Below are positions 1-47,527 of a stretch of DNA of 47,527 nucleotides, piece by piece (the first letter of the stretch is position 1; every line of letters begins with the position of its first letter). The notes beneath the pieces are model-generated. The model was not told where the DNA came from. It saw only the letters and a program-made list of their open reading frames with translations, and did no database searches. The position numbers were made by a program, and so were the translations under genes. Source of the DNA: Clostridia bacterium (lineage in GTDB: Bacteria > Bacillota > Clostridia > Oscillospirales > CAG-272); NCBI GenBank assembly GCA_017428635.1, contig JAFRQK010000032.1:1-47527 (forward strand). Reading direction: 5' to 3'.

Positions 1-1991
1 CCACTTTCGCGGGCGCGGTCGCCAAAGTGCGCGAGATAAAGGCGTCGAAGACGGATGGCGATATCGTCGTTGCGTTCAAAGCCGGCAATTACGGCCCGAT
101 AGAGGCGGAACTGACCGCCGAGGACGGCGGCTCGCCCGATCAGCAGATCGTTTACTGCAAGTACGGCGACGGCGACGTTGTCTTCGACAACGGGTTGACG
201 ATCGGGGAAGACGAGTTCGAGCCGATCTCCGAGGACGAGCGCGCGATGTTCCAGACCAAGTTTGCCGACAAGATAAAGAAGGTCGATCTCTCCTCACGGC
301 TCGGCGAGATCCCCGACGTCTCCTCATTCGCAATGTTCTCGGACGACGGTATCTGCACATTGGCGAGGTTCCCGGACAAATACGACGACGGAAGCGATCA
401 TTACGTAAGGGCTGCGGAAACGTACGATAAAACGAACCTGTACGTCTACCTGTCGGTCCTGACGAAAAGACTTGCCGTTTACGACGAATCGAGGATCCCC
501 GAAATGCTGCTGTACGGATATATCGTCCGCGGATACAGAAAAGACACTTTCACCGTGGAGAAATACGACGCTGAGACGCAGCTGCTCACCGTGGGATACG
601 GGTCGTCCGGAGAATTCGGCAAAAAACTCAGGGACGATTGGAGAGACTCCGACGGTCAGGGAATCAGGATGATCGTGATGAACGTTCCGTACGAACTCGA
701 CTGCCCCGGGGAATACTGGATCGACAAATCGACCGGAACGCTTTACGTTTACGACCCGTCGGGAAATTACCGCGTCCCCATGGCGCACGGAGAGAAAAAA
801 CTGCGCGGGATAGTCAACTACGACACGGGCGACGCCTACAACGCGTCGGAGGGTTACTGCGCGATCTTCGCGGAGGATACCGGATACGTCACGCTGCGCG
901 GATTCCATTTTACGAACAACGTCGACGAATTCATCATCGGTTACAAAACGTCGGGGTTCGAGATAGACAGATGTACCTTCGACTGCTGTACCGGCAAAAA
1001 CCAGATCCTGTTCGAGAAGTCCCTCCCCGACGAACCTCTCGGTCTGCGCGTGACCGACTGCGAGTTCGACCTTTGCGTCGGCAGACACGTTTTCGTATTC
1101 GACGAAGCGCGCGGCCCGGGCCGTTTCACGGACAGAAGCGACGTTCTGGTCGACAACTGCCTGTTCCGCCGGTCCAATCTCGTTTACGACGCGGAGGGGG
1201 CCGTAAACCTGTTCTCCTGCAGCGGCGGCCTCGTATCTCACAACCGGTTCGAGAACTGCTACAGATATGCCGTGATGTTCACGTGGTCCTGCGACGTTAT
1301 CGTCGAATACAACGATTTTGATTCCGCTATGACGAACTCGGACGACGGCGGCGTCACGCGCGGATGCGACGACGTTCTCGGCAACAATATCGTGCGATAC
1401 AACTTCTATAACACCTGCACCAATATAGGCCACTACTGCGACAACGGGGACTGCGGCACCGTGATGTATTCCAATCTGTTTTACTACGGCGGCTCCGTCG
1501 TTTACCACGGTCCGTGCAGGGATAACGTCCTGAAAGACAACGTTATGATAGGAGAGTCCGTCGGCGGGATCGTAGGTTCCGCGACGCATACGGATGAGAA
1601 CGGGAACGTTACCGCGGATCAGAACGAGTGGCTGAGGAACCAGTGGGTCAACGCGTTCCTGTACTGCGATACCGTACCCGGATACAGGGAGGCGCTTGAG
1701 GAAAGAAAACCGGGCGCCACGAACATCATCCTCGATTACGACAGGGCGGCGGACCCGAACTTCTTCGTTGCTCCCGTCAACACGTTCATCGGCAATTTGT
1801 TCATCAATAAAGAAGCCGAGACGAAGCTCACGCTCCTCGGAAACGCCCCCGACTACTGCACCGTCGAAGGCAACGTCGCTTATTCCTTCAACGAAAATCC
1901 GATATTCGTCAACCCGACGATCGGTGATTACCGCATCCGCGGCGGGGTCGATTTCCCGGATATACGTTTTGAAGAGATAGGCAGATATTGA
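1..1991 (+). CDS. Right-handed beta-helix surface protein, 5'-truncated by window edge
   Basis: The reading frame is open from base 3, so the true start lies before the window; the GTG at 27 is internal, because the residues before and after it match the middle of the intact paralogue at 3950-6658. About 660 residues are visible. They hold the beta-helix part: short repeated strands with turns such as LRGFHFTNN, VTDCEF, VDNCLF, SHNRFENC and VEYNDFDSAM, typical of pectate-lyase-like parallel helices. The protein ends with the family signature NPIFVNPTIGDYRIR...FPDIRFEEIGRY. Signal peptide and SLH repeats are not visible and are inferred from the paralogues. Role: probably a wall-anchored carbohydrate-active or carbohydrate-binding protein; the substrate is unknown and no catalytic residues can be assigned. 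A bidirectional terminator follows at once. Confidence 0.85.
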   Translation, partial: TFAGAVAKVREIKASKTDGDIVVAFKAGNYGPIEAELTAEDGGSPDQQIVYCKYGDGDVVFDNGLTIGEDEFEPISEDERAMFQTKFADKIKKVDLSSRLGEIPDVSSFAMFSDDGICTLARFPDKYDDGSDHYVRAAETYDKTNLYVYLSVLTKRLAVYDESRIPEMLLYGYIVRGYRKDTFTVEKYDAETQLLTVGYGSSGEFGKKLRDDWRDSDGQGIRMIVMNVPYELDCPGEYWIDKSTGTLYVYDPSGNYRVPMAHGEKKLRGIVNYDTGDAYNASEGYCAIFAEDTGYVTLRGFHFTNNVDEFIIGYKTSGFEIDRCTFDCCTGKNQILFEKSLPDEPLGLRVTDCEFDLCVGRHVFVFDEARGPGRFTDRSDVLVDNCLFRRSNLVYDAEGAVNLFSCSGGLVSHNRFENCYRYAVMFTWSCDVIVEYNDFDSAMTNSDDGGVTRGCDDVLGNNIVRYNFYNTCTNIGHYCDNGDCGTVMYSNLFYYGGSVVYHGPCRDNVLKDNVMIGESVGGIVGSATHTDENGNVTADQNEWLRNQWVNAFLYCDTVPGYREALEERKPGATNIILDYDRAADPNFFVAPVNTFIGNLFINKEAETKLTLLGNAPDYCTVEGNVAYSFNENPIFVNPTIGDYRIRGGVDFPDIRFEEIGRY

Positions 1992-2005
1992 TCTCTGAAC
2001 AAAAA

Positions 2006-2034
2006 AACCCGCCGGCCGTCCCGGCGGGTTTTTC
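2006..2034. terminator. Bidirectional rho-independent terminator
   Basis: Ten-base arms AACCCGCCGG (2006-2015) and CCGGCGGGTT (2021-2030) surround a five-base loop, with an A run before and a T run after. It lies between two convergent genes and can serve both. Confidence 0.9.
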
Positions 2035-2045
2035 TTTTGCGCTTT

Positions 2046-3818
2046 TTAATCAAGAATCATGTAATCTCTGAACGCGTCGATCTTTTCTTTCTCGATACCG
2101 ATCGAGATGAGGAAGGCCTCGACCTGTTCGCAATGGTCTGCCGCTTCGGGGAACGCCTCGGCGAGCCCGTTGAAGAAATTCACCCGGTTGCTCTCTATGA
2201 CGGCGCCCGTATCGTCCTTTTCTCCGTCGTACCAGCTTCTCTGCCAGATCAGCGACAGGGACGTGATATCGAACCTGAGTTTCAGGTCTTCCATCGAGAA
2301 TCCGAGAAGAGCGTCGATGCACGCGCCGACGGTGCCCGTACGGTCCGCTCCGGCGTAGCAGTGGAAATACAGCGGATAGTTATCGGGATCGAGGACGACC
2401 TCGAAGATCTCGCGGAACCACTCCGCTCCCTCACCCGTGAGACACGGAGTCCAGCCCTCCTCGCACGGTCTCAGAACGTACCTCACGCCGTACCACTCGC
2501 CGAGCCCGCGCTCCTTTCCGACCGAACCCGCCTGAAGGTCCAGACGCGTCTTTATACCGAGGTCGACGCCGAGGATCCGTCTTCCCTCCTGGGTGAGCAG
2601 GTGATCCTTGTCTTCCGCGGTGTAATCCTCCGGTTCGCCGCCGCGATAGATAACGCCCTGTCTGATCCTCTTGCCGTCTCTGTTGACGTCGCCGCCTATA
2701 TCGCGAACGTTGTCACCGCCCTCAAGGTAGATCTGGCGGAAACGGTCCGGAGCGGTGGTAAAGCTTCTCGTCTCGGTGACGGCGCGGAAGTCTGTCCTGA
2801 CGCGCCAGTAGTATTTCGTCGCGACCTTGAAATTCGTTACGGAACAGGAATACGTCCCGTCCGGAGTAAACGTGATCCTTCCCTTTGTGAGGGACGCCGC
2901 CGTCGAGAATTTCTCGTCCTCGGAGATATCGAGGATCATGAGTCTGGTCGGATCGTCGCACTTCCAGACGAAGTTGACCGAGGCGGGATAGGTCAGGTTG
3001 ATCCCGCTCTCGAGGAAGAAATCCGTCTGCGCGGAAGGCAGCCACGAGTAAACGAGTTCGGGGTCCTCCTCGCTGTCAAAGTCGCCGTTTTCAAACCGTC
3101 TCACAAATTTCGCGGCGAGGGGGTTCATAACGGAGATAACGTCGCCGTCCTCGGGCAGGATCGCCTCCGCTTTCGCCAGTTTGTTCGCATAACTGAATTT
3201 TACCCCGTCATACCGTCTGAGGATCGCGGCGAACTGCTCGCGCGTTGCGAATCCGCGCGGCGAAAGGGTCGTGTCCGACGTTCCGGTGATCAAGCCGAAA
3301 CGGACGGCCCACGACAACGCGTCGTACGCGTACCCCGATATCTCGCCCGCGTCCGAATATCCTTTCAGATCGCGGCGGAGCGCGGTGTTGTAGCGCAGAT
3401 AAGCCGTGTATCTCATAATGATCGCGGCGAGCTGTTCTCTGGTAACGTCGGACAGGGGCGAGTACTTCGTCTCCGAGGTGCCGTTAACGATACCCGAGTT
3501 TTTCGCCCAGAGGACCGCGGAAGTGTACCACTTGCCGTCGGGAACGTCTGTGAAATCCGCGCTGTATTTCACGCGAGGCGAGCCCTCGCGGCGCCACAGG
3601 ACCGTGACGACCATCGCGCGCGTCATCGGATCGCGGGGGGAGAATAATCCTTCTCCCGTACCGTTCATATATCCTTTTTCCACGGCGTAATCAATATCCG
3701 CCTTGCTCCATCTGCCGTCGTCGACGTCCCTGAACGATACGGCGGACGCGGGTAATGCCGCCGCGAGCGCGGACGCCGCGAACAGAACGGCGAGAACGAG
3801 CGAAATCAGTTTTTTCAT
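2046..3818 (-). CDS. SLH-anchored tyrosine/serine phosphatase-like protein
   Basis: 590 residues. A signal peptide (about 1-26, ending ASA) precedes three SLH repeats (about 28-80, 88-140, 152-204), each with the FxDV...W...A...G...G typical of the family. A beta-sandwich-like linker (about 255-355, ending in a fibronectin-III-like YYWRVRT strand) leads to a phosphatase domain (about 360-590). That domain has NVRDIGG at 370-376, the mark of the Y_phosphatase3 family, and the P-loop HCYAGADRTG at 486-495 with nucleophile Cys487 and the Arg in place, so it looks active. SLH repeats hold proteins on secondary wall polymers, so the enzyme should work outside the cell. The substrate could be a phosphoprotein, a phosphosugar or a lipid phosphate. 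It is transcribed divergently from the next gene; the start is ATG at 3818. Confidence 0.9.
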   Translation of the reverse strand: MKKLISLVLAVLFAASALAAALPASAVSFRDVDDGRWSKADIDYAVEKGYMNGTGEGLFSPRDPMTRAMVVTVLWRREGSPRVKYSADFTDVPDGKWYTSAVLWAKNSGIVNGTSETKYSPLSDVTREQLAAIIMRYTAYLRYNTALRRDLKGYSDAGEISGYAYDALSWAVRFGLITGTSDTTLSPRGFATREQFAAILRRYDGVKFSYANKLAKAEAILPEDGDVISVMNPLAAKFVRRFENGDFDSEEDPELVYSWLPSAQTDFFLESGINLTYPASVNFVWKCDDPTRLMILDISEDEKFSTAASLTKGRITFTPDGTYSCSVTNFKVATKYYWRVRTDFRAVTETRSFTTAPDRFRQIYLEGGDNVRDIGGDVNRDGKRIRQGVIYRGGEPEDYTAEDKDHLLTQEGRRILGVDLGIKTRLDLQAGSVGKERGLGEWYGVRYVLRPCEEGWTPCLTGEGAEWFREIFEVVLDPDNYPLYFHCYAGADRTGTVGACIDALLGFSMEDLKLRFDITSLSLIWQRSWYDGEKDDTGAVIESNRVNFFNGLAEAFPEAADHCEQVEAFLISIGIEKEKIDAFRDYMILD

Positions 3819-3859
3819 ATTTTTTGACCGATCCTTTCGAAAAACGGTTTTTCACGAAA

Positions 3860-3888
3860 ATTATACCAGACGGTCAGGCGAATTGCAA
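3860..3888 (-). promoter_or_regulatory. Promoter of the SLH-phosphatase gene
   Basis: On the minus strand TTGCAA (3888-3883) and TATAAT (3865-3860) are separated by exactly 17 bases. The -35 box lies next to that of the divergent promoter. Confidence 0.8.
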
Positions 3889-3889
3889 G

Positions 3890-3918
3890 TTGAACGAAAC
3901 GCCGAAATATGGTAGAAT
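3890..3918 (+). promoter_or_regulatory. Promoter of the SLH/beta-helix gene at 3950
   Basis: TTGAAC (3890-3895), 17 bases, then TAGAAT (3913-3918) preceded by TGG (extended -10). Only one base separates its -35 box from that of the divergent promoter. Confidence 0.75.
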
Positions 3919-3949
3919 AGGTCAGATAATTCTTTCGAGGTAGAAAAAA

Positions 3950-6658
3950 ATGAAACGTTTACTGTCTCTTCTTCTCGCCGCCGTTATGTTATCGGCGGCT
4001 GCCGCCGCTCTTCCCGCGTCGGCGAAGGGTCTCTTTTCCGACGTTGACGAAGGCAGATGGAGCGCGTCGTCTATCACGTACGCCGTCAACAACGGTTATA
4101 TGAACGGCGTGGGGGACGATAAATTCGATCCGTCGGGACCCCTGACCCGCGCGATGGTCGCGACCGTCCTGTGGCGGCGCGAGGGATCTCCCGCTCCCGC
4201 CGCTCCGAGCGGATTCGAGGACGTGCCCGATGGCAAGTGGTACACCGACGCCGTGTCGTGGGCGAAAGAAACGGGGATCGTCAACGGACTCACGCCGACG
4301 ACGTTCGGACCGAACTCGTATATCACCAGAGAACAGCTCGGAACGATGCTCTTCCGCTTCTCCGCGACCGCGCCGGTATCGGTGCCGGACCGCGCCGATC
4401 TTTCGTCTTACGCGGACGGAGGGAAAGTCTCCGGATGGGCCGACGAGGCGATGAAGTGGGCGGTCGAAGCGGGTCTGATCAACGGGATCGGAGAAAACCG
4501 TCTTTCGCCCGAAGGGAAAGCCACCAGAGAGCAGTTCGCGGCGATCATCGAGAGATACGACAAAACGTTCAAGCTCTATTACAATACCCCGATACTCGTC
4601 TCTCACTATACGGAAAAAGAGTATCCCCTCGTCACGGACGCCGACGTCTACGTGGCGGCGGACGGCGACGATTCGGCGGACGGATCGTTCGATCACCCCG
4701 TCGCTTCGTTCAGCCGCGCTGCCGAGAGAGTTCGCGAGATCAAAGCCGTGAAGACCGAGGGCGATATAGTCGTGGCGTTCATGGCGGGAGAGTACGGCCC
4801 GATCTGCGCCGAACTGACGGCGGAAGACTCCGGCACGCCCGAGCAGCGCATCGTCTGGTGCAAGTACGGGGACGGAGACGTCGTGTTCAACAACGGAATG
4901 AATCTGGAGCCTGAGCAGTTCTCCCCCATCTCGGACGAAGAACGGTATCTGTTCCAGGAAAAAGAAGTTGACAAAATCAAGAAAATCGATATATCCGATC
5001 TTTACGATCTCGGCCTCGACGAGGACAGCATCTTCGTTTTTTACAGCGGTGATCTCTGCACGAAAGCGCGTTTCCCCGATAAATACGACGACGGAAGCGA
5101 CCAGCTTTTCGCTTCCGCGGTAACGAACGACAAAACGTCCCTCAGGATCACGTTCCCCCTTATGCACAGAAGACTTTCGAGTTACTCCGAGGAGCAGTTC
5201 AAAACAATGGAGATTTGGGGCCATATCATCCGCGGATACAGAAAAGACACGTTCAAAGTCGGAGGGTACGATCCCGATACGCGGATCCTCGCGATCGCCA
5301 ATTGGGAGTCCTCTGAGTTCGGCGTTATGAGATCCGAGTGGGCCGGAGTCGACGGCCGAGGGATCGATATGTGTCTGTCAAACGTTCCGTACGAACTCGA
5401 CCATGCCCACGAGGTCTGGATAAACCCCGAAACGAAGACGCTTTACGCGTACGATCCCGACGAAACGTACTTTATCCCCGGACCCGGGACGCAGCTGACG
5501 ATGGACAGGACCGATTACGTCACGCTGCGAGGCCTTTCGTTCATGAACGCGACGGGCAGATTCATCAGCGCAGACTCGTGTCACGGCTTAACGCTCGAAC
5601 TCTGCGGATTCAACGGGACCGCCGCGATCGAGGGCGTCTATATCTTCGGAGATACTGAAAACCGTCAGATGGATCTCACGGTCAGAGAATGCACGTTCGC
5701 GAATTCCTACGGTCACGCGCTTTACGTCGACGGTCAGAACGCCGACGTGAAGAAATTCGAGCAGAACACGAACGTCGTCTTCGACAACAACCTCGTCAGA
5801 ACGGCTAATATCCTGTACGACAACTGGAACGCGGTCCATTTCTACGACTGCACGCACGTATCGGTCACTCACAACCGCTTCGAGAGCCTCGCGCGCGGCG
5901 CGGTCTCCTTCACCAGAACGACGGATCTCGTCGTCGAATACAACGATTTCGACTCCGCTATGCAGAACTCCAACGACGGCGGTATCATCTACACCGACTG
6001 GATCGTTGACGCCAGAGACATCTTCGTCAGATACAACTTTTTCGGCGAGGTACCGCAAGCGGGCGCCGGACAGATGGGTCTGTACCTCGACGAGTTCACA
6101 AGCGGTTTCGAAATTTACTGCAACCTGTTCTACAAAGTCGGTTCCGCCTGCGTGTTCTCGCTCGGACGCGACAACGTGTTCCACGACAACGCGCTGATCG
6201 ACGGAGCGTGCGGCTGGGGAACGAGTACGCGCGTCGAGCTGGACGAGGATTACGAGTCGGTCGAAGACGCCGAAGCGCACGGCTGCTGGGGCATCAAGTA
6301 CGGAAAACGGACGTGGGGAGATCTGCTCGAAAAACTGAAGGATCCCGCGTACCGCGCCGTGGTCGAGGAAAAGTGGCCCGAGATGCTCCTGATCCATCTC
6401 GATTACGACAATCTGGACGACCGTTATCTTGCGAACAACCAGGTGACGTACATCAAAAACAACGTATACGTCAACCGGACCGGACATGCGCCGACCACCG
6501 ACCGCAAATACGAGCTGATCTACACGACGTGGGAAAACGAGAAGGCGTACACCTTCTCTGAAAATCCGATCTGGGTCAACCCGACGCTCGGCGACTACCG
6601 GATCCGCGACGGCGTCGACTTCCCCGATATACATTATGAACTCATAGGCAGATATTGA
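3950..6658 (+). CDS. SLH-anchored right-handed beta-helix protein
   Basis: 902 residues. Signal peptide (1-25, ending ASA), three SLH repeats (about 28-75, 88-135, 150-203), a short linker with HYTEKEYPLV, then from about residue 230 the start typical of beta-helix proteins (DVYVAADGDD, then HPVASFSRAAERV). Helix rungs run to about 760, with repeated HNRFE, VEYNDFDSAM and IYCNLFYKVG turns. A less repetitive segment and the C-terminal signature NPIWVNPTLGDYRIR...GRY close it. Likely role: a wall-bound polysaccharide lyase, hydrolase or binding protein; the family fits but catalytic residues cannot be picked by eye. The start is ATG with GAGGT upstream. It has its own promoter and terminator, so it is a single-gene unit. 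Its SLH DNA is nearly identical to that of the genes at 18657, 33930, 43978 and 47004. Confidence 0.92.
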   Translation: MKRLLSLLLAAVMLSAAAAALPASAKGLFSDVDEGRWSASSITYAVNNGYMNGVGDDKFDPSGPLTRAMVATVLWRREGSPAPAAPSGFEDVPDGKWYTDAVSWAKETGIVNGLTPTTFGPNSYITREQLGTMLFRFSATAPVSVPDRADLSSYADGGKVSGWADEAMKWAVEAGLINGIGENRLSPEGKATREQFAAIIERYDKTFKLYYNTPILVSHYTEKEYPLVTDADVYVAADGDDSADGSFDHPVASFSRAAERVREIKAVKTEGDIVVAFMAGEYGPICAELTAEDSGTPEQRIVWCKYGDGDVVFNNGMNLEPEQFSPISDEERYLFQEKEVDKIKKIDISDLYDLGLDEDSIFVFYSGDLCTKARFPDKYDDGSDQLFASAVTNDKTSLRITFPLMHRRLSSYSEEQFKTMEIWGHIIRGYRKDTFKVGGYDPDTRILAIANWESSEFGVMRSEWAGVDGRGIDMCLSNVPYELDHAHEVWINPETKTLYAYDPDETYFIPGPGTQLTMDRTDYVTLRGLSFMNATGRFISADSCHGLTLELCGFNGTAAIEGVYIFGDTENRQMDLTVRECTFANSYGHALYVDGQNADVKKFEQNTNVVFDNNLVRTANILYDNWNAVHFYDCTHVSVTHNRFESLARGAVSFTRTTDLVVEYNDFDSAMQNSNDGGIIYTDWIVDARDIFVRYNFFGEVPQAGAGQMGLYLDEFTSGFEIYCNLFYKVGSACVFSLGRDNVFHDNALIDGACGWGTSTRVELDEDYESVEDAEAHGCWGIKYGKRTWGDLLEKLKDPAYRAVVEEKWPEMLLIHLDYDNLDDRYLANNQVTYIKNNVYVNRTGHAPTTDRKYELIYTTWENEKAYTFSENPIWVNPTLGDYRIRDGVDFPDIHYELIGRY

Positions 6659-6670
6659 GCGAAAAAGAAA

Positions 6671-6700
6671 AAAGGACCCCGGCGTTCGCCGGGGTCCTTT
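6671..6700. terminator. Bidirectional terminator between convergent genes
   Basis: Thirteen-base arms (6671-6683 and 6688-6700) around a GTTC loop; A-rich before and T-rich after. Confidence 0.92.
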
Positions 6701-6703
6701 TGG

Positions 6704-7210
6704 TTATTCAATAACTTCAAACGCGCGGAGTTTGCGGTAGCCCTCCGCCGCGAAGACCGGTCTTTTTTCCTTGTCCGCCCATACCGCGGTGACCTCCGCG
6801 ATATACATCGTGTGGTCGCCGAGCGGGACCGTGTCTTTAAGGCGGCACTCGAGAGCGAGAGCGGATCCCTTAACGCGCGGGACTTTTACCGTTTCGGATT
6901 CCTCGAATTCAATGCCGAATTCCACCGCTTTGTCCCGGTCCCTGCCGGAGCACGTTCCGCAGAGGAACGCCTGCTCCCTCAGGGATTCGTCGGGCATTGA
7001 GAGCGTGAACTCGCGGGTACGCTTTATCACGCCGCCGGTGTATCCGCGGTCGCTCGTGCATATGACGACGGTCGCGGGGTGATTCGAGACGTACGTCCAC
7101 CACGACAGCGCCATCACGTTGACTTTTCCGTCCTCGCCCTTCGTCGATACGAGCGCGAACGGATTCGGCGAGGTGATCTTCTGAGCGTCGTTTATCGTTA
7201 CTTTTTCCAT
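6704..7210 (-). CDS. Flavin reductase-like FMN-binding protein
   Basis: 168 residues, the normal length for a stand-alone flavin reductase-like split barrel. Family features are the N-terminal NPFALVSTKGEDGKVNVMALSW strand pair, the HPATVVICTS strand, a middle GTCSGRDRDKAVEFG segment, and the LECRLKDTVPLGDHTMYIAEV strands near the C terminus. Such proteins bind FMN and reduce it with NAD(P)H or pass electrons to a partner enzyme; which applies here is not visible. Cytoplasmic, no signal peptide. The start is ATG at 7210 with AAAGGAG upstream. It is a single gene on the minus strand, divergent from the sugar operon. Confidence 0.88.
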   Translation of the reverse strand: MEKVTINDAQKITSPNPFALVSTKGEDGKVNVMALSWWTYVSNHPATVVICTSDRGYTGGVIKRTREFTLSMPDESLREQAFLCGTCSGRDRDKAVEFGIEFEESETVKVPRVKGSALALECRLKDTVPLGDHTMYIAEVTAVWADKEKRPVFAAEGYRKLRAFEVIE

Positions 7211-7240
7211 CGTTTTTCTCCTTTTTCGTTTTACGGTTTC

Positions 7241-7270
7241 AATATATCATCCCGGACGGAAAAAGTCAAG
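7241..7270 (-). promoter_or_regulatory. Promoter of the flavin reductase gene
   Basis: On the minus strand TTGACT (7270-7265) and TATATT (7246-7241), spacer 18 bases. Confidence 0.65.
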
Positions 7271-7334
7271 ACGCCTCTTTCCCGCGCAGTTGTAAAAAAG
7301 GTGAAGATCTTCCCTTTCCGCGCTCAAAAAACTG

Positions 7335-7363
7335 TTGCAAACGGATGGTATATGTGGTATAAA
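7335..7363 (+). promoter_or_regulatory. Promoter of the seven-gene sugar operon
   Basis: TTGCAA (7335-7340), 17 bases, TATAAA (7358-7363), followed by an AT-rich leader to the ATG at 7422. No clear operator palindrome was seen. Confidence 0.65.
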
Positions 7364-7421
7364 TATAAGAGAATATTTTATTTATTACTCAATATATAGA
7401 GTAGAGAGAAGGAGTTGAAAA

Positions 7422-7946
7422 ATGACCGTTTATTATTCACTCGATCCCGCCGCGAAGATCGACGCGATCAAAGAGGCGTGCGGCGCGGCGAAGGCGGGCG
7501 GATACGATTATATCTGCGTTCCGCAGTGGTTCGTATCCACGGCCGCCGAAGCGCTCGCGGACTGTCCCGTCGGCGTCGCGACGATCCTTTCCCTGCCGGG
7601 TGGCACGACGAGTTCAAAATCAAAATACGCCGAGGCGAAATGGGCGATCGTGAACGGTGCGGATCTTCTGATCTTCCCCGTAAACATGGCGCTCTGCGCC
7701 GCGGGCGAATTCGATAAAGCGAAAGGCGACCTCGATTCCGCGCTCGTAGCGTGCAAGACCGCTAACGGCAAAAAACGCGGAGTGAAACCCGCCGCCCTCA
7801 TCGACGGCGGAGAACTCGACGCCGCGGGCGTCAGAAAAGCCGTTTCGTTCTGCGCCGCCTCCGGGGTTTCTCCGATATTCATAGCGCACAACGAAGGAGC
7901 CGTAAACGAACTGAAGGGCGAGTTCGAAGCCGTTCAGGCGTTCTGA
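7422..7946 (+). CDS. DeoC-like TIM-barrel protein, short, lacking the Schiff-base lysine
   Basis: 174 residues. The run YDYICVPQWFVSTAAEALAD, then VGVATILSLPGGTTSSKSKYAEAKWAI with GADLLIF after it, follows deoxyribose-phosphate aldolase (DeoC), where the matching parts read VCVNP...V, FPLG and GADEIDMVIN. Two features differ from active DeoC. The Asp of EIDMVIN is replaced by a hydrophobic residue (LLIFPVN, 82-88). The KTSTGF strand that carries the Schiff-base Lys is replaced by SPIFIAHNEG (150-159) with no Lys. It is also shorter than the usual 220-250 residues. It may be a divergent aldolase, a non-enzymatic homologue or a subunit. It is first in the operon, with a good AGGAG site and an ATG start; 25 bases separate it from the next gene. 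Confidence 0.75.
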   Translation: MTVYYSLDPAAKIDAIKEACGAAKAGGYDYICVPQWFVSTAAEALADCPVGVATILSLPGGTTSSKSKYAEAKWAIVNGADLLIFPVNMALCAAGEFDKAKGDLDSALVACKTANGKKRGVKPAALIDGGELDAAGVRKAVSFCAASGVSPIFIAHNEGAVNELKGEFEAVQAF

Positions 7947-7971
7947 TCTTCAATTCTGAAAGGAGATTAAC

Positions 7972-9039
7972 ATGAAAGCGGTAGTCAAATACGGATTCGG
8001 TCCGGGCGAGACCGAACTGCGCGACGTGCCGATCCCCGAGATCGGCGACGACGACCTTCTTATCGAAGTCAAGGCGGCCGGCGTATGCGGTTCCGATATC
8101 GCGTTCGACGACGGAGGTCACAAAGAGATCCTCAACCCGCCCGTGGTCCTCGGTCACGAGTTCTCGGGTATGGTATGCAAAGTAGGTAAAAACGTAACGA
8201 AGTGGAAAGTCGGAGACCGCGTAATGTCCGACAACACCGGCGAGGTCTGCGGCGAGTGCTACGCCTGCAACACCGCCGACTTCCTGTCGTGCCCCGAGCG
8301 CAAGGGTATCGGCTACGGCATGGACGGCGGCTTCACCAACTACGTCAAGATACTCGGCAAGACGCTTGCGCGCGTTCCTCACTCCCTTATGAGGATACCC
8401 GACTGCATGAGCTACGAGGAAGCGGCGATCATGGACCCCGCCTGCAACGGTTATATGGCGGTCGTTCAGGAAGCGAAAGTCATGCCCGGCGATTTCGTCG
8501 CCGTGTTCGGCGTCGGCGCGCTCGGTCTGTTCTCGATCCAGGCTGCAAGAGCCGCGGGCGCGGCGAAGATCATCGCGATCGCCCTCTCGTCCGACGGCGA
8601 TGGCAGATTCGACATGGCGCGCAAATGCGGCGCGACGCACGTTATAAAGTCCGACCTTGAAGATCCGGTAGCGGGAGTCAAAGAGATCACCCGGGGCGAG
8701 GGATGCTCCTGCGTCGTCGACGCGGCGGGCGTCAACGTCATCATGCCGACGATGCTTTCTATCGTCCGCACCGCGGGCATCATCGTCAAGATCGGTTACG
8801 ACCATCACCCGTACGGCAATTCGCTCGATCCGTTCATCGACGGAGCGATCGCGCTCAAGGGTCACTTCGGTTACGACTGGGTGTCGTGGCGCAACGTCGC
8901 GAATCTCGTCGAAGCGGGCAAGTTCGACCTCAAGTGCATGATCTCGCACAAGATGAAAGTGTCCGAGTTCAGAGAGGCGTTCGATATGGTCCGCCGCAAA
9001 GAGTCTATCAAGATCATCCTTTATCCGGAAGAAATATAA
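7972..9039 (+). CDS. Zinc-dependent alcohol/polyol dehydrogenase (MDR family)
   Basis: 355 residues, standard for the sorbitol/threonine dehydrogenase branch of medium-chain dehydrogenases. The catalytic zinc site is VCGSD (Cys39) with GHEF (His62-Glu63). The structural zinc site is complete, with Cys93, Cys96, Cys99 and Cys107. A Rossmann motif VFGVGALGLFSIQAAR begins near residue 178. The expected reaction is NAD(P)-dependent oxidation of a sugar alcohol or hydroxy acid to a ketone, or the reverse. It is second in the operon, with AAAGGAG before the ATG. Which polyol it uses cannot be told; the neighbouring FGGY kinase and aldolase suggest it makes a ketose-like intermediate that is then phosphorylated and cleaved. 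Confidence 0.92.
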   Translation: MKAVVKYGFGPGETELRDVPIPEIGDDDLLIEVKAAGVCGSDIAFDDGGHKEILNPPVVLGHEFSGMVCKVGKNVTKWKVGDRVMSDNTGEVCGECYACNTADFLSCPERKGIGYGMDGGFTNYVKILGKTLARVPHSLMRIPDCMSYEEAAIMDPACNGYMAVVQEAKVMPGDFVAVFGVGALGLFSIQAARAAGAAKIIAIALSSDGDGRFDMARKCGATHVIKSDLEDPVAGVKEITRGEGCSCVVDAAGVNVIMPTMLSIVRTAGIIVKIGYDHHPYGNSLDPFIDGAIALKGHFGYDWVSWRNVANLVEAGKFDLKCMISHKMKVSEFREAFDMVRRKESIKIILYPEEI

Positions 9040-9051
9040 GGAGGCATAGCT

Positions 9052-10086
9052 TTGGAAATATATATCTGCGCCGACTTCGCCGAAGACGGCATTCAAACGC
9101 TGAGATCGCTCGGCCACACGGTACGCACCGGCGGCTGGGGCTACACGAACGTCATTCTCGGTGAGGACGACCTCATAAAGGACATCGGGGACGCCGATAT
9201 CCTCTTCGTCGGGTACGAGCCCGTCACGAAGCGCGTGCTCGAGTCCACCCACCTCAAAATGATCTTCTCGATCCGCGGCGGTCCGCGCGCCAACATCGAC
9301 GTGGACACGGCGACGGAACTCGGGATCCCCGTTTTCTACACCTTCGGACGCGAGGCGCTCCCTGTCGCAGACTTCACGATCGGCGTCATGATCGCGCTCG
9401 CGCGCAACATAGTCTGCGCCGACTCGGAACTTCACCGCGGCGTCTTCACCGCTCCCGCCGTTGAGATCGGAAGCGAAAAGGACGTCATCTGGGATATGGA
9501 CCCGATCGGTCCGTGGCAGTCGCGCAAGGGGCCGGAGATGGAAGGCAAAGTCATCGGTCTCATCGGATTCGGCACCGTCGGCCGTCAGGTCGCTCAGCGC
9601 GCCAAGGGATTCGATATGGACGTTCTCGTCTACGACCCGTATCAGTCCGCCGAGAACGTCGCGGCGCTCGGATGCCGCAAGGTCGAACTCGACGAGCTGC
9701 TCGCCGCGGCGGACGTCATCAGCTGCCACGCGAAGATCACGGATTCCAACAAGAACATGATCAGCTACGATCAGTTCTCCAAGATGAAACAGGGCGTTTT
9801 CCTCATCAACACCGCGCGCGCCGGTCTGATCGACGAGCAGGCGATGAGAGAAGCTCTCCGCAGCGGCAAGCTCGGCGGTCTCGCGCTCGACGTGTTCCAC
9901 ACCGAGCCGATCAAGCGCGACGACGAGTATTTCAATTATCCGAACGTCATCCTGACCCCGCACATCGCGGGCGCAGGCCTCGACGTCATCTATCTGCAGA
10001 CTGCGATGCTCGTCAACGACCTGATGCTGTACCTCGCAGGCGGGATGCCGAAAGCGATCGTCAATCCCGAAGTCTTCAAGAAATAA
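9052..10086 (+). CDS. D-isomer-specific 2-hydroxyacid dehydrogenase (SerA-like)
   Basis: 344 residues. The start is the rare TTG at 9052, chosen because a near-perfect AAGGAGG (9038-9044) sits seven bases before it. The NAD-binding motif GFGTVG is at 172-177, and the catalytic set is present: Arg256 (NTARAGLID), Glu285 (DVFHTEP) and His304 (LTPHIAGAG). A stretch at about 130-165 (TAPAVEIGSEKDVIWD and beyond) seems longer than in basic SerA proteins. It should interconvert a D-2-hydroxy acid and a 2-oxo acid. In this operon it more likely acts on an aldonate- or tetronate-like intermediate than in serine synthesis, since no serC or serB is near; that is inference. It lies 12 bases after the alcohol dehydrogenase gene. 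Confidence 0.9.
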   Translation: MEIYICADFAEDGIQTLRSLGHTVRTGGWGYTNVILGEDDLIKDIGDADILFVGYEPVTKRVLESTHLKMIFSIRGGPRANIDVDTATELGIPVFYTFGREALPVADFTIGVMIALARNIVCADSELHRGVFTAPAVEIGSEKDVIWDMDPIGPWQSRKGPEMEGKVIGLIGFGTVGRQVAQRAKGFDMDVLVYDPYQSAENVAALGCRKVELDELLAAADVISCHAKITDSNKNMISYDQFSKMKQGVFLINTARAGLIDEQAMREALRSGKLGGLALDVFHTEPIKRDDEYFNYPNVILTPHIAGAGLDVIYLQTAMLVNDLMLYLAGGMPKAIVNPEVFKK

Positions 10087-10101
10087 CGGAGGATCATAAA
10101 A

Positions 10102-11079
10102 ATGCCACTCGTAAAAACGACCGATATGCTCGCGGCGTGCCTGAAGGGCAAATACGCCGTCGGAGCGTTCAATATCAACGGGCTCGATCAGCCCAAGGCG
10201 CTCATCGAAGCCGCCGAAAAGATCAAATCTCCCCTGATCGTAGTCGAACCGGGCGTCATTGAGAAATACGTCAACTTCGAGGACTTCGCGCTCGTCACCC
10301 GCCGCGCCGCGCGCGACGCGGGCGTGCCGGTGTCGATCCACCTGAGCCACGGTCTGTCTCTCGAACAGTGCGAGCGCGCCGTTCTCGCGGGATTCACCTC
10401 CGTCATGTACGACGGTTCTAAGCTGTCGTTCGAGGAGAATATCGAGAACACGAGAAAAGCGGTCGAATTCGGCCACAAACACGGATGCGCAGTCGAGGGC
10501 GAACTCGGCGCGCTCGGCTCGAGCTTCGTCGACATCACCGAGACGATGACCGACCCGGAAAAGGCGCGCGAGTTCGTCGAGAGGACAGGCGTCGACATCC
10601 TCGCCGTCTCGATCGGCAACTCCCACGGCTTCTACAAGGGAACGCCGCATCTCGATTTTGAGCGTCTCGCCGAGATCAGAAAGGCGATCGAGCCGTATCC
10701 GTGCTATCTTACTCTGCACGGCGGCAGCGGCATCTCCGAGGAGCATTTCAAAAAAGCGATCGCCGAGGGCATCGTGAAGGTCTGCATCTACACCGAGATG
10801 TGCTCCGAGGGACGCGCGAACGCGATCAAGTGGTACGCGGAGCATCCCGACTACACCGGCAACTACGACACGTGCGATATGACCGCGGAGATCCTCAAGG
10901 GCTTCGTCGCTTACGAGACGAAGTGTGCGGAGATGTTCGAGAGCGCGGGACGCGACGAGGTACTGCCCGATCTCTTGAACGCGGTCCCCGTGAACGACCG
11001 TCTCGGTCCGGAATATCCGTCCGCGGCCGCTCTGAACCCCGATTTCAAAGACAAGGGCATTTACTGGGACAAATATTAA
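10102..11079 (+). CDS. Class II ketose-bisphosphate aldolase-like protein, catalytic Asp replaced by Ser
   Basis: 325 residues of the class II (zinc) fructose/tagatose-bisphosphate aldolase family. Zinc ligands are visible as His83 (HLSHG), His175 (GNSHGFYKG) and His206 (LTLHGGSG), and the phosphate-binding glycines are kept. The usual motif is HLDHG, whose Asp (position 82 in GatY/KbaY numbering) is the catalytic acid/base; here it is Ser82. The fold and metal site are therefore intact while the normal catalytic residue is missing. It could cleave an unusual substrate by a changed mechanism, or act as an isomerase or epimerase. The start is ATG with GGAGG upstream, 15 bases after the dehydrogenase; the next gene follows by 17 bases. 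Confidence 0.88.
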   Translation: MPLVKTTDMLAACLKGKYAVGAFNINGLDQPKALIEAAEKIKSPLIVVEPGVIEKYVNFEDFALVTRRAARDAGVPVSIHLSHGLSLEQCERAVLAGFTSVMYDGSKLSFEENIENTRKAVEFGHKHGCAVEGELGALGSSFVDITETMTDPEKAREFVERTGVDILAVSIGNSHGFYKGTPHLDFERLAEIRKAIEPYPCYLTLHGGSGISEEHFKKAIAEGIVKVCIYTEMCSEGRANAIKWYAEHPDYTGNYDTCDMTAEILKGFVAYETKCAEMFESAGRDEVLPDLLNAVPVNDRLGPEYPSAAALNPDFKDKGIYWDKY

Positions 11080-11096
11080 AAAAGGGGCGTGATCCC

Positions 11097-12608
11097 ATGT
11101 ATTTGATGGGTATCGATATAGGCACCTCCGGCTGTAAAGCGGTCGTGTTCGACACCGACTGGCAGGTCGTCTGCCGCGCGTACCGCGAATATTCCGTGTC
11201 GTTCGTGGAGGGCAACCTCCTCGATTTCGACGCCGAGACCGTGTTCGACGGTATGTGCGAGGTCATCCGCGAGGCGAACCGCACCTCGCCGATGCCGGTC
11301 GCCGCGTTCGCGGTGTCCGCGATCGGAGACGTCATCGTCCCCGTCGGCGATGACGAGATAAGCGTCCGTCCGTCGATCATCGACTTCGACCCGCGCGGCG
11401 ACGAGGAAATAGCGAACTTCTGCGAGGCGTTCGGCAGAGAGCGATTCTTCAACATCAACGGTATGCCGCCGCTCTACATAGGAAGTCTGGCGAAGATCCT
11501 CTGGATCCGCGACCACGAGCCCGAGAATTACGCGAAAGTCAAACGCTGGGCGACGTACGAGGATCTGATGATCTCGAAACTCGGTCTGCCTCCGACTGTG
11601 AGCTGGTCCGAAGCGTCGCGTACGATGCTTTTCGACATCAGAAAAAGGGACTGGTCCGACGAGATCCTCTCGGCGGTACCGATGAGCCGTGATATGCTTC
11701 CGAAGGCGATGCCGTCAGGCTCCGTCATCGGCGTTTTGCCGGACCCCGTAGCCGATCTGCTCGGCTTCTCGCGCGGCGTTTACGCCGTCGTGGGCGGTCA
11801 CGACATGGTCTGCTCCGCCGTCGGCGCCGGTCTTGACGAAAACGAACCGGGCGTCGCGGTCGACATCGCCGGAACGATAGAGGGCGTCGTCGCCGCTCTG
11901 CCCGAGGCGAACACGACGAGGGGAATGCTGGACAGTTTCCTTCCCTGCTATCTCGGCGGAAAGAACTACGTGACGTTCTCCGTCAACCTGACCGCCGGCT
12001 CCGTCGTACGCTGGTTCCGCGACAACGTCGCGCCGGACTGGTACGCCGAGTGCCGCGCGTCGGGGCGCGACGTTTACGAATATATGCAGCGCACCATGGA
12101 TCCCGGCGCGCCGGGCGAACTGACGCTGATCCCTCACTTCGAGGGAAGCGGCAACCCGTTCTTCTCGACAGCTTCGCGCGGCGTCCTCTACGGACTGACG
12201 CTCGACACGAAGCGCGAGGACGTCGGACGCGCGATGATCGAAGGACTCGCGCTCGACCTGCGTCTGCAGCTTGAAACGTTCAAAGAGGCGGGAATAAAAA
12301 TCGACGCGCTCCGCGCGGTAGGCGGCGGCGCGACGATCGACCGCCAGCTCCAGCTGAAAGCGAACGTCACGGGCGTTCCGGTTATAAAAGGACACGTGTC
12401 GGATTCCTCCACCCTAGGCGCCGCGGCGTACGCGGGCGTCGGCATGGGGGCGATATCCGATCCGTCCGAAGCGTACCGGAAGATCAATAAGGAAGAGACC
12501 GTTTTCACACCGGACAAAAAAGCGCACGAGAGATTCATGAAACGGTACGAACTGTACCGCCGTCTGGTCTTCACCGTGAACGATCCGGATTTCCGGGATA
12601 AATACTGA
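11097..12608 (+). CDS. FGGY-family carbohydrate kinase
   Basis: 503 residues, normal for xylulokinase/gluconokinase-type FGGY kinases. The start is the ATG at 11097 (protein begins MYLMGIDIGTSGCKAVVFD), with AAAGGGG shortly before; the open frame extends upstream into the aldolase gene, but the phosphate-1 motif DIGTSGCK must lie at the N terminus. Other motifs are DPRGDEEIA, GGHDMVCSAVGAG (substrate/phosphate loop) and the C-terminal AVGGGATIDRQLQLKANVTG (adenosine loop). It phosphorylates a sugar, polyol or sugar acid with ATP; the sugar cannot be told. It probably provides the phosphorylated intermediate for the aldolase-like protein encoded just upstream. Confidence 0.93.
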   Translation: MYLMGIDIGTSGCKAVVFDTDWQVVCRAYREYSVSFVEGNLLDFDAETVFDGMCEVIREANRTSPMPVAAFAVSAIGDVIVPVGDDEISVRPSIIDFDPRGDEEIANFCEAFGRERFFNINGMPPLYIGSLAKILWIRDHEPENYAKVKRWATYEDLMISKLGLPPTVSWSEASRTMLFDIRKRDWSDEILSAVPMSRDMLPKAMPSGSVIGVLPDPVADLLGFSRGVYAVVGGHDMVCSAVGAGLDENEPGVAVDIAGTIEGVVAALPEANTTRGMLDSFLPCYLGGKNYVTFSVNLTAGSVVRWFRDNVAPDWYAECRASGRDVYEYMQRTMDPGAPGELTLIPHFEGSGNPFFSTASRGVLYGLTLDTKREDVGRAMIEGLALDLRLQLETFKEAGIKIDALRAVGGGATIDRQLQLKANVTGVPVIKGHVSDSSTLGAAAYAGVGMGAISDPSEAYRKINKEETVFTPDKKAHERFMKRYELYRRLVFTVNDPDFRDKY

Positions 12609-12634
12609 TAATCAATTGAAATGAGGTAAATAGA

Positions 12635-13312
12635 ATGAAACGTATACCCGAACTCGTAGTAATGCTGACGCACAACGATCAGACCGTTCCGGACGCCGTC
12701 GAGGTGTTCGAGGCGGCGAAGAACTCCAAGGCTAAATTCTGGGGCTTCAAGGAGATCGGTCTGCCCGAGGAAAAGATGAAGATACTCGTCGACAAAATGA
12801 AGGCCGCAGGCAAGACCACGTTCCTCGAAGTCGTCGACTACACCGAAGAGGGCTGCGTGGAAGGCGCGAAGATCGGCGCCCGCTGCGGATTCGATATCCT
12901 GATGGGAACTCTTTACTTTGATTCCGTCAAGAAAGTCGCCGAAGAGGCGGGCATGAAGTACATGCCTTTCGTCGGCGAGCTGTCAGGCCGTCCGTCGATC
13001 CTCGGCGGTACGATCGAGGGAATGATCAAAGAGGCGAACGATCTGGTCGACAACAAGGGCATCAAGGGATTCGACCTTCTCGGATACCGCTTTACCGGCG
13101 ACGCCGTCAAGCTGAACGAGGAATTCGTGAAACAGGTCCGCGCGGACGTTTGCCTCGCGGGAAGCGTTTCGAGTTTTCAGCGCCTCGACGAGGTCAAAGC
13201 GACCGGCGCGTGGGCGTTCACGATCGGCGGCGCGTTCTTTGAAAACAAATTCGGCGAGGGTCTCTCGTTCGGCGAACAGATCGACGTAGTCGTCGACTAC
13301 ATGAACAAGTGA
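12635..13312 (+). CDS. TIM-barrel protein of unknown function
   Basis: 225 residues, soluble, with the rhythm of a small beta/alpha barrel: LVVMLTHND, KFWGFKEIG, TTFLEVVDYTEEG, CGFDILMGTLYFD, KYMPFVGELSG, IKGFDLLGYRFTGD, DVCLAGSVSS and WAFTIGGAFF. GSVSSFQRL followed by FTIGGAFF resembles the phosphate-binding end of KDPG-aldolase-like or HisA/TrpA-like barrels, but I do not recognise the family with certainty. It overlaps the next gene by four bases, so the two products are probably made together. A strong GAGGT site precedes its ATG, within a 16-base block that also precedes metY. Confidence 0.8.
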   Translation: MKRIPELVVMLTHNDQTVPDAVEVFEAAKNSKAKFWGFKEIGLPEEKMKILVDKMKAAGKTTFLEVVDYTEEGCVEGAKIGARCGFDILMGTLYFDSVKKVAEEAGMKYMPFVGELSGRPSILGGTIEGMIKEANDLVDNKGIKGFDLLGYRFTGDAVKLNEEFVKQVRADVCLAGSVSSFQRLDEVKATGAWAFTIGGAFFENKFGEGLSFGEQIDVVVDYMNK

Positions 13313-13848
13313 GCGCCGCAAAGGGAAAATTCGTATTCATAGACAGGGACGGCACCATGGGAGGGCTCCCGTATCTCGAGCACCCGTGGGAGTACGAGCC
13401 CTACCCTTTCACGCGAGAGGCGTTCTCTCTGCTTCGTGAAAACGGTTTTACGTCCGTCGTGATCACGAATCAGGCGTGTTTCGCGCGCGGGAAGGCGGGA
13501 GACTACGATTTCGCCGCGGAATTCCGCGATATAGGCGCGGACGACTGGTTCATCTGCCCGCACGACTCCGCCGACGGATGCGACTGCCGCAAACCTAAAC
13601 CGGGGCTGCTTCTGCAGGCGCGCGAAAAGTACGGGATGGACTTTGAAAACACGTATATGATCGGCGACAGATGGAGCGATATGGTCGCCGGAGGATCGGT
13701 CGGATGCAAACTCGTCCCCGTGATGACCTGCAAGGGGCCGGAGACGTTCGGCGCCGACCGTGAAAAATGGGCGGAGTATGAGCCCGTTTACGCGGCAAAA
13801 GACCTTCTGGACGCCGCGAAGTGGATCGTCGCAAACGACATAACGTAA
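13309..13848 (+). CDS. HAD phosphatase, GmhB/HisB-N type
   Basis: 179 residues. It starts at GTG 13309, inside the stop of the previous gene (GTGA overlap). HAD motifs are FIDRDGT (Asp12 and Asp14), VVITNQ, KPKPG and MIGDRWSDMVAG. The zinc-binding loop CPHDSADGCDC before KPKP is the mark of the D-glycero-D-manno-heptose-1,7-bisphosphate 7-phosphatase / histidinol-phosphatase subgroup, and all its ligands are kept. It should remove a phosphate from a small sugar or polyol phosphate. Two roles are possible: a step of this operon's pathway, or heptose supply for surface glycans; operon position favours the first. A terminator follows within 30 bases. Confidence 0.9.
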   Translation: MSAAKGKFVFIDRDGTMGGLPYLEHPWEYEPYPFTREAFSLLRENGFTSVVITNQACFARGKAGDYDFAAEFRDIGADDWFICPHDSADGCDCRKPKPGLLLQAREKYGMDFENTYMIGDRWSDMVAGGSVGCKLVPVMTCKGPETFGADREKWAEYEPVYAAKDLLDAAKWIVANDIT

Positions 13849-13857
13849 TCATTACGG

Positions 13858-13886
13858 TGCGGGGAGACGTTCCCCGCATCGCTTTT
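13858..13886 (+). terminator. Terminator of the sugar operon
   Basis: Stem TGCGGGGA (13858-13865) with TCCCCGCA (13871-13878), loop GACGT, then a T5 run a few bases later. Confidence 0.85.
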
Positions 13887-14039
13887 TAGGGTGAAAAGGA
13901 AGAACGCGCTGATAAAACCAACAGAAAAGCGCAGACCGAGACGGCGCAGCCGAGCGGTATTTGAAAATGCGGTCCCTCGGGATCGAAACGGGTGGGCACC
14001 TACCGGATAAGGCCAAATTGAAAACCGGAAGGTGGTATT

Positions 14040-14978
14040 ATGAAAAACAAAAAAATGCTCGGCAACGGGCTTCTGCTCCTCACCGCGCTGATATGGGGGA
14101 CCGCGTTCGTCTTCCAGCGCGTCGGGATGGGGACTATCTCTCCGATCACGTTCAACGCGGCTAGGATGGCGGTTTCCGCCGCCGTGCTTGCGCCTGTCGC
14201 TCTTATTTTGCGTCGGCGTGACAAAACGTCGGCGAAACGTACGGCCGAAGAGCAAAAACGTCGCGACTTGAACACCCTTGCGGGGGGCCTTCTCTGCGGA
14301 TGTTTCACGGCGGTCGCAAGCATTTTTCAGCAGATCGGGCTCGTGTACACCTCCGCGGGAAAAGCGGGTTTCATCACCGCGATGTATATCCTTCTGGTTC
14401 CCGTCATCGGATTTATCTTTTTGAAAAAAAAGAACACGTGGCTCGCGTGGGTCGCCGTTCTGCTCGGCGTTCTGGGAATGTATCTCCTCTCCGTATCGGA
14501 GGGATTCAAAATTGCGCCCGGCGACGCCCTCGTCCTTCTCTGCGCGTTCTTTTACAGTTTCCAGATCCTCTCCTGCGACCGTTTTGCCGGCGACGCCGAT
14601 CCGGTCGGAATGTCGGCGATCCAGTTTGCGGTGGCGACGGCCGTCTCGGTGACGGTCGCCTTCGTCGCGGAAAAGCCGAGCGCAGCTCAGATAGCCGCGG
14701 CCTGGCTGCCGATCGTATACTGCGGCCTGCTTTCCGGCTGTCTCGGGTATACCCTCCAGATCGTCGGGCAGAAATTCACCGACCCGACGAGCGCGTCTCT
14801 TCTTATGAGCCTGGAATCGGTGTTCGCAGTCGTCGCCGGAGCGATCTTTATCGGCGAACGGATGACGCCGAGAGAGATCGTCGGATGCGCCGTCATGTTT
14901 GCCGCCGTTATACTCGTACAGACCCCGTTGCCGAAGCGTAAAAAGCACGGCGAGGACGGCGACGGGCAGAAAGAATGA
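14040..14978 (+). CDS. EamA/DMT-family membrane transporter
   Basis: 312 residues, about ten membrane helices in two EamA halves. The first half begins with GNGLLLLTALIWGTAFVFQR, the family's usual opening; the second ends with SLLMSLESVFAVVAGAIFIGE. DMT-family carriers move small metabolites, often as exporters; the substrate is not predictable. The start is ATG at 14040 with GGAAGGTGG upstream. The 150 bases between the operon terminator and this gene hold short GC-rich inverted segments; I saw no clear promoter or known riboswitch. The next gene starts 12 bases downstream, so this heads a four-gene unit. Confidence 0.92.
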   Translation: MKNKKMLGNGLLLLTALIWGTAFVFQRVGMGTISPITFNAARMAVSAAVLAPVALILRRRDKTSAKRTAEEQKRRDLNTLAGGLLCGCFTAVASIFQQIGLVYTSAGKAGFITAMYILLVPVIGFIFLKKKNTWLAWVAVLLGVLGMYLLSVSEGFKIAPGDALVLLCAFFYSFQILSCDRFAGDADPVGMSAIQFAVATAVSVTVAFVAEKPSAAQIAAAWLPIVYCGLLSGCLGYTLQIVGQKFTDPTSASLLMSLESVFAVVAGAIFIGERMTPREIVGCAVMFAAVILVQTPLPKRKKHGEDGDGQKE

Positions 14979-14989
14979 GGTTTTAAGCT

Positions 14990-15544
14990 ATGACGCTCTT
15001 TGTAAACGCATGCGTAAGAAAAGGATCCCGGACAGCCCGGCTGGCGGAACGCTTCCTTTCAAAAATGAATACGCCTTATGAGGAGATACGTCCCGGCGAA
15101 ATCGGGTTCCCCGCTGCAGACGAAGAATTCATTATCCGCAGGGACAGGCTCGCCTCGGAGGGAAGATTCGACGATCCGCTGTTCGATCTCGCAAGACAAT
15201 TCGCGGCAGCGGACGAGATCGTCTTCGCCGCGCCGTTCTGGGATCTTTCGTTTCCCGCTGCCCTGAAACAGTATCTCGAGCAGATAAACGCGGTCGGCGT
15301 CACGTTTTATTATACGCCGGAAGGGGTCCCCGCCGGTCTTTGCCGGGCGAAACGGCTGACTTATATCACCACGGCCGGAGGGGAGTTCGCGCCCGAGGAA
15401 TTCGGATTCGGATACGTCAGGGCGTTGGCTCGGAACTTCTGGGGGATTCCCGACGTAAAAATGATCTCTGCCTCGGGTCTCGATATCGTCGGCGCGGATA
15501 CGGAAAAGATCATGAGGACGGCTTACGAAAAGTACGGTATCTGA
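14990..15544 (+). CDS. Flavodoxin-fold NAD(P)H dehydrogenase/azoreductase-like protein
   Basis: 184 residues. The N-terminal strand MTLFVNACVRKGSRTARLAE is the FMN phosphate loop of the NQO1/azoreductase family, and FAAPFWDLSFPAALKQYLEQIN is the second FMN-contact segment of that family. YITTAGGEF matches the third. It probably reduces quinones, azo dyes or similar acceptors with NAD(P)H, in the cytoplasm. The length is normal. A weak GAGG precedes the ATG, and the gene lies directly after the transporter gene, probably in the same transcript. Confidence 0.85.
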   Translation: MTLFVNACVRKGSRTARLAERFLSKMNTPYEEIRPGEIGFPAADEEFIIRRDRLASEGRFDDPLFDLARQFAAADEIVFAAPFWDLSFPAALKQYLEQINAVGVTFYYTPEGVPAGLCRAKRLTYITTAGGEFAPEEFGFGYVRALARNFWGIPDVKMISASGLDIVGADTEKIMRTAYEKYGI

Positions 15545-15597
15545 ACGGGAGACCGGGAGGAGCTGCGAAAGAGCGAAAAGCTCAAAGAAAGAGTTAT

Positions 15598-16056
15598 ATG
15601 GATATTAAAGTGATAAGAGCCACGGAAACGTGGCAGCAGGCGGGAGCGTATTACGTACGCATCCAGGGGATGGCGAAACAGCACGGCATCACGCTCCGCC
15701 GCGAATTCGACGAACACGATACGCCCGAAACGAAATATATCGTGCTCACGGACGGGGATTTCCCCGTCGGCACGTGCCGCTTTTACCCTCTCGACGGGGA
15801 TACGGCGATGCTGGGCAGAGTCGTCGTGCTTCCGGAATACCGGGGCCGAGACCTAGGCAGGCGCGTCGTGAGCGAGGCGGAAACGTGGATGACCGAACTC
15901 GGTTTCAAAAAAACGATCGTTGACAGCCGTACCGTCGCGGTCGGTTTCTACCGCGCCCTCGGATACGTGGTTATCGATCCCGAGATCCGTCACGGAGATA
16001 CGTTCGACTGCATCAGAATGGGGAAAGAACTCACGGCGGAAGGAATCGAGCGATGA
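15598..16056 (+). CDS. GNAT-family N-acetyltransferase
   Basis: 152 residues. The start is the ATG at 15598; the open frame reaches further upstream but runs through the preceding gene. The acetyl-CoA site is LGRVVVLPEYRGRDLGRRVV (motif A, R-G-R-D-L-G), followed by SRTVAVGFYRALGYVV, the usual motif B. ElaA-type proteins share this layout. The acetyl acceptor is unknown. Its last four bases overlap the start of the next gene (ATGA), so the two are translationally coupled. Confidence 0.88.
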   Translation: MDIKVIRATETWQQAGAYYVRIQGMAKQHGITLRREFDEHDTPETKYIVLTDGDFPVGTCRFYPLDGDTAMLGRVVVLPEYRGRDLGRRVVSEAETWMTELGFKKTIVDSRTVAVGFYRALGYVVIDPEIRHGDTFDCIRMGKELTAEGIER

Positions 16057-16433
16057 AAAAAGATGAAATAATCAAAAAGCTTCGCGAGCTGCCGTACGAT
16101 CCCGCCGGTTATTGGGTGATAACGGGAGGCGCGATGGTGCTTTACGGATTCAGGGAACAAACGCACGATATCGATCTCGGCTGCACGAAGGAGCTTGCCG
16201 ACCGCCTCGAGGCGGACGGGTACCTCACGGACAGATATGAGGACGGCAGAAGAGAATTCCATATCGGCGAAGATATAGAGATATTCGAGGACTGGCTTTG
16301 CGATAAAGTCGGCTCCGTCGAAGGCGTACCGGTCATATCGGTCAGGGGTCTGATAGAAATGAAAAGATCCCTCGGCCGCGAGAAAGACCTGAGGGATATT
16401 GAACTGATAAACAAACATACCCGAAACGAATGA
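16053..16433 (+). CDS. Nucleotidyltransferase-fold protein
   Basis: 126 residues. TGGAMVLYGFREQTHDIDLGCT has the glycine pair and the DxD of the minimal nucleotidyltransferase / AbiEii-like fold. VPVISVRGLIEMKRSLGREKDLRDIELI at the C terminus is the helix pair usual in that group. No antitoxin-like partner is present: its only coupled neighbour is the GNAT gene, which overlaps by four bases. It may modify a small molecule or protein together with that enzyme, or be a housekeeping homologue. Confidence 0.75.
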   Translation: MKKDEIIKKLRELPYDPAGYWVITGGAMVLYGFREQTHDIDLGCTKELADRLEADGYLTDRYEDGRREFHIGEDIEIFEDWLCDKVGSVEGVPVISVRGLIEMKRSLGREKDLRDIELINKHTRNE

Positions 16434-16494
16434 CTCCACCGGCGGTTGATATCTCCCCGAGCGGTGAAAAAACCGCGACTCAACCGACGGTATG

Positions 16495-16523
16495 TTGCCT
16501 TCCCCGGCGAATACGACTAAAAT
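16495..16523 (+). promoter_or_regulatory. Promoter of the XRE-family gene
   Basis: TTGCCT (16495-16500), 17 bases, TAAAAT (16518-16523). The preceding 16434-16494 holds a small hairpin GCGGT-N6-ACCGC (16461-16476) but no T run on this strand. Confidence 0.55.
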
Positions 16524-16547
16524 GAGACGCGAAAGGAGGTCGGAATC

Positions 16548-17168
16548 ATGGATCAGGTAAAGATCGGAAAATTCATATCCGAAAAGAGAAAAGAAGCGGG
16601 ACTGACGCAGGCTCAGCTCGCCGAGAAACTCGGCATCACCGACCGCGCAGTCTCAAAATGGGAAACGGGAAGATCGCTGCCGGACGCTGCCATAATGATG
16701 GATCTGTGCGTTGTTTTGAAGATCACGGTAAACGATCTGCTGTCAGGGGAGGAAGTATCTATGGAAAACTATAATAAAAAAACGGATAAGGTCCTGATCG
16801 AGATGGTCAGGCAGAAAGAGGAAGCGGACAAGAGGCTCCTGTCCCTCGAGGTCGTTATCGGAGTAATCTCAACGGTGTTTCTGTTCGTCATGGTTCTTTT
16901 AGGCGCGTATTTGCAGGTACTTAAGGCCCCCGTGTGGGTCACGGTCGTACTGATCGCCGTCGGATTCGTACAGTTCATCATCGCGGTGGCGTTTGCGCTC
17001 AAGATCGAACAGGTCGCGGGTTATTACGAGTGCCCGGAGTGCGGGTTCAGATACGTTCCTTCGCTCTCCGCCGTGAATCTGGCGCCGCACCTCGGCAGAA
17101 CGCGCCGGATGAAGTGCCCGAACTGCGGTAAGAAAGCATGGCAGAAGAAAGTGATCAGTAAAGAATAA
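16548..17168 (+). CDS. XRE-type DNA-binding protein with two membrane helices and a zinc ribbon
   Basis: 206 residues. Residues 1-62 form a helix-turn-helix domain (LTQAQLAEKLGITDRAVSKWETGRSLPD). Two membrane helices follow at about 101-122 and 129-151, then a four-cysteine zinc ribbon with Cys162, Cys165, Cys190 and Cys193 (ECPECG and KCPNCGKK). The HTH is the usual XRE type found in many Firmicutes. With the helices, it would be a membrane-held regulator whose zinc ribbon lies on the same side as the HTH if both helices cross. The signal it senses is unknown. The ribosome site AAAGGAGGT is strong. It has its own promoter and a convergent terminator. Confidence 0.9.
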   Translation: MDQVKIGKFISEKRKEAGLTQAQLAEKLGITDRAVSKWETGRSLPDAAIMMDLCVVLKITVNDLLSGEEVSMENYNKKTDKVLIEMVRQKEEADKRLLSLEVVIGVISTVFLFVMVLLGAYLQVLKAPVWVTVVLIAVGFVQFIIAVAFALKIEQVAGYYECPECGFRYVPSLSAVNLAPHLGRTRRMKCPNCGKKAWQKKVISKE

Positions 17169-17175
17169 CGAAAAT

Positions 17176-17203
17176 GCGGCGCGCAGAAATCTGCGCGCCG
17201 CAA
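17176..17203. terminator. Bidirectional terminator
   Basis: Near-perfect 12-13 base arms (17176-17188 and 17191-17203) with a tiny AT loop, A run before and T run after, between convergent genes. Confidence 0.85.
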
Positions 17204-17215
17204 ATCTTTTATTGA

Positions 17216-18448
17216 TCATTTCTTTACGATCTTGAAGAGGTGGAGTGCCGCGGGGATGGGGGTGAACTCGACGAATTCGTCGTTGATCTCGCAGTCCGCT
17301 TCGTCGCCGTCGGGAAGGGTCTGGTGCGCACCGTTCATCGTCAGTTCGGAAAGATAATATTTGCTTTTGTCGAAGTGAACGTAAACGTCGCCGTAGAATC
17401 TGGTCTCGCAGTGGACGATGCAGAGGAACTCGTCGCCGTTTTCGTCCTCGAAGAAGCTGATCATCGTCTCGTCGTTCGCGCGGATCTTCGTGATGACGTC
17501 GTGGGTGCCCTCGGTGAACTCCGGGAACACGCCGCGGTCGCTGTTGATCATGTACGTCGATTTATGTTTCAGCTTCATGAAGATCTCGCCGAAGTGGTTG
17601 TTGAACCTTCTCTGGCAGCGTTTCAGCGCGTAATAAGCCTCCGACTTGTCGCCGAACTCGTCGATCGGAGAGCCGTAGTACGAGATGACGTTTTCTCTGT
17701 CGTACAGACGGAACCACAGAACGCCGCGCAGACCCGCCGCCGCCGCGGTGTTGATCTGCCAGCGGTACATATTCTCATTCGGAGGAGTGTAGACGTGGTG
17801 ACCGGACGAGAGCAGGCAGCCCCAGAGCTCGGAGTCGTTCGCAGCCTTCGCCGCTTCTTTCCACTTTCTGAGCGCGGTGAGGTGGCCGGTCATTCCGCCG
17901 CCGGTGTTGATCGTCTGTGAATACGAGTCGAAGCAGATCTCGTCGACGCCGCTCTCTTCGTACGCGTGCTTCATCCAGCCTGAAAGGTCGCGCCCGCCGA
18001 GCATTTCGGGCGGGAAGTCCTCCGTCGCGCCGGTGTAGTTGAGGTACGGGGTGAGATTCGGAGCCAGTTCCTTGTTTATTTTCAGGGTCTCGAGAGACGC
18101 CTCCAGCGCCTCTTTGCTGAACGGCTCGTCGCCGATGCAGAAACCGTGAACGGCGGGATGGTCCTTGAGCGCTTCGTAGATCGGTTTTACGCGTTTGATA
18201 TACTCCTCGCGTCCGAGTGAGGCGTAGTTGCCGTATCCCATATCCATATAGTTGACGATCACCTGAATTCCGCGCTCTCGGGCTTTATCGAGCCACGGAA
18301 GAAGGATCTTCGGATCGTCGCGATCGATCCACGTCGCGGGAAGCATGGGAAGCGTCATTCCGAGGTCGATCCAAACGTCGATCTCGTCGGGCGTGAACTC
18401 TCTGATATCGTTGTAAGTCCACATTGAGAATACGAATCTTTTGTTCAT
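17216..18448 (-). CDS. TIM-barrel glycoside-hydrolase-like protein
   Basis: 410 residues from the ATG at 18448 (GGAGG sits six bases upstream; the longer open frame has no such site). No signal peptide, so cytoplasmic. The N-terminal two thirds read like a GH42/GH5-type barrel: FVFSMWTYNDI, MTLPMLPATW, GIQVIVNYMDMG, VHGFCIGDEPFS, LNYTGATEDF, DEICFDSYSQ, WGCLLSSG and GVLWFRLYD. GDEP supplies a candidate acid/base Glu at the end of strand 4, the usual place in clan GH-A. The last 100 residues resemble a small beta-sandwich. I cannot assign a family number. It is alone on its strand. Confidence 0.8.
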   Translation of the reverse strand: MNKRFVFSMWTYNDIREFTPDEIDVWIDLGMTLPMLPATWIDRDDPKILLPWLDKARERGIQVIVNYMDMGYGNYASLGREEYIKRVKPIYEALKDHPAVHGFCIGDEPFSKEALEASLETLKINKELAPNLTPYLNYTGATEDFPPEMLGGRDLSGWMKHAYEESGVDEICFDSYSQTINTGGGMTGHLTALRKWKEAAKAANDSELWGCLLSSGHHVYTPPNENMYRWQINTAAAAGLRGVLWFRLYDRENVISYYGSPIDEFGDKSEAYYALKRCQRRFNNHFGEIFMKLKHKSTYMINSDRGVFPEFTEGTHDVITKIRANDETMISFFEDENGDEFLCIVHCETRFYGDVYVHFDKSKYYLSELTMNGAHQTLPDGDEADCEINDEFVEFTPIPAALHLFKIVKK

Positions 18449-18473
18449 TCTGTTCCTCCGGGGGATTTTTATT

Positions 18474-18495
18474 CGGCACGGCACAATTCGTGCCG
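18474..18495. promoter_or_regulatory. Inverted repeat in the leader of the TIM-barrel gene
   Basis: CGGCACG (18474-18480) and CGTGCCG (18489-18495) around eight bases. It lies between the -10 box and the start codon on the minus strand, where a repressor site or RNA hairpin would act. Confidence 0.5.
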
Positions 18496-18506
18496 CGCAC
18501 AATGTG

Positions 18507-18536
18507 ATTATACCATATATTGTATCGGTAATGCAA
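18507..18536 (-). promoter_or_regulatory. Promoter of the TIM-barrel gene
   Basis: On the minus strand TTGCAT (18536-18531) and TATAAT (18512-18507), spacer 18. Confidence 0.55.
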
Positions 18537-18585
18537 TAACAATATGTCAAAGAGAAAAAAGATTTTGCGTTTTTCTCCCTTATCC

Positions 18586-18615
18586 TTTACAACGAAAAAG
18601 TTATAATGATATAAT
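18586..18615 (+). promoter_or_regulatory. Promoter of the SLH/beta-helix gene at 18657
   Basis: TTTACA (18586-18591), 18 bases, TATAAT (18610-18615), preceded by TGA (extended -10). A second TATAAT lies at 18602-18607. Confidence 0.6.
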
Positions 18616-18656
18616 GAAAAAAACAAATCCATCAGAAAAGGTATCGGGTGCGAAAA

Positions 18657-21338
18657 ATGAAACGGTCTTTATGTCTTATCCTGGTCTCCGTCATACTTGT
18701 CGGAGCGGTCGCCGCGGCGATCCCCGTATCGGCGGCGAAAAGCGGATTCTCCGACGTTGCGGACGGCCGCTGGAGCGCGGCGTCAGTCGCATATGCAGTA
18801 AAATGCGGCTATATGAACGGCGTCGGGAACGGAAAATTCGACCCCTCGGGTCCTCTGACCCGCGCGATGGTCGCCACCGTCCTGTGGCGGCGCGAGGGTT
18901 CCCCCGCTCCCGCCGCTCCGAGCGGATTCGAGGACGTACCGGAAGGCAAGTGGTACACCGACGCCGTGGCGTGGGCGAAGGAAACGGGTATCGTCAACGG
19001 ACTCACCGACAAGACGTTCGGCCCGAACTCGTATATCACCAGAGAACAGCTCGGAACGATGCTCTTCCGTTTTTCGTCTTCCGCGCCGGTATCCGTACCG
19101 GAACGCGCCGACCTTTCGTCTTTTTCGGACGATGAAAAAGTCAGCGGCTGGGCCGACGAGGCGATGAAGTGGGCGGTCGAAGCCGGCCTGATCAACGGCA
19201 CGGGCGGCAACAAGCTTGCGCCCGACGGAAAAGCCACGCGCGAGCAGTTCGCGGCGATCATCGAGAGATACGACAACTCGTTCAAGCTGAAATACAACGA
19301 TCCCGTTCTCCGCTCGCACTATACCGAAAAAGATTATCCGCTCGTCGAGGGTGCGGATATTTACGTCTCGACGAACGGCGACGACGCTGCGGCGGGGACG
19401 AAAGACGCGCCGATCCGCACTTTCGCACGTGCGGTCGAGATGGCGCGCGCTCTCAAGCAGACGAAGGAGACGTCCGTCGTCGTCGCGTTCTTCGCGGGCG
19501 ATTACGGAGATCCCGCGGTCACGCTGACCGCCGAGGACAGCGGCACGAAAGAAGCGCCGGTGATTTACTGCGCCTACGGCGACGGAGACGTCGTATTCTC
19601 CGGCGGCGCCATAATAACCGAGGACGATTTTGTCACCCTTTCCGAGGAGGAAAAAAACAACTTTTCGGCAAAAGCCGTCGATAAGGTCAAAAAGGCGGAT
19701 CTCGGCGAGATTTACCCGAATTACAAGATCGACGATACCCTTTTCTGCGACGACGGAGTTATGAACGTTGCGCGATTCCCCGACAAATACGTGGACGGTA
19801 CCGACAAACTCACCAAGATCGGGAAAACGTTCGACGAGAATCATATCCGTTTGTCCAACGCGATCTACAGAAACAGGATCCTGAAATACCACACCACCGA
19901 CGGTATGTATTTATACGGATATATTTCGACGGGTTGGTTCAAGGACATGATCCTGACCGACGGGTATGAAAAGGACACAAAGACGGAAGATCTGATCTTC
20001 TATATCCCTCACCCGGAAGAGTCGAGGTACGGTGCGCTTCGTCTTGAAGAAGGATTCGCGTACGACTATTACCAGGCGGCGATAGTCAACGTGACGGAAG
20101 AACTCGACGCCGACGGCGAGTTCTTCGTCGATACCGCGACGGACACGCTTTACGTGTACGATCCGCACGGTTCGTACAGCTTTACGGAAAAAGAACGCGC
20201 CGTCTTTATGAACCGTGCCGACTACGTCACGTTCCTGGGCCTGACCTTCACCTCGTACCACGACGCGATGATATGCGGGACCTTCTGCCACGGGATCACG
20301 ATCGACCGATGCACGATAACGAAGTGCGCCGGAAACGACGCCGTGTGGTTCACCGGCTGCGACGCCGGGCGCGATCTCGACATCATGGTCAAAAACTGCA
20401 CTTTCTCCGTCTTCGGGCGCAGAGTGCTTCGCCTTGACGGAGCGAGCATTCCGAAGCAGCTGTTCGACAGACGCGGAAACGTCGAGATCTACAACAACCA
20501 TATTTCATATTCCAACCTGACGGACGACGGAGGAGGCGCGGTCACGGTCGGAACGAACGAAGCGCATATTCATCACAACGAATTCGAAAACCTCAGCCGC
20601 TGCGCGATCTGTTACAGCGGATGCAATATCCTCATTGAGTACAATTCCTTCAAGCGGTTCATGTTCAACTCCGAGGACGGCGGAGCGATCTACTGCTGGA
20701 ACGGTCTTTACGACTGGGGCAACGTGATCCGGTACAACGTTTTCTACCCGGCGAGCTGGATGGCGGTCTATATCGACGACGACGAGCCGGGCGCGAATAT
20801 CTACGGCAACCTGTTCTACAAATCGACCGTCGTCATCCACGACGGAAGAAACAACAAGATCAACGAAAACGTGCTGGTCAACGATTCGATCAGCGTGACC
20901 CGCGCGAACAGAGAGGCCGTTGAGGAGGCGAAAGCGGCGGGCGATCTTTCCGTCCTCACAAAGCACGAATACTACAAGCAGTGGAAGAAAACGCTCGACA
21001 CGATCCTGAAAAACCCGACGCTCGAGGCGGGATACAGAGAGAATTTCCCCGAGATATTCGATATTTCGTTCGACCTTGCCGACGCGGACGATCCCTCGTT
21101 CGTTCTGAACCCGTACAACGAGATCAAGGACAATATGTATATAAGGGAGTCGATCGAGGGTCTGTCCGAGGAAACGCTCGCCGGCGAGACGGTCTCCCCG
21201 TGGTGCGATATCAGCGGCAACAGGTTCATAACGAAGGCGGAGAACCCGATCTTCGTCAACCCGACGCTCGGCGACTACCGCATCCGCGAGGGAGCGGACT
21301 TCCCGGATATTCACTTTGAAGACGTCGGAAGACAATAA
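18657..21338 (+). CDS. SLH-anchored right-handed beta-helix protein
   Basis: 893 residues from ATG 18657; a GTG nine bases earlier is also possible, but the paralogues start with MKR or MKK. Signal peptide (1-24), three SLH repeats (about 27-75, 87-135, 149-202), then the helix start DIYVSTNGDD near 233. Rungs such as LGLTFTSY, IDRCTITKCAGN, VKNCTFSVFG, HHNEFENLSRCAI, IEYNSFKRFM and IYGNLFYKST run to about 750. The closing signature NPIFVNPTLGDYRIR ends in GRQ instead of GRY. Presumed wall-bound carbohydrate-active protein; substrate unknown. The middle part (GYISTGWFKDM, then a FYIPHPEE strand) is closest to the paralogue at 33930, so these two form a subgroup apart from 3950 and 43978. Confidence 0.92.
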   Translation: MKRSLCLILVSVILVGAVAAAIPVSAAKSGFSDVADGRWSAASVAYAVKCGYMNGVGNGKFDPSGPLTRAMVATVLWRREGSPAPAAPSGFEDVPEGKWYTDAVAWAKETGIVNGLTDKTFGPNSYITREQLGTMLFRFSSSAPVSVPERADLSSFSDDEKVSGWADEAMKWAVEAGLINGTGGNKLAPDGKATREQFAAIIERYDNSFKLKYNDPVLRSHYTEKDYPLVEGADIYVSTNGDDAAAGTKDAPIRTFARAVEMARALKQTKETSVVVAFFAGDYGDPAVTLTAEDSGTKEAPVIYCAYGDGDVVFSGGAIITEDDFVTLSEEEKNNFSAKAVDKVKKADLGEIYPNYKIDDTLFCDDGVMNVARFPDKYVDGTDKLTKIGKTFDENHIRLSNAIYRNRILKYHTTDGMYLYGYISTGWFKDMILTDGYEKDTKTEDLIFYIPHPEESRYGALRLEEGFAYDYYQAAIVNVTEELDADGEFFVDTATDTLYVYDPHGSYSFTEKERAVFMNRADYVTFLGLTFTSYHDAMICGTFCHGITIDRCTITKCAGNDAVWFTGCDAGRDLDIMVKNCTFSVFGRRVLRLDGASIPKQLFDRRGNVEIYNNHISYSNLTDDGGGAVTVGTNEAHIHHNEFENLSRCAICYSGCNILIEYNSFKRFMFNSEDGGAIYCWNGLYDWGNVIRYNVFYPASWMAVYIDDDEPGANIYGNLFYKSTVVIHDGRNNKINENVLVNDSISVTRANREAVEEAKAAGDLSVLTKHEYYKQWKKTLDTILKNPTLEAGYRENFPEIFDISFDLADADDPSFVLNPYNEIKDNMYIRESIEGLSEETLAGETVSPWCDISGNRFITKAENPIFVNPTLGDYRIREGADFPDIHFEDVGRQ

Positions 21339-21391
21339 ACGGATAAAAAAAGCGGCTGCCGTATGCCGACTGTTCTGAAGGACAGTCGGCA

Positions 21392-21548
21392 GTTATGAGT
21401 TCCGCTTACGCGGAACGTTATGAGCGCTGACGCGCGTTATGATTGCTTCGCAAGTTATGAGTGCCTGCGGCACGTTTGCGGAACTCATATCATAACGTTG
21501 AGGCGAAGCCTCAACTCATAACTTGCACGCATCGTGTGCAATCATAAC
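21392..21548. repeat. Array of the 7-base unit GTTATGA separated by unique hairpins
   Basis: GTTATGA occurs at 21392, 21417, 21436 and 21454; its complement TCATAAC occurs at 21490, 21516 and 21542. Between units lie perfect stems of different sequence: GTTCCGC-TTAC-GCGGAAC, GCGC-TGAC-GCGC, TTGC-TTC-GCAA, GTGCC-TGC-GGCAC, GTTGAGGC-GAA-GCCTCAAC and TTGCAC-N7-GTGCAA. The array switches orientation near 21480. Confidence 0.85.
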
Positions 21549-21564
21549 TGTAAACTGTTTCTTT

Positions 21565-21585
21565 GACGTTTGGCACACAAACGTC
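21565..21585. repeat. Hairpin inside the MITE-like element
   Basis: GACGTTTG (21565-21572) and CAAACGTC (21578-21585) around GCACA; an eight-base perfect stem with no T run after it. Confidence 0.7.
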
Positions 21586-21613
21586 CTGCTTGCAGAGATA
21601 TGCGACAAAAATA

Positions 21614-21654
21614 CCGGCTGAAATAAGGATTTTGTTCCTTACTCAGCCGGTTTT
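21614..21654. terminator. Terminator-like hairpin within the element
   Basis: CCGGCTGA (21614-21621) pairs with TCAGCCGG (21643-21650) and TAAGGA (21624-21629) with TCCTTA (21636-21641). T4 follows on the plus strand and a T-rich run on the minus strand, so it can end transcripts from both sides. Confidence 0.65.
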
Positions 21655-21708
21655 CATTAACTGTCCTTAAGAGTACCTCGCTTATCGGCAGCCGTTTTTT
21701 TCTTTCTG

Positions 21709-22143
21709 TCAGATCTCGCAGCAGTGGCCGCAGCCCTCGCAGTCCGGGAACAGAGAATGGTCGTACTCTATCCCGTGCCTCTCGTAATAGTCCTGAAGCG
21801 CTTTTTTGATCGCCTCTTCAGCGAGGACCGAACAGTGCAGCTTGTGCGCCGGAAGCCCGTCGAGCGCCTCGGCGACCGCTTTGTTCGTGAGCGTCAGCGC
21901 CTCGGATACCGGTTTACCCTTGATCAGTTCGGTCGCCATCGAACTCGACGCGATAGCCGAACCGCATCCGAACGTCTCGAACTTGACGTCCTTGATGATA
22001 TCGTCTTCTATTTTCAGATAGATCTTCATGATGTCTCCGCATTTCGCGTTGCCGACCTCGCCGACGCCGTCCGCGTCTTCGATCACGCCGACATTCCTCG
22101 GATTCCTGAAATGATCCATTACCTTTTCGCTGTAAAGTGCCAT
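21709..22143 (-). CDS. nifU: NifU/IscU-type iron-sulfur cluster scaffold
   Basis: 144 residues. The three scaffold cysteines are Cys35 (NAKCGD), Cys60 (TFGCGSAIASSS) and Cys104 (LHCSVLAEEAIKKA), and the cluster-labile Asp of CGD is present, so it should assemble Fe-S clusters with the cysteine desulfurase encoded 11 bases upstream. The usual LPPVK chaperone motif is replaced by LPAHK, as in the SufU/NifU-like group of Firmicutes. The last ten residues carry four further cysteines (135, 138, 141, 142: DCEGCGHCC), beyond the basic IscU fold. No feredoxin-like or NFU domain is attached. It is last in the iscR-nifS-nifU unit. Confidence 0.95.
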   Translation of the reverse strand: MALYSEKVMDHFRNPRNVGVIEDADGVGEVGNAKCGDIMKIYLKIEDDIIKDVKFETFGCGSAIASSSMATELIKGKPVSEALTLTNKAVAEALDGLPAHKLHCSVLAEEAIKKALQDYYERHGIEYDHSLFPDCEGCGHCCEI

Positions 22144-22154
22144 ATTTATTTACC

Positions 22155-23354
22155 TCACTTTGTGATGAATTCTTTTTTGCCCGCGACGAGGTCGCGCCAT
22201 ACGGGCGACATGTTTCTCAGATACCCGACGACGTCCCTGACCGCGCCGATCGTATATTCGATCTCCTCGTCCGTGTTCTCCTCGGACAGCGAGAGGCGCA
22301 GCGAGCCGTGCGCGATCTCGTGCGGTCTTCCGATCGCGAGAAGGACGTGGCTCGGGTCGAGCGATCCGGACGTGCAGGCGGAACCGGAGGACGCGCAGAC
22401 CCTCTTGTCGTCAAGGAGCAGAAGGAGCGATTCGCCCTCGATGCCCTCGAAGCAGAAGTTCACGTTTCCGGGCAGTCTGTTCTCCGCGTCGCCGTTCAGG
22501 ACGGAGTGCGGGATCTTTGAAAGCTCGGCGATCAGCCGGTCGCGCATAGCGGAGAGCTTTTTAGCGTTCTCATCCATGCGGGAGCACGCCTCTTCGAGCG
22601 CCGCCGCCATACCGGCGATCGCGGGGACGTTCTCGGTCCCGGCTCTCTTTCCGCGCTCCTGCGCGCCGCCCTCGATGATATTCGTGAGGCGGAATCCCTT
22701 TCTGGCGTACAGTACGCCGATCCCCTTGGGACCGTGGAATTTATGAGCTGAGATCGACAGAAGGTCGATATTCTGCTCCGCGACGTTTATCCTGAGATGG
22801 CCCGCCGCCTGGACCGCGTCGGTGTGGAACGGGACGCCCGCCTCGCGGCAGACCGCGCCGATCGCAGCGATCGGCTGGATCGTTCCGATCTCGTTGTTCG
22901 CGAACATCACGGTGACAAGGCACGTGTCCTCGCGGATAGCGTTTTTCACCTGTTCGGGAGTTACTATTCCACGCTCCCCGACCGGAAGCAGCGTGATCTC
23001 GAAACCCTCTTTTTCGAGCTTGTTCAGCGTGTGAAGGACCGCGTGATGCTCGATCGCGGTAGAGATTATATGCTTCTTCCCTTTTTTCTCGCCGATCCTC
23101 GCGGCGGAGACGATCGCCTGGTTGTCCGCTTCGCTCCCACCCGAGGTGAAAGTGATCTCGCGCGGTTCCGCGCCGATACAGCGGGCGATCCGTTCTCTGC
23201 TGTCCGCGAGCGCTTCGGCGGCCTCCTGACCCGCGGAGTGCAGGCTCGAGGGGTTTCCGTAGACTTTGTCGAAATACGGCGTCATCGCGTCGATCGCCGT
23301 TTTGCTCATTTTGGTAGTCGCTGCGTTGTCAAGGTAGATCGTTTTACCGTTCAT
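22155..23354 (-). CDS. nifS: Cysteine desulfurase (NifS/IscS type)
   Basis: 399 residues, group I desulfurase. It takes sulfur from cysteine, giving alanine and a persulfide for the scaffold. The N terminus YLDNAATTKMSK is typical. PLP is held by Lys205 in SAHKFHGPKG, and His103 (IEHHAV) stacks on the cofactor. The active loop has Cys327 in SSGSACTSGSLDPSHVLLAIG, the long flexible loop of IscS/NifS that reaches the scaffold. It is followed by nifU (11-base gap) and preceded by the iscR-like gene (34-base gap). Cytoplasmic. Confidence 0.96.
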   Translation of the reverse strand: MNGKTIYLDNAATTKMSKTAIDAMTPYFDKVYGNPSSLHSAGQEAAEALADSRERIARCIGAEPREITFTSGGSEADNQAIVSAARIGEKKGKKHIISTAIEHHAVLHTLNKLEKEGFEITLLPVGERGIVTPEQVKNAIREDTCLVTVMFANNEIGTIQPIAAIGAVCREAGVPFHTDAVQAAGHLRINVAEQNIDLLSISAHKFHGPKGIGVLYARKGFRLTNIIEGGAQERGKRAGTENVPAIAGMAAALEEACSRMDENAKKLSAMRDRLIAELSKIPHSVLNGDAENRLPGNVNFCFEGIEGESLLLLLDDKRVCASSGSACTSGSLDPSHVLLAIGRPHEIAHGSLRLSLSEENTDEEIEYTIGAVRDVVGYLRNMSPVWRDLVAGKKEFITK

Positions 23355-23388
23355 TTTATTTATATATCCTCCGGATGGGTTGTAGGGG

Positions 23389-23832
23389 TCAGATAACGTA
23401 ATCGTTACCGCCGTCGAAAGACGCTTTTTTGTCCAAAAGGTCCTGCAGGGTGATGCCGTCGAGATACTCGTTTATCACGTCGTCGAGTCCCTGCCAAACG
23501 GACATGACGGCGCAAGTCGCCCTTCGGTCGCACGCGACGCTGCCGTCGGCGATGCACGAAACGGGACTGAGCGAACCCTCCGCCGCGTGGATTATCTCGC
23601 CGACCGTGCATTCGGACGGGGATTTGGAGAGCCGGTAGCCGCCGTTCTTGCCGCCCTTGGATTCCAGGATCAGCGAAACGCCGGGGATGTTTACGATCTG
23701 CTCGGCGTACTTTTTCGAGATCTCCTGCCTCTCGGCGGCGTCCTTCAAGGGGACGAATCCGTCGGCGTCCTGATACTCGGCGATATCGAGCAGCAGCCGC
23801 AGCGCGTAGCGACCGCGCGTCGAGACCATCAT
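23389..23832 (-). CDS. iscR: Rrf2-family regulator, IscR-like with three cluster cysteines
   Basis: 147 residues from the ATG at 23832; GAGG lies eight bases upstream, whereas the more upstream GTG is part of that ribosome site. A winged HTH with STRGRYALRLLLDIAEY and YAEQIVNIPGVSLILESKGGKNGGYRLSK is typical Rrf2. Cys93, Cys101 and Cys107 sit where IscR has its three Fe-S ligands (92, 98, 104 in E. coli), with a slightly longer first spacing, so it can plausibly hold a cluster. CymR, the cysteine regulator of Bacillus and Staphylococcus, lacks this triplet. It is first in a unit with nifS-nifU and divergent from metY-cysK; matching inverted repeats in both promoters suggest it controls both. 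Confidence 0.93.
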   Translation of the reverse strand: MMVSTRGRYALRLLLDIAEYQDADGFVPLKDAAERQEISKKYAEQIVNIPGVSLILESKGGKNGGYRLSKSPSECTVGEIIHAAEGSLSPVSCIADGSVACDRRATCAVMSVWQGLDDVINEYLDGITLQDLLDKKASFDGGNDYVI

Positions 23833-23881
23833 TATTATCACCTCACGTCTTTTTTATTCGCCTATCTTTTTGCTATGCAAT

Positions 23882-23910
23882 AGTATACCCGTAAAAGCCT
23901 ACCCTGTCAA
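23882..23910 (-). promoter_or_regulatory. Promoter of iscR-nifS-nifU
   Basis: On the minus strand TTGACA (23910-23905), 17 bases, TATACT (23887-23882): an almost perfect housekeeping promoter. Confidence 0.85.
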
Positions 23911-23915
23911 TAGGC
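23897..23915. promoter_or_regulatory. Candidate Rrf2/IscR operator 1
   Basis: Inverted repeat GCCTA-N9-TAGGC covering the -35 box and spacer of the iscR promoter. It has the same layout as the repeat at 23982-24000. Confidence 0.65.
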
Positions 23916-23952
23916 AAATGGAATATTTTTTTAGTTTTTTTTCGAATTTTTG

Positions 23953-23981
23953 TTGACAAACGAAAAATGCGGTGATATAAT
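23953..23981 (+). promoter_or_regulatory. Promoter of the leader ORF-metY-cysK unit
   Basis: TTGACA (23953-23958), 17 bases, TATAAT (23976-23981), with TGA before the -10 box: consensus at both boxes. Confidence 0.9.
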
Positions 23982-24000
23982 ACCTACAAATCCCATAGGT
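23982..24000. promoter_or_regulatory. Candidate Rrf2/IscR operator 2
   Basis: Inverted repeat ACCTA-N9-TAGGT directly after the -10 box, over the likely transcription start. The core CCTA-N9-TAGG is identical to operator 1. Confidence 0.65.
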
Positions 24001-24016
24001 TTACAAGGTGAATGAA

Positions 24017-24082
24017 ATGAAAACCCGATCTGAAACGCTCCGAAAAGAATATACCCTGCGCGAACGAATGTGCCGATGTTGA
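24017..24082 (+). CDS. Short leader ORF ending Met-Cys-Arg-Cys, upstream of metY
   Basis: 21 codons from ATG 24017 to TGA 24080-24082. The peptide starts MKTRSETLRK and ends TLRERMCRC. AAGGTG at 24005-24010 stands six bases before the ATG, and the consensus promoter lies just upstream, so it should be translated. The only two cysteines are the last and third-last residues, and both codons fall in the inner hairpin of a nested RNA structure (24055-24097). The next genes make homocysteine or cysteine. By analogy with known amino-acid leader peptides, ribosomes stalling on Cys codons when cysteine is scarce could change folding and expression of metY. No terminator is visible, so control of metY translation or of RNA stability is more likely than classical attenuation. 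Confidence 0.65.
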   Translation: MKTRSETLRKEYTLRERMCRC

Positions 24083-24097
24083 GGCAGATAACGCAGG
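24055..24097 (+). ncRNA. Nested hairpin over the Cys codons of the metY leader
   Basis: Outer stem CCTGCG (24055-24060) with CGCAGG (24092-24097); inner stem TGCC (24071-24074) with GGCA (24083-24086). The Cys codons at 24071-24073 and 24077-24079 lie in the inner stem and loop. A ribosome stalled there would open both stems. Function is inferred. Confidence 0.45.
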
Positions 24098-24128
24098 TTT
24101 CCTATAAAAATTGAAATGAGGTAAAGCA

Positions 24129-25415
24129 ATGAGCAACTATAAATTCGAAACGCTTCAGCTCCACGTCGGGCAGGAGCAGGCGGACCCCGCGACCGATTCG
24201 CGCGCGGTCCCGATCTACCAGACCACTTCCTACGTTTTCCATGGCAGCGCGCACGCGGCGGCCCGCTTCGGTCTCGCCGACGCCGGCAATATCTACGGCA
24301 GACTTACGAATTCGACCCAGGACGTCCTCGAGAAGAGAGTCGCCGCTCTCGAAGGCGGCGTCGCGGCTCTCGCCCTCGCGTCCGGCGCGGCGGCGATCAC
24401 GTACACGATCGAGGCGCTGGCCGGGAAGGGCGAGCATATCGTAGCCCAGAAGACGATCTACGGCGGCAGCTTCAATCTGCTCGCCCATACCCTTCCCCAA
24501 TACGGGATCGAAACGACGTTCGTCGACGTTCACGACCTCGACGAGGTGAAAGGCGCGATCAGGCCGAACACGAAGGCGATCTTCATCGAAACGCTCGGCA
24601 ACCCGAACAGCGACATACCCGACATCGAGGCGATCGCCGGGATCGCTCACGAAAACGGCATACCGGTCGTGATCGACAACACTTTCGGAACTCCCTATCT
24701 CATCCGCCCGCTCGAACACGGAGCGGACATCGTCGTCCACTCGGCGACGAAATTCCTCGGGGGCCACGGGACGACGCTCGGCGGCATCATCGTCGACGGC
24801 GGCAAGTTCGACTGGAAGGCAGAGGCGGACAGATACGCGCCGATCGCGAAGCCGAACCCCAGTTACCACGGCGTGTCGTTCGCGGACGTCGTCGGCCCCG
24901 CCGCTTTCGTGACGTATATCCGCGCGATCCTTCTGCGCGACACGGGCGCGGCGATCTCCCCGTTCAACGCGTTTCTGCTCCTGCAGGGCGTCGAGACGCT
25001 CTCGCTCCGTCTCGAGCGTCACGCGGAAAACACGAAGAAGGTCGTCGAATACCTCGCCGGGCACCCTCTGGTTGAAAAAGTAAATCACCCTTCTCTTCCC
25101 GATCATCCGCAGCACGCTCTGTACCGGAGATACTTCCCGAACGGGGGGGCGTCGATCTTCAAGTTCGATATCAGGGGCGGCCGGGAAGAAGCGTGGACTT
25201 TCATCGATAACCTGAAGATCTTTTCCCTGCTCGCCAACGTGGCGGACGTCAAATCGCTCGTCATCCACCCCGCTTCAACGACGCACTCCCAGCTCTCCGA
25301 CGAAGAACTCGAGGCCGTCGGCATAAGGCAGAGCACGATCCGCCTCTCGATAGGGACGGAGCATATCGACGATATCATCGCCGACCTTGACGCCGGTTTC
25401 GCCGCGCTGAAATAA
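24129..25415 (+). CDS. metY: O-acetylhomoserine sulfhydrylase
   Basis: 428 residues, the usual length for MetY and longer than MetB/MetC (about 390). The N terminus [21 protein letters not shown] and the sequence [20 protein letters not shown] are typical. PLP Lys208 is in [18 protein letters not shown]. The expected reaction is O-acetylhomoserine plus sulfide to homocysteine plus acetate. The start is ATG with ATGAGGT upstream, 46 bases after the leader ORF. It is followed by cysK, so the unit makes both sulfur amino acids from sulfide, opposite a unit that draws sulfur from cysteine for Fe-S clusters. Confidence 0.95.
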
Positions 25416-25447
25416 AAAATAAAAAAATATAAAAAAAAAGGAGATAA

Positions 25448-26386
25448 ATGAAAATGGCTAACGTTTATAAAGGTACTCTCGGACTGATAGGAAACACTCC
25501 GCTCGTAGAGGCGGTCAATCTGGAGCGCGAACTCGGCCTTGAGGCCGCCCTGCTCGTCAAACTCGAATATTTCAATCCTGCCGGAAGCGTCAAGGACAGG
25601 ATCGCGAAAGCGATGATCGAGGACGCAGAGCAGAAGGGTCTTCTGAAAGAGGGCTCCGTAATCATCGAGCCTACGTCCGGCAACACCGGCATCGGTCTCG
25701 CCGCGATCGCGGCGGCTAAGGGATACCGCATAATTCTGACGATGCCCGAAACGATGAGCGTTGAGAGGCGAAACATCCTGAAAGCATACGGCGCCGAGAT
25801 CGTCCTGACCGAGGGAACGAAAGGAATGAAGGGCGCGATCGCCAAGGCGGACGAACTCGCCGCCGAAATCCCGAACAGTTTTATCCCCGGCCAGTTCGTA
25901 AATCCCGCGAACCCGGCGATCCACAAAGCGACGACGGGTCCCGAGATCTGGCGCGACACCGACGGCGCGGTCGATATCTTCGTCGCGGGCGTCGGAACGG
26001 GCGGCACGGTCACCGGTACGGGCGAATATCTGAAAGAGCAGAAACCGTCCGTCAGGGTCGTGGCGGTGGAACCCGCGGGCTCCCCCGTCCTCTCGGAGGG
26101 CAAATCGGGTCCGCACAAGATCCAGGGCATCGGCGCGGGATTCGTTCCCGACGTTCTTAATACCGCGGTATACGACGAGGTCTTCCCCGTCGCGAACGAG
26201 GACGCGTTCGCCACGGCGAAACTCCTCGCGAAAAAGGAAGGCATCTCGGTCGGCATCTCGTCCGGCGCGGCTCTGTTCGCCGCGGTCGAGCTGGCGAAGA
26301 AGCCCGAGAACAAAGGCAAGACGATCGTCGCTCTTCTCCCCGACAGCGGAGACAGGTATTACTCCACGCCGCTGTTTACCGAATAA
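25448..26386 (+). CDS. cysK: Cysteine synthase (O-acetylserine sulfhydrylase)
   Basis: 312 residues. PLP Lys49 is in NPAGSVKDR; the substrate loop [11 protein letters not shown] and the phosphate loop [15 protein letters not shown] are both intact, and SSGAALFAA is the C-terminal family motif. It makes cysteine from O-acetylserine and sulfide. AAAGGAG fits either ATG 25448 or the ATG two codons later (25454). It follows metY after an A-rich 32-base gap. In Bacillus, CysK binds the Rrf2 regulator CymR; whether it touches the IscR-like protein here is unknown. Confidence 0.96.
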
Positions 26387-26394
26387 AAAGATGA

Positions 26395-26424
26395 AAGAAG
26401 GGCTCCGCGGGGTCCTTCTTTTTC
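26395..26424 (+). terminator. Terminator after cysK
   Basis: AAGAAGG (26395-26401) pairs with CCTTCTT (26414-26420) around a GC-rich loop, followed by T-rich sequence. Confidence 0.75.
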
Positions 26425-26442
26425 TTTGCTTTTTGAGAAAAG

Positions 26443-26453
26443 TATGATATAAT
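26443..26453 (+). promoter_or_regulatory. Extended -10 promoter of the lipoprotein gene
   Basis: TATGATATAAT, that is TGA before TATAAT (26448-26453). The -35 region is weak (TTGCTT at 26426), which is common with an extended -10. Confidence 0.6.
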
Positions 26454-26483
26454 CAATACGTACCAATACACGGAGGTGGGATC

Positions 26484-27971
26484 ATGAAAAAAAGGATAAT
26501 TGCTCTCTTTATTCTCTGCACCTTGATACTTGCCGTCTTCGCAGGATGCGACAAAAACAAACCCGCCGAGACGGAAACCGATGTGATCTCTCAGGATACG
26601 GAATACGAGGAGCCCGAACAGACCGCCGAAATACGCGCGTACGTGGAGGAACTCGCCAGCGAAGTCAACTACAACGGCAAATCGTTCGTCTATATGGGCG
26701 GACAGGCCGACAATTTCCCCACGAAGGAAGAAGAGATCGGCGAGATCACGAGCGACGCGCTCTACTACCGTCAGCGCGACATCGTCTCTCTGTTCGGCGT
26801 CGCGTGGGAGAACGTCAACCTCGAGGGCAGCGAAGAAGTCAAGCAGACTATGATCGACGAGGTCATGGCGGGCGGAAGTTCTTTCGATCTGATAAACGGA
26901 TACGTGAGATCGGTCGGAAGGCCGACGCTCAACGCGGGCGTTCTGCACGAGGTCCAGGGCCTCTCGGCGATCGACCTTGACCGCGAATGGTGGAACCAGT
27001 CGATCAAATCGAACTATTCCCTCGCGGGAAAACTGTATTTCCTCCTCGGCCCGATCAACGTATACAACTACCTCGACACGGAAGTCGTTATTTTCAACAA
27101 GAGAGTGACCGGTATGTTCGGGATCGACGACGACGAGCTGTACGATTCCGTAAAGACGGGGAAATGGACGATCGACAAAATGTTCGAGATCGCCGGAAGG
27201 ATCCCCGAAAACGCATCGGGAAAGAGCGTTTACAGATACGCCACTCCTCAGGGGATCCCGTTCATGTTCGGCGCGGGATATACGATAACGCAATTTGACG
27301 AAGACGGTCTTCCCTACGTGGACAAGACCCTTCCGAGAGAGTACTCGGACCTTTCCGACAAACTCATACCCGTTTTCTCCGACACGTCTCAAACGGCGTT
27401 CGAGGATCCGAAAGAGCAGAAAAACTTTGAAGAAAAGTACGGAATGTCAGTGGAGGACATGTTCACCGCGGATCTCGCGCTGTTCCACTTCCCGACGACC
27501 GCCGCCGCAGAATATATGAGAGAATACGACGTCCCGTTCGGGATCCTTCCCATTCCGAAGCTGTCGGACAGCCAGCCGAACTATTACTGTTCCGCGTCGT
27601 CGTGGGCGGTCGGAGCGGTCTACGTTCTGAAAACGGCGAAAGACGTCGAAATGATCGGACGGATCACCGAAGCGATGGCGGCGCTGTCTCAGGTCTACGT
27701 AAAAGAGGCGTATTACGACAAACTCCTCAAGGCGCAGTCCATCTTCGACCTTGAATCCGCCGAAATGCTCGATATCATCTTCGCAAGCAAAGTCTACGAC
27801 ATGGCGGATCTTTACTGCGGCGGAGACATCGACAACCTCGGCGACTTCATCAAAGCGCTCGAACGCGGATTCACCTACGACAACTCGAATTTCGTGTCCG
27901 ATTATAAGTCGAACGCAAGAGTGGTAGGCATAAATATCAAGCAAATGCTCAAACTGCTTGCCAGCGACTGA
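26484..27971 (+). CDS. Extracellular solute-binding lipoprotein
   Basis: 495 residues. A lipoprotein signal peptide has the lipobox VFAGC with Cys22, so it is held on the outer face of the membrane. The rest resembles the large sugar-binding (family 1) proteins of ABC importers: LYYRQRDIVSLFGV, YYCSASSWAVGAVYVLKTAKD and a long helical C-terminal lobe. Such proteins usually catch oligosaccharides, and the length suits a complex glycan. No permease or ATPase gene lies beside it, so it must use a transporter coded elsewhere or act as a surface glycan-binding protein. It has its own promoter, ribosome site (CGGAGGTGGG) and terminator. Confidence 0.85.
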   Translation: MKKRIIALFILCTLILAVFAGCDKNKPAETETDVISQDTEYEEPEQTAEIRAYVEELASEVNYNGKSFVYMGGQADNFPTKEEEIGEITSDALYYRQRDIVSLFGVAWENVNLEGSEEVKQTMIDEVMAGGSSFDLINGYVRSVGRPTLNAGVLHEVQGLSAIDLDREWWNQSIKSNYSLAGKLYFLLGPINVYNYLDTEVVIFNKRVTGMFGIDDDELYDSVKTGKWTIDKMFEIAGRIPENASGKSVYRYATPQGIPFMFGAGYTITQFDEDGLPYVDKTLPREYSDLSDKLIPVFSDTSQTAFEDPKEQKNFEEKYGMSVEDMFTADLALFHFPTTAAAEYMREYDVPFGILPIPKLSDSQPNYYCSASSWAVGAVYVLKTAKDVEMIGRITEAMAALSQVYVKEAYYDKLLKAQSIFDLESAEMLDIIFASKVYDMADLYCGGDIDNLGDFIKALERGFTYDNSNFVSDYKSNARVVGINIKQMLKLLASD

Positions 27972-27981
27972 ACGTAAAACG

Positions 27982-28009
27982 ATCCCCGGCTTTTGCCGGG
28001 GATTTTTTA
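27982..28009 (+). terminator. Terminator after the lipoprotein gene
   Basis: ATCCCCGGC (27982-27990) and GCCGGGGAT (27995-28003) around TTTT, followed by T6. Confidence 0.92.
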
Positions 28010-28010
28010 T

Positions 28011-28039
28011 TTGAACGGAATACGGATATATGATATAAT
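28011..28039 (+). promoter_or_regulatory. Promoter of the 1568-residue SLH gene
   Basis: TTGAAC (28011-28016), 17 bases, TATAAT (28034-28039) with TGA before it. It begins two bases after the terminator T run. Confidence 0.8.
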
Positions 28040-28133
28040 TATTCTACCGTATAAAAAAGAACTTCCCTTTTGAGCGGGGTCGGGCGGCTCGCGCCTCGCC
28101 CCCGCGCGAAAGCGCTGCCTTCTGAGGTGAAAA

Positions 28134-31100
28134 GTGAAAAAAGTCCTCTCTTTTCTTCTGTGCGCCGTCATGATCTTCGCAGCGGCGATCCCCGCGTTAC
28201 CCGCGTCTGACGACGGGGACCCGGAATACGATCCGTCTGCGGTTTTCATCGACGTCCCCGCCGACGCGTGGTTCAAAGAATACGTCGGCTTCACCGCCTC
28301 GCGCGGTATCATGGGAGGCGACGGGACGCCTTATACTTTCCTGCCGCGCAAGCTCTCCACAAGAGCGATGATCGCGGTCATACTCCACAGACTCGAGGGA
28401 GAACCCGAGGCGTCGGGGTCCTCTCCCTTCGCCGATATTACCGCGAACTGGTACAGATCCGCCGTCGAGTGGGCGTACGGGGAGGGCGTAGTGAAAGGGG
28501 TGAGCGCGACCGCGTTCAGGCCCGACGGCGCGGTGACGAGGCAGGAACTCGTTACCATGCTGTACCGCTTTGCCGGATCGCGCGGTCTCGACGTGTCCGA
28601 TAAAGCGGACCTCGACCGGTTCCCCGACGCCGCGGACGTCTCGCCGTGGGCTGAAGATGCCGTAAAGTGGGCGGTCGGCACGGGTCTCGTCGTCGGACGG
28701 GGACAGGGGGACAGCGTGATCCTCGCCCCGCGCGATCACACCCCCAGATGCGAGCTCGCCGCTCTTATCGCCCGGTTCATTCCCGCGTTTGACGCGGAGG
28801 AGGAAGACGGGGAGGATCCGCTGTTCCGGATCGCGGAAGAACTTGAGGGAGCGGACGCGTGCGGCCCGCACGGAGCGGTCCTGCACGTTGAGGCGGGCCC
28901 GCCCGGGGAATTATCGGAATATACGCTGAGCGCATCGATCCTCGGCGCGTTCGGACTCGATCCGTCGATCTACGACGTCGACCTCGCCGAAGGTTCCCTC
29001 GACCATCTCCGCGACGCGTACGCGGCCGCGAAAAACGGCGTGTTCGTCACCGTTCCTCTTTCGTTTGAGATCGACAACGTACGCACGGCGGACGGCCCCG
29101 CCTCGTTCGATTCGCTCCCCGTCGCGATCCTGCGCAACGACTTTTATTCGTCCCCCGGCGCCGTTTCCTGCGATACGGACAGAATAACGGACGGGACGCT
29201 CGCGGCGAAGCTTGAAGAGATCGGCTCTCTTTACCTGTGCTCTGAACACGGATGCGCGCATCTTGAAGCGGAGGAACTCTCCGAGGATGCGTTCTCCCGC
29301 GCCGTCGCGGATCTTCTGGAACTCGACGCGGACGTTTACGAAGTCCTCCCCGAGACAGATTCCTTCGCCGCTCTGAAAAGGGCGTTCGACGGTTTGAGCG
29401 AGGGCGAGACCGCGGACGGAGTTGAAGTCGCCTTTACGGTAAGAAACAAGGCGATGGAAAAAGAATGCGGATACGAAGCGCTGAGCGGCCCGGCCGCCGT
29501 GAAGTTTTCCGTTATAAAACGGGCGGGCGAATGTCTTGCGGTCGGATGCCCGTACGAAAAAGCGAGAAGAGCAACGGAACTTTTCAATGAAAAATACGTT
29601 TGCCGCGAGCACGGAAAGGCGCATATCGCGCTGAACGGTTCCGGCCCGGCGGCGATCTCCGATATAGAAGCTCTGATGAAGGAAACCCTCGATCTCGGCG
29701 AGGATTATTCCGTCGGCGTCGACGCCGGCGCGTTCGCCGCGGGCGAGATCAGAACGACAATAACTCATAAAGCGGGTTACGCGACCGAAGGGCCCGTCTT
29801 CACCCCCGTTTACTGCGCCGGAGAAGGAACGGAGCCCGCGCATTTCACGCTCTGCGAAAACGAGCGCGACGCGTACAAGCTCATCGTTCACGACGGTTAT
29901 TCCGGCAACACGGGATACGGCTCCTGGAACGCGGGTCAGACCGAATCGGGCTGGCTCCTCGACACGAGGGGCGACGACGGCGTGCGTCACGGCGAGATAA
30001 ACGACGTGAGCGCGACTGAATCGTCTCAGGTCATCCGACAGGTCAATATGACTTCGAAAGGCGTCCTGAACCTCAGGACCTCCGTTGAGATAAAGAGCGG
30101 GTTTGACGGCGCGATCCTCGATTTCCGCAATACGGACGGCGACAGCGTCCTGAAACTGCAGACCCGGGACGGCGTCTGGAAGCTCTTGGGTTATGACGGC
30201 TCTTTCACGACGCTTTACTATCCCGCGGGACAGACGAAATTCGTCTTCGATTTAAGTATCGATCTTTACGAAGAGCGCGCCCGGATCGTGATAAACGACG
30301 AGGACCTCGGGCTCTTCCCTCTCTCGGCGCGCGGCGTCGGCGTCAACGTCGGCAGTTTCCGCTTCGCCTCCGGGAAAGAGGAAACGGTCACGTTCGGTCT
30401 CGGCCTCTGCGACGCATCGGTGAATTACGGGTTGTGGGAATATTTCGCTGAACATCACCTCTTCGGCACGCTTCCCGCGGGCTGGAAATACGAAAACGCA
30501 CGCATCGTTCCGAACGCGGGATTTCTGTCCGACGCGAAGCTCTTCGATCACTATCTCGGCGTCGGCGCGGGCGGTTTCGCAGAGAAGAGTTTTTCTCCCG
30601 CGGGCGGAAAAGTCGTCGTTCGGTTTTCGGTCCTCCCCGCGGTCTCGGGCAGCGACGCCCGGGTATCCGTTCTCGGAGGAGGCGGCGAACTGCTCGCCGT
30701 GACCGCGGACGATCTCGCCTTTTACGTCAACGGCGCGAAAGCGTACGAGTACGCGAAAAACGTGTGGTACGACCTTTACCTCGTCTGCGACACGGAGTCG
30801 GGCGAGGCGGAACTGAAAATCAACGGTATCGACCGAGGCAAGTATCCGCTCGCCGCGGCGGGCGTCCCCCTCGACGCCGTAAGGGTCGAGTGCCGCGGCG
30901 AGCCCGCGACGTTCGACGCTTTTACCGTTTATCACGAAGTTTATCACCGCGATTACGTGCCGGAGCCTGTGAAGCCCGCGGGTGAGGAAGAATATACCGT
31001 CGGGATCAACGTCTGCTCGATGTGGCAGAACGGTTTTCACGGCGGATGGGCGTGCATAACTCCATTCGACGATATCCGTCCCGTTCTCGGGTACTACGAC

Positions 31101-32840
31101 GAAGGCGTCCCCGAGACCGCCGACTGGGAGATCAAATACATGGTCGAGCACGGGATCGATTTCGAGTCGTTCGTCCTCTTCTCGATCGAAGAGACGGGCC
31201 CCGTCACTACGGGCCTCGGGATGCATCTCGAGGACGGATACAAGTACGCGAAGTACAACGATATGCTCGATTACTGCCTCATCTGGTGCAGCGCGTCGGC
31301 CTCCAGCCCGCGCGACATGGACGCGTGGCGCGACTACTACGTTCCGTACCTGATAGAGACACACTTCAAGGATCCTCATTATCTCGTGCTCGACAACAAG
31401 CCGGTCATGCAGTTTTTCCGCTTTATCGACGGCAAGGACGGCCCGTACTGGACGTCGGAAAGGCGGAAAGAGGCCTTCGATTATCTCGACGCGGAGGTCA
31501 GAAAACTCGGCTTTGACGGTATGATCTACGTCGTCGAAGAATCAAACGGAAATCCCGTCGCCGAGGGGATAGACGGACTCTACTCTTACAATCACGGTCA
31601 GGACGGCGTCTCGTTCGAGAAACTCAGGATCTCGATAGAAAACAACAGCGCGGTGGCGAAGGCCGCTGAGATCTATTACGTGCCCACCTCAGCCATCGGA
31701 TTCAACTGCGTGGGGTGGATGAACGAAAGAACGCCCCTGATGACGCCCGAAGAATTCAAAGAGAGCAACGAGTGGATAAGAGACGTGTATTTCGCGGAAG
31801 AGGACGCTCCCGACTGGGCGAAGAACCTCACTGTCGTCTGCACGTGGAACGAGTACGGCGAGGGGCACTACATCATGCCGTGCGACGGTCTTCACGGTTT
31901 TGACTACCTTGACGTTCTGCGCGAAACGTTCACGGCGGAGGGCGCCGACGCGTCGGTAAACGTCAGACCCACGGAAGCGCAGCTCGAGAGGATAAACCGC
32001 CTTTATCCGCAGGATCTGAGGCTGATCAGAGCTCAGGAAAAAGGAACGTACACGAACGGTATCGGCAAGGAAGTCCCTCTCAGCGGCGAATTGTACGAGT
32101 GGGTCGACGAACTCGATCTTGAGGCGTGCGTCGTCGGATACGACGACAATATCGTCTTAGAGGGCGGAGTCTTCTCAAACGCGTCGACGAAATCGGGATT
32201 TATAACCTTCAGGCTCGACACGAAAGCGGACGTTTCAAAATGCTCGTACGCGGGAGTCCGCATGAACGTCCCCGAACGCAAACCGATCCTGCTCTACGCG
32301 GGGACCGGGGGCCCCGGCGATTTCAAGAGCTATATCTCGAAATCGTATACAGGCGCGGGGACCGAAGAGATCTACGATATCGGGATCGTACCGGAACTTG
32401 AGGAACAGACGGTCCGCGTGAGACTGCCCGCAGGTTCCGTGCTGAGCGGGATCGGGATCGCCGCGGACGCGAGAAAGTATTTTTCATACAGTCTGAACGT
32501 TCTCGGCAGCGAGATCGCGCACAAGGTTTTGCCGGAGATCTCGCCGAGCGGCGATTATCTCTTCGGTTTTGACACGATATTCACCGATCTGCATCTGTTC
32601 GGGATGTTCGCGGAATGGGACGACGCAAGCGGTACGCTCCGGATCAGTCTTCCGGGCAGCGTGTTCGAGTTTACCGTCGGCTCTGCGTTCTATACCCTGA
32701 ACGGCGACAGACTCCCTCTCGGATACCGGATACATAAAACGGACGGGGTCCCGATGATCCCGCTGAATCTGATCGCGGATCGCGCCGGATATACGACAGA
32801 CTATTCGGACGTCACAAACGCTTACGTCTTCGCAAAATGA
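28134..32840 (+). CDS. Large SLH protein with CxxHG repeats and a GH99/WbsX-like domain
   Basis: 1568 residues from GTG 28134 (TGAGGTGA upstream). Order of parts: signal peptide (1-24); three SLH repeats (about 38-89, 98-147, 160-216); three copies of an unfamiliar 120-residue unit, each opening with Cys-x2-His-Gly (Cys243/His246, Cys369/His372, Cys490/His493); two concanavalin-like sandwiches (about 590-770 and 780-945); a catalytic-type domain (about 953-1290) with VGINVCSMWQNGFHGGW and TWNEYGEGHYIMP, the signature of the GH99/WbsX-like group; a small sandwich; and a C-terminal copper-amine-oxidase-N-like module (about 1500-1568, ending TNAYVFAK). Likely a wall-anchored enzyme on mannose-type or similar glycans; the activity is inferred. 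A second copy of its last 66 codons survives as a remnant at 33658. Confidence 0.88.
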   Translation: MKKVLSFLLCAVMIFAAAIPALPASDDGDPEYDPSAVFIDVPADAWFKEYVGFTASRGIMGGDGTPYTFLPRKLSTRAMIAVILHRLEGEPEASGSSPFADITANWYRSAVEWAYGEGVVKGVSATAFRPDGAVTRQELVTMLYRFAGSRGLDVSDKADLDRFPDAADVSPWAEDAVKWAVGTGLVVGRGQGDSVILAPRDHTPRCELAALIARFIPAFDAEEEDGEDPLFRIAEELEGADACGPHGAVLHVEAGPPGELSEYTLSASILGAFGLDPSIYDVDLAEGSLDHLRDAYAAAKNGVFVTVPLSFEIDNVRTADGPASFDSLPVAILRNDFYSSPGAVSCDTDRITDGTLAAKLEEIGSLYLCSEHGCAHLEAEELSEDAFSRAVADLLELDADVYEVLPETDSFAALKRAFDGLSEGETADGVEVAFTVRNKAMEKECGYEALSGPAAVKFSVIKRAGECLAVGCPYEKARRATELFNEKYVCREHGKAHIALNGSGPAAISDIEALMKETLDLGEDYSVGVDAGAFAAGEIRTTITHKAGYATEGPVFTPVYCAGEGTEPAHFTLCENERDAYKLIVHDGYSGNTGYGSWNAGQTESGWLLDTRGDDGVRHGEINDVSATESSQVIRQVNMTSKGVLNLRTSVEIKSGFDGAILDFRNTDGDSVLKLQTRDGVWKLLGYDGSFTTLYYPAGQTKFVFDLSIDLYEERARIVINDEDLGLFPLSARGVGVNVGSFRFASGKEETVTFGLGLCDASVNYGLWEYFAEHHLFGTLPAGWKYENARIVPNAGFLSDAKLFDHYLGVGAGGFAEKSFSPAGGKVVVRFSVLPAVSGSDARVSVLGGGGELLAVTADDLAFYVNGAKAYEYAKNVWYDLYLVCDTESGEAELKINGIDRGKYPLAAAGVPLDAVRVECRGEPATFDAFTVYHEVYHRDYVPEPVKPAGEEEYTVGINVCSMWQNGFHGGWACITPFDDIRPVLGYYDEGVPETADWEIKYMVEHGIDFESFVLFSIEETGPVTTGLGMHLEDGYKYAKYNDMLDYCLIWCSASASSPRDMDAWRDYYVPYLIETHFKDPHYLVLDNKPVMQFFRFIDGKDGPYWTSERRKEAFDYLDAEVRKLGFDGMIYVVEESNGNPVAEGIDGLYSYNHGQDGVSFEKLRISIENNSAVAKAAEIYYVPTSAIGFNCVGWMNERTPLMTPEEFKESNEWIRDVYFAEEDAPDWAKNLTVVCTWNEYGEGHYIMPCDGLHGFDYLDVLRETFTAEGADASVNVRPTEAQLERINRLYPQDLRLIRAQEKGTYTNGIGKEVPLSGELYEWVDELDLEACVVGYDDNIVLEGGVFSNASTKSGFITFRLDTKADVSKCSYAGVRMNVPERKPILLYAGTGGPGDFKSYISKSYTGAGTEEIYDIGIVPELEEQTVRVRLPAGSVLSGIGIAADARKYFSYSLNVLGSEIAHKVLPEISPSGDYLFGFDTIFTDLHLFGMFAEWDDASGTLRISLPGSVFEFTVGSAFYTLNGDRLPLGYRIHKTDGVPMIPLNLIADRAGYTTDYSDVTNAYVFAK

Positions 32841-32884
32841 ACAGGGCGCGATCTTTACCGGCAGACGCGTCACAAGGAGGAAAA

Positions 32885-33643
32885 ATGAACTATCAAGATA
32901 TCAACGCGGAAACCATCGACCGCTGGATCGACGAAGGGTGGGAGTGGGGAAAGCCGATCTCTCACGAAAAGTACGTCAGAGCCACGCAGGGAGACTGGGA
33001 ACTTTTGCTGACCCCGACGAAGCCCGTTCCGCGCCGCTGGTTCGGAGATCTCCACGGAAAAAAGGTACTCGGCCTTGCGAGCGGCGGCGGTCAGCAGATG
33101 CCCGTTTTCGCCGCGCTCGGCGCGGAGTGTACGGTCTTCGATTACTCGAAGAAACAGATCGAAAGCGATATCGCGGTCGCAGAACGGGAAGGATACGAGA
33201 TCCGCGCGATCCGAGGGGATATGACGAAGCCCCTGCCGTTCGGAGACGGGCAGTTCGATCTCATCTTTCACCCGGTGGCGAACTGTTACGTCAAAGACGT
33301 GAAAAGTATCTGGCGGGAGTGTTACAGAGTCCTGAAACCGGGCGGATATCTTGTGTCCGGGACGGATCATTTCGTCAATTATCTCGTGGACGCGGAAGAA
33401 AAAGAGATAATCAACTCTCTCCCGTTCGATCCGACGGTAAACGAAGATCAGAGAAAACAGCTTGAGGCGGACGACGCCGGGGTGCAGTTTTCACACACTA
33501 TCGAAGAACAGATAAACGGACAGCTCGAAGCGGGCTTTACTCTGCTTGAACTGTACGAGGACACAAACGGAGAAGGACGGCTTCACGAACTGAACGTCCC
33601 GACTTATCTGGCGATGAGATCGCGTAAGCCGATATTGAGGTGA
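32885..33643 (+). CDS. Class I SAM-dependent methyltransferase
   Basis: 252 residues from ATG 32885, chosen for the AAGGAGG at 32874-32880; the longer open frame starts inside the previous gene. Motif I is VLGLASGGGQQMPVFAALGA, close to the usual E/DxGxGxG; the acidic residue that ends strand 2 is in VFDYSKKQI; GDMTKPLPFGDGQFDLIFHPV is motif II-III, and ECYRVLKPGGYLVSGTDH is the typical post-III strand. The family includes small-molecule methyltransferases of the UbiE/Methyltransf_11 type. It follows the large SLH gene by 44 bases without a terminator between them, so the two may share a transcript; a link in function is not evident. Confidence 0.9.
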   Translation: MNYQDINAETIDRWIDEGWEWGKPISHEKYVRATQGDWELLLTPTKPVPRRWFGDLHGKKVLGLASGGGQQMPVFAALGAECTVFDYSKKQIESDIAVAEREGYEIRAIRGDMTKPLPFGDGQFDLIFHPVANCYVKDVKSIWRECYRVLKPGGYLVSGTDHFVNYLVDAEEKEIINSLPFDPTVNEDQRKQLEADDAGVQFSHTIEEQINGQLEAGFTLLELYEDTNGEGRLHELNVPTYLAMRSRKPILR

Positions 33644-33657
33644 TAAAATGAAAAAAG

Positions 33658-33861
33658 AGGATCAGCCTGCCGGACTACGTTTTCGAGTTCACCGCGGGCT
33701 CCGCGTTTTACACGCTGAACGGGGAGAGGCTTTATCTCGGATATAAGATCCGCCGGACGGACGGCGTTCCGATGATACCGCTGAATCTGATCGCTGAAAG
33801 CGCGGGATACGCCGTCGATTATTCGGACGTCAGACATGCCGCGGTTTACCCGAAAACGTGA
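33658..33861 (+). pseudogene. Remnant: last 66 codons of a GH99-like SLH gene
   Basis: Translated from 33658, the sequence reads RISLPDYVFEFTAGSAFYTL, continues through TDGVPMIPLNLIAESAGY and ends VYPKT at a stop. This is about 80% identical to the C-terminal end of the 1568-residue protein. An ATG with GAGGTGATAAA before it (33648) and two Lys codons, the typical beginning of an SLH gene here, stands directly upstream but in another frame. The simplest reading is a second gene copy reduced by a large internal deletion that joined its start to its end. Confidence 0.8.
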
Positions 33862-33866
33862 AAAAA

Positions 33867-33880
33867 CGGGCGTGAGCCCG
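33867..33880 (+). repeat. Small hairpin after the remnant
   Basis: CGGGC-GTGA-GCCCG with an A run before it but no T run after; possibly a decayed terminator. Confidence 0.45.
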
Positions 33881-33929
33881 CAATGATCAAGCCGACAATT
33901 CTTTATCAATAATACGTAAGGAGTTCAAA

Positions 33930-36614
33930 ATGAAAAAACTGTTTTGCCTGCTTTTGTCCCTCGTTATGTTCGCCGGGATCGTCGTGTCGGTCCTGCCCGC
34001 GGGCGCCGCGAAGGTCTCTTTCTCCGACGTCGCGGACGACCGCTGGAGCGCGTCCTCTGTCTCGTACGCCGTCAGCATGGGTTACATGAACGGCGTCGGG
34101 GGAGACAGATTCGACCCCTCGGGTCCCCTGACCCGCGCGATGGTCGCGACCGTCCTGTGGCGGCGCGAGGGATCTCCCGCGCCCGCCGCTCCGAGCGGAT
34201 TCGAGGACGTCCCCGATGGCAAGTGGTACACCGACGCCGTGGCGTGGGCGAAGGAAACGGGTATCGTCAACGGACTTACCCCGACGACGTTCGGACCCAA
34301 CTCATATATCACAAGAGAACAGCTCGGAACGATGCTCTTCCGTTTTTCGTCTTCCGCGCCGGTATCCGTACCGGAACGCGCCGACCTTTCGTCTTTTTCG
34401 GACGATGAAAAGGTCTCGGGCTGGGCCGACGAGGCGATGAAGTGGGCGGTCGAAGCGGGTCTGATCAACGGGATGAGCGGGAACCGTCTCGCTCCCGAAG
34501 GAAAGGCGACGCGCGAGCAGTTCGCGGCTATCATCGAGAGGTACGACAACACGTTCAAGCTGAAATACAATACTCCCGTCCTCCGTTCTCACTATACCGA
34601 GAAAGATTATCCGCTCGTGACTGACGCCGATTTCTACGTCAGCACGACCGGATCGGACGAGAACGACGGCTCCTTTGAGCATCCGTTCGCCACGTGGAAC
34701 AAAGCGGTCGAGGCCGTTCGCGCCGTCAAGGACGGGACCGAAGGGATCACCGTCGCCTTTATGGCGGGTAATTACGGTCCTCTCTCGGTCACGATGACAG
34801 CAGCGGATTCGGGAACGGAAGATTCTCCGATCACGTACTGCGCTTACGGCGACGGCGACGTGATATTCGACGACGGATTCACCGTCGCCGAGAGCGAATT
34901 CGTTCCGCTCGACGCGGAGGACGAAACTCTCTTTACGGGAAATAACAAAAGCAAGATAATGAAAGCGGATATTTCGGGCCGTCTCGTCGACTACGATCCC
35001 GTCTCCACGATGATCCTGAGCGACGACGGGATGTGCACCCTCGCCCGCTTCCCGAATGTTTACGACGACGGCTCCGACCAGCTCATCAGAGGAGCGAACA
35101 CGGTCGACGAAAACCATATCGTCATCAACTCGATCCTTTACAAAAACAGAATGAAGAATTACCACACGACGGACGGGCTCATCCTCTACGGGTACATCAC
35201 GCTCGGATGGTTCAAGGACTACATTCCGACCGGAGGCGTGCAGACCGACCCCGAAACGGGCGACTTTACGTTCTATATCCCGCATCCCGAAAACACCCGC
35301 GGCGGTCATCTGCGCTTTGAGGAATGGTTCCCCGTCGATTACTACCAGATATCGGTAGTCAATATCTCCGAGGAACTCGACAACAAGGGCGAATACTGGA
35401 TCGACCCCGACACGATGACGCTGTACGTTTACTCTCCGTCGGGCGATTACAATTTCACCGGCGGGAGCGGCGTGATGCTGAACCTCGGCGAAGCCGATCA
35501 TATCGCGCTGCGCGGACTCACTTTCAGAAACTCGGCGGGAAGGATGATCGAAGGGAACGGCAACGAAGATATCCGGATCGCGGGATGCAGATTCACCGGA
35601 TGCTCGGCGGATATTATGGTCGATATCGGAAACGTGAAGAATATCACCGTCAGGGACAGTGAATTCTCGAACGCCGCCAAGACCGCGCTCGATATCTGGG
35701 GCAACAGAACGAACGAGAGGTATTACGTCGACACGGGCGTCCGCATCGACAACAACCTCTTTACGAGGACCGGACTTGTGGTCGGGAACTCCGGCGCTCT
35801 CAGCATCGCAAGAACGTGCGGCACTCAGATCACTCACAACGAGTTCAGAAGGTGCTGCTGGGAAGGCGTCGACTTCAGAGGCGCGTGCGATATGATCGCC
35901 GAGTACAACGTGTTCGACGAAGTCTGCTGCAACGGCGACGACACCGGCGCTCTCAACAACTGGTCGAGCTACAACCTGTGCGGAAATATCATCAGGCACA
36001 ACCTCTTCGTCAGGATAAAGGGCGGCACGAACGGACGCTTCTGCGCGTACCTCGACGACTCCGCGGGCACCGGGATGTACTCGAACCTCTTCTTCGACTG
36101 CGACGAACCGCAGATGAATCACGATATCTGCAAAAACAACGAGTTCGTCAACAACGTAACGATCTTATCGGGATGGGTGGCATACAATACTCATACGATG
36201 GAATTCGTCGAGGAGGCGGTCGCGGCGGGCGATCTCGACGCCATCAGGAACGACGGATCCTACAAAAAATGGGTGAGCGAGCTGGCGATCTATGAATCCG
36301 ACCCGGAACTCAAGGCTGCCCTCGAGGCAAAGTGGCCCGCATTCTTCAGGATCACGACCGATCTCGACAGGGTCGGCGACGGAGAGTTCTGCCTGAACAA
36401 TTCGATCACCGTGACCGGAAACAGAGCGATCACCAAAACGGGCAAGTCCTGGTCCTTCAACGAGGTCATCTCGAAATATTCCGTCATTGAGGACAACATC
36501 GCGTACTCGGTCGAGCAGAACCCGCTGTTCGTAAACCCGACGCGCGGAGACTATCGCCTCCGCGACGGGGTCGAATTCCCCGACGTTGAGTTTGAGAGCA
36601 TGGGAAGATATTGA
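33930..36614 (+). CDS. SLH-anchored right-handed beta-helix protein
   Basis: 894 residues. Signal peptide (1-26, ending AGA), three SLH repeats (about 29-76, 88-136, 150-203), then DFYVSTTGSD near 233 and the helix. Typical rungs are LRGLTFRNSAG, IAGCRFTGCSAD, VRDSEFSNAAKT, THNEFRRCCWEGV, AEYNVFDEVC, IRHNLFVRIKG and MYSNLFFDCD. The closing signature is NPLFVNPTRGDYRLR with GRY at the end. The middle part (GYITLGWFKDY, FYIPHPENTRG) matches the gene at 18657 best. Start ATG with AAGGAG seven bases before. No clear promoter was found directly upstream; transcription may enter from the methyltransferase side. Substrate unknown. Confidence 0.92.
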   Translation: MKKLFCLLLSLVMFAGIVVSVLPAGAAKVSFSDVADDRWSASSVSYAVSMGYMNGVGGDRFDPSGPLTRAMVATVLWRREGSPAPAAPSGFEDVPDGKWYTDAVAWAKETGIVNGLTPTTFGPNSYITREQLGTMLFRFSSSAPVSVPERADLSSFSDDEKVSGWADEAMKWAVEAGLINGMSGNRLAPEGKATREQFAAIIERYDNTFKLKYNTPVLRSHYTEKDYPLVTDADFYVSTTGSDENDGSFEHPFATWNKAVEAVRAVKDGTEGITVAFMAGNYGPLSVTMTAADSGTEDSPITYCAYGDGDVIFDDGFTVAESEFVPLDAEDETLFTGNNKSKIMKADISGRLVDYDPVSTMILSDDGMCTLARFPNVYDDGSDQLIRGANTVDENHIVINSILYKNRMKNYHTTDGLILYGYITLGWFKDYIPTGGVQTDPETGDFTFYIPHPENTRGGHLRFEEWFPVDYYQISVVNISEELDNKGEYWIDPDTMTLYVYSPSGDYNFTGGSGVMLNLGEADHIALRGLTFRNSAGRMIEGNGNEDIRIAGCRFTGCSADIMVDIGNVKNITVRDSEFSNAAKTALDIWGNRTNERYYVDTGVRIDNNLFTRTGLVVGNSGALSIARTCGTQITHNEFRRCCWEGVDFRGACDMIAEYNVFDEVCCNGDDTGALNNWSSYNLCGNIIRHNLFVRIKGGTNGRFCAYLDDSAGTGMYSNLFFDCDEPQMNHDICKNNEFVNNVTILSGWVAYNTHTMEFVEEAVAAGDLDAIRNDGSYKKWVSELAIYESDPELKAALEAKWPAFFRITTDLDRVGDGEFCLNNSITVTGNRAITKTGKSWSFNEVISKYSVIEDNIAYSVEQNPLFVNPTRGDYRLRDGVEFPDVEFESMGRY

Positions 36615-36630
36615 CGTTTTCAAAGCAAAA

Positions 36631-36665
36631 AAGATCCGCGCCCTTCCCGGGCGCGGATCTTTTTC
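36631..36665. terminator. Bidirectional terminator between convergent genes
   Basis: Thirteen-base arms (36631-36643 and 36649-36661) around TTCCC, A run before and T run after. Confidence 0.92.
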
Positions 36666-36680
36666 TTTACCGTTTGTCTT

Positions 36681-37217
36681 TCATAAGGTAACGGGATCTG
36701 TCCGGGGGGCGATCCCGTCGAGCGTTTTCTGCCCGATCTGAAGTATCCCGTCGTCGATCACGGCGAAGACGACATCTACCCTGTTCCCCTCGTCGAGGAA
36801 GTCCCGGCACGCCCGGAGCGCGACGCGCCACGCGAGATCGGCGGGATAACCGAATATCCCCGCTGAGATCAGCGGGAAGCCTATCGAGAGGCACCCGTTC
36901 TCACGGGCGAGCTCGAGCGACCGTCGGTACGCGCCGTACAGCTGTTCCGGCTCGCCGCGTTCGCCGCCTCTCCACACGGGTCCGACGGCGTGGATCACGT
37001 ACTTCGATCTCAGTGCGAACCCCGGCGTGATAACGGCGGACCCGGTGGCGCAGCCGCCTATCCGGTCGCACGCAGCCTGAAGCTTCTCGCGCCCCGCGGC
37101 GGCGAAGATCGCCCCGCAGACGCCGCCTCCCGCCCGAAGACCCTCGTTCGCGGCGTTGACGATCGCGTCTGTCGAAAGGTCCGTGATGCCGATCTTTTTG
37201 ATCTCAATGGAACCCAT
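36681..37217 (-). CDS. Macro-domain protein, probable ADP-ribose binding/deacetylase
   Basis: 178 residues from the ATG at 37217, chosen for the GGAGG seven bases upstream; the longer frame lacks one. It is a stand-alone macro domain: DAIVNAANEGLRAGGGVCGAIFAAAG is the ADP-ribose loop (the common Asp of GGGVDGAI is Cys here), VIHAVGPVWRGG and SIGFPLISAGIFGYP are the other two conserved stretches. Relatives remove O-acetyl or ADP-ribose groups, or only bind the ligand. There is no partner gene such as a sirtuin or ADP-ribosyltransferase beside it. Its -10 is TATAAT (37258-37253 on the minus strand) with TGG before it. Confidence 0.9.
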   Translation of the reverse strand: MGSIEIKKIGITDLSTDAIVNAANEGLRAGGGVCGAIFAAAGREKLQAACDRIGGCATGSAVITPGFALRSKYVIHAVGPVWRGGERGEPEQLYGAYRRSLELARENGCLSIGFPLISAGIFGYPADLAWRVALRACRDFLDEGNRVDVVFAVIDDGILQIGQKTLDGIAPRTDPVTL

Positions 37218-37318
37218 GTTTCCTCCGTCGGCTGAAGTTATTTCCAATGATAATTATACCATATCCGGGCGGAAAAATCATCCCGCGATACGGGTAACGA
37301 TTTGCTTACGTTCCGCTA

Positions 37319-37347
37319 TTGCGCAAAATGAAAGAGTGTGCTATAAT
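37319..37347 (+). promoter_or_regulatory. Possible promoter of the 58-residue gene
   Basis: TTGCGC (37319-37324), 17 bases, TATAAT (37342-37347). The -35 box is weak. Confidence 0.4.
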
Positions 37348-37378
37348 ATGCAAAATTCAGGAAGGGAGAGCGACCGTT

Positions 37379-37555
37379 ATGAGGCAGACGGACTGGGAAT
37401 CCCTCTCGCGGGAGGAAAAGAAAAAGCAGCTCTTCCTGAAACAGAAGGACCTGCTCGAAACGTTTCTCAAAAGCGGGGCGATCTCCCGCGCGCAGTACGA
37501 AAAAAGCTATAACGACATGAATGAGAAGTTGGGGATATCAAGCCCGGAAAACTGA
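37379..37555 (+). CDS. Small protein of unknown function
   Basis: 58 residues from ATG 37379, with GAAGGGAG eight bases before it and a TATAAT at 37342. It begins MRQTDWESLS and is rich in Lys and Glu; the second half, LLETFLKSGAISRAQYEKSYNDM, looks like a two-helix hairpin. No membrane helix or cysteine. The pattern LxxFLxxGAIxxxQYxKS resembles the small SHOCT-type C-terminal oligomerisation motif, though I cannot be sure. Cytoplasmic. Confidence 0.7.
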   Translation: MRQTDWESLSREEKKKQLFLKQKDLLETFLKSGAISRAQYEKSYNDMNEKLGISSPEN

Positions 37556-37603
37556 AAAACGGCGTGTTTTCGCTGTGCCTGCGTATCCCGTGACGGAGCA
37601 TTG

Positions 37604-37632
37604 TTGAACATATCCCCGCCGTGTGATATAAT
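37604..37632 (+). promoter_or_regulatory. Promoter of the SpoIIE-type phosphatase gene
   Basis: TTGAAC (37604-37609), 17 bases, TATAAT (37627-37632), with TGA before the -10 box. Confidence 0.8.
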
Positions 37633-37662
37633 TGAAACAACAAAACGAATCTGCGAGGGCGT

Positions 37663-39858
37663 ATGAAAAAAGAAAAAAGAAAAGCCTATCACAGCATACG
37701 GGGTAAGATATTCAACCTCGTTCTTATAACGATCATACTGATGATGGCGGCGTACACCGCCGTTATCGTCTATCAGTCTGTCAAGCTGACCGATCTCGTG
37801 CGCGGCACGAGCGATTCGCAGAAGGAGTCCATCTCCTCGATCTCCGAGGAGACGATGGCCGCCGTTCTGGACGCCAATATGATCCAGAGCACGCAGATGG
37901 AGGCGTATATCGCCGGGGACGTCTTCGGCGACGCGTCGCGCGTCGTGAAGATCGTTGCGGATTATACCGGCAAGCTCCTCGCCGACCCGGAGAACTACCC
38001 CATCCGCGAAGTCGCGCCGCCCGATATGGCGAAGGACGGGGAGATCAGCCTTCAGGTGCTGACGGAGGAAGGGGTCGACGTCTCCTCCCCCGCGATCAGG
38101 GACAAACTGGGGGTCATCGGCAACCTTACCGAACTCATGACCGCCGTTTACGCCGACGCGAACGTGGATTCGTGCTACGTTGCGCTTCCCGAGGGCGTAA
38201 TGCTCCTCGTGGACAATCACTCCTCCTCGAAATTCGACGCGGACGGCAACGTGATCCCGATTCCGATCCGCGAAAGGCAGTGGTACACCGGCGCTGCGGA
38301 GGCGGGAGAACTGTACTATACGGACGTGACCTCCGACCTGTACACGGGCGAGATCAGCATCATGTGCTCCCTTCCCGTTTACTGCGACGGAGAACTCGTC
38401 GCAGTCGTCGGAGCCGACCTGTTCCTGAACGACGTGTCCGCGGCGGTCAACGCCACCATGAAAAGCGGCAGTTTCATCTGCATCGTCAACAAAAACGGCC
38501 ACGTTCTCTTTTCTCCGCAGACGGAGGGCGTATTCAGAGTGCTGCCCGAGGACGAGGCGAAGGATCTCAGAAACACGGACAACGAACAGCTTTCCTCTTT
38601 CGTGTGCGATTCGCTTGAGACGACCACCGAACTTCGTCTGATCGAAGTAGACGGAGAGCTCTGTTACGTTACCGGATCTCCGATCGACAACGTCGGATGG
38701 GCCGTGCTCAGCGTCGTTCCGAAGTCGCTCGCGGATCAGCCCGCCGCCGCTATGCTCGAACGGTTCAACTCCATTCAGAGCGACGCGACGGATACCTTCT
38801 ACCGGGCGATGAAGAACGCCGCCGTCACGATAATCGTACTGCTCGCCGTAGTTGTCGTCCTTGCGATCGCCGCCGCCGTCATACTGTCGAAACGCATAGT
38901 AAAACCGCTCTCCGCGATCACGAACAGAGTTCAGTCTCTCGGCGGGGACGACCTGCGGTTTTCCATGGAAGACGCCTACCGTACGAACGACGAGATCGAA
39001 GTTCTGGCGGAGTCCTTCTCCATGCTTTCCGGCAAGACTCTCGAGTACATTTCGGAGGTTAAAAACGTCACCGCGGAGAAGGAGCGCATCGGCGCGGAAC
39101 TGTCTCTGGCGACGCGCATCCAGGCGGATATGCTTCCGAGCATCTTCCCCGCGTTCCCCGACCGTTCCGAGTTCGACATATACGCATCAATGGATCCTGC
39201 GAAAGAGGTCGGAGGCGACTTCTACGACTTTTTCACCGTTGACGACGATCATCTGTGCGTGTTCATCGCGGACGTATCGGGCAAGGGCGTCCCCGCGGCG
39301 CTCTTCATGATGGCGTCGATGATCATTCTGGCGAACAACGCCAAGATGGGTAAAAGCCCCGCGCAGATACTGACCGATTCCAACGCGGCAATCTGCTCGC
39401 ATAACCGCGAGGAGATGTTCGTTACCGTGTGGCTGGGGATCCTGGAGATCTCCACAGGAAAGATCACGGCGGCAAACGCGGGACACGAATACCCGGCGCT
39501 GAAGATGCCGGACGGCTTCTTCGAGCTGCTTAAAGACAAGCACGGTTTCGTCATGGGCGGAATGGACGGCGTAAAATACAAGGAATACGAGATCGAAATG
39601 AAGCCCGGCTCAAAGCTGTTCCTGTATACGGACGGAGTTCCCGAGGCGACCGACGCGGATAAGGATCTTTTCGGTACGGAACGGATGCTCTCCGCTCTGA
39701 ACGGATCGTCCGAAGCTCCGCCGAAGGAGATCCTCGGGGCTGTCCGCGGCGCGGTGGACGGTTTCGTCCGCGACGCGGAGCAGTTCGACGATCTTACGAT
39801 GGTTTGCCTTGAATACCGCGGCCCGGGCGGAAAAGAAGAAAAAGAAAACGAAGAATAA
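37663..39858 (+). CDS. Membrane PP2C/SpoIIE phosphatase with Cache sensor and HAMP
   Basis: 731 residues. Membrane helix 1 (about 17-37), a 345-residue outside domain of double-Cache type (with QWYTGAAEAGELYYTDVTSD, the usual ligand-pocket region), membrane helix 2 (about 386-409), HAMP (about 410-462), a short coil, then a SpoIIE/RsbU phosphatase domain (about 475-725). Metal residues are visible in EVGGDFYDFF (about 514-523), ADVSGKGVPAALFM and LYTDGVPEATD. Relatives dephosphorylate an anti-sigma-factor antagonist and so release a sigma factor. No such antagonist, kinase or sigma gene is adjacent, so the target lies elsewhere. It may let an outside small molecule control surface genes; that is inference. 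Confidence 0.93.
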   Translation: MKKEKRKAYHSIRGKIFNLVLITIILMMAAYTAVIVYQSVKLTDLVRGTSDSQKESISSISEETMAAVLDANMIQSTQMEAYIAGDVFGDASRVVKIVADYTGKLLADPENYPIREVAPPDMAKDGEISLQVLTEEGVDVSSPAIRDKLGVIGNLTELMTAVYADANVDSCYVALPEGVMLLVDNHSSSKFDADGNVIPIPIRERQWYTGAAEAGELYYTDVTSDLYTGEISIMCSLPVYCDGELVAVVGADLFLNDVSAAVNATMKSGSFICIVNKNGHVLFSPQTEGVFRVLPEDEAKDLRNTDNEQLSSFVCDSLETTTELRLIEVDGELCYVTGSPIDNVGWAVLSVVPKSLADQPAAAMLERFNSIQSDATDTFYRAMKNAAVTIIVLLAVVVVLAIAAAVILSKRIVKPLSAITNRVQSLGGDDLRFSMEDAYRTNDEIEVLAESFSMLSGKTLEYISEVKNVTAEKERIGAELSLATRIQADMLPSIFPAFPDRSEFDIYASMDPAKEVGGDFYDFFTVDDDHLCVFIADVSGKGVPAALFMMASMIILANNAKMGKSPAQILTDSNAAICSHNREEMFVTVWLGILEISTGKITAANAGHEYPALKMPDGFFELLKDKHGFVMGGMDGVKYKEYEIEMKPGSKLFLYTDGVPEATDADKDLFGTERMLSALNGSSEAPPKEILGAVRGAVDGFVRDAEQFDDLTMVCLEYRGPGGKEEKENEE

Positions 39859-39872
39859 AACGCGCGGGAATT

Positions 39873-39911
39873 CCCCGACCCGTCCGGCTGCGGCCGCGGG
39901 TCGGGGCTTTT
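39873..39911 (+). terminator. Terminator after the SpoIIE-type gene
   Basis: CCCCGACCCG (39873-39882) and CGGGTCGGGG (39897-39906) around a GC-rich 14-base loop, then CTTTT. Confidence 0.85.
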
Positions 39912-39914
39912 CGT

Positions 39915-39943
39915 TTGAACGGCGCGGCGATGTATGATATAAT
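39915..39943 (+). promoter_or_regulatory. Promoter of the SLH/GH88-105-like gene
   Basis: TTGAAC (39915-39920), 17 bases, TATAAT (39938-39943) preceded by TATGA. Confidence 0.82.
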
Positions 39944-39975
39944 TGATATGATAACGGCGTCACGGAGGGAACGAT

Positions 39976-41625
39976 ATGAAAAGACCGATCTCATTTCTGC
40001 TTGCGGTTTTAACTGCCGCGGCGTTTTTTGCCGCTGCCGCCGTCCCCGCGCTCGCCGAAAACGCGCCGTTCGTTGACGTGGCGAAGGACAGATGGAGCCG
40101 CGGCGCGATAGAATACGTTTTCTCACGCGGTATTATGAGAGGAGTGGGCGGCGGAAGATTCGATCCCGTGGGAACGACGACCCGCGCGATGGTCGTCACG
40201 GTCCTGTGGCGCGCCGAGGGCGAACCCGAACCCGCCGCGCCGAGCGGCTTTTCGGACGTTCCGGCAAACGCGTGGTTCGCCGACGCCGTAGCGTGGGCGA
40301 AGTCGAAGGGCGTCGTCAACGGCGTCAGCGAGACGGCCTTCGATCCGAACGGGAATATCACGAGAGAGCAGCTGGCGGCGATCCTTTTCCGCTTCTGCGA
40401 CGCGAAAAATCTGTTCGTTGACGAACCCGGCGACCTGTCGGGCTTTGCCGATCGCGGAAAGATCAGTTCTTACGCCCAAGAGGCCGTCGGCTGGGCGGTC
40501 GGCGCGGGCCTTATCGGCGGAGTCGCGAAAGACCGCCTCGAACCCCGCGGTTTTGCGACGAGAGAGCAGGTCGCGACGGTCCTTATGCGTTTCGATACGA
40601 CCGAATTCACCCCGCTCGCGGACTTTTACCGGCCGTACGTCGACCGGATAGCGGATTATTCGGAGGAAATGCTCCGCGGTGAGACGGCGCGCCTCGGCGC
40701 GGATCCGACCTCCACCCTCGCTGATCTTCACGTCTGGGGCAACGGGCTTATCCTCATGGGGCTCGCCGAACTCGGCAGATACGAAGCGGTAGAGGAATAC
40801 GCGGACACGTGCCTCGACCATCACGACAGAAACGGAGCCGTTTCCGCCGACGCGGGCCTCGCCGGTTTCGCAATGCTCGAAATGTATGAGCGTACGGGTG
40901 AAGAAAAATACCTGACCCTCGCCCGCGAAGCGCTCGCCGGGATCCTCGAAAGACCCACCGACGCGTACGGCGAGATAAAATACGACAGAAACGACAATAC
41001 CGACGTTTACGTTGACGGCACCGGCATGGTGACGCCGCTACTCGCCCGCTGGGGAGCGGAATTCGGCGACGCGGACGTGCGTGACACAGCCGTGCTTCAG
41101 GTGAGCAATTTCCTGAAAATGGGCGTAAATCCGAAGTACCGTTACGCGTATCACGGATACAACAGAGGCGGCGTTTTTCAGGGCGAGATGGGCTGGGGCA
41201 GAGGCACCGGCTACCTGATGCTCGCGATCGGGAGCGTGATGCGCTACTGCGGCGACGAAGAGATCAACGCGAAATGCGAGGAGTTCGTCGAATATACGTT
41301 CCGGCGGCTGAAACCGGATAACAAATTCGGGTGGACCCTGTCCGATCCCGACGCCGACTCCGATACTTCCGCGACGGGCAAGATCATGTGGGGAGTCATG
41401 ATGGCGAAGCAGGCGGGCCTCTGCTCCTGCGTCAGCGACAGGACGGTCAAGGCGATCGCGAAGGCGGGGCTGACCGACGTATACGACGGCATGGTGAAGG
41501 GATCCTCCGGCGGTTCCGGCGGATTCGGCTCCTACAGCGATCTGCACGACGAAAACACGAGTTACGGTCAGGGCGCGATGCTCTGCTTTTACGCCCTGTT
41601 CCTCCGTTATCTCGAAAACGGATGA
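39976..41625 (+). CDS. SLH-anchored six-hairpin glycosidase-like protein (GH88/GH105 type)
   Basis: 549 residues. Signal peptide (1-27), three SLH repeats (about 30-77, 89-137, 152-204; more distant from those of the beta-helix family), then an alpha/alpha-barrel of about 340 residues. Its family marks are DVYVDGTGMVTPLLARWG (the GH105 DxxxxxxP helix region), EMGWGRGTGYLMLAIGSVM (compare W-x-R-G-N-G-W in YteR-like enzymes) and SDTSATGKIMWGVMMAK. GH88/GH105 enzymes remove unsaturated uronic acids left by polysaccharide lyases, which would suit a surface rich in lyase-like beta-helix proteins. The exact linkage is inference. Single-gene unit with its own promoter; ribosome site CGGAGGG. Confidence 0.85.
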   Translation: MKRPISFLLAVLTAAAFFAAAAVPALAENAPFVDVAKDRWSRGAIEYVFSRGIMRGVGGGRFDPVGTTTRAMVVTVLWRAEGEPEPAAPSGFSDVPANAWFADAVAWAKSKGVVNGVSETAFDPNGNITREQLAAILFRFCDAKNLFVDEPGDLSGFADRGKISSYAQEAVGWAVGAGLIGGVAKDRLEPRGFATREQVATVLMRFDTTEFTPLADFYRPYVDRIADYSEEMLRGETARLGADPTSTLADLHVWGNGLILMGLAELGRYEAVEEYADTCLDHHDRNGAVSADAGLAGFAMLEMYERTGEEKYLTLAREALAGILERPTDAYGEIKYDRNDNTDVYVDGTGMVTPLLARWGAEFGDADVRDTAVLQVSNFLKMGVNPKYRYAYHGYNRGGVFQGEMGWGRGTGYLMLAIGSVMRYCGDEEINAKCEEFVEYTFRRLKPDNKFGWTLSDPDADSDTSATGKIMWGVMMAKQAGLCSCVSDRTVKAIAKAGLTDVYDGMVKGSSGGSGGFGSYSDLHDENTSYGQGAMLCFYALFLRYLENG

Positions 41626-41650
41626 AGATCCCCTCGTCGAAAAAGGTCGC

Positions 41651-41679
41651 TTTACGGCGGGGGGAAAATATGGTACAAT
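41651..41679 (+). promoter_or_regulatory. Promoter of the metallophosphoesterase gene
   Basis: TTTACG (41651-41656), 17 bases, TACAAT (41674-41679) with TGG before it. Confidence 0.6.
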
Positions 41680-41747
41680 ATGCGGTAAGGTACTGCGGGC
41701 CGGGTCCCGGCTCCGTATCGTCCGGATCTTATGAAAATGGAGGAGTC

Positions 41748-42899
41748 ATGAAAAGAAGTCTCTTGTGCATCGTTCTGACGGCGGTGATGCTGCTGTCGTT
41801 CGTCGGATGCTCGGGCGTGACGAAGAGTTCCTCTGAGCATCTTGAGGATTACGTCTTCACCGTCCGGTATCACGACGATTTCAACGTTCTTCAACTGACG
41901 GATATCCACTGGAACGTCAACTCGTCGATCAGGTCGTCGACGGGGTATCTCGACAAACTGTTCAAAGAAGTGAACGATCATATCGTCGCGGCGCAGGGCG
42001 CGTCGGCGAAGATCGACCTCGTCGAGCTGACGGGCGATACGTTCATGCTCGCCAACTCCTACCACCTCGACACTTTCATCGAATATATCGAAGGGAAAGC
42101 CGAGGAATACGGTTTCGTATACGCTCCGATCTGGGGCAACCACGACAGACACTGCCTGTACAATCCCAACGAACTCGCCGCCAAGTTCATGAACGCGCCG
42201 CATTGCGTTTATTTCGAACAGACCGACGATCTGTACGGCAGAAGCAATTACGTCGTCAACCTGACGGAGGACGGGACCGCGGGGACCGCCGCGGTGTGGA
42301 TGATCGCGAATCTCGATTCGGGCGCCGCGTTCTCCGAGACGGAACTTTCGATATCGAAAGACTACGATTACATACGTCCCGAACAGACGGAGTGGTTCAT
42401 AAAAGAGCACGCGCTCGCCGGTGAGGACGTCCCCGCCATCGCGTATTACCACATCCCGCAGGACGAGAACGAAGCCGCGTGGGTCGCCGTCACCGAGGAA
42501 GGCGCGCAAATCAGGAACAAGTTCTTCAAGCTCGAGGGGTTCGCCGACAACGGAAACGAAAAATACGCCAGCGACTTCATCGACCGCGCGAAGGATCACA
42601 ACCTGAAAGCGGCGTTCATGGGTCACGCGCACAACGTCGACTGGACTTTCGAGCAGGACGGAGTCGTCATTGGTCTCGGCGTCAAAACGGGAACGGAACT
42701 CTACTTCGCTCATATAGACGCGAGCTCGGACGACGAAGCGATGCAGGCGGGCCTTGCCTCGGTCGGTATCGACGAAGATTTCGACCTCATCGGCGCGTCG
42801 CTCGTCACGCTGACCGACCGCGACGGATCGTTCGATCTCGAGCATCTCTATTTCAACGAAAGGGAAAACGGTGATTTCGCCGCTTGGGTCAAATGGTGA
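41748..42899 (+). CDS. Metallophosphoesterase lipoprotein (calcineurin-like)
   Basis: 383 residues from ATG 41748 (GGAGGAG just upstream); the longer frame runs back into the previous gene. Lipobox SFVGC with Cys21. The metal motifs are complete: DIHW (Asp52, His54), GDTF (Gly96, Asp97), GNHDRH (131-133), the YYHIP His, and GHAHN. It therefore hydrolyses phosphate mono- or diesters outside the cell, on the membrane surface. The last 100 residues are less conserved. The stop overlaps the start of a membrane protein gene (TGATG), so the two are coupled. A tiny ORF (MKMEES) ends across the start codon; it has no ribosome site and is probably chance. Confidence 0.9.
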   Translation: MKRSLLCIVLTAVMLLSFVGCSGVTKSSSEHLEDYVFTVRYHDDFNVLQLTDIHWNVNSSIRSSTGYLDKLFKEVNDHIVAAQGASAKIDLVELTGDTFMLANSYHLDTFIEYIEGKAEEYGFVYAPIWGNHDRHCLYNPNELAAKFMNAPHCVYFEQTDDLYGRSNYVVNLTEDGTAGTAAVWMIANLDSGAAFSETELSISKDYDYIRPEQTEWFIKEHALAGEDVPAIAYYHIPQDENEAAWVAVTEEGAQIRNKFFKLEGFADNGNEKYASDFIDRAKDHNLKAAFMGHAHNVDWTFEQDGVVIGLGVKTGTELYFAHIDASSDDEAMQAGLASVGIDEDFDLIGASLVTLTDRDGSFDLEHLYFNERENGDFAAWVKW

Positions 42900-43861
42900 T
42901 GAATACTGACAAAAAACAGACGAAACAAAACGTCGTCGTCACCGCCGCCGTCGCTCTATTCTTCATTCTGTCGGCGTTCACTTTCATGAATTTCCTTTAC
43001 TGTCTCTCCGACTGCGTCGGATCGATCGTCTGCGCGTCGCCCGACGTCGCTCTGCGCGACGCGATAAGATCCGGTCCGATATTCCTCTCGTTCTTCCTGT
43101 CGCTCAGCGGCCTGTTGACGGCTCACACGTTCTACCGCAACGAGAGCCCCGAGATACTGAGAAAAAAGGCGAAAAAGCACGCCGTGATCGGGATCGTGCT
43201 CGGCGCTGCGATCATCGTTTACGTTATCGCGATGCTGATCGCGGGCAAATACGTCTCGATCGTCGAGGGCGCGCCGTCGCGGCTCTATCCGCTTGACGCG
43301 GTGATCTACGCCGCAGGTTTCATCGCGGCGGGGATCGCGGTCCTCGTTTACCTCAAAAAAGCGGGCGACGGTCGTTTCGTCGGTCCGTGCCGCGCTCCTG
43401 TGTGGAAGAAGTGCCGCGGTCTGCGGAGCGTCTTCAGAGCGTTCTGGCTGCTTATCGGTCTTTACGGATTCTGCGGATTCTTCTACAGCTTCTTCATCGT
43501 GGACTTCGGGAACGGATACGTTCCCTACTCGATCGCGGCGATGTGCGTATCATTCACGGCGTTCGTTTCGCTTTGGGTCTGGGAGTTCATCTTCAACAAC
43601 ATGACCGAGGAAAAGCGCAAAAAAGCGACGCTCCCGTTCGGTCTTATATACCTTTGCCTTTCGGTCGGAGCGGCGGTCTTCTACTTCATCGCTCTGAAGA
43701 ATAACCTCGACGGTCCGGCGAACGTCGGATTCGGGCTTCTCCCGATCGCGTTCTCCGCGAGCGTCAATATCGCGACGCTCCTCGTAGTCGCCGTACCGAT
43801 CATCGCCTCCGTAACGATGGTGGTCAAAGGACTGTTCAGATTGAGAAAAGCAAAAAACTGA
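42899..43861 (+). CDS. Multipass membrane protein of unknown function
   Basis: 320 residues from ATG 42899, one base into the upstream TGA; ATG 42893 is also possible. About eight membrane helices are evident (for example 17-37, 56-76, 93-117, 132-152, 180-205, 212-233, 246-264, 280-305), with a positively charged loop RKKAKKHA and a charged C terminus. No family motif was recognised. Translational coupling to the surface metallophosphoesterase suggests the two act together, perhaps as a lipid- or polymer-phosphate system. A terminator follows after 20 bases. Confidence 0.82.
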   Translation: MNTDKKQTKQNVVVTAAVALFFILSAFTFMNFLYCLSDCVGSIVCASPDVALRDAIRSGPIFLSFFLSLSGLLTAHTFYRNESPEILRKKAKKHAVIGIVLGAAIIVYVIAMLIAGKYVSIVEGAPSRLYPLDAVIYAAGFIAAGIAVLVYLKKAGDGRFVGPCRAPVWKKCRGLRSVFRAFWLLIGLYGFCGFFYSFFIVDFGNGYVPYSIAAMCVSFTAFVSLWVWEFIFNNMTEEKRKKATLPFGLIYLCLSVGAAVFYFIALKNNLDGPANVGFGLLPIAFSASVNIATLLVVAVPIIASVTMVVKGLFRLRKAKN

Positions 43862-43880
43862 CCGGAAACCGATTTCCCCT

Positions 43881-43915
43881 CCCCGGCTGCGCTGAAACGC
43901 AGCCGGGGACTTTTT
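43881..43915 (+). terminator. Terminator after the membrane protein gene
   Basis: CCCCGGCTGCG (43881-43891) and CGCAGCCGGGG (43898-43908) around CTGAAA, then T5. Confidence 0.93.
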
Positions 43916-43918
43916 CGT

Positions 43919-43947
43919 TTGAATGAAAAGGGAAAATATGATATAAT
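43919..43947 (+). promoter_or_regulatory. Promoter of the SLH/beta-helix gene at 43978
   Basis: TTGAAT (43919-43924), 17 bases, TATAAT (43942-43947) preceded by TATGA. The -35 starts four bases after the terminator T run. Confidence 0.82.
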
Positions 43948-43977
43948 CGTAAACGTAATAATGATCCGGGGGTGCGT

Positions 43978-46743
43978 ATGAAAAAACTGTTGTCTTTCGT
44001 TATCGCGGGCCTGATGCTCGCGTCGGCTCTTGCTTCCGTGATTCCGGCGTTCGCGGCGTCGGGTTTCTCGGACGTTGAAAATGCCAGATGGAGCGCCAAA
44101 TCAATAGAGTACGCGGTCAAAAACGGATATATGAACGGCGTCGGAGACGGCAAGTTCGATCCGTCCGGTTCTCTGACCAGAGGAATGGTCGTCACCGTTC
44201 TGTGGCGGCGCGAGGGTTCCCCCGAGCCCGCCGCTCCGAGCGGCTTTGACGACGTCAGGGGCGACGAGTGGTACGCGAAAGCCGTCGCCTGGGCGAAGGA
44301 GACCTGCGTCGTCAACGGACTGAGTGCGAAAAGATTCGGTCCGAACGAATATATCACGAGAGAACAGCTCGGAACGATGCTCTTCCGTTTTTCGTCTTCC
44401 GCTCCGGTATCCGTGCCCGAACGCGCCGACCTTTCGTCTTATGAAGACGGTGAAAAAGTCAGCGGTTGGGCCGACGAGGCGATGAAGTGGGCGGTCGAAG
44501 CCGGCCTTATCAACGGCACGGGCGGCAACAAGCTTGCGCCCGAAGGAAAGGCGACGCGCGAGCAGTTCGCCGCGATCATCGAGAGATACGACAACTCGTT
44601 CAAGCTGAAATATAACGAACCGGTTCTCAAATCTCAGTACACCGAGCCGGAATACCCGCTCGTCGAAGACGCCGATATATACGTGGCGACTGACGGAGAC
44701 GACTCCTCCGCGGGAACGAAGGACGCGCCTGTCGCCTCGTTCGCCCGCGCGATCGAGATGGTGCGCGACCTGAAACAGGCGAAGACGGGCGATATCACCG
44801 TCGCTTTCATGGCCGGTAACTACGGACCGCTGTCCGTCGAGTTGAACGCGGAGGATTCGGGAAGCGAGACGCAGAGGATAACCTACTGCAAATACGGCGA
44901 CGGAGACGTCGTCTTTTCGGGCGGCGTCACGTTCGACGCGGACGATATGCTGCCGCTGACGGACGCCGAAAAGGAATATTTCAACCCGTCGAGAGCGGAC
45001 AAAATCAGAAAGATCGATCTTGACGATTTTCTCGACGAGGTCCCCGAGCCCGACGATTTCGTGCTCTTCGACGAGGAATCGTTCTGCGTCGAGGCGCGAT
45101 TCCCGAACAAATACGACGACGGCTCCGACTCTTTTATGAGTGCGGCGAGAACGTACGACGACACCTCGCTCGAGATCACGAACCCCGTCTTTGCAAACAG
45201 GCTCGCAAAGTACGGCAGCAAAGCGCTCGAAACACTGAAAATATACGGATACATCATCCGCGGATACAGAAAAGACACGTTCAAAGTCTCGGGATACGAT
45301 CCGGACAGCTGTATCCTCTCGATAGCGAACTGGTACGAATCGGAACTCGGCAGAATGAGACCCGATTGGACAGGAGTGACGGGACAAGGCATCGATCTGT
45401 GCCTCTCAAACGCTCCATACGAGCTTGACTCCGCGCACGAGTACTGGATCGACCCGGCGGAAAACGCACTTTACGTCTACGATCCGCACGGAGAATACGA
45501 GATCCCGCTCGGATCGGGTGAAAAGAAGATCCTCGACATGAATTACCTCGTATCGATCGGTCTTGAAGAACTCGCAGAGGAACACAGCTGCATGATCGAG
45601 GCGAACGACGTCGGATCCGTCACTTTCCGCGGTCTTTCGTTTGAGAACGCGGAGGGAGAATTCGTATACGCGTCCCATTCCGAAGATATAGTCCTCGACG
45701 GATGTTCTTTTCACGACTCAACGGGTTACTTCCAGGTCATGTTCGATTACTGCCGCGGGGAACGGATGGAACCCGAGATCGTCAACTGCGATTTCGACCG
45801 TTCGTTCGGAGCCGCCGTTATCATCCACGATTCCGCGAGCGGCCCGGACAGATACGAAAGACACGTCGACGCTCTGATCGACAACTGCCGCGTGTCGAGC
45901 GCAAACCTGACGTTCGACGTCTACGGAGCGGTCATCTTCGACGACGCCGGCGGCGGTACCGTTTCCCACTGCCTGTTCGAGAAGTGCAGCCGGTGCGCCG
46001 TGACCTATACGAATTCGTTCGATATCCTAATCGAATACAACGACTTTGCGGGCGCGATGTACAACTCGCAGGACGGCGGCATCATTTATTCCTGGGGAAA
46101 TCAGGACGGAAACTGCGTGATAAGATATAACCTGTTCCGTCGGATACTCGAATCGGACGGAGTCGGAAGAATGATTCTCTACGCCGACGACGGAGAGTGC
46201 GGGACCCGAATGTACTCCAACCTCATATTCAACGGAAGCTTGGTCGTTTTCGCCGGAGCCGGACGCGACAACAGTTTCTCCTACAACGCCTCTATCCACC
46301 CCCTCAGTATCTCGGTGCAGTCGTATATCTCCGCGTTCAAGGAACTCGGCGAAGGCGCGCACAGGCAGTGGCCGATCTACGTTCACGACAGAAGATGGGC
46401 AAAGATAAGAGAGTATTGCGGAACGGTGCCCGGCTACGCCGAAGCGTTTGAGAAAAGACGGCCCGGGATCCTGTCGCTGTCGTTCGACGTCGCGGACGTC
46501 GACCTGCCGAATTTCTATCTTGCGCCGACAAATGAGATCAAGGGAAACGTCTTCGTGAAAGACAAAGACAGCAACCCGATCGACATGGGCGGGGACTCGC
46601 CGAAATACTGCGACGTCGGAAACAACGTCGTCTTCCCGTACAGCGAAAATCCGATATTCGTCAACCCGACGAGAGGCGACTACCGGATACGCGAAGGCGT
46701 CGACTTCCCTGATATTCATTTTGAAGAGATCGGTCGGTATTGA
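43978..46743 (+). CDS. SLH-anchored right-handed beta-helix protein
   Basis: 921 residues from ATG 43978 (GGGGG five bases before; an upstream GTG at 43972 lies in that site). Signal peptide (1-24), three SLH repeats (about 26-74, 86-134, 149-201), helix start DIYVATDGDD near 232. It shares the middle block YIIRGYRKDTFKVSGYDPDS with the gene at 3950 and, less exactly, with the truncated gene at 1-1991, so these three form one subgroup. Rungs include FRGLSFENAEGEF, LDGCSFHDSTGY, IDNCRVSSANL, SHCLFEKCSRCAV, IEYNDFAGAM and MYSNLIFNG. It ends with NPIFVNPTRGDYRIR and GRY. Function as for the paralogues: wall-bound, probably carbohydrate-directed. Confidence 0.92.
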   Translation: MKKLLSFVIAGLMLASALASVIPAFAASGFSDVENARWSAKSIEYAVKNGYMNGVGDGKFDPSGSLTRGMVVTVLWRREGSPEPAAPSGFDDVRGDEWYAKAVAWAKETCVVNGLSAKRFGPNEYITREQLGTMLFRFSSSAPVSVPERADLSSYEDGEKVSGWADEAMKWAVEAGLINGTGGNKLAPEGKATREQFAAIIERYDNSFKLKYNEPVLKSQYTEPEYPLVEDADIYVATDGDDSSAGTKDAPVASFARAIEMVRDLKQAKTGDITVAFMAGNYGPLSVELNAEDSGSETQRITYCKYGDGDVVFSGGVTFDADDMLPLTDAEKEYFNPSRADKIRKIDLDDFLDEVPEPDDFVLFDEESFCVEARFPNKYDDGSDSFMSAARTYDDTSLEITNPVFANRLAKYGSKALETLKIYGYIIRGYRKDTFKVSGYDPDSCILSIANWYESELGRMRPDWTGVTGQGIDLCLSNAPYELDSAHEYWIDPAENALYVYDPHGEYEIPLGSGEKKILDMNYLVSIGLEELAEEHSCMIEANDVGSVTFRGLSFENAEGEFVYASHSEDIVLDGCSFHDSTGYFQVMFDYCRGERMEPEIVNCDFDRSFGAAVIIHDSASGPDRYERHVDALIDNCRVSSANLTFDVYGAVIFDDAGGGTVSHCLFEKCSRCAVTYTNSFDILIEYNDFAGAMYNSQDGGIIYSWGNQDGNCVIRYNLFRRILESDGVGRMILYADDGECGTRMYSNLIFNGSLVVFAGAGRDNSFSYNASIHPLSISVQSYISAFKELGEGAHRQWPIYVHDRRWAKIREYCGTVPGYAEAFEKRRPGILSLSFDVADVDLPNFYLAPTNEIKGNVFVKDKDSNPIDMGGDSPKYCDVGNNVVFPYSENPIFVNPTRGDYRIREGVDFPDIHFEEIGRY

Positions 46744-46905
46744 CCGTATAGGCCTTCCCTTGAGGGCAGCGAAGCGCATGACGCAAGAGTGAATGACAAC
46801 CCGGTGGGTTGTCAGAGCCTCGTCTCAAACAGACCCGTCACCGTCGAGATAATATGGAACGGCGGCGCCGCGTCGAAAACGGTCGAAGCCGTCGCGAGTA
46901 AAAAT
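46744..46905. other. Non-coding interval with a palindrome and possible decayed repeat
   Basis: No supported gene. It starts with CCTTCCCTTGAGGG (46754-46767) and holds a nine-base stem at 46794-46814. An open frame at 46789-47007 reads PVTVEIIWNGGAASKTVEAV in part, but has no ribosome site and runs through the next gene's promoter. It may be a degraded repeat element or gene fragment. Confidence 0.4.
46794..46814. repeat. Nine-base perfect palindrome
   Basis: TGACAACCC and GGGTTGTCA around GGT. No T run follows, so it is unlikely to be a terminator by itself. Confidence 0.65.
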
Positions 46906-46907
46906 TT

Positions 46908-46941
46908 TCCCCGGCCATCGGAAACGAGACCGGGGATTTTT
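46908..46941 (+). terminator. Terminator upstream of the last gene
   Basis: TCCCCGG (46908-46914) pairs with CCGGGGA (46930-46936) around 15 bases, then T5. Confidence 0.75.
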
Positions 46942-46943
46942 GA

Positions 46944-46972
46944 TTTACAGAAAGATCGGAATATGATATACT
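46944..46972 (+). promoter_or_regulatory. Promoter of the SLH gene at 47004
   Basis: TTTACA (46944-46949), 17 bases, TATACT (46967-46972) preceded by TATGA. Confidence 0.72.
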
Positions 46973-47003
46973 GGATACGATCAGAGTATTTGGAGGTAAC
47001 GTT

Positions 47004-47527
47004 ATGAAAAGACCGCTTTCCCTGATTCTCGCTTTGGTGATGATCCTCGCCGCGATCGTTACCGCGATCCCCGCTTATGCGGCGTCCGGCTTCTCCGACG
47101 TCGACGACGGCAGATGGAGCGCGTCGTCGATCAAATACGCCGTGAGATGCGGCTATATGAACGGCGTCGGCGACGGGAAGTTCGACCCCACGGGTCACCT
47201 GACCCGCGCGATGGTCGCCACCGTTCTGTGGCGGCGCGAGGGTTCCCCCGTTCCCGCCGCTCCGAGCGGATTCGAGGACGTGCCCGAAGGCAAGTGGTAC
47301 ACCGACGCCGTGGCGTGGGCGAAAGAGACGGGTATCGTCAACGGACTCACGCCGACTACGTTCGGACCGAACTCGTACATCACAAGAGAACAGCTCGGAA
47401 CGATGCTCTTCCGTTTCTCCGCGACCGCTCCGGTATCCGTGCCCGAACGCGCCGACCTTTCGTCTTATGAAGACGGTGAAAAAGTCAGCGGTTGGGCCGA
47501 CGAGGCGATGAAGTGGGCGGTCGAAGC
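47004..47527 (+). CDS. SLH-domain surface protein, 3'-truncated by window edge
   Basis: 174 residues are visible from ATG 47004, with GGAGG seven bases before it. Signal peptide (1-25, ending AYA), SLH 1 (about 27-75), SLH 2 (about 87-135) and the first half of SLH 3. The last 68 bases of the window appear identical to 44435-44502 in the gene at 43978, while the second SLH repeat is closer to that of the gene at 3950 (for example the SATAPVSVP variant), so the SLH part is a mosaic. A beta-helix half is expected beyond the window but not shown. Confidence 0.88.
   Translation, partial: MKRPLSLILALVMILAAIVTAIPAYAASGFSDVDDGRWSASSIKYAVRCGYMNGVGDGKFDPTGHLTRAMVATVLWRREGSPVPAAPSGFEDVPEGKWYTDAVAWAKETGIVNGLTPTTFGPNSYITREQLGTMLFRFSATAPVSVPERADLSSYEDGEKVSGWADEAMKWAVE

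Follow-up and report, generated by a model that had tools for sequence, protein, structure and literature searches.

In the 47,527-nucleotide stretch of DNA analysed here (the window), metY, encoding an O-acetylhomoserine sulfhydrylase (24129..25415, plus strand; TIGR01326, 622.8 bits against a cutoff of 495.1), is followed by cysK, encoding cysteine synthase A (25448..26386, plus strand; TIGR01139, 462.5 bits, cutoff 350.95). Divergent from them, on the minus strand, lie genes for an IscR/CymR-like regulator of the Rrf2 family (23389..23841; TIGR00738, 112.1 bits, cutoff 73.3), which scores below both equivalog cutoffs (98.2 of 207.55 for IscR and 85.2 of 195 for CymR), for a cysteine desulfurase (22155..23354; PF00266) that we take from its gene context to be IscS/NifS-like, and for an IscU/NifU-like scaffold (21709..22143; PF01592). 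The promoter of the leader-metY-cysK transcript, TTGACA-17-TATAAT (23953..23981, plus strand), matches the consensus at 12/12 positions and has a TG before its second hexamer; the interval 23700-24300 holds four promoter-like sites, 0.7 being expected. Just after the -10 box, a CCTA-N9-TAGG palindrome (23983..23999) is a candidate operator for an Rrf2-family protein, and a second one (23898..23914) lies over the promoter of the divergent Rrf2-family gene, overlapping a minus-strand TTGACA that begins at 23910. The whole window contains these two palindromes against 0.11 expected, and the longer form ACCTA-N9-TAGGT also recurs in 47 loci of a fetched set of 199, in which some loci overlap one another. 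The CymR/IscR-like regulator and its CCTA-N9-TAGG sites may form a second layer of control over the operon. In L014, L018 and relatives (L173-L176), a 145-aa ORF is found 34 nt downstream of metY, and since its copy in L014 matches Rrf2 (PF02082), leader and regulator may share one transcript there.

The leader reading frame of the window

Between the promoter and metY lies a 21-aa ORF, MKTRSETLRKEYTLRERMCRC-stop (24017..24082, plus strand; ATG at 24017-24019, TGA at 24080-24082), with the ribosome site AAGGTG at 24005..24010 (plus strand), and its stop codon ends 46 nt upstream of the metY ATG at 24129. A reading of this stretch from its letters alone (the sequence-only reading) had pointed out this ATG with its ribosome site, the consensus promoter and a frame ending in Met-Cys-Arg-Cys before metY, all of which we confirmed in the sequence. 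The window thus has a leader ORF with a ribosome site upstream of a pathway operon, as a classical attenuator does. Codons 17 and 18 form the dicodon CGA-ATG (Arg17-Met18; 24065..24070, plus strand), which is the core of the family described below and, from its codon bias, the presumed pause site; a second dicodon, CGA-TGT (Arg20-Cys21), runs with the stop TGA from 24074 to 24082 (plus strand) and is kept in L001-L003. The codons at the putative control point are Met18, Cys19 and Cys21, of which the Met is kept in relatives and the Cys varies.

Two sister genomes of the same genus (L002 and L003; metY 94-95% identical) retain both the leader ORF and its ribosome site, so that the frame is conserved in close relatives, where the sequence-only reading had proposed to look. 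By manual count, about eight synonymous and four amino-acid-changing differences separate the three leaders, with CGA-ATG and CGA-TGT-TGA unchanged in all three sequences. Of the five Arg codons in the leader of the window, four are CGA, and both sisters retain just the two CGAs that precede Met and Cys. The Met-Cys-Arg-Cys ending, in contrast, did not hold up as a conserved element: its first Cys is Arg (CGC) in L002, and Arg stands at the same position in L074, the near-invariant part being CGA-ATG, that is, Arg-Met. A search of the source genome returned one exact copy of the leader, that of the window, and, when three mismatches were allowed, 13 others against one for the control. A two-codon ORF, ATG-AAA-TGA (24012-24020), overlaps the leader start codon, and the sister genomes show a similar overlap. 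The metY reading frame of L002 (G001) contains one internal TAG.

The dicodon Arg(CGA)-Met, with Met at codon 18 and upstream of metY, places the window leader in what we call class A by position, codon pattern and gene, while the class A peptide core NFRFGRM is absent from it, having drifted to EYTLRERM. The 21-codon ORF is real and is a diverged member of a family of leader peptides upstream of metY in Clostridia-type and Treponema genomes.

A family of leaders before metY and NlpA/MetQ-type genes

Class A leaders share the core L[LV]RxNFRFGRM, followed by a Cys-rich tail or a stop codon. Among 110 metY loci fetched from two collections, 33 have a strict class A leader lacking class B features (see below), and looser patterns sorted the same loci into 38 class A, 28 class B or hybrid and 44 with neither, the last an upper bound because the leader of L021 (YYRFGRM) was missed by the patterns. 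Five of the 38 (L023, L026, L027, L028 and L055) have no NFRFGRM-like core. In 77 distinct leaders drawn from all loci collected up to that point, with start codons chosen by our own rule, the core Met is codon 18 in 67. The codon after it is variable (stop, Cys, Tyr, Arg, Pro and others): 22 leaders stop directly after the core Met, 20 of these having no Cys at all, and 48 carry Cys in the tail. Cys makes up 29% of the tail residues, counted up to the eighth after the core Met, against 4/784 residues of the N-terminal parts.

The family was also recovered without reference to metY. The motif TTYMGNTTYGGNCGAATG gave 47 hits in 45 of 394 genomes of the order, with five hits for the reversed control (recount), and 46 of the hits were examined: metY is the gene behind 38 of them (tblastn) and a gene for an NlpA/MetQ-type lipoprotein the one behind seven (L188-L190, L193-L195 and L198; three of the seven checked by Pfam, PF03180), while one stands before neither and is a chance hit. 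Set aside as due to chance were the core match L191 and the match L242, which by eye lies inside another coding frame. The ending of the window type, CGAATGYGNCGATGTTGA, is present in 8/295 genomes of the taxonomic family against none in the control; in seven of the eight the leader precedes metY, three of them being the window and its two sisters. A split metY match, as though from a broken frame, occurs in L116, L125 and L137.

Leader type varies even between close relatives. Two loci of the same genus as the window (L013 and L015) carry NFRKGRM and two others (L006 and L011) a class B leader, which makes three leader forms before the same gene in one genus. Cores of the types NFRNGRM, NFRYGRM, NFRNGLM or NFRNGVM with Cys-rich tails occur in five of seven Treponema or Treponemataceae loci. 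The Treponema-type loci L040, L045, L047, L067 and L088 have leader and metY together, with CGA replaced by CGC in three and by Leu or Val codons in two, and such pairs may reflect transfer of the gene together with its leader. The nature of the tail shows a weak trend with the operon: cysK follows in 17 of 36 loci with Cys-tailed leaders and in 4 of 22 with leaders that stop after Met (p = 0.047), the p-value rising to 0.07, 0.10 and 0.38 when metY proteins were merged at 95, 90 and 85%. Since the sequences are related, these and the other p-values given here overstate the significance.

There is a strong regularity at the codon level. Among loci not chosen by the string CGAATG, the Arg codon before the core Met is CGA in 33 of 36 and CGC in the other three, and in two further loci of that set the codon is one for Leu or Val. 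All 59 leaders with NFRFGRM or NYRFGRM have CGA before Met, many of them having been found through CGAATG, and in the same leaders the inner Arg is written with six different codons, Gly with four and Phe with two. Such free synonymous variation in the core amino acids argues that the leaders are translated. Arg before Cys is likewise CGA in 34/43 cases, against 28/350 other Arg codons (p = 8e-24), and CGA is rare in eight ORFs of the window (7/186 Arg codons).

Predicted folding and output in the window and in class A relatives

The predicted optimum in the window is a nested hairpin (24055..24097, plus strand) that contains the Arg-Met dicodon together with the two Cys codons, with a dG of -15.6 and a z of -2.15 (-2.09 for a slightly different cut), 5 of 200 shuffled sequences being as good. 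The equivalent hairpins of the two sisters, however, have z of -0.70 and -0.50, not clearly better than shuffles, and the 16 predicted pairs show, among the three sequences, one compensatory change and one pair broken in one sequence. The nested structure around the Cys codons proposed by the sequence-only reading therefore stands as a predicted fold, but its conservation is weak and we do not retain it as a conserved element. No terminator-like site was found in 23700-24300, as had been supposed; relatives with class B leaders and class A/B hybrids do carry one, so that the absence of a terminator describes the window and not the family. The terminator with competing antiterminator of a classical attenuator is accordingly missing from the window and present in class B relatives.

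For the metY ribosome site of the window, TGAGGT (24117..24122, plus strand), no masking by the leader is predicted: the modelled release is 0.1 kcal/mol, the maximum along the leader 0.6, and the duplex z +1.12. Its sister L003 gives -0.1, while L002 gives 1.8 (first of 20) but 0.8 in a longer cut. A masked ribosome site freed by a paused ribosome, the mark of a translational attenuator, is thus not predicted in the window.

Many class A relatives are predicted to have such an arrangement. In 26 of 68 loci, leader RNA close to the core complements the ribosome site of metY at p <=0.05 (mean z -1.38; the set includes four near-duplicate pairs), and the masking partners differ between clades, with covariation noted by eye. 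When a ribosome was modelled with the core ATG in its A site, the metY ribosome site was freed by a mean of 2.63 kcal/mol, against 0.28 for shuffles. In 64 loci ranked among 20, this release came first in 23, first or second in 35 and below second in 29, and over 57 loci the release profile was highest at the core ATG codon and the next two. Before NlpA/MetQ-type genes masking was seen for three of seven leaders, two of them near-identical. The modelling suggests that a ribosome paused at CGA-AUG would uncover the ribosome site of the next gene in many relatives.

Class B leaders

Class B leaders, of the type MMCCRM...SRA, contain MMCC-CGA-ATG and, a constant distance downstream, CTCCCGGGCA. 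This segment pairs with TGCCCGGGAG, which forms the first arm of a terminator. This antiterminator pairing involves 9 or 10 of 10 positions in 40/40 class B loci, with compensatory changes at three, the loci having been picked by the first arm or its peptide and not by the second arm. When the 110 metY loci were searched, without use of the motif, for inverted repeats preceding a T-run, 20 loci came up, and in 19 of them the arm began exactly 8 nt after the A of the ATG. The codons before CGA are Cys in 29 and 27 of 35 leaders at the two Cys positions and Met in 26 of 35.

Loci of this class include L006, L009, L037, L062 and L151-L159. Besides metY, which lies downstream in L152 and L154, genes of the NlpA/MetQ type follow in six cases (two checked, PF03180), one for a PLP enzyme of Cys/Met metabolism in one (PF01053) and ABC permease genes in two, of which one was checked (PF00528). 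In another locus a cysK-like remnant precedes an ORF of the glutamate-cysteine-ligase family (PF04107). The class B pattern matches L141, L145 and L148 were rejected as due to chance. A scan with the pattern gave 12 hits in 10/391 genomes of the class against three in the control (manual count). The class B leader would be a transcription attenuator, and apparently an undescribed one. A ribosome covers about 15 nt beyond its P site, so that one waiting on the Cys codons would leave the antiterminator arm free and one at CGA-ATG would partly cover it.

Discussion

The family, its codon bias, its gene context, the fold geometry in relatives and the covariation of the antiterminator are computed results, and together they support the proposal that the leader is tied to the control of sulfur assimilation, the conserved ORF lying before genes of sulfur amino-acid metabolism. 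The reading that we hold with slightly more belief than doubt is that these leaders report the supply of sulfur amino acids, always methionine and often cysteine, through the position at which a ribosome pauses. The pause site would be CGA-AUG, codons 17-18 in the window, where UGC-CGA-UGU extends it. A rare CGA codon immediately ahead of Met or Cys would probably cause the ribosome to respond when the charged tRNA for the following codon runs short, and the conserved nascent chain NFRFGRM may strengthen the pause in most class A relatives. For many of these relatives, the paused ribosome would cover the segment that masks the ribosome site and raise translation of metY or of the NlpA/MetQ-type gene. 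In class B, where this dicodon stands a constant distance before the antiterminator arm, it would govern transcription attenuation. That the leaders are translated, that ribosomes pause in them, and which signal they report in which direction, we infer from these patterns. Given an invariant Met, a common Cys and targets that comprise enzymes for methionine precursors and cysteine and a family of methionine-transporter lipoproteins, a methionine-plus-cysteine report, with methionine as the shared part, fits best. A single Met codon is a thin sensor, which counts against this explanation, as do, in the window, the missing release of the metY ribosome site, the missing terminator and the loss of NFRFG, and, among relatives, the 29 loci ranking below second, the 44 metY loci that scored no leader, the weak tie between Cys tails and cysK and the masking in only three of seven leaders before NlpA/MetQ-type genes.

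The sequence-only reading had proposed a cysteine-responsive leader, in which the ribosome would halt at UGC or UGU for want of charged tRNA-Cys. Part of this survives, as Cys is enriched after the core Met, two Cys codons precede CGA in most class B leaders and cysK belongs to the operon of the window, but Met is the invariant residue, 20 class A leaders have no Cys, L002 and L074 have Arg in place of the first Cys, and metY and the NlpA/MetQ-type targets point to methionine no less than to cysteine; we consider cysteine as the sole signal improbable. The conservation of core residues under free synonymous change, with the core Met at codon 18 in most leaders and a variable codon after it, would also suit a nascent-chain arrest, in which NFRFGRM senses a metabolite in the exit tunnel (e.g., Met, SAM, O-acetylhomoserine or O-acetylserine) and the ribosome halts while Met occupies the P site, irrespective of the next codon. 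Such a peptide model does not require the CGA bias, however, and the clade of the window lacks NFRFG but keeps the codons, as class B also lacks NFRFG, which makes arrest unlikely, if not negligibly so. We find it a little harder still to believe that the leader of the window is a decaying relic, with metY-cysK under the Rrf2-family regulator alone: the lost peptide core, the absence of a terminator and of metY-site masking and the two operator-like palindromes are what a relic would show, but three genomes have preserved the ORF, its ribosome site, CGA-ATG and CGA-TGT-TGA through the drift of the other codons.

A further possibility concerns CGA itself. If 2-thiocytidine at position 32 of tRNA-Arg(ICG) blocked the reading of CGA, a pause there would report the sulfur available for tRNA thiolation. 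The accessible part of PMC5372741 states that tRNA-Arg(ICG) with s2C32 cannot bind CGA. The CGA bias before both Met and Cys would follow, the Arg anticodons among the best 30 of 40 tRNA genes are tct, ccg, cct and acg, with no tcg, C32 is present in tRNA-Arg(ACG), and the genome encodes two TtcA-like PP-loop proteins with CxxC (G000:C41:138588-139097 and G000:C9:67179-67670). Both proteins score under the TtcA equivalog cutoff, however, and although the sign of the effect suits class B, in which thiolated tRNA would hold the ribosome over the antiterminator arm, it is the reverse of that required by class A, in which a pause should mean on. In Vibrio cholerae, according to the part of PMC12588516 that is accessible, s2C32 is reported specifically in tRNA-Ser(GCU), so tRNA-Arg need not carry it. 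In yeast, CGA-CGA codon pairs are described as inhibitory in the available portion of PMC6301793. We have very little confidence in CGA as such a gauge, and scarcely more in the wider version, in which CGA is the sulfur sensor, the speed at CGA-AUG and CGA-UGU reports the sulfur for tRNA modification, Met and Cys are second inputs, and one codon pair drives a translational or a transcriptional output.

If the report of methionine and cysteine supply by pause position is correct, the synthesis of methionine and cysteine, and probably the uptake of methionine, is governed by a widespread leader family in bacteria that record titles place in gut and rumen. T-boxes or SAM riboswitches are usually expected for such control. 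One sensing module, CGA before Met or Cys, would then serve two different output devices, and this even inside a single genus; what a slow arginine codon contributes to attenuation would become directly testable. No T-box, SAM riboswitch or other known RNA was matched in the window at the Rfam gathering score, and two weak matches within 23850-24250 (E 0.43 and 0.76) lie far below it. In ten leader-bearing loci the only known RNA was a tRNA, and 20 of the 44 loci with neither leader gave no more than a tRNA, an L10 leader and a purine riboswitch. Neither the peptide of the window nor an L017-like leader returned a family from NCBIfam or Pfam. A literature search that mostly left out subscription papers and preprints gave only distant items and no paper for the motif strings or for metY leaders, and in the accessible main text of PMC6429828 the words metY, cysK and cysteine do not occur. 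The proposed leader switch is widespread and apparently undescribed.

Several known systems invite comparison. Regulation of cysteine genes by CymR-type Rrf2 proteins acts on transcription initiation, and the window resembles it in its divergent Rrf2-family gene and the palindromes at both promoters; acting at initiation, it would be a layer above the leader. ErmCL and TnaC are ribosome arrest peptides with translational output. As in ErmCL, conserved residues stand by the presumed stall site and, in the model, a paused ribosome would uncover the next ribosome site; as in TnaC, the stop codon directly follows the last core residue in 22 leaders; unlike in both, the targets are biosynthesis and uptake genes, the signal at the codon level is strong and the stall site is presumed. 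Attenuators of the trp type combine a short leader ORF rich in codons for the regulated amino acid with a terminator and a competing antiterminator. The present leaders share the short ORF and, putatively, such codons, and class B the terminator and antiterminator, but the window has no terminator, CGA is conserved directly before the sensor codons, and class A has a conserved peptide core and a fixed length. The nearest described case is that of the Actinobacteria, for which the accessible part of PMC1262725 describes ORFs with Cys codons near the stop before cys genes, with no obvious terminator, in Mycobacterium, Propionibacterium acnes and Bifidobacterium longum. The short ORF, Cys near the stop and the lack of an obvious terminator are shared, whereas, as far as that description goes, our leaders are set apart by a Cys that is often single or absent, an invariant Met, metY and NlpA/MetQ-type targets, and an output geometry that is visible in relatives.
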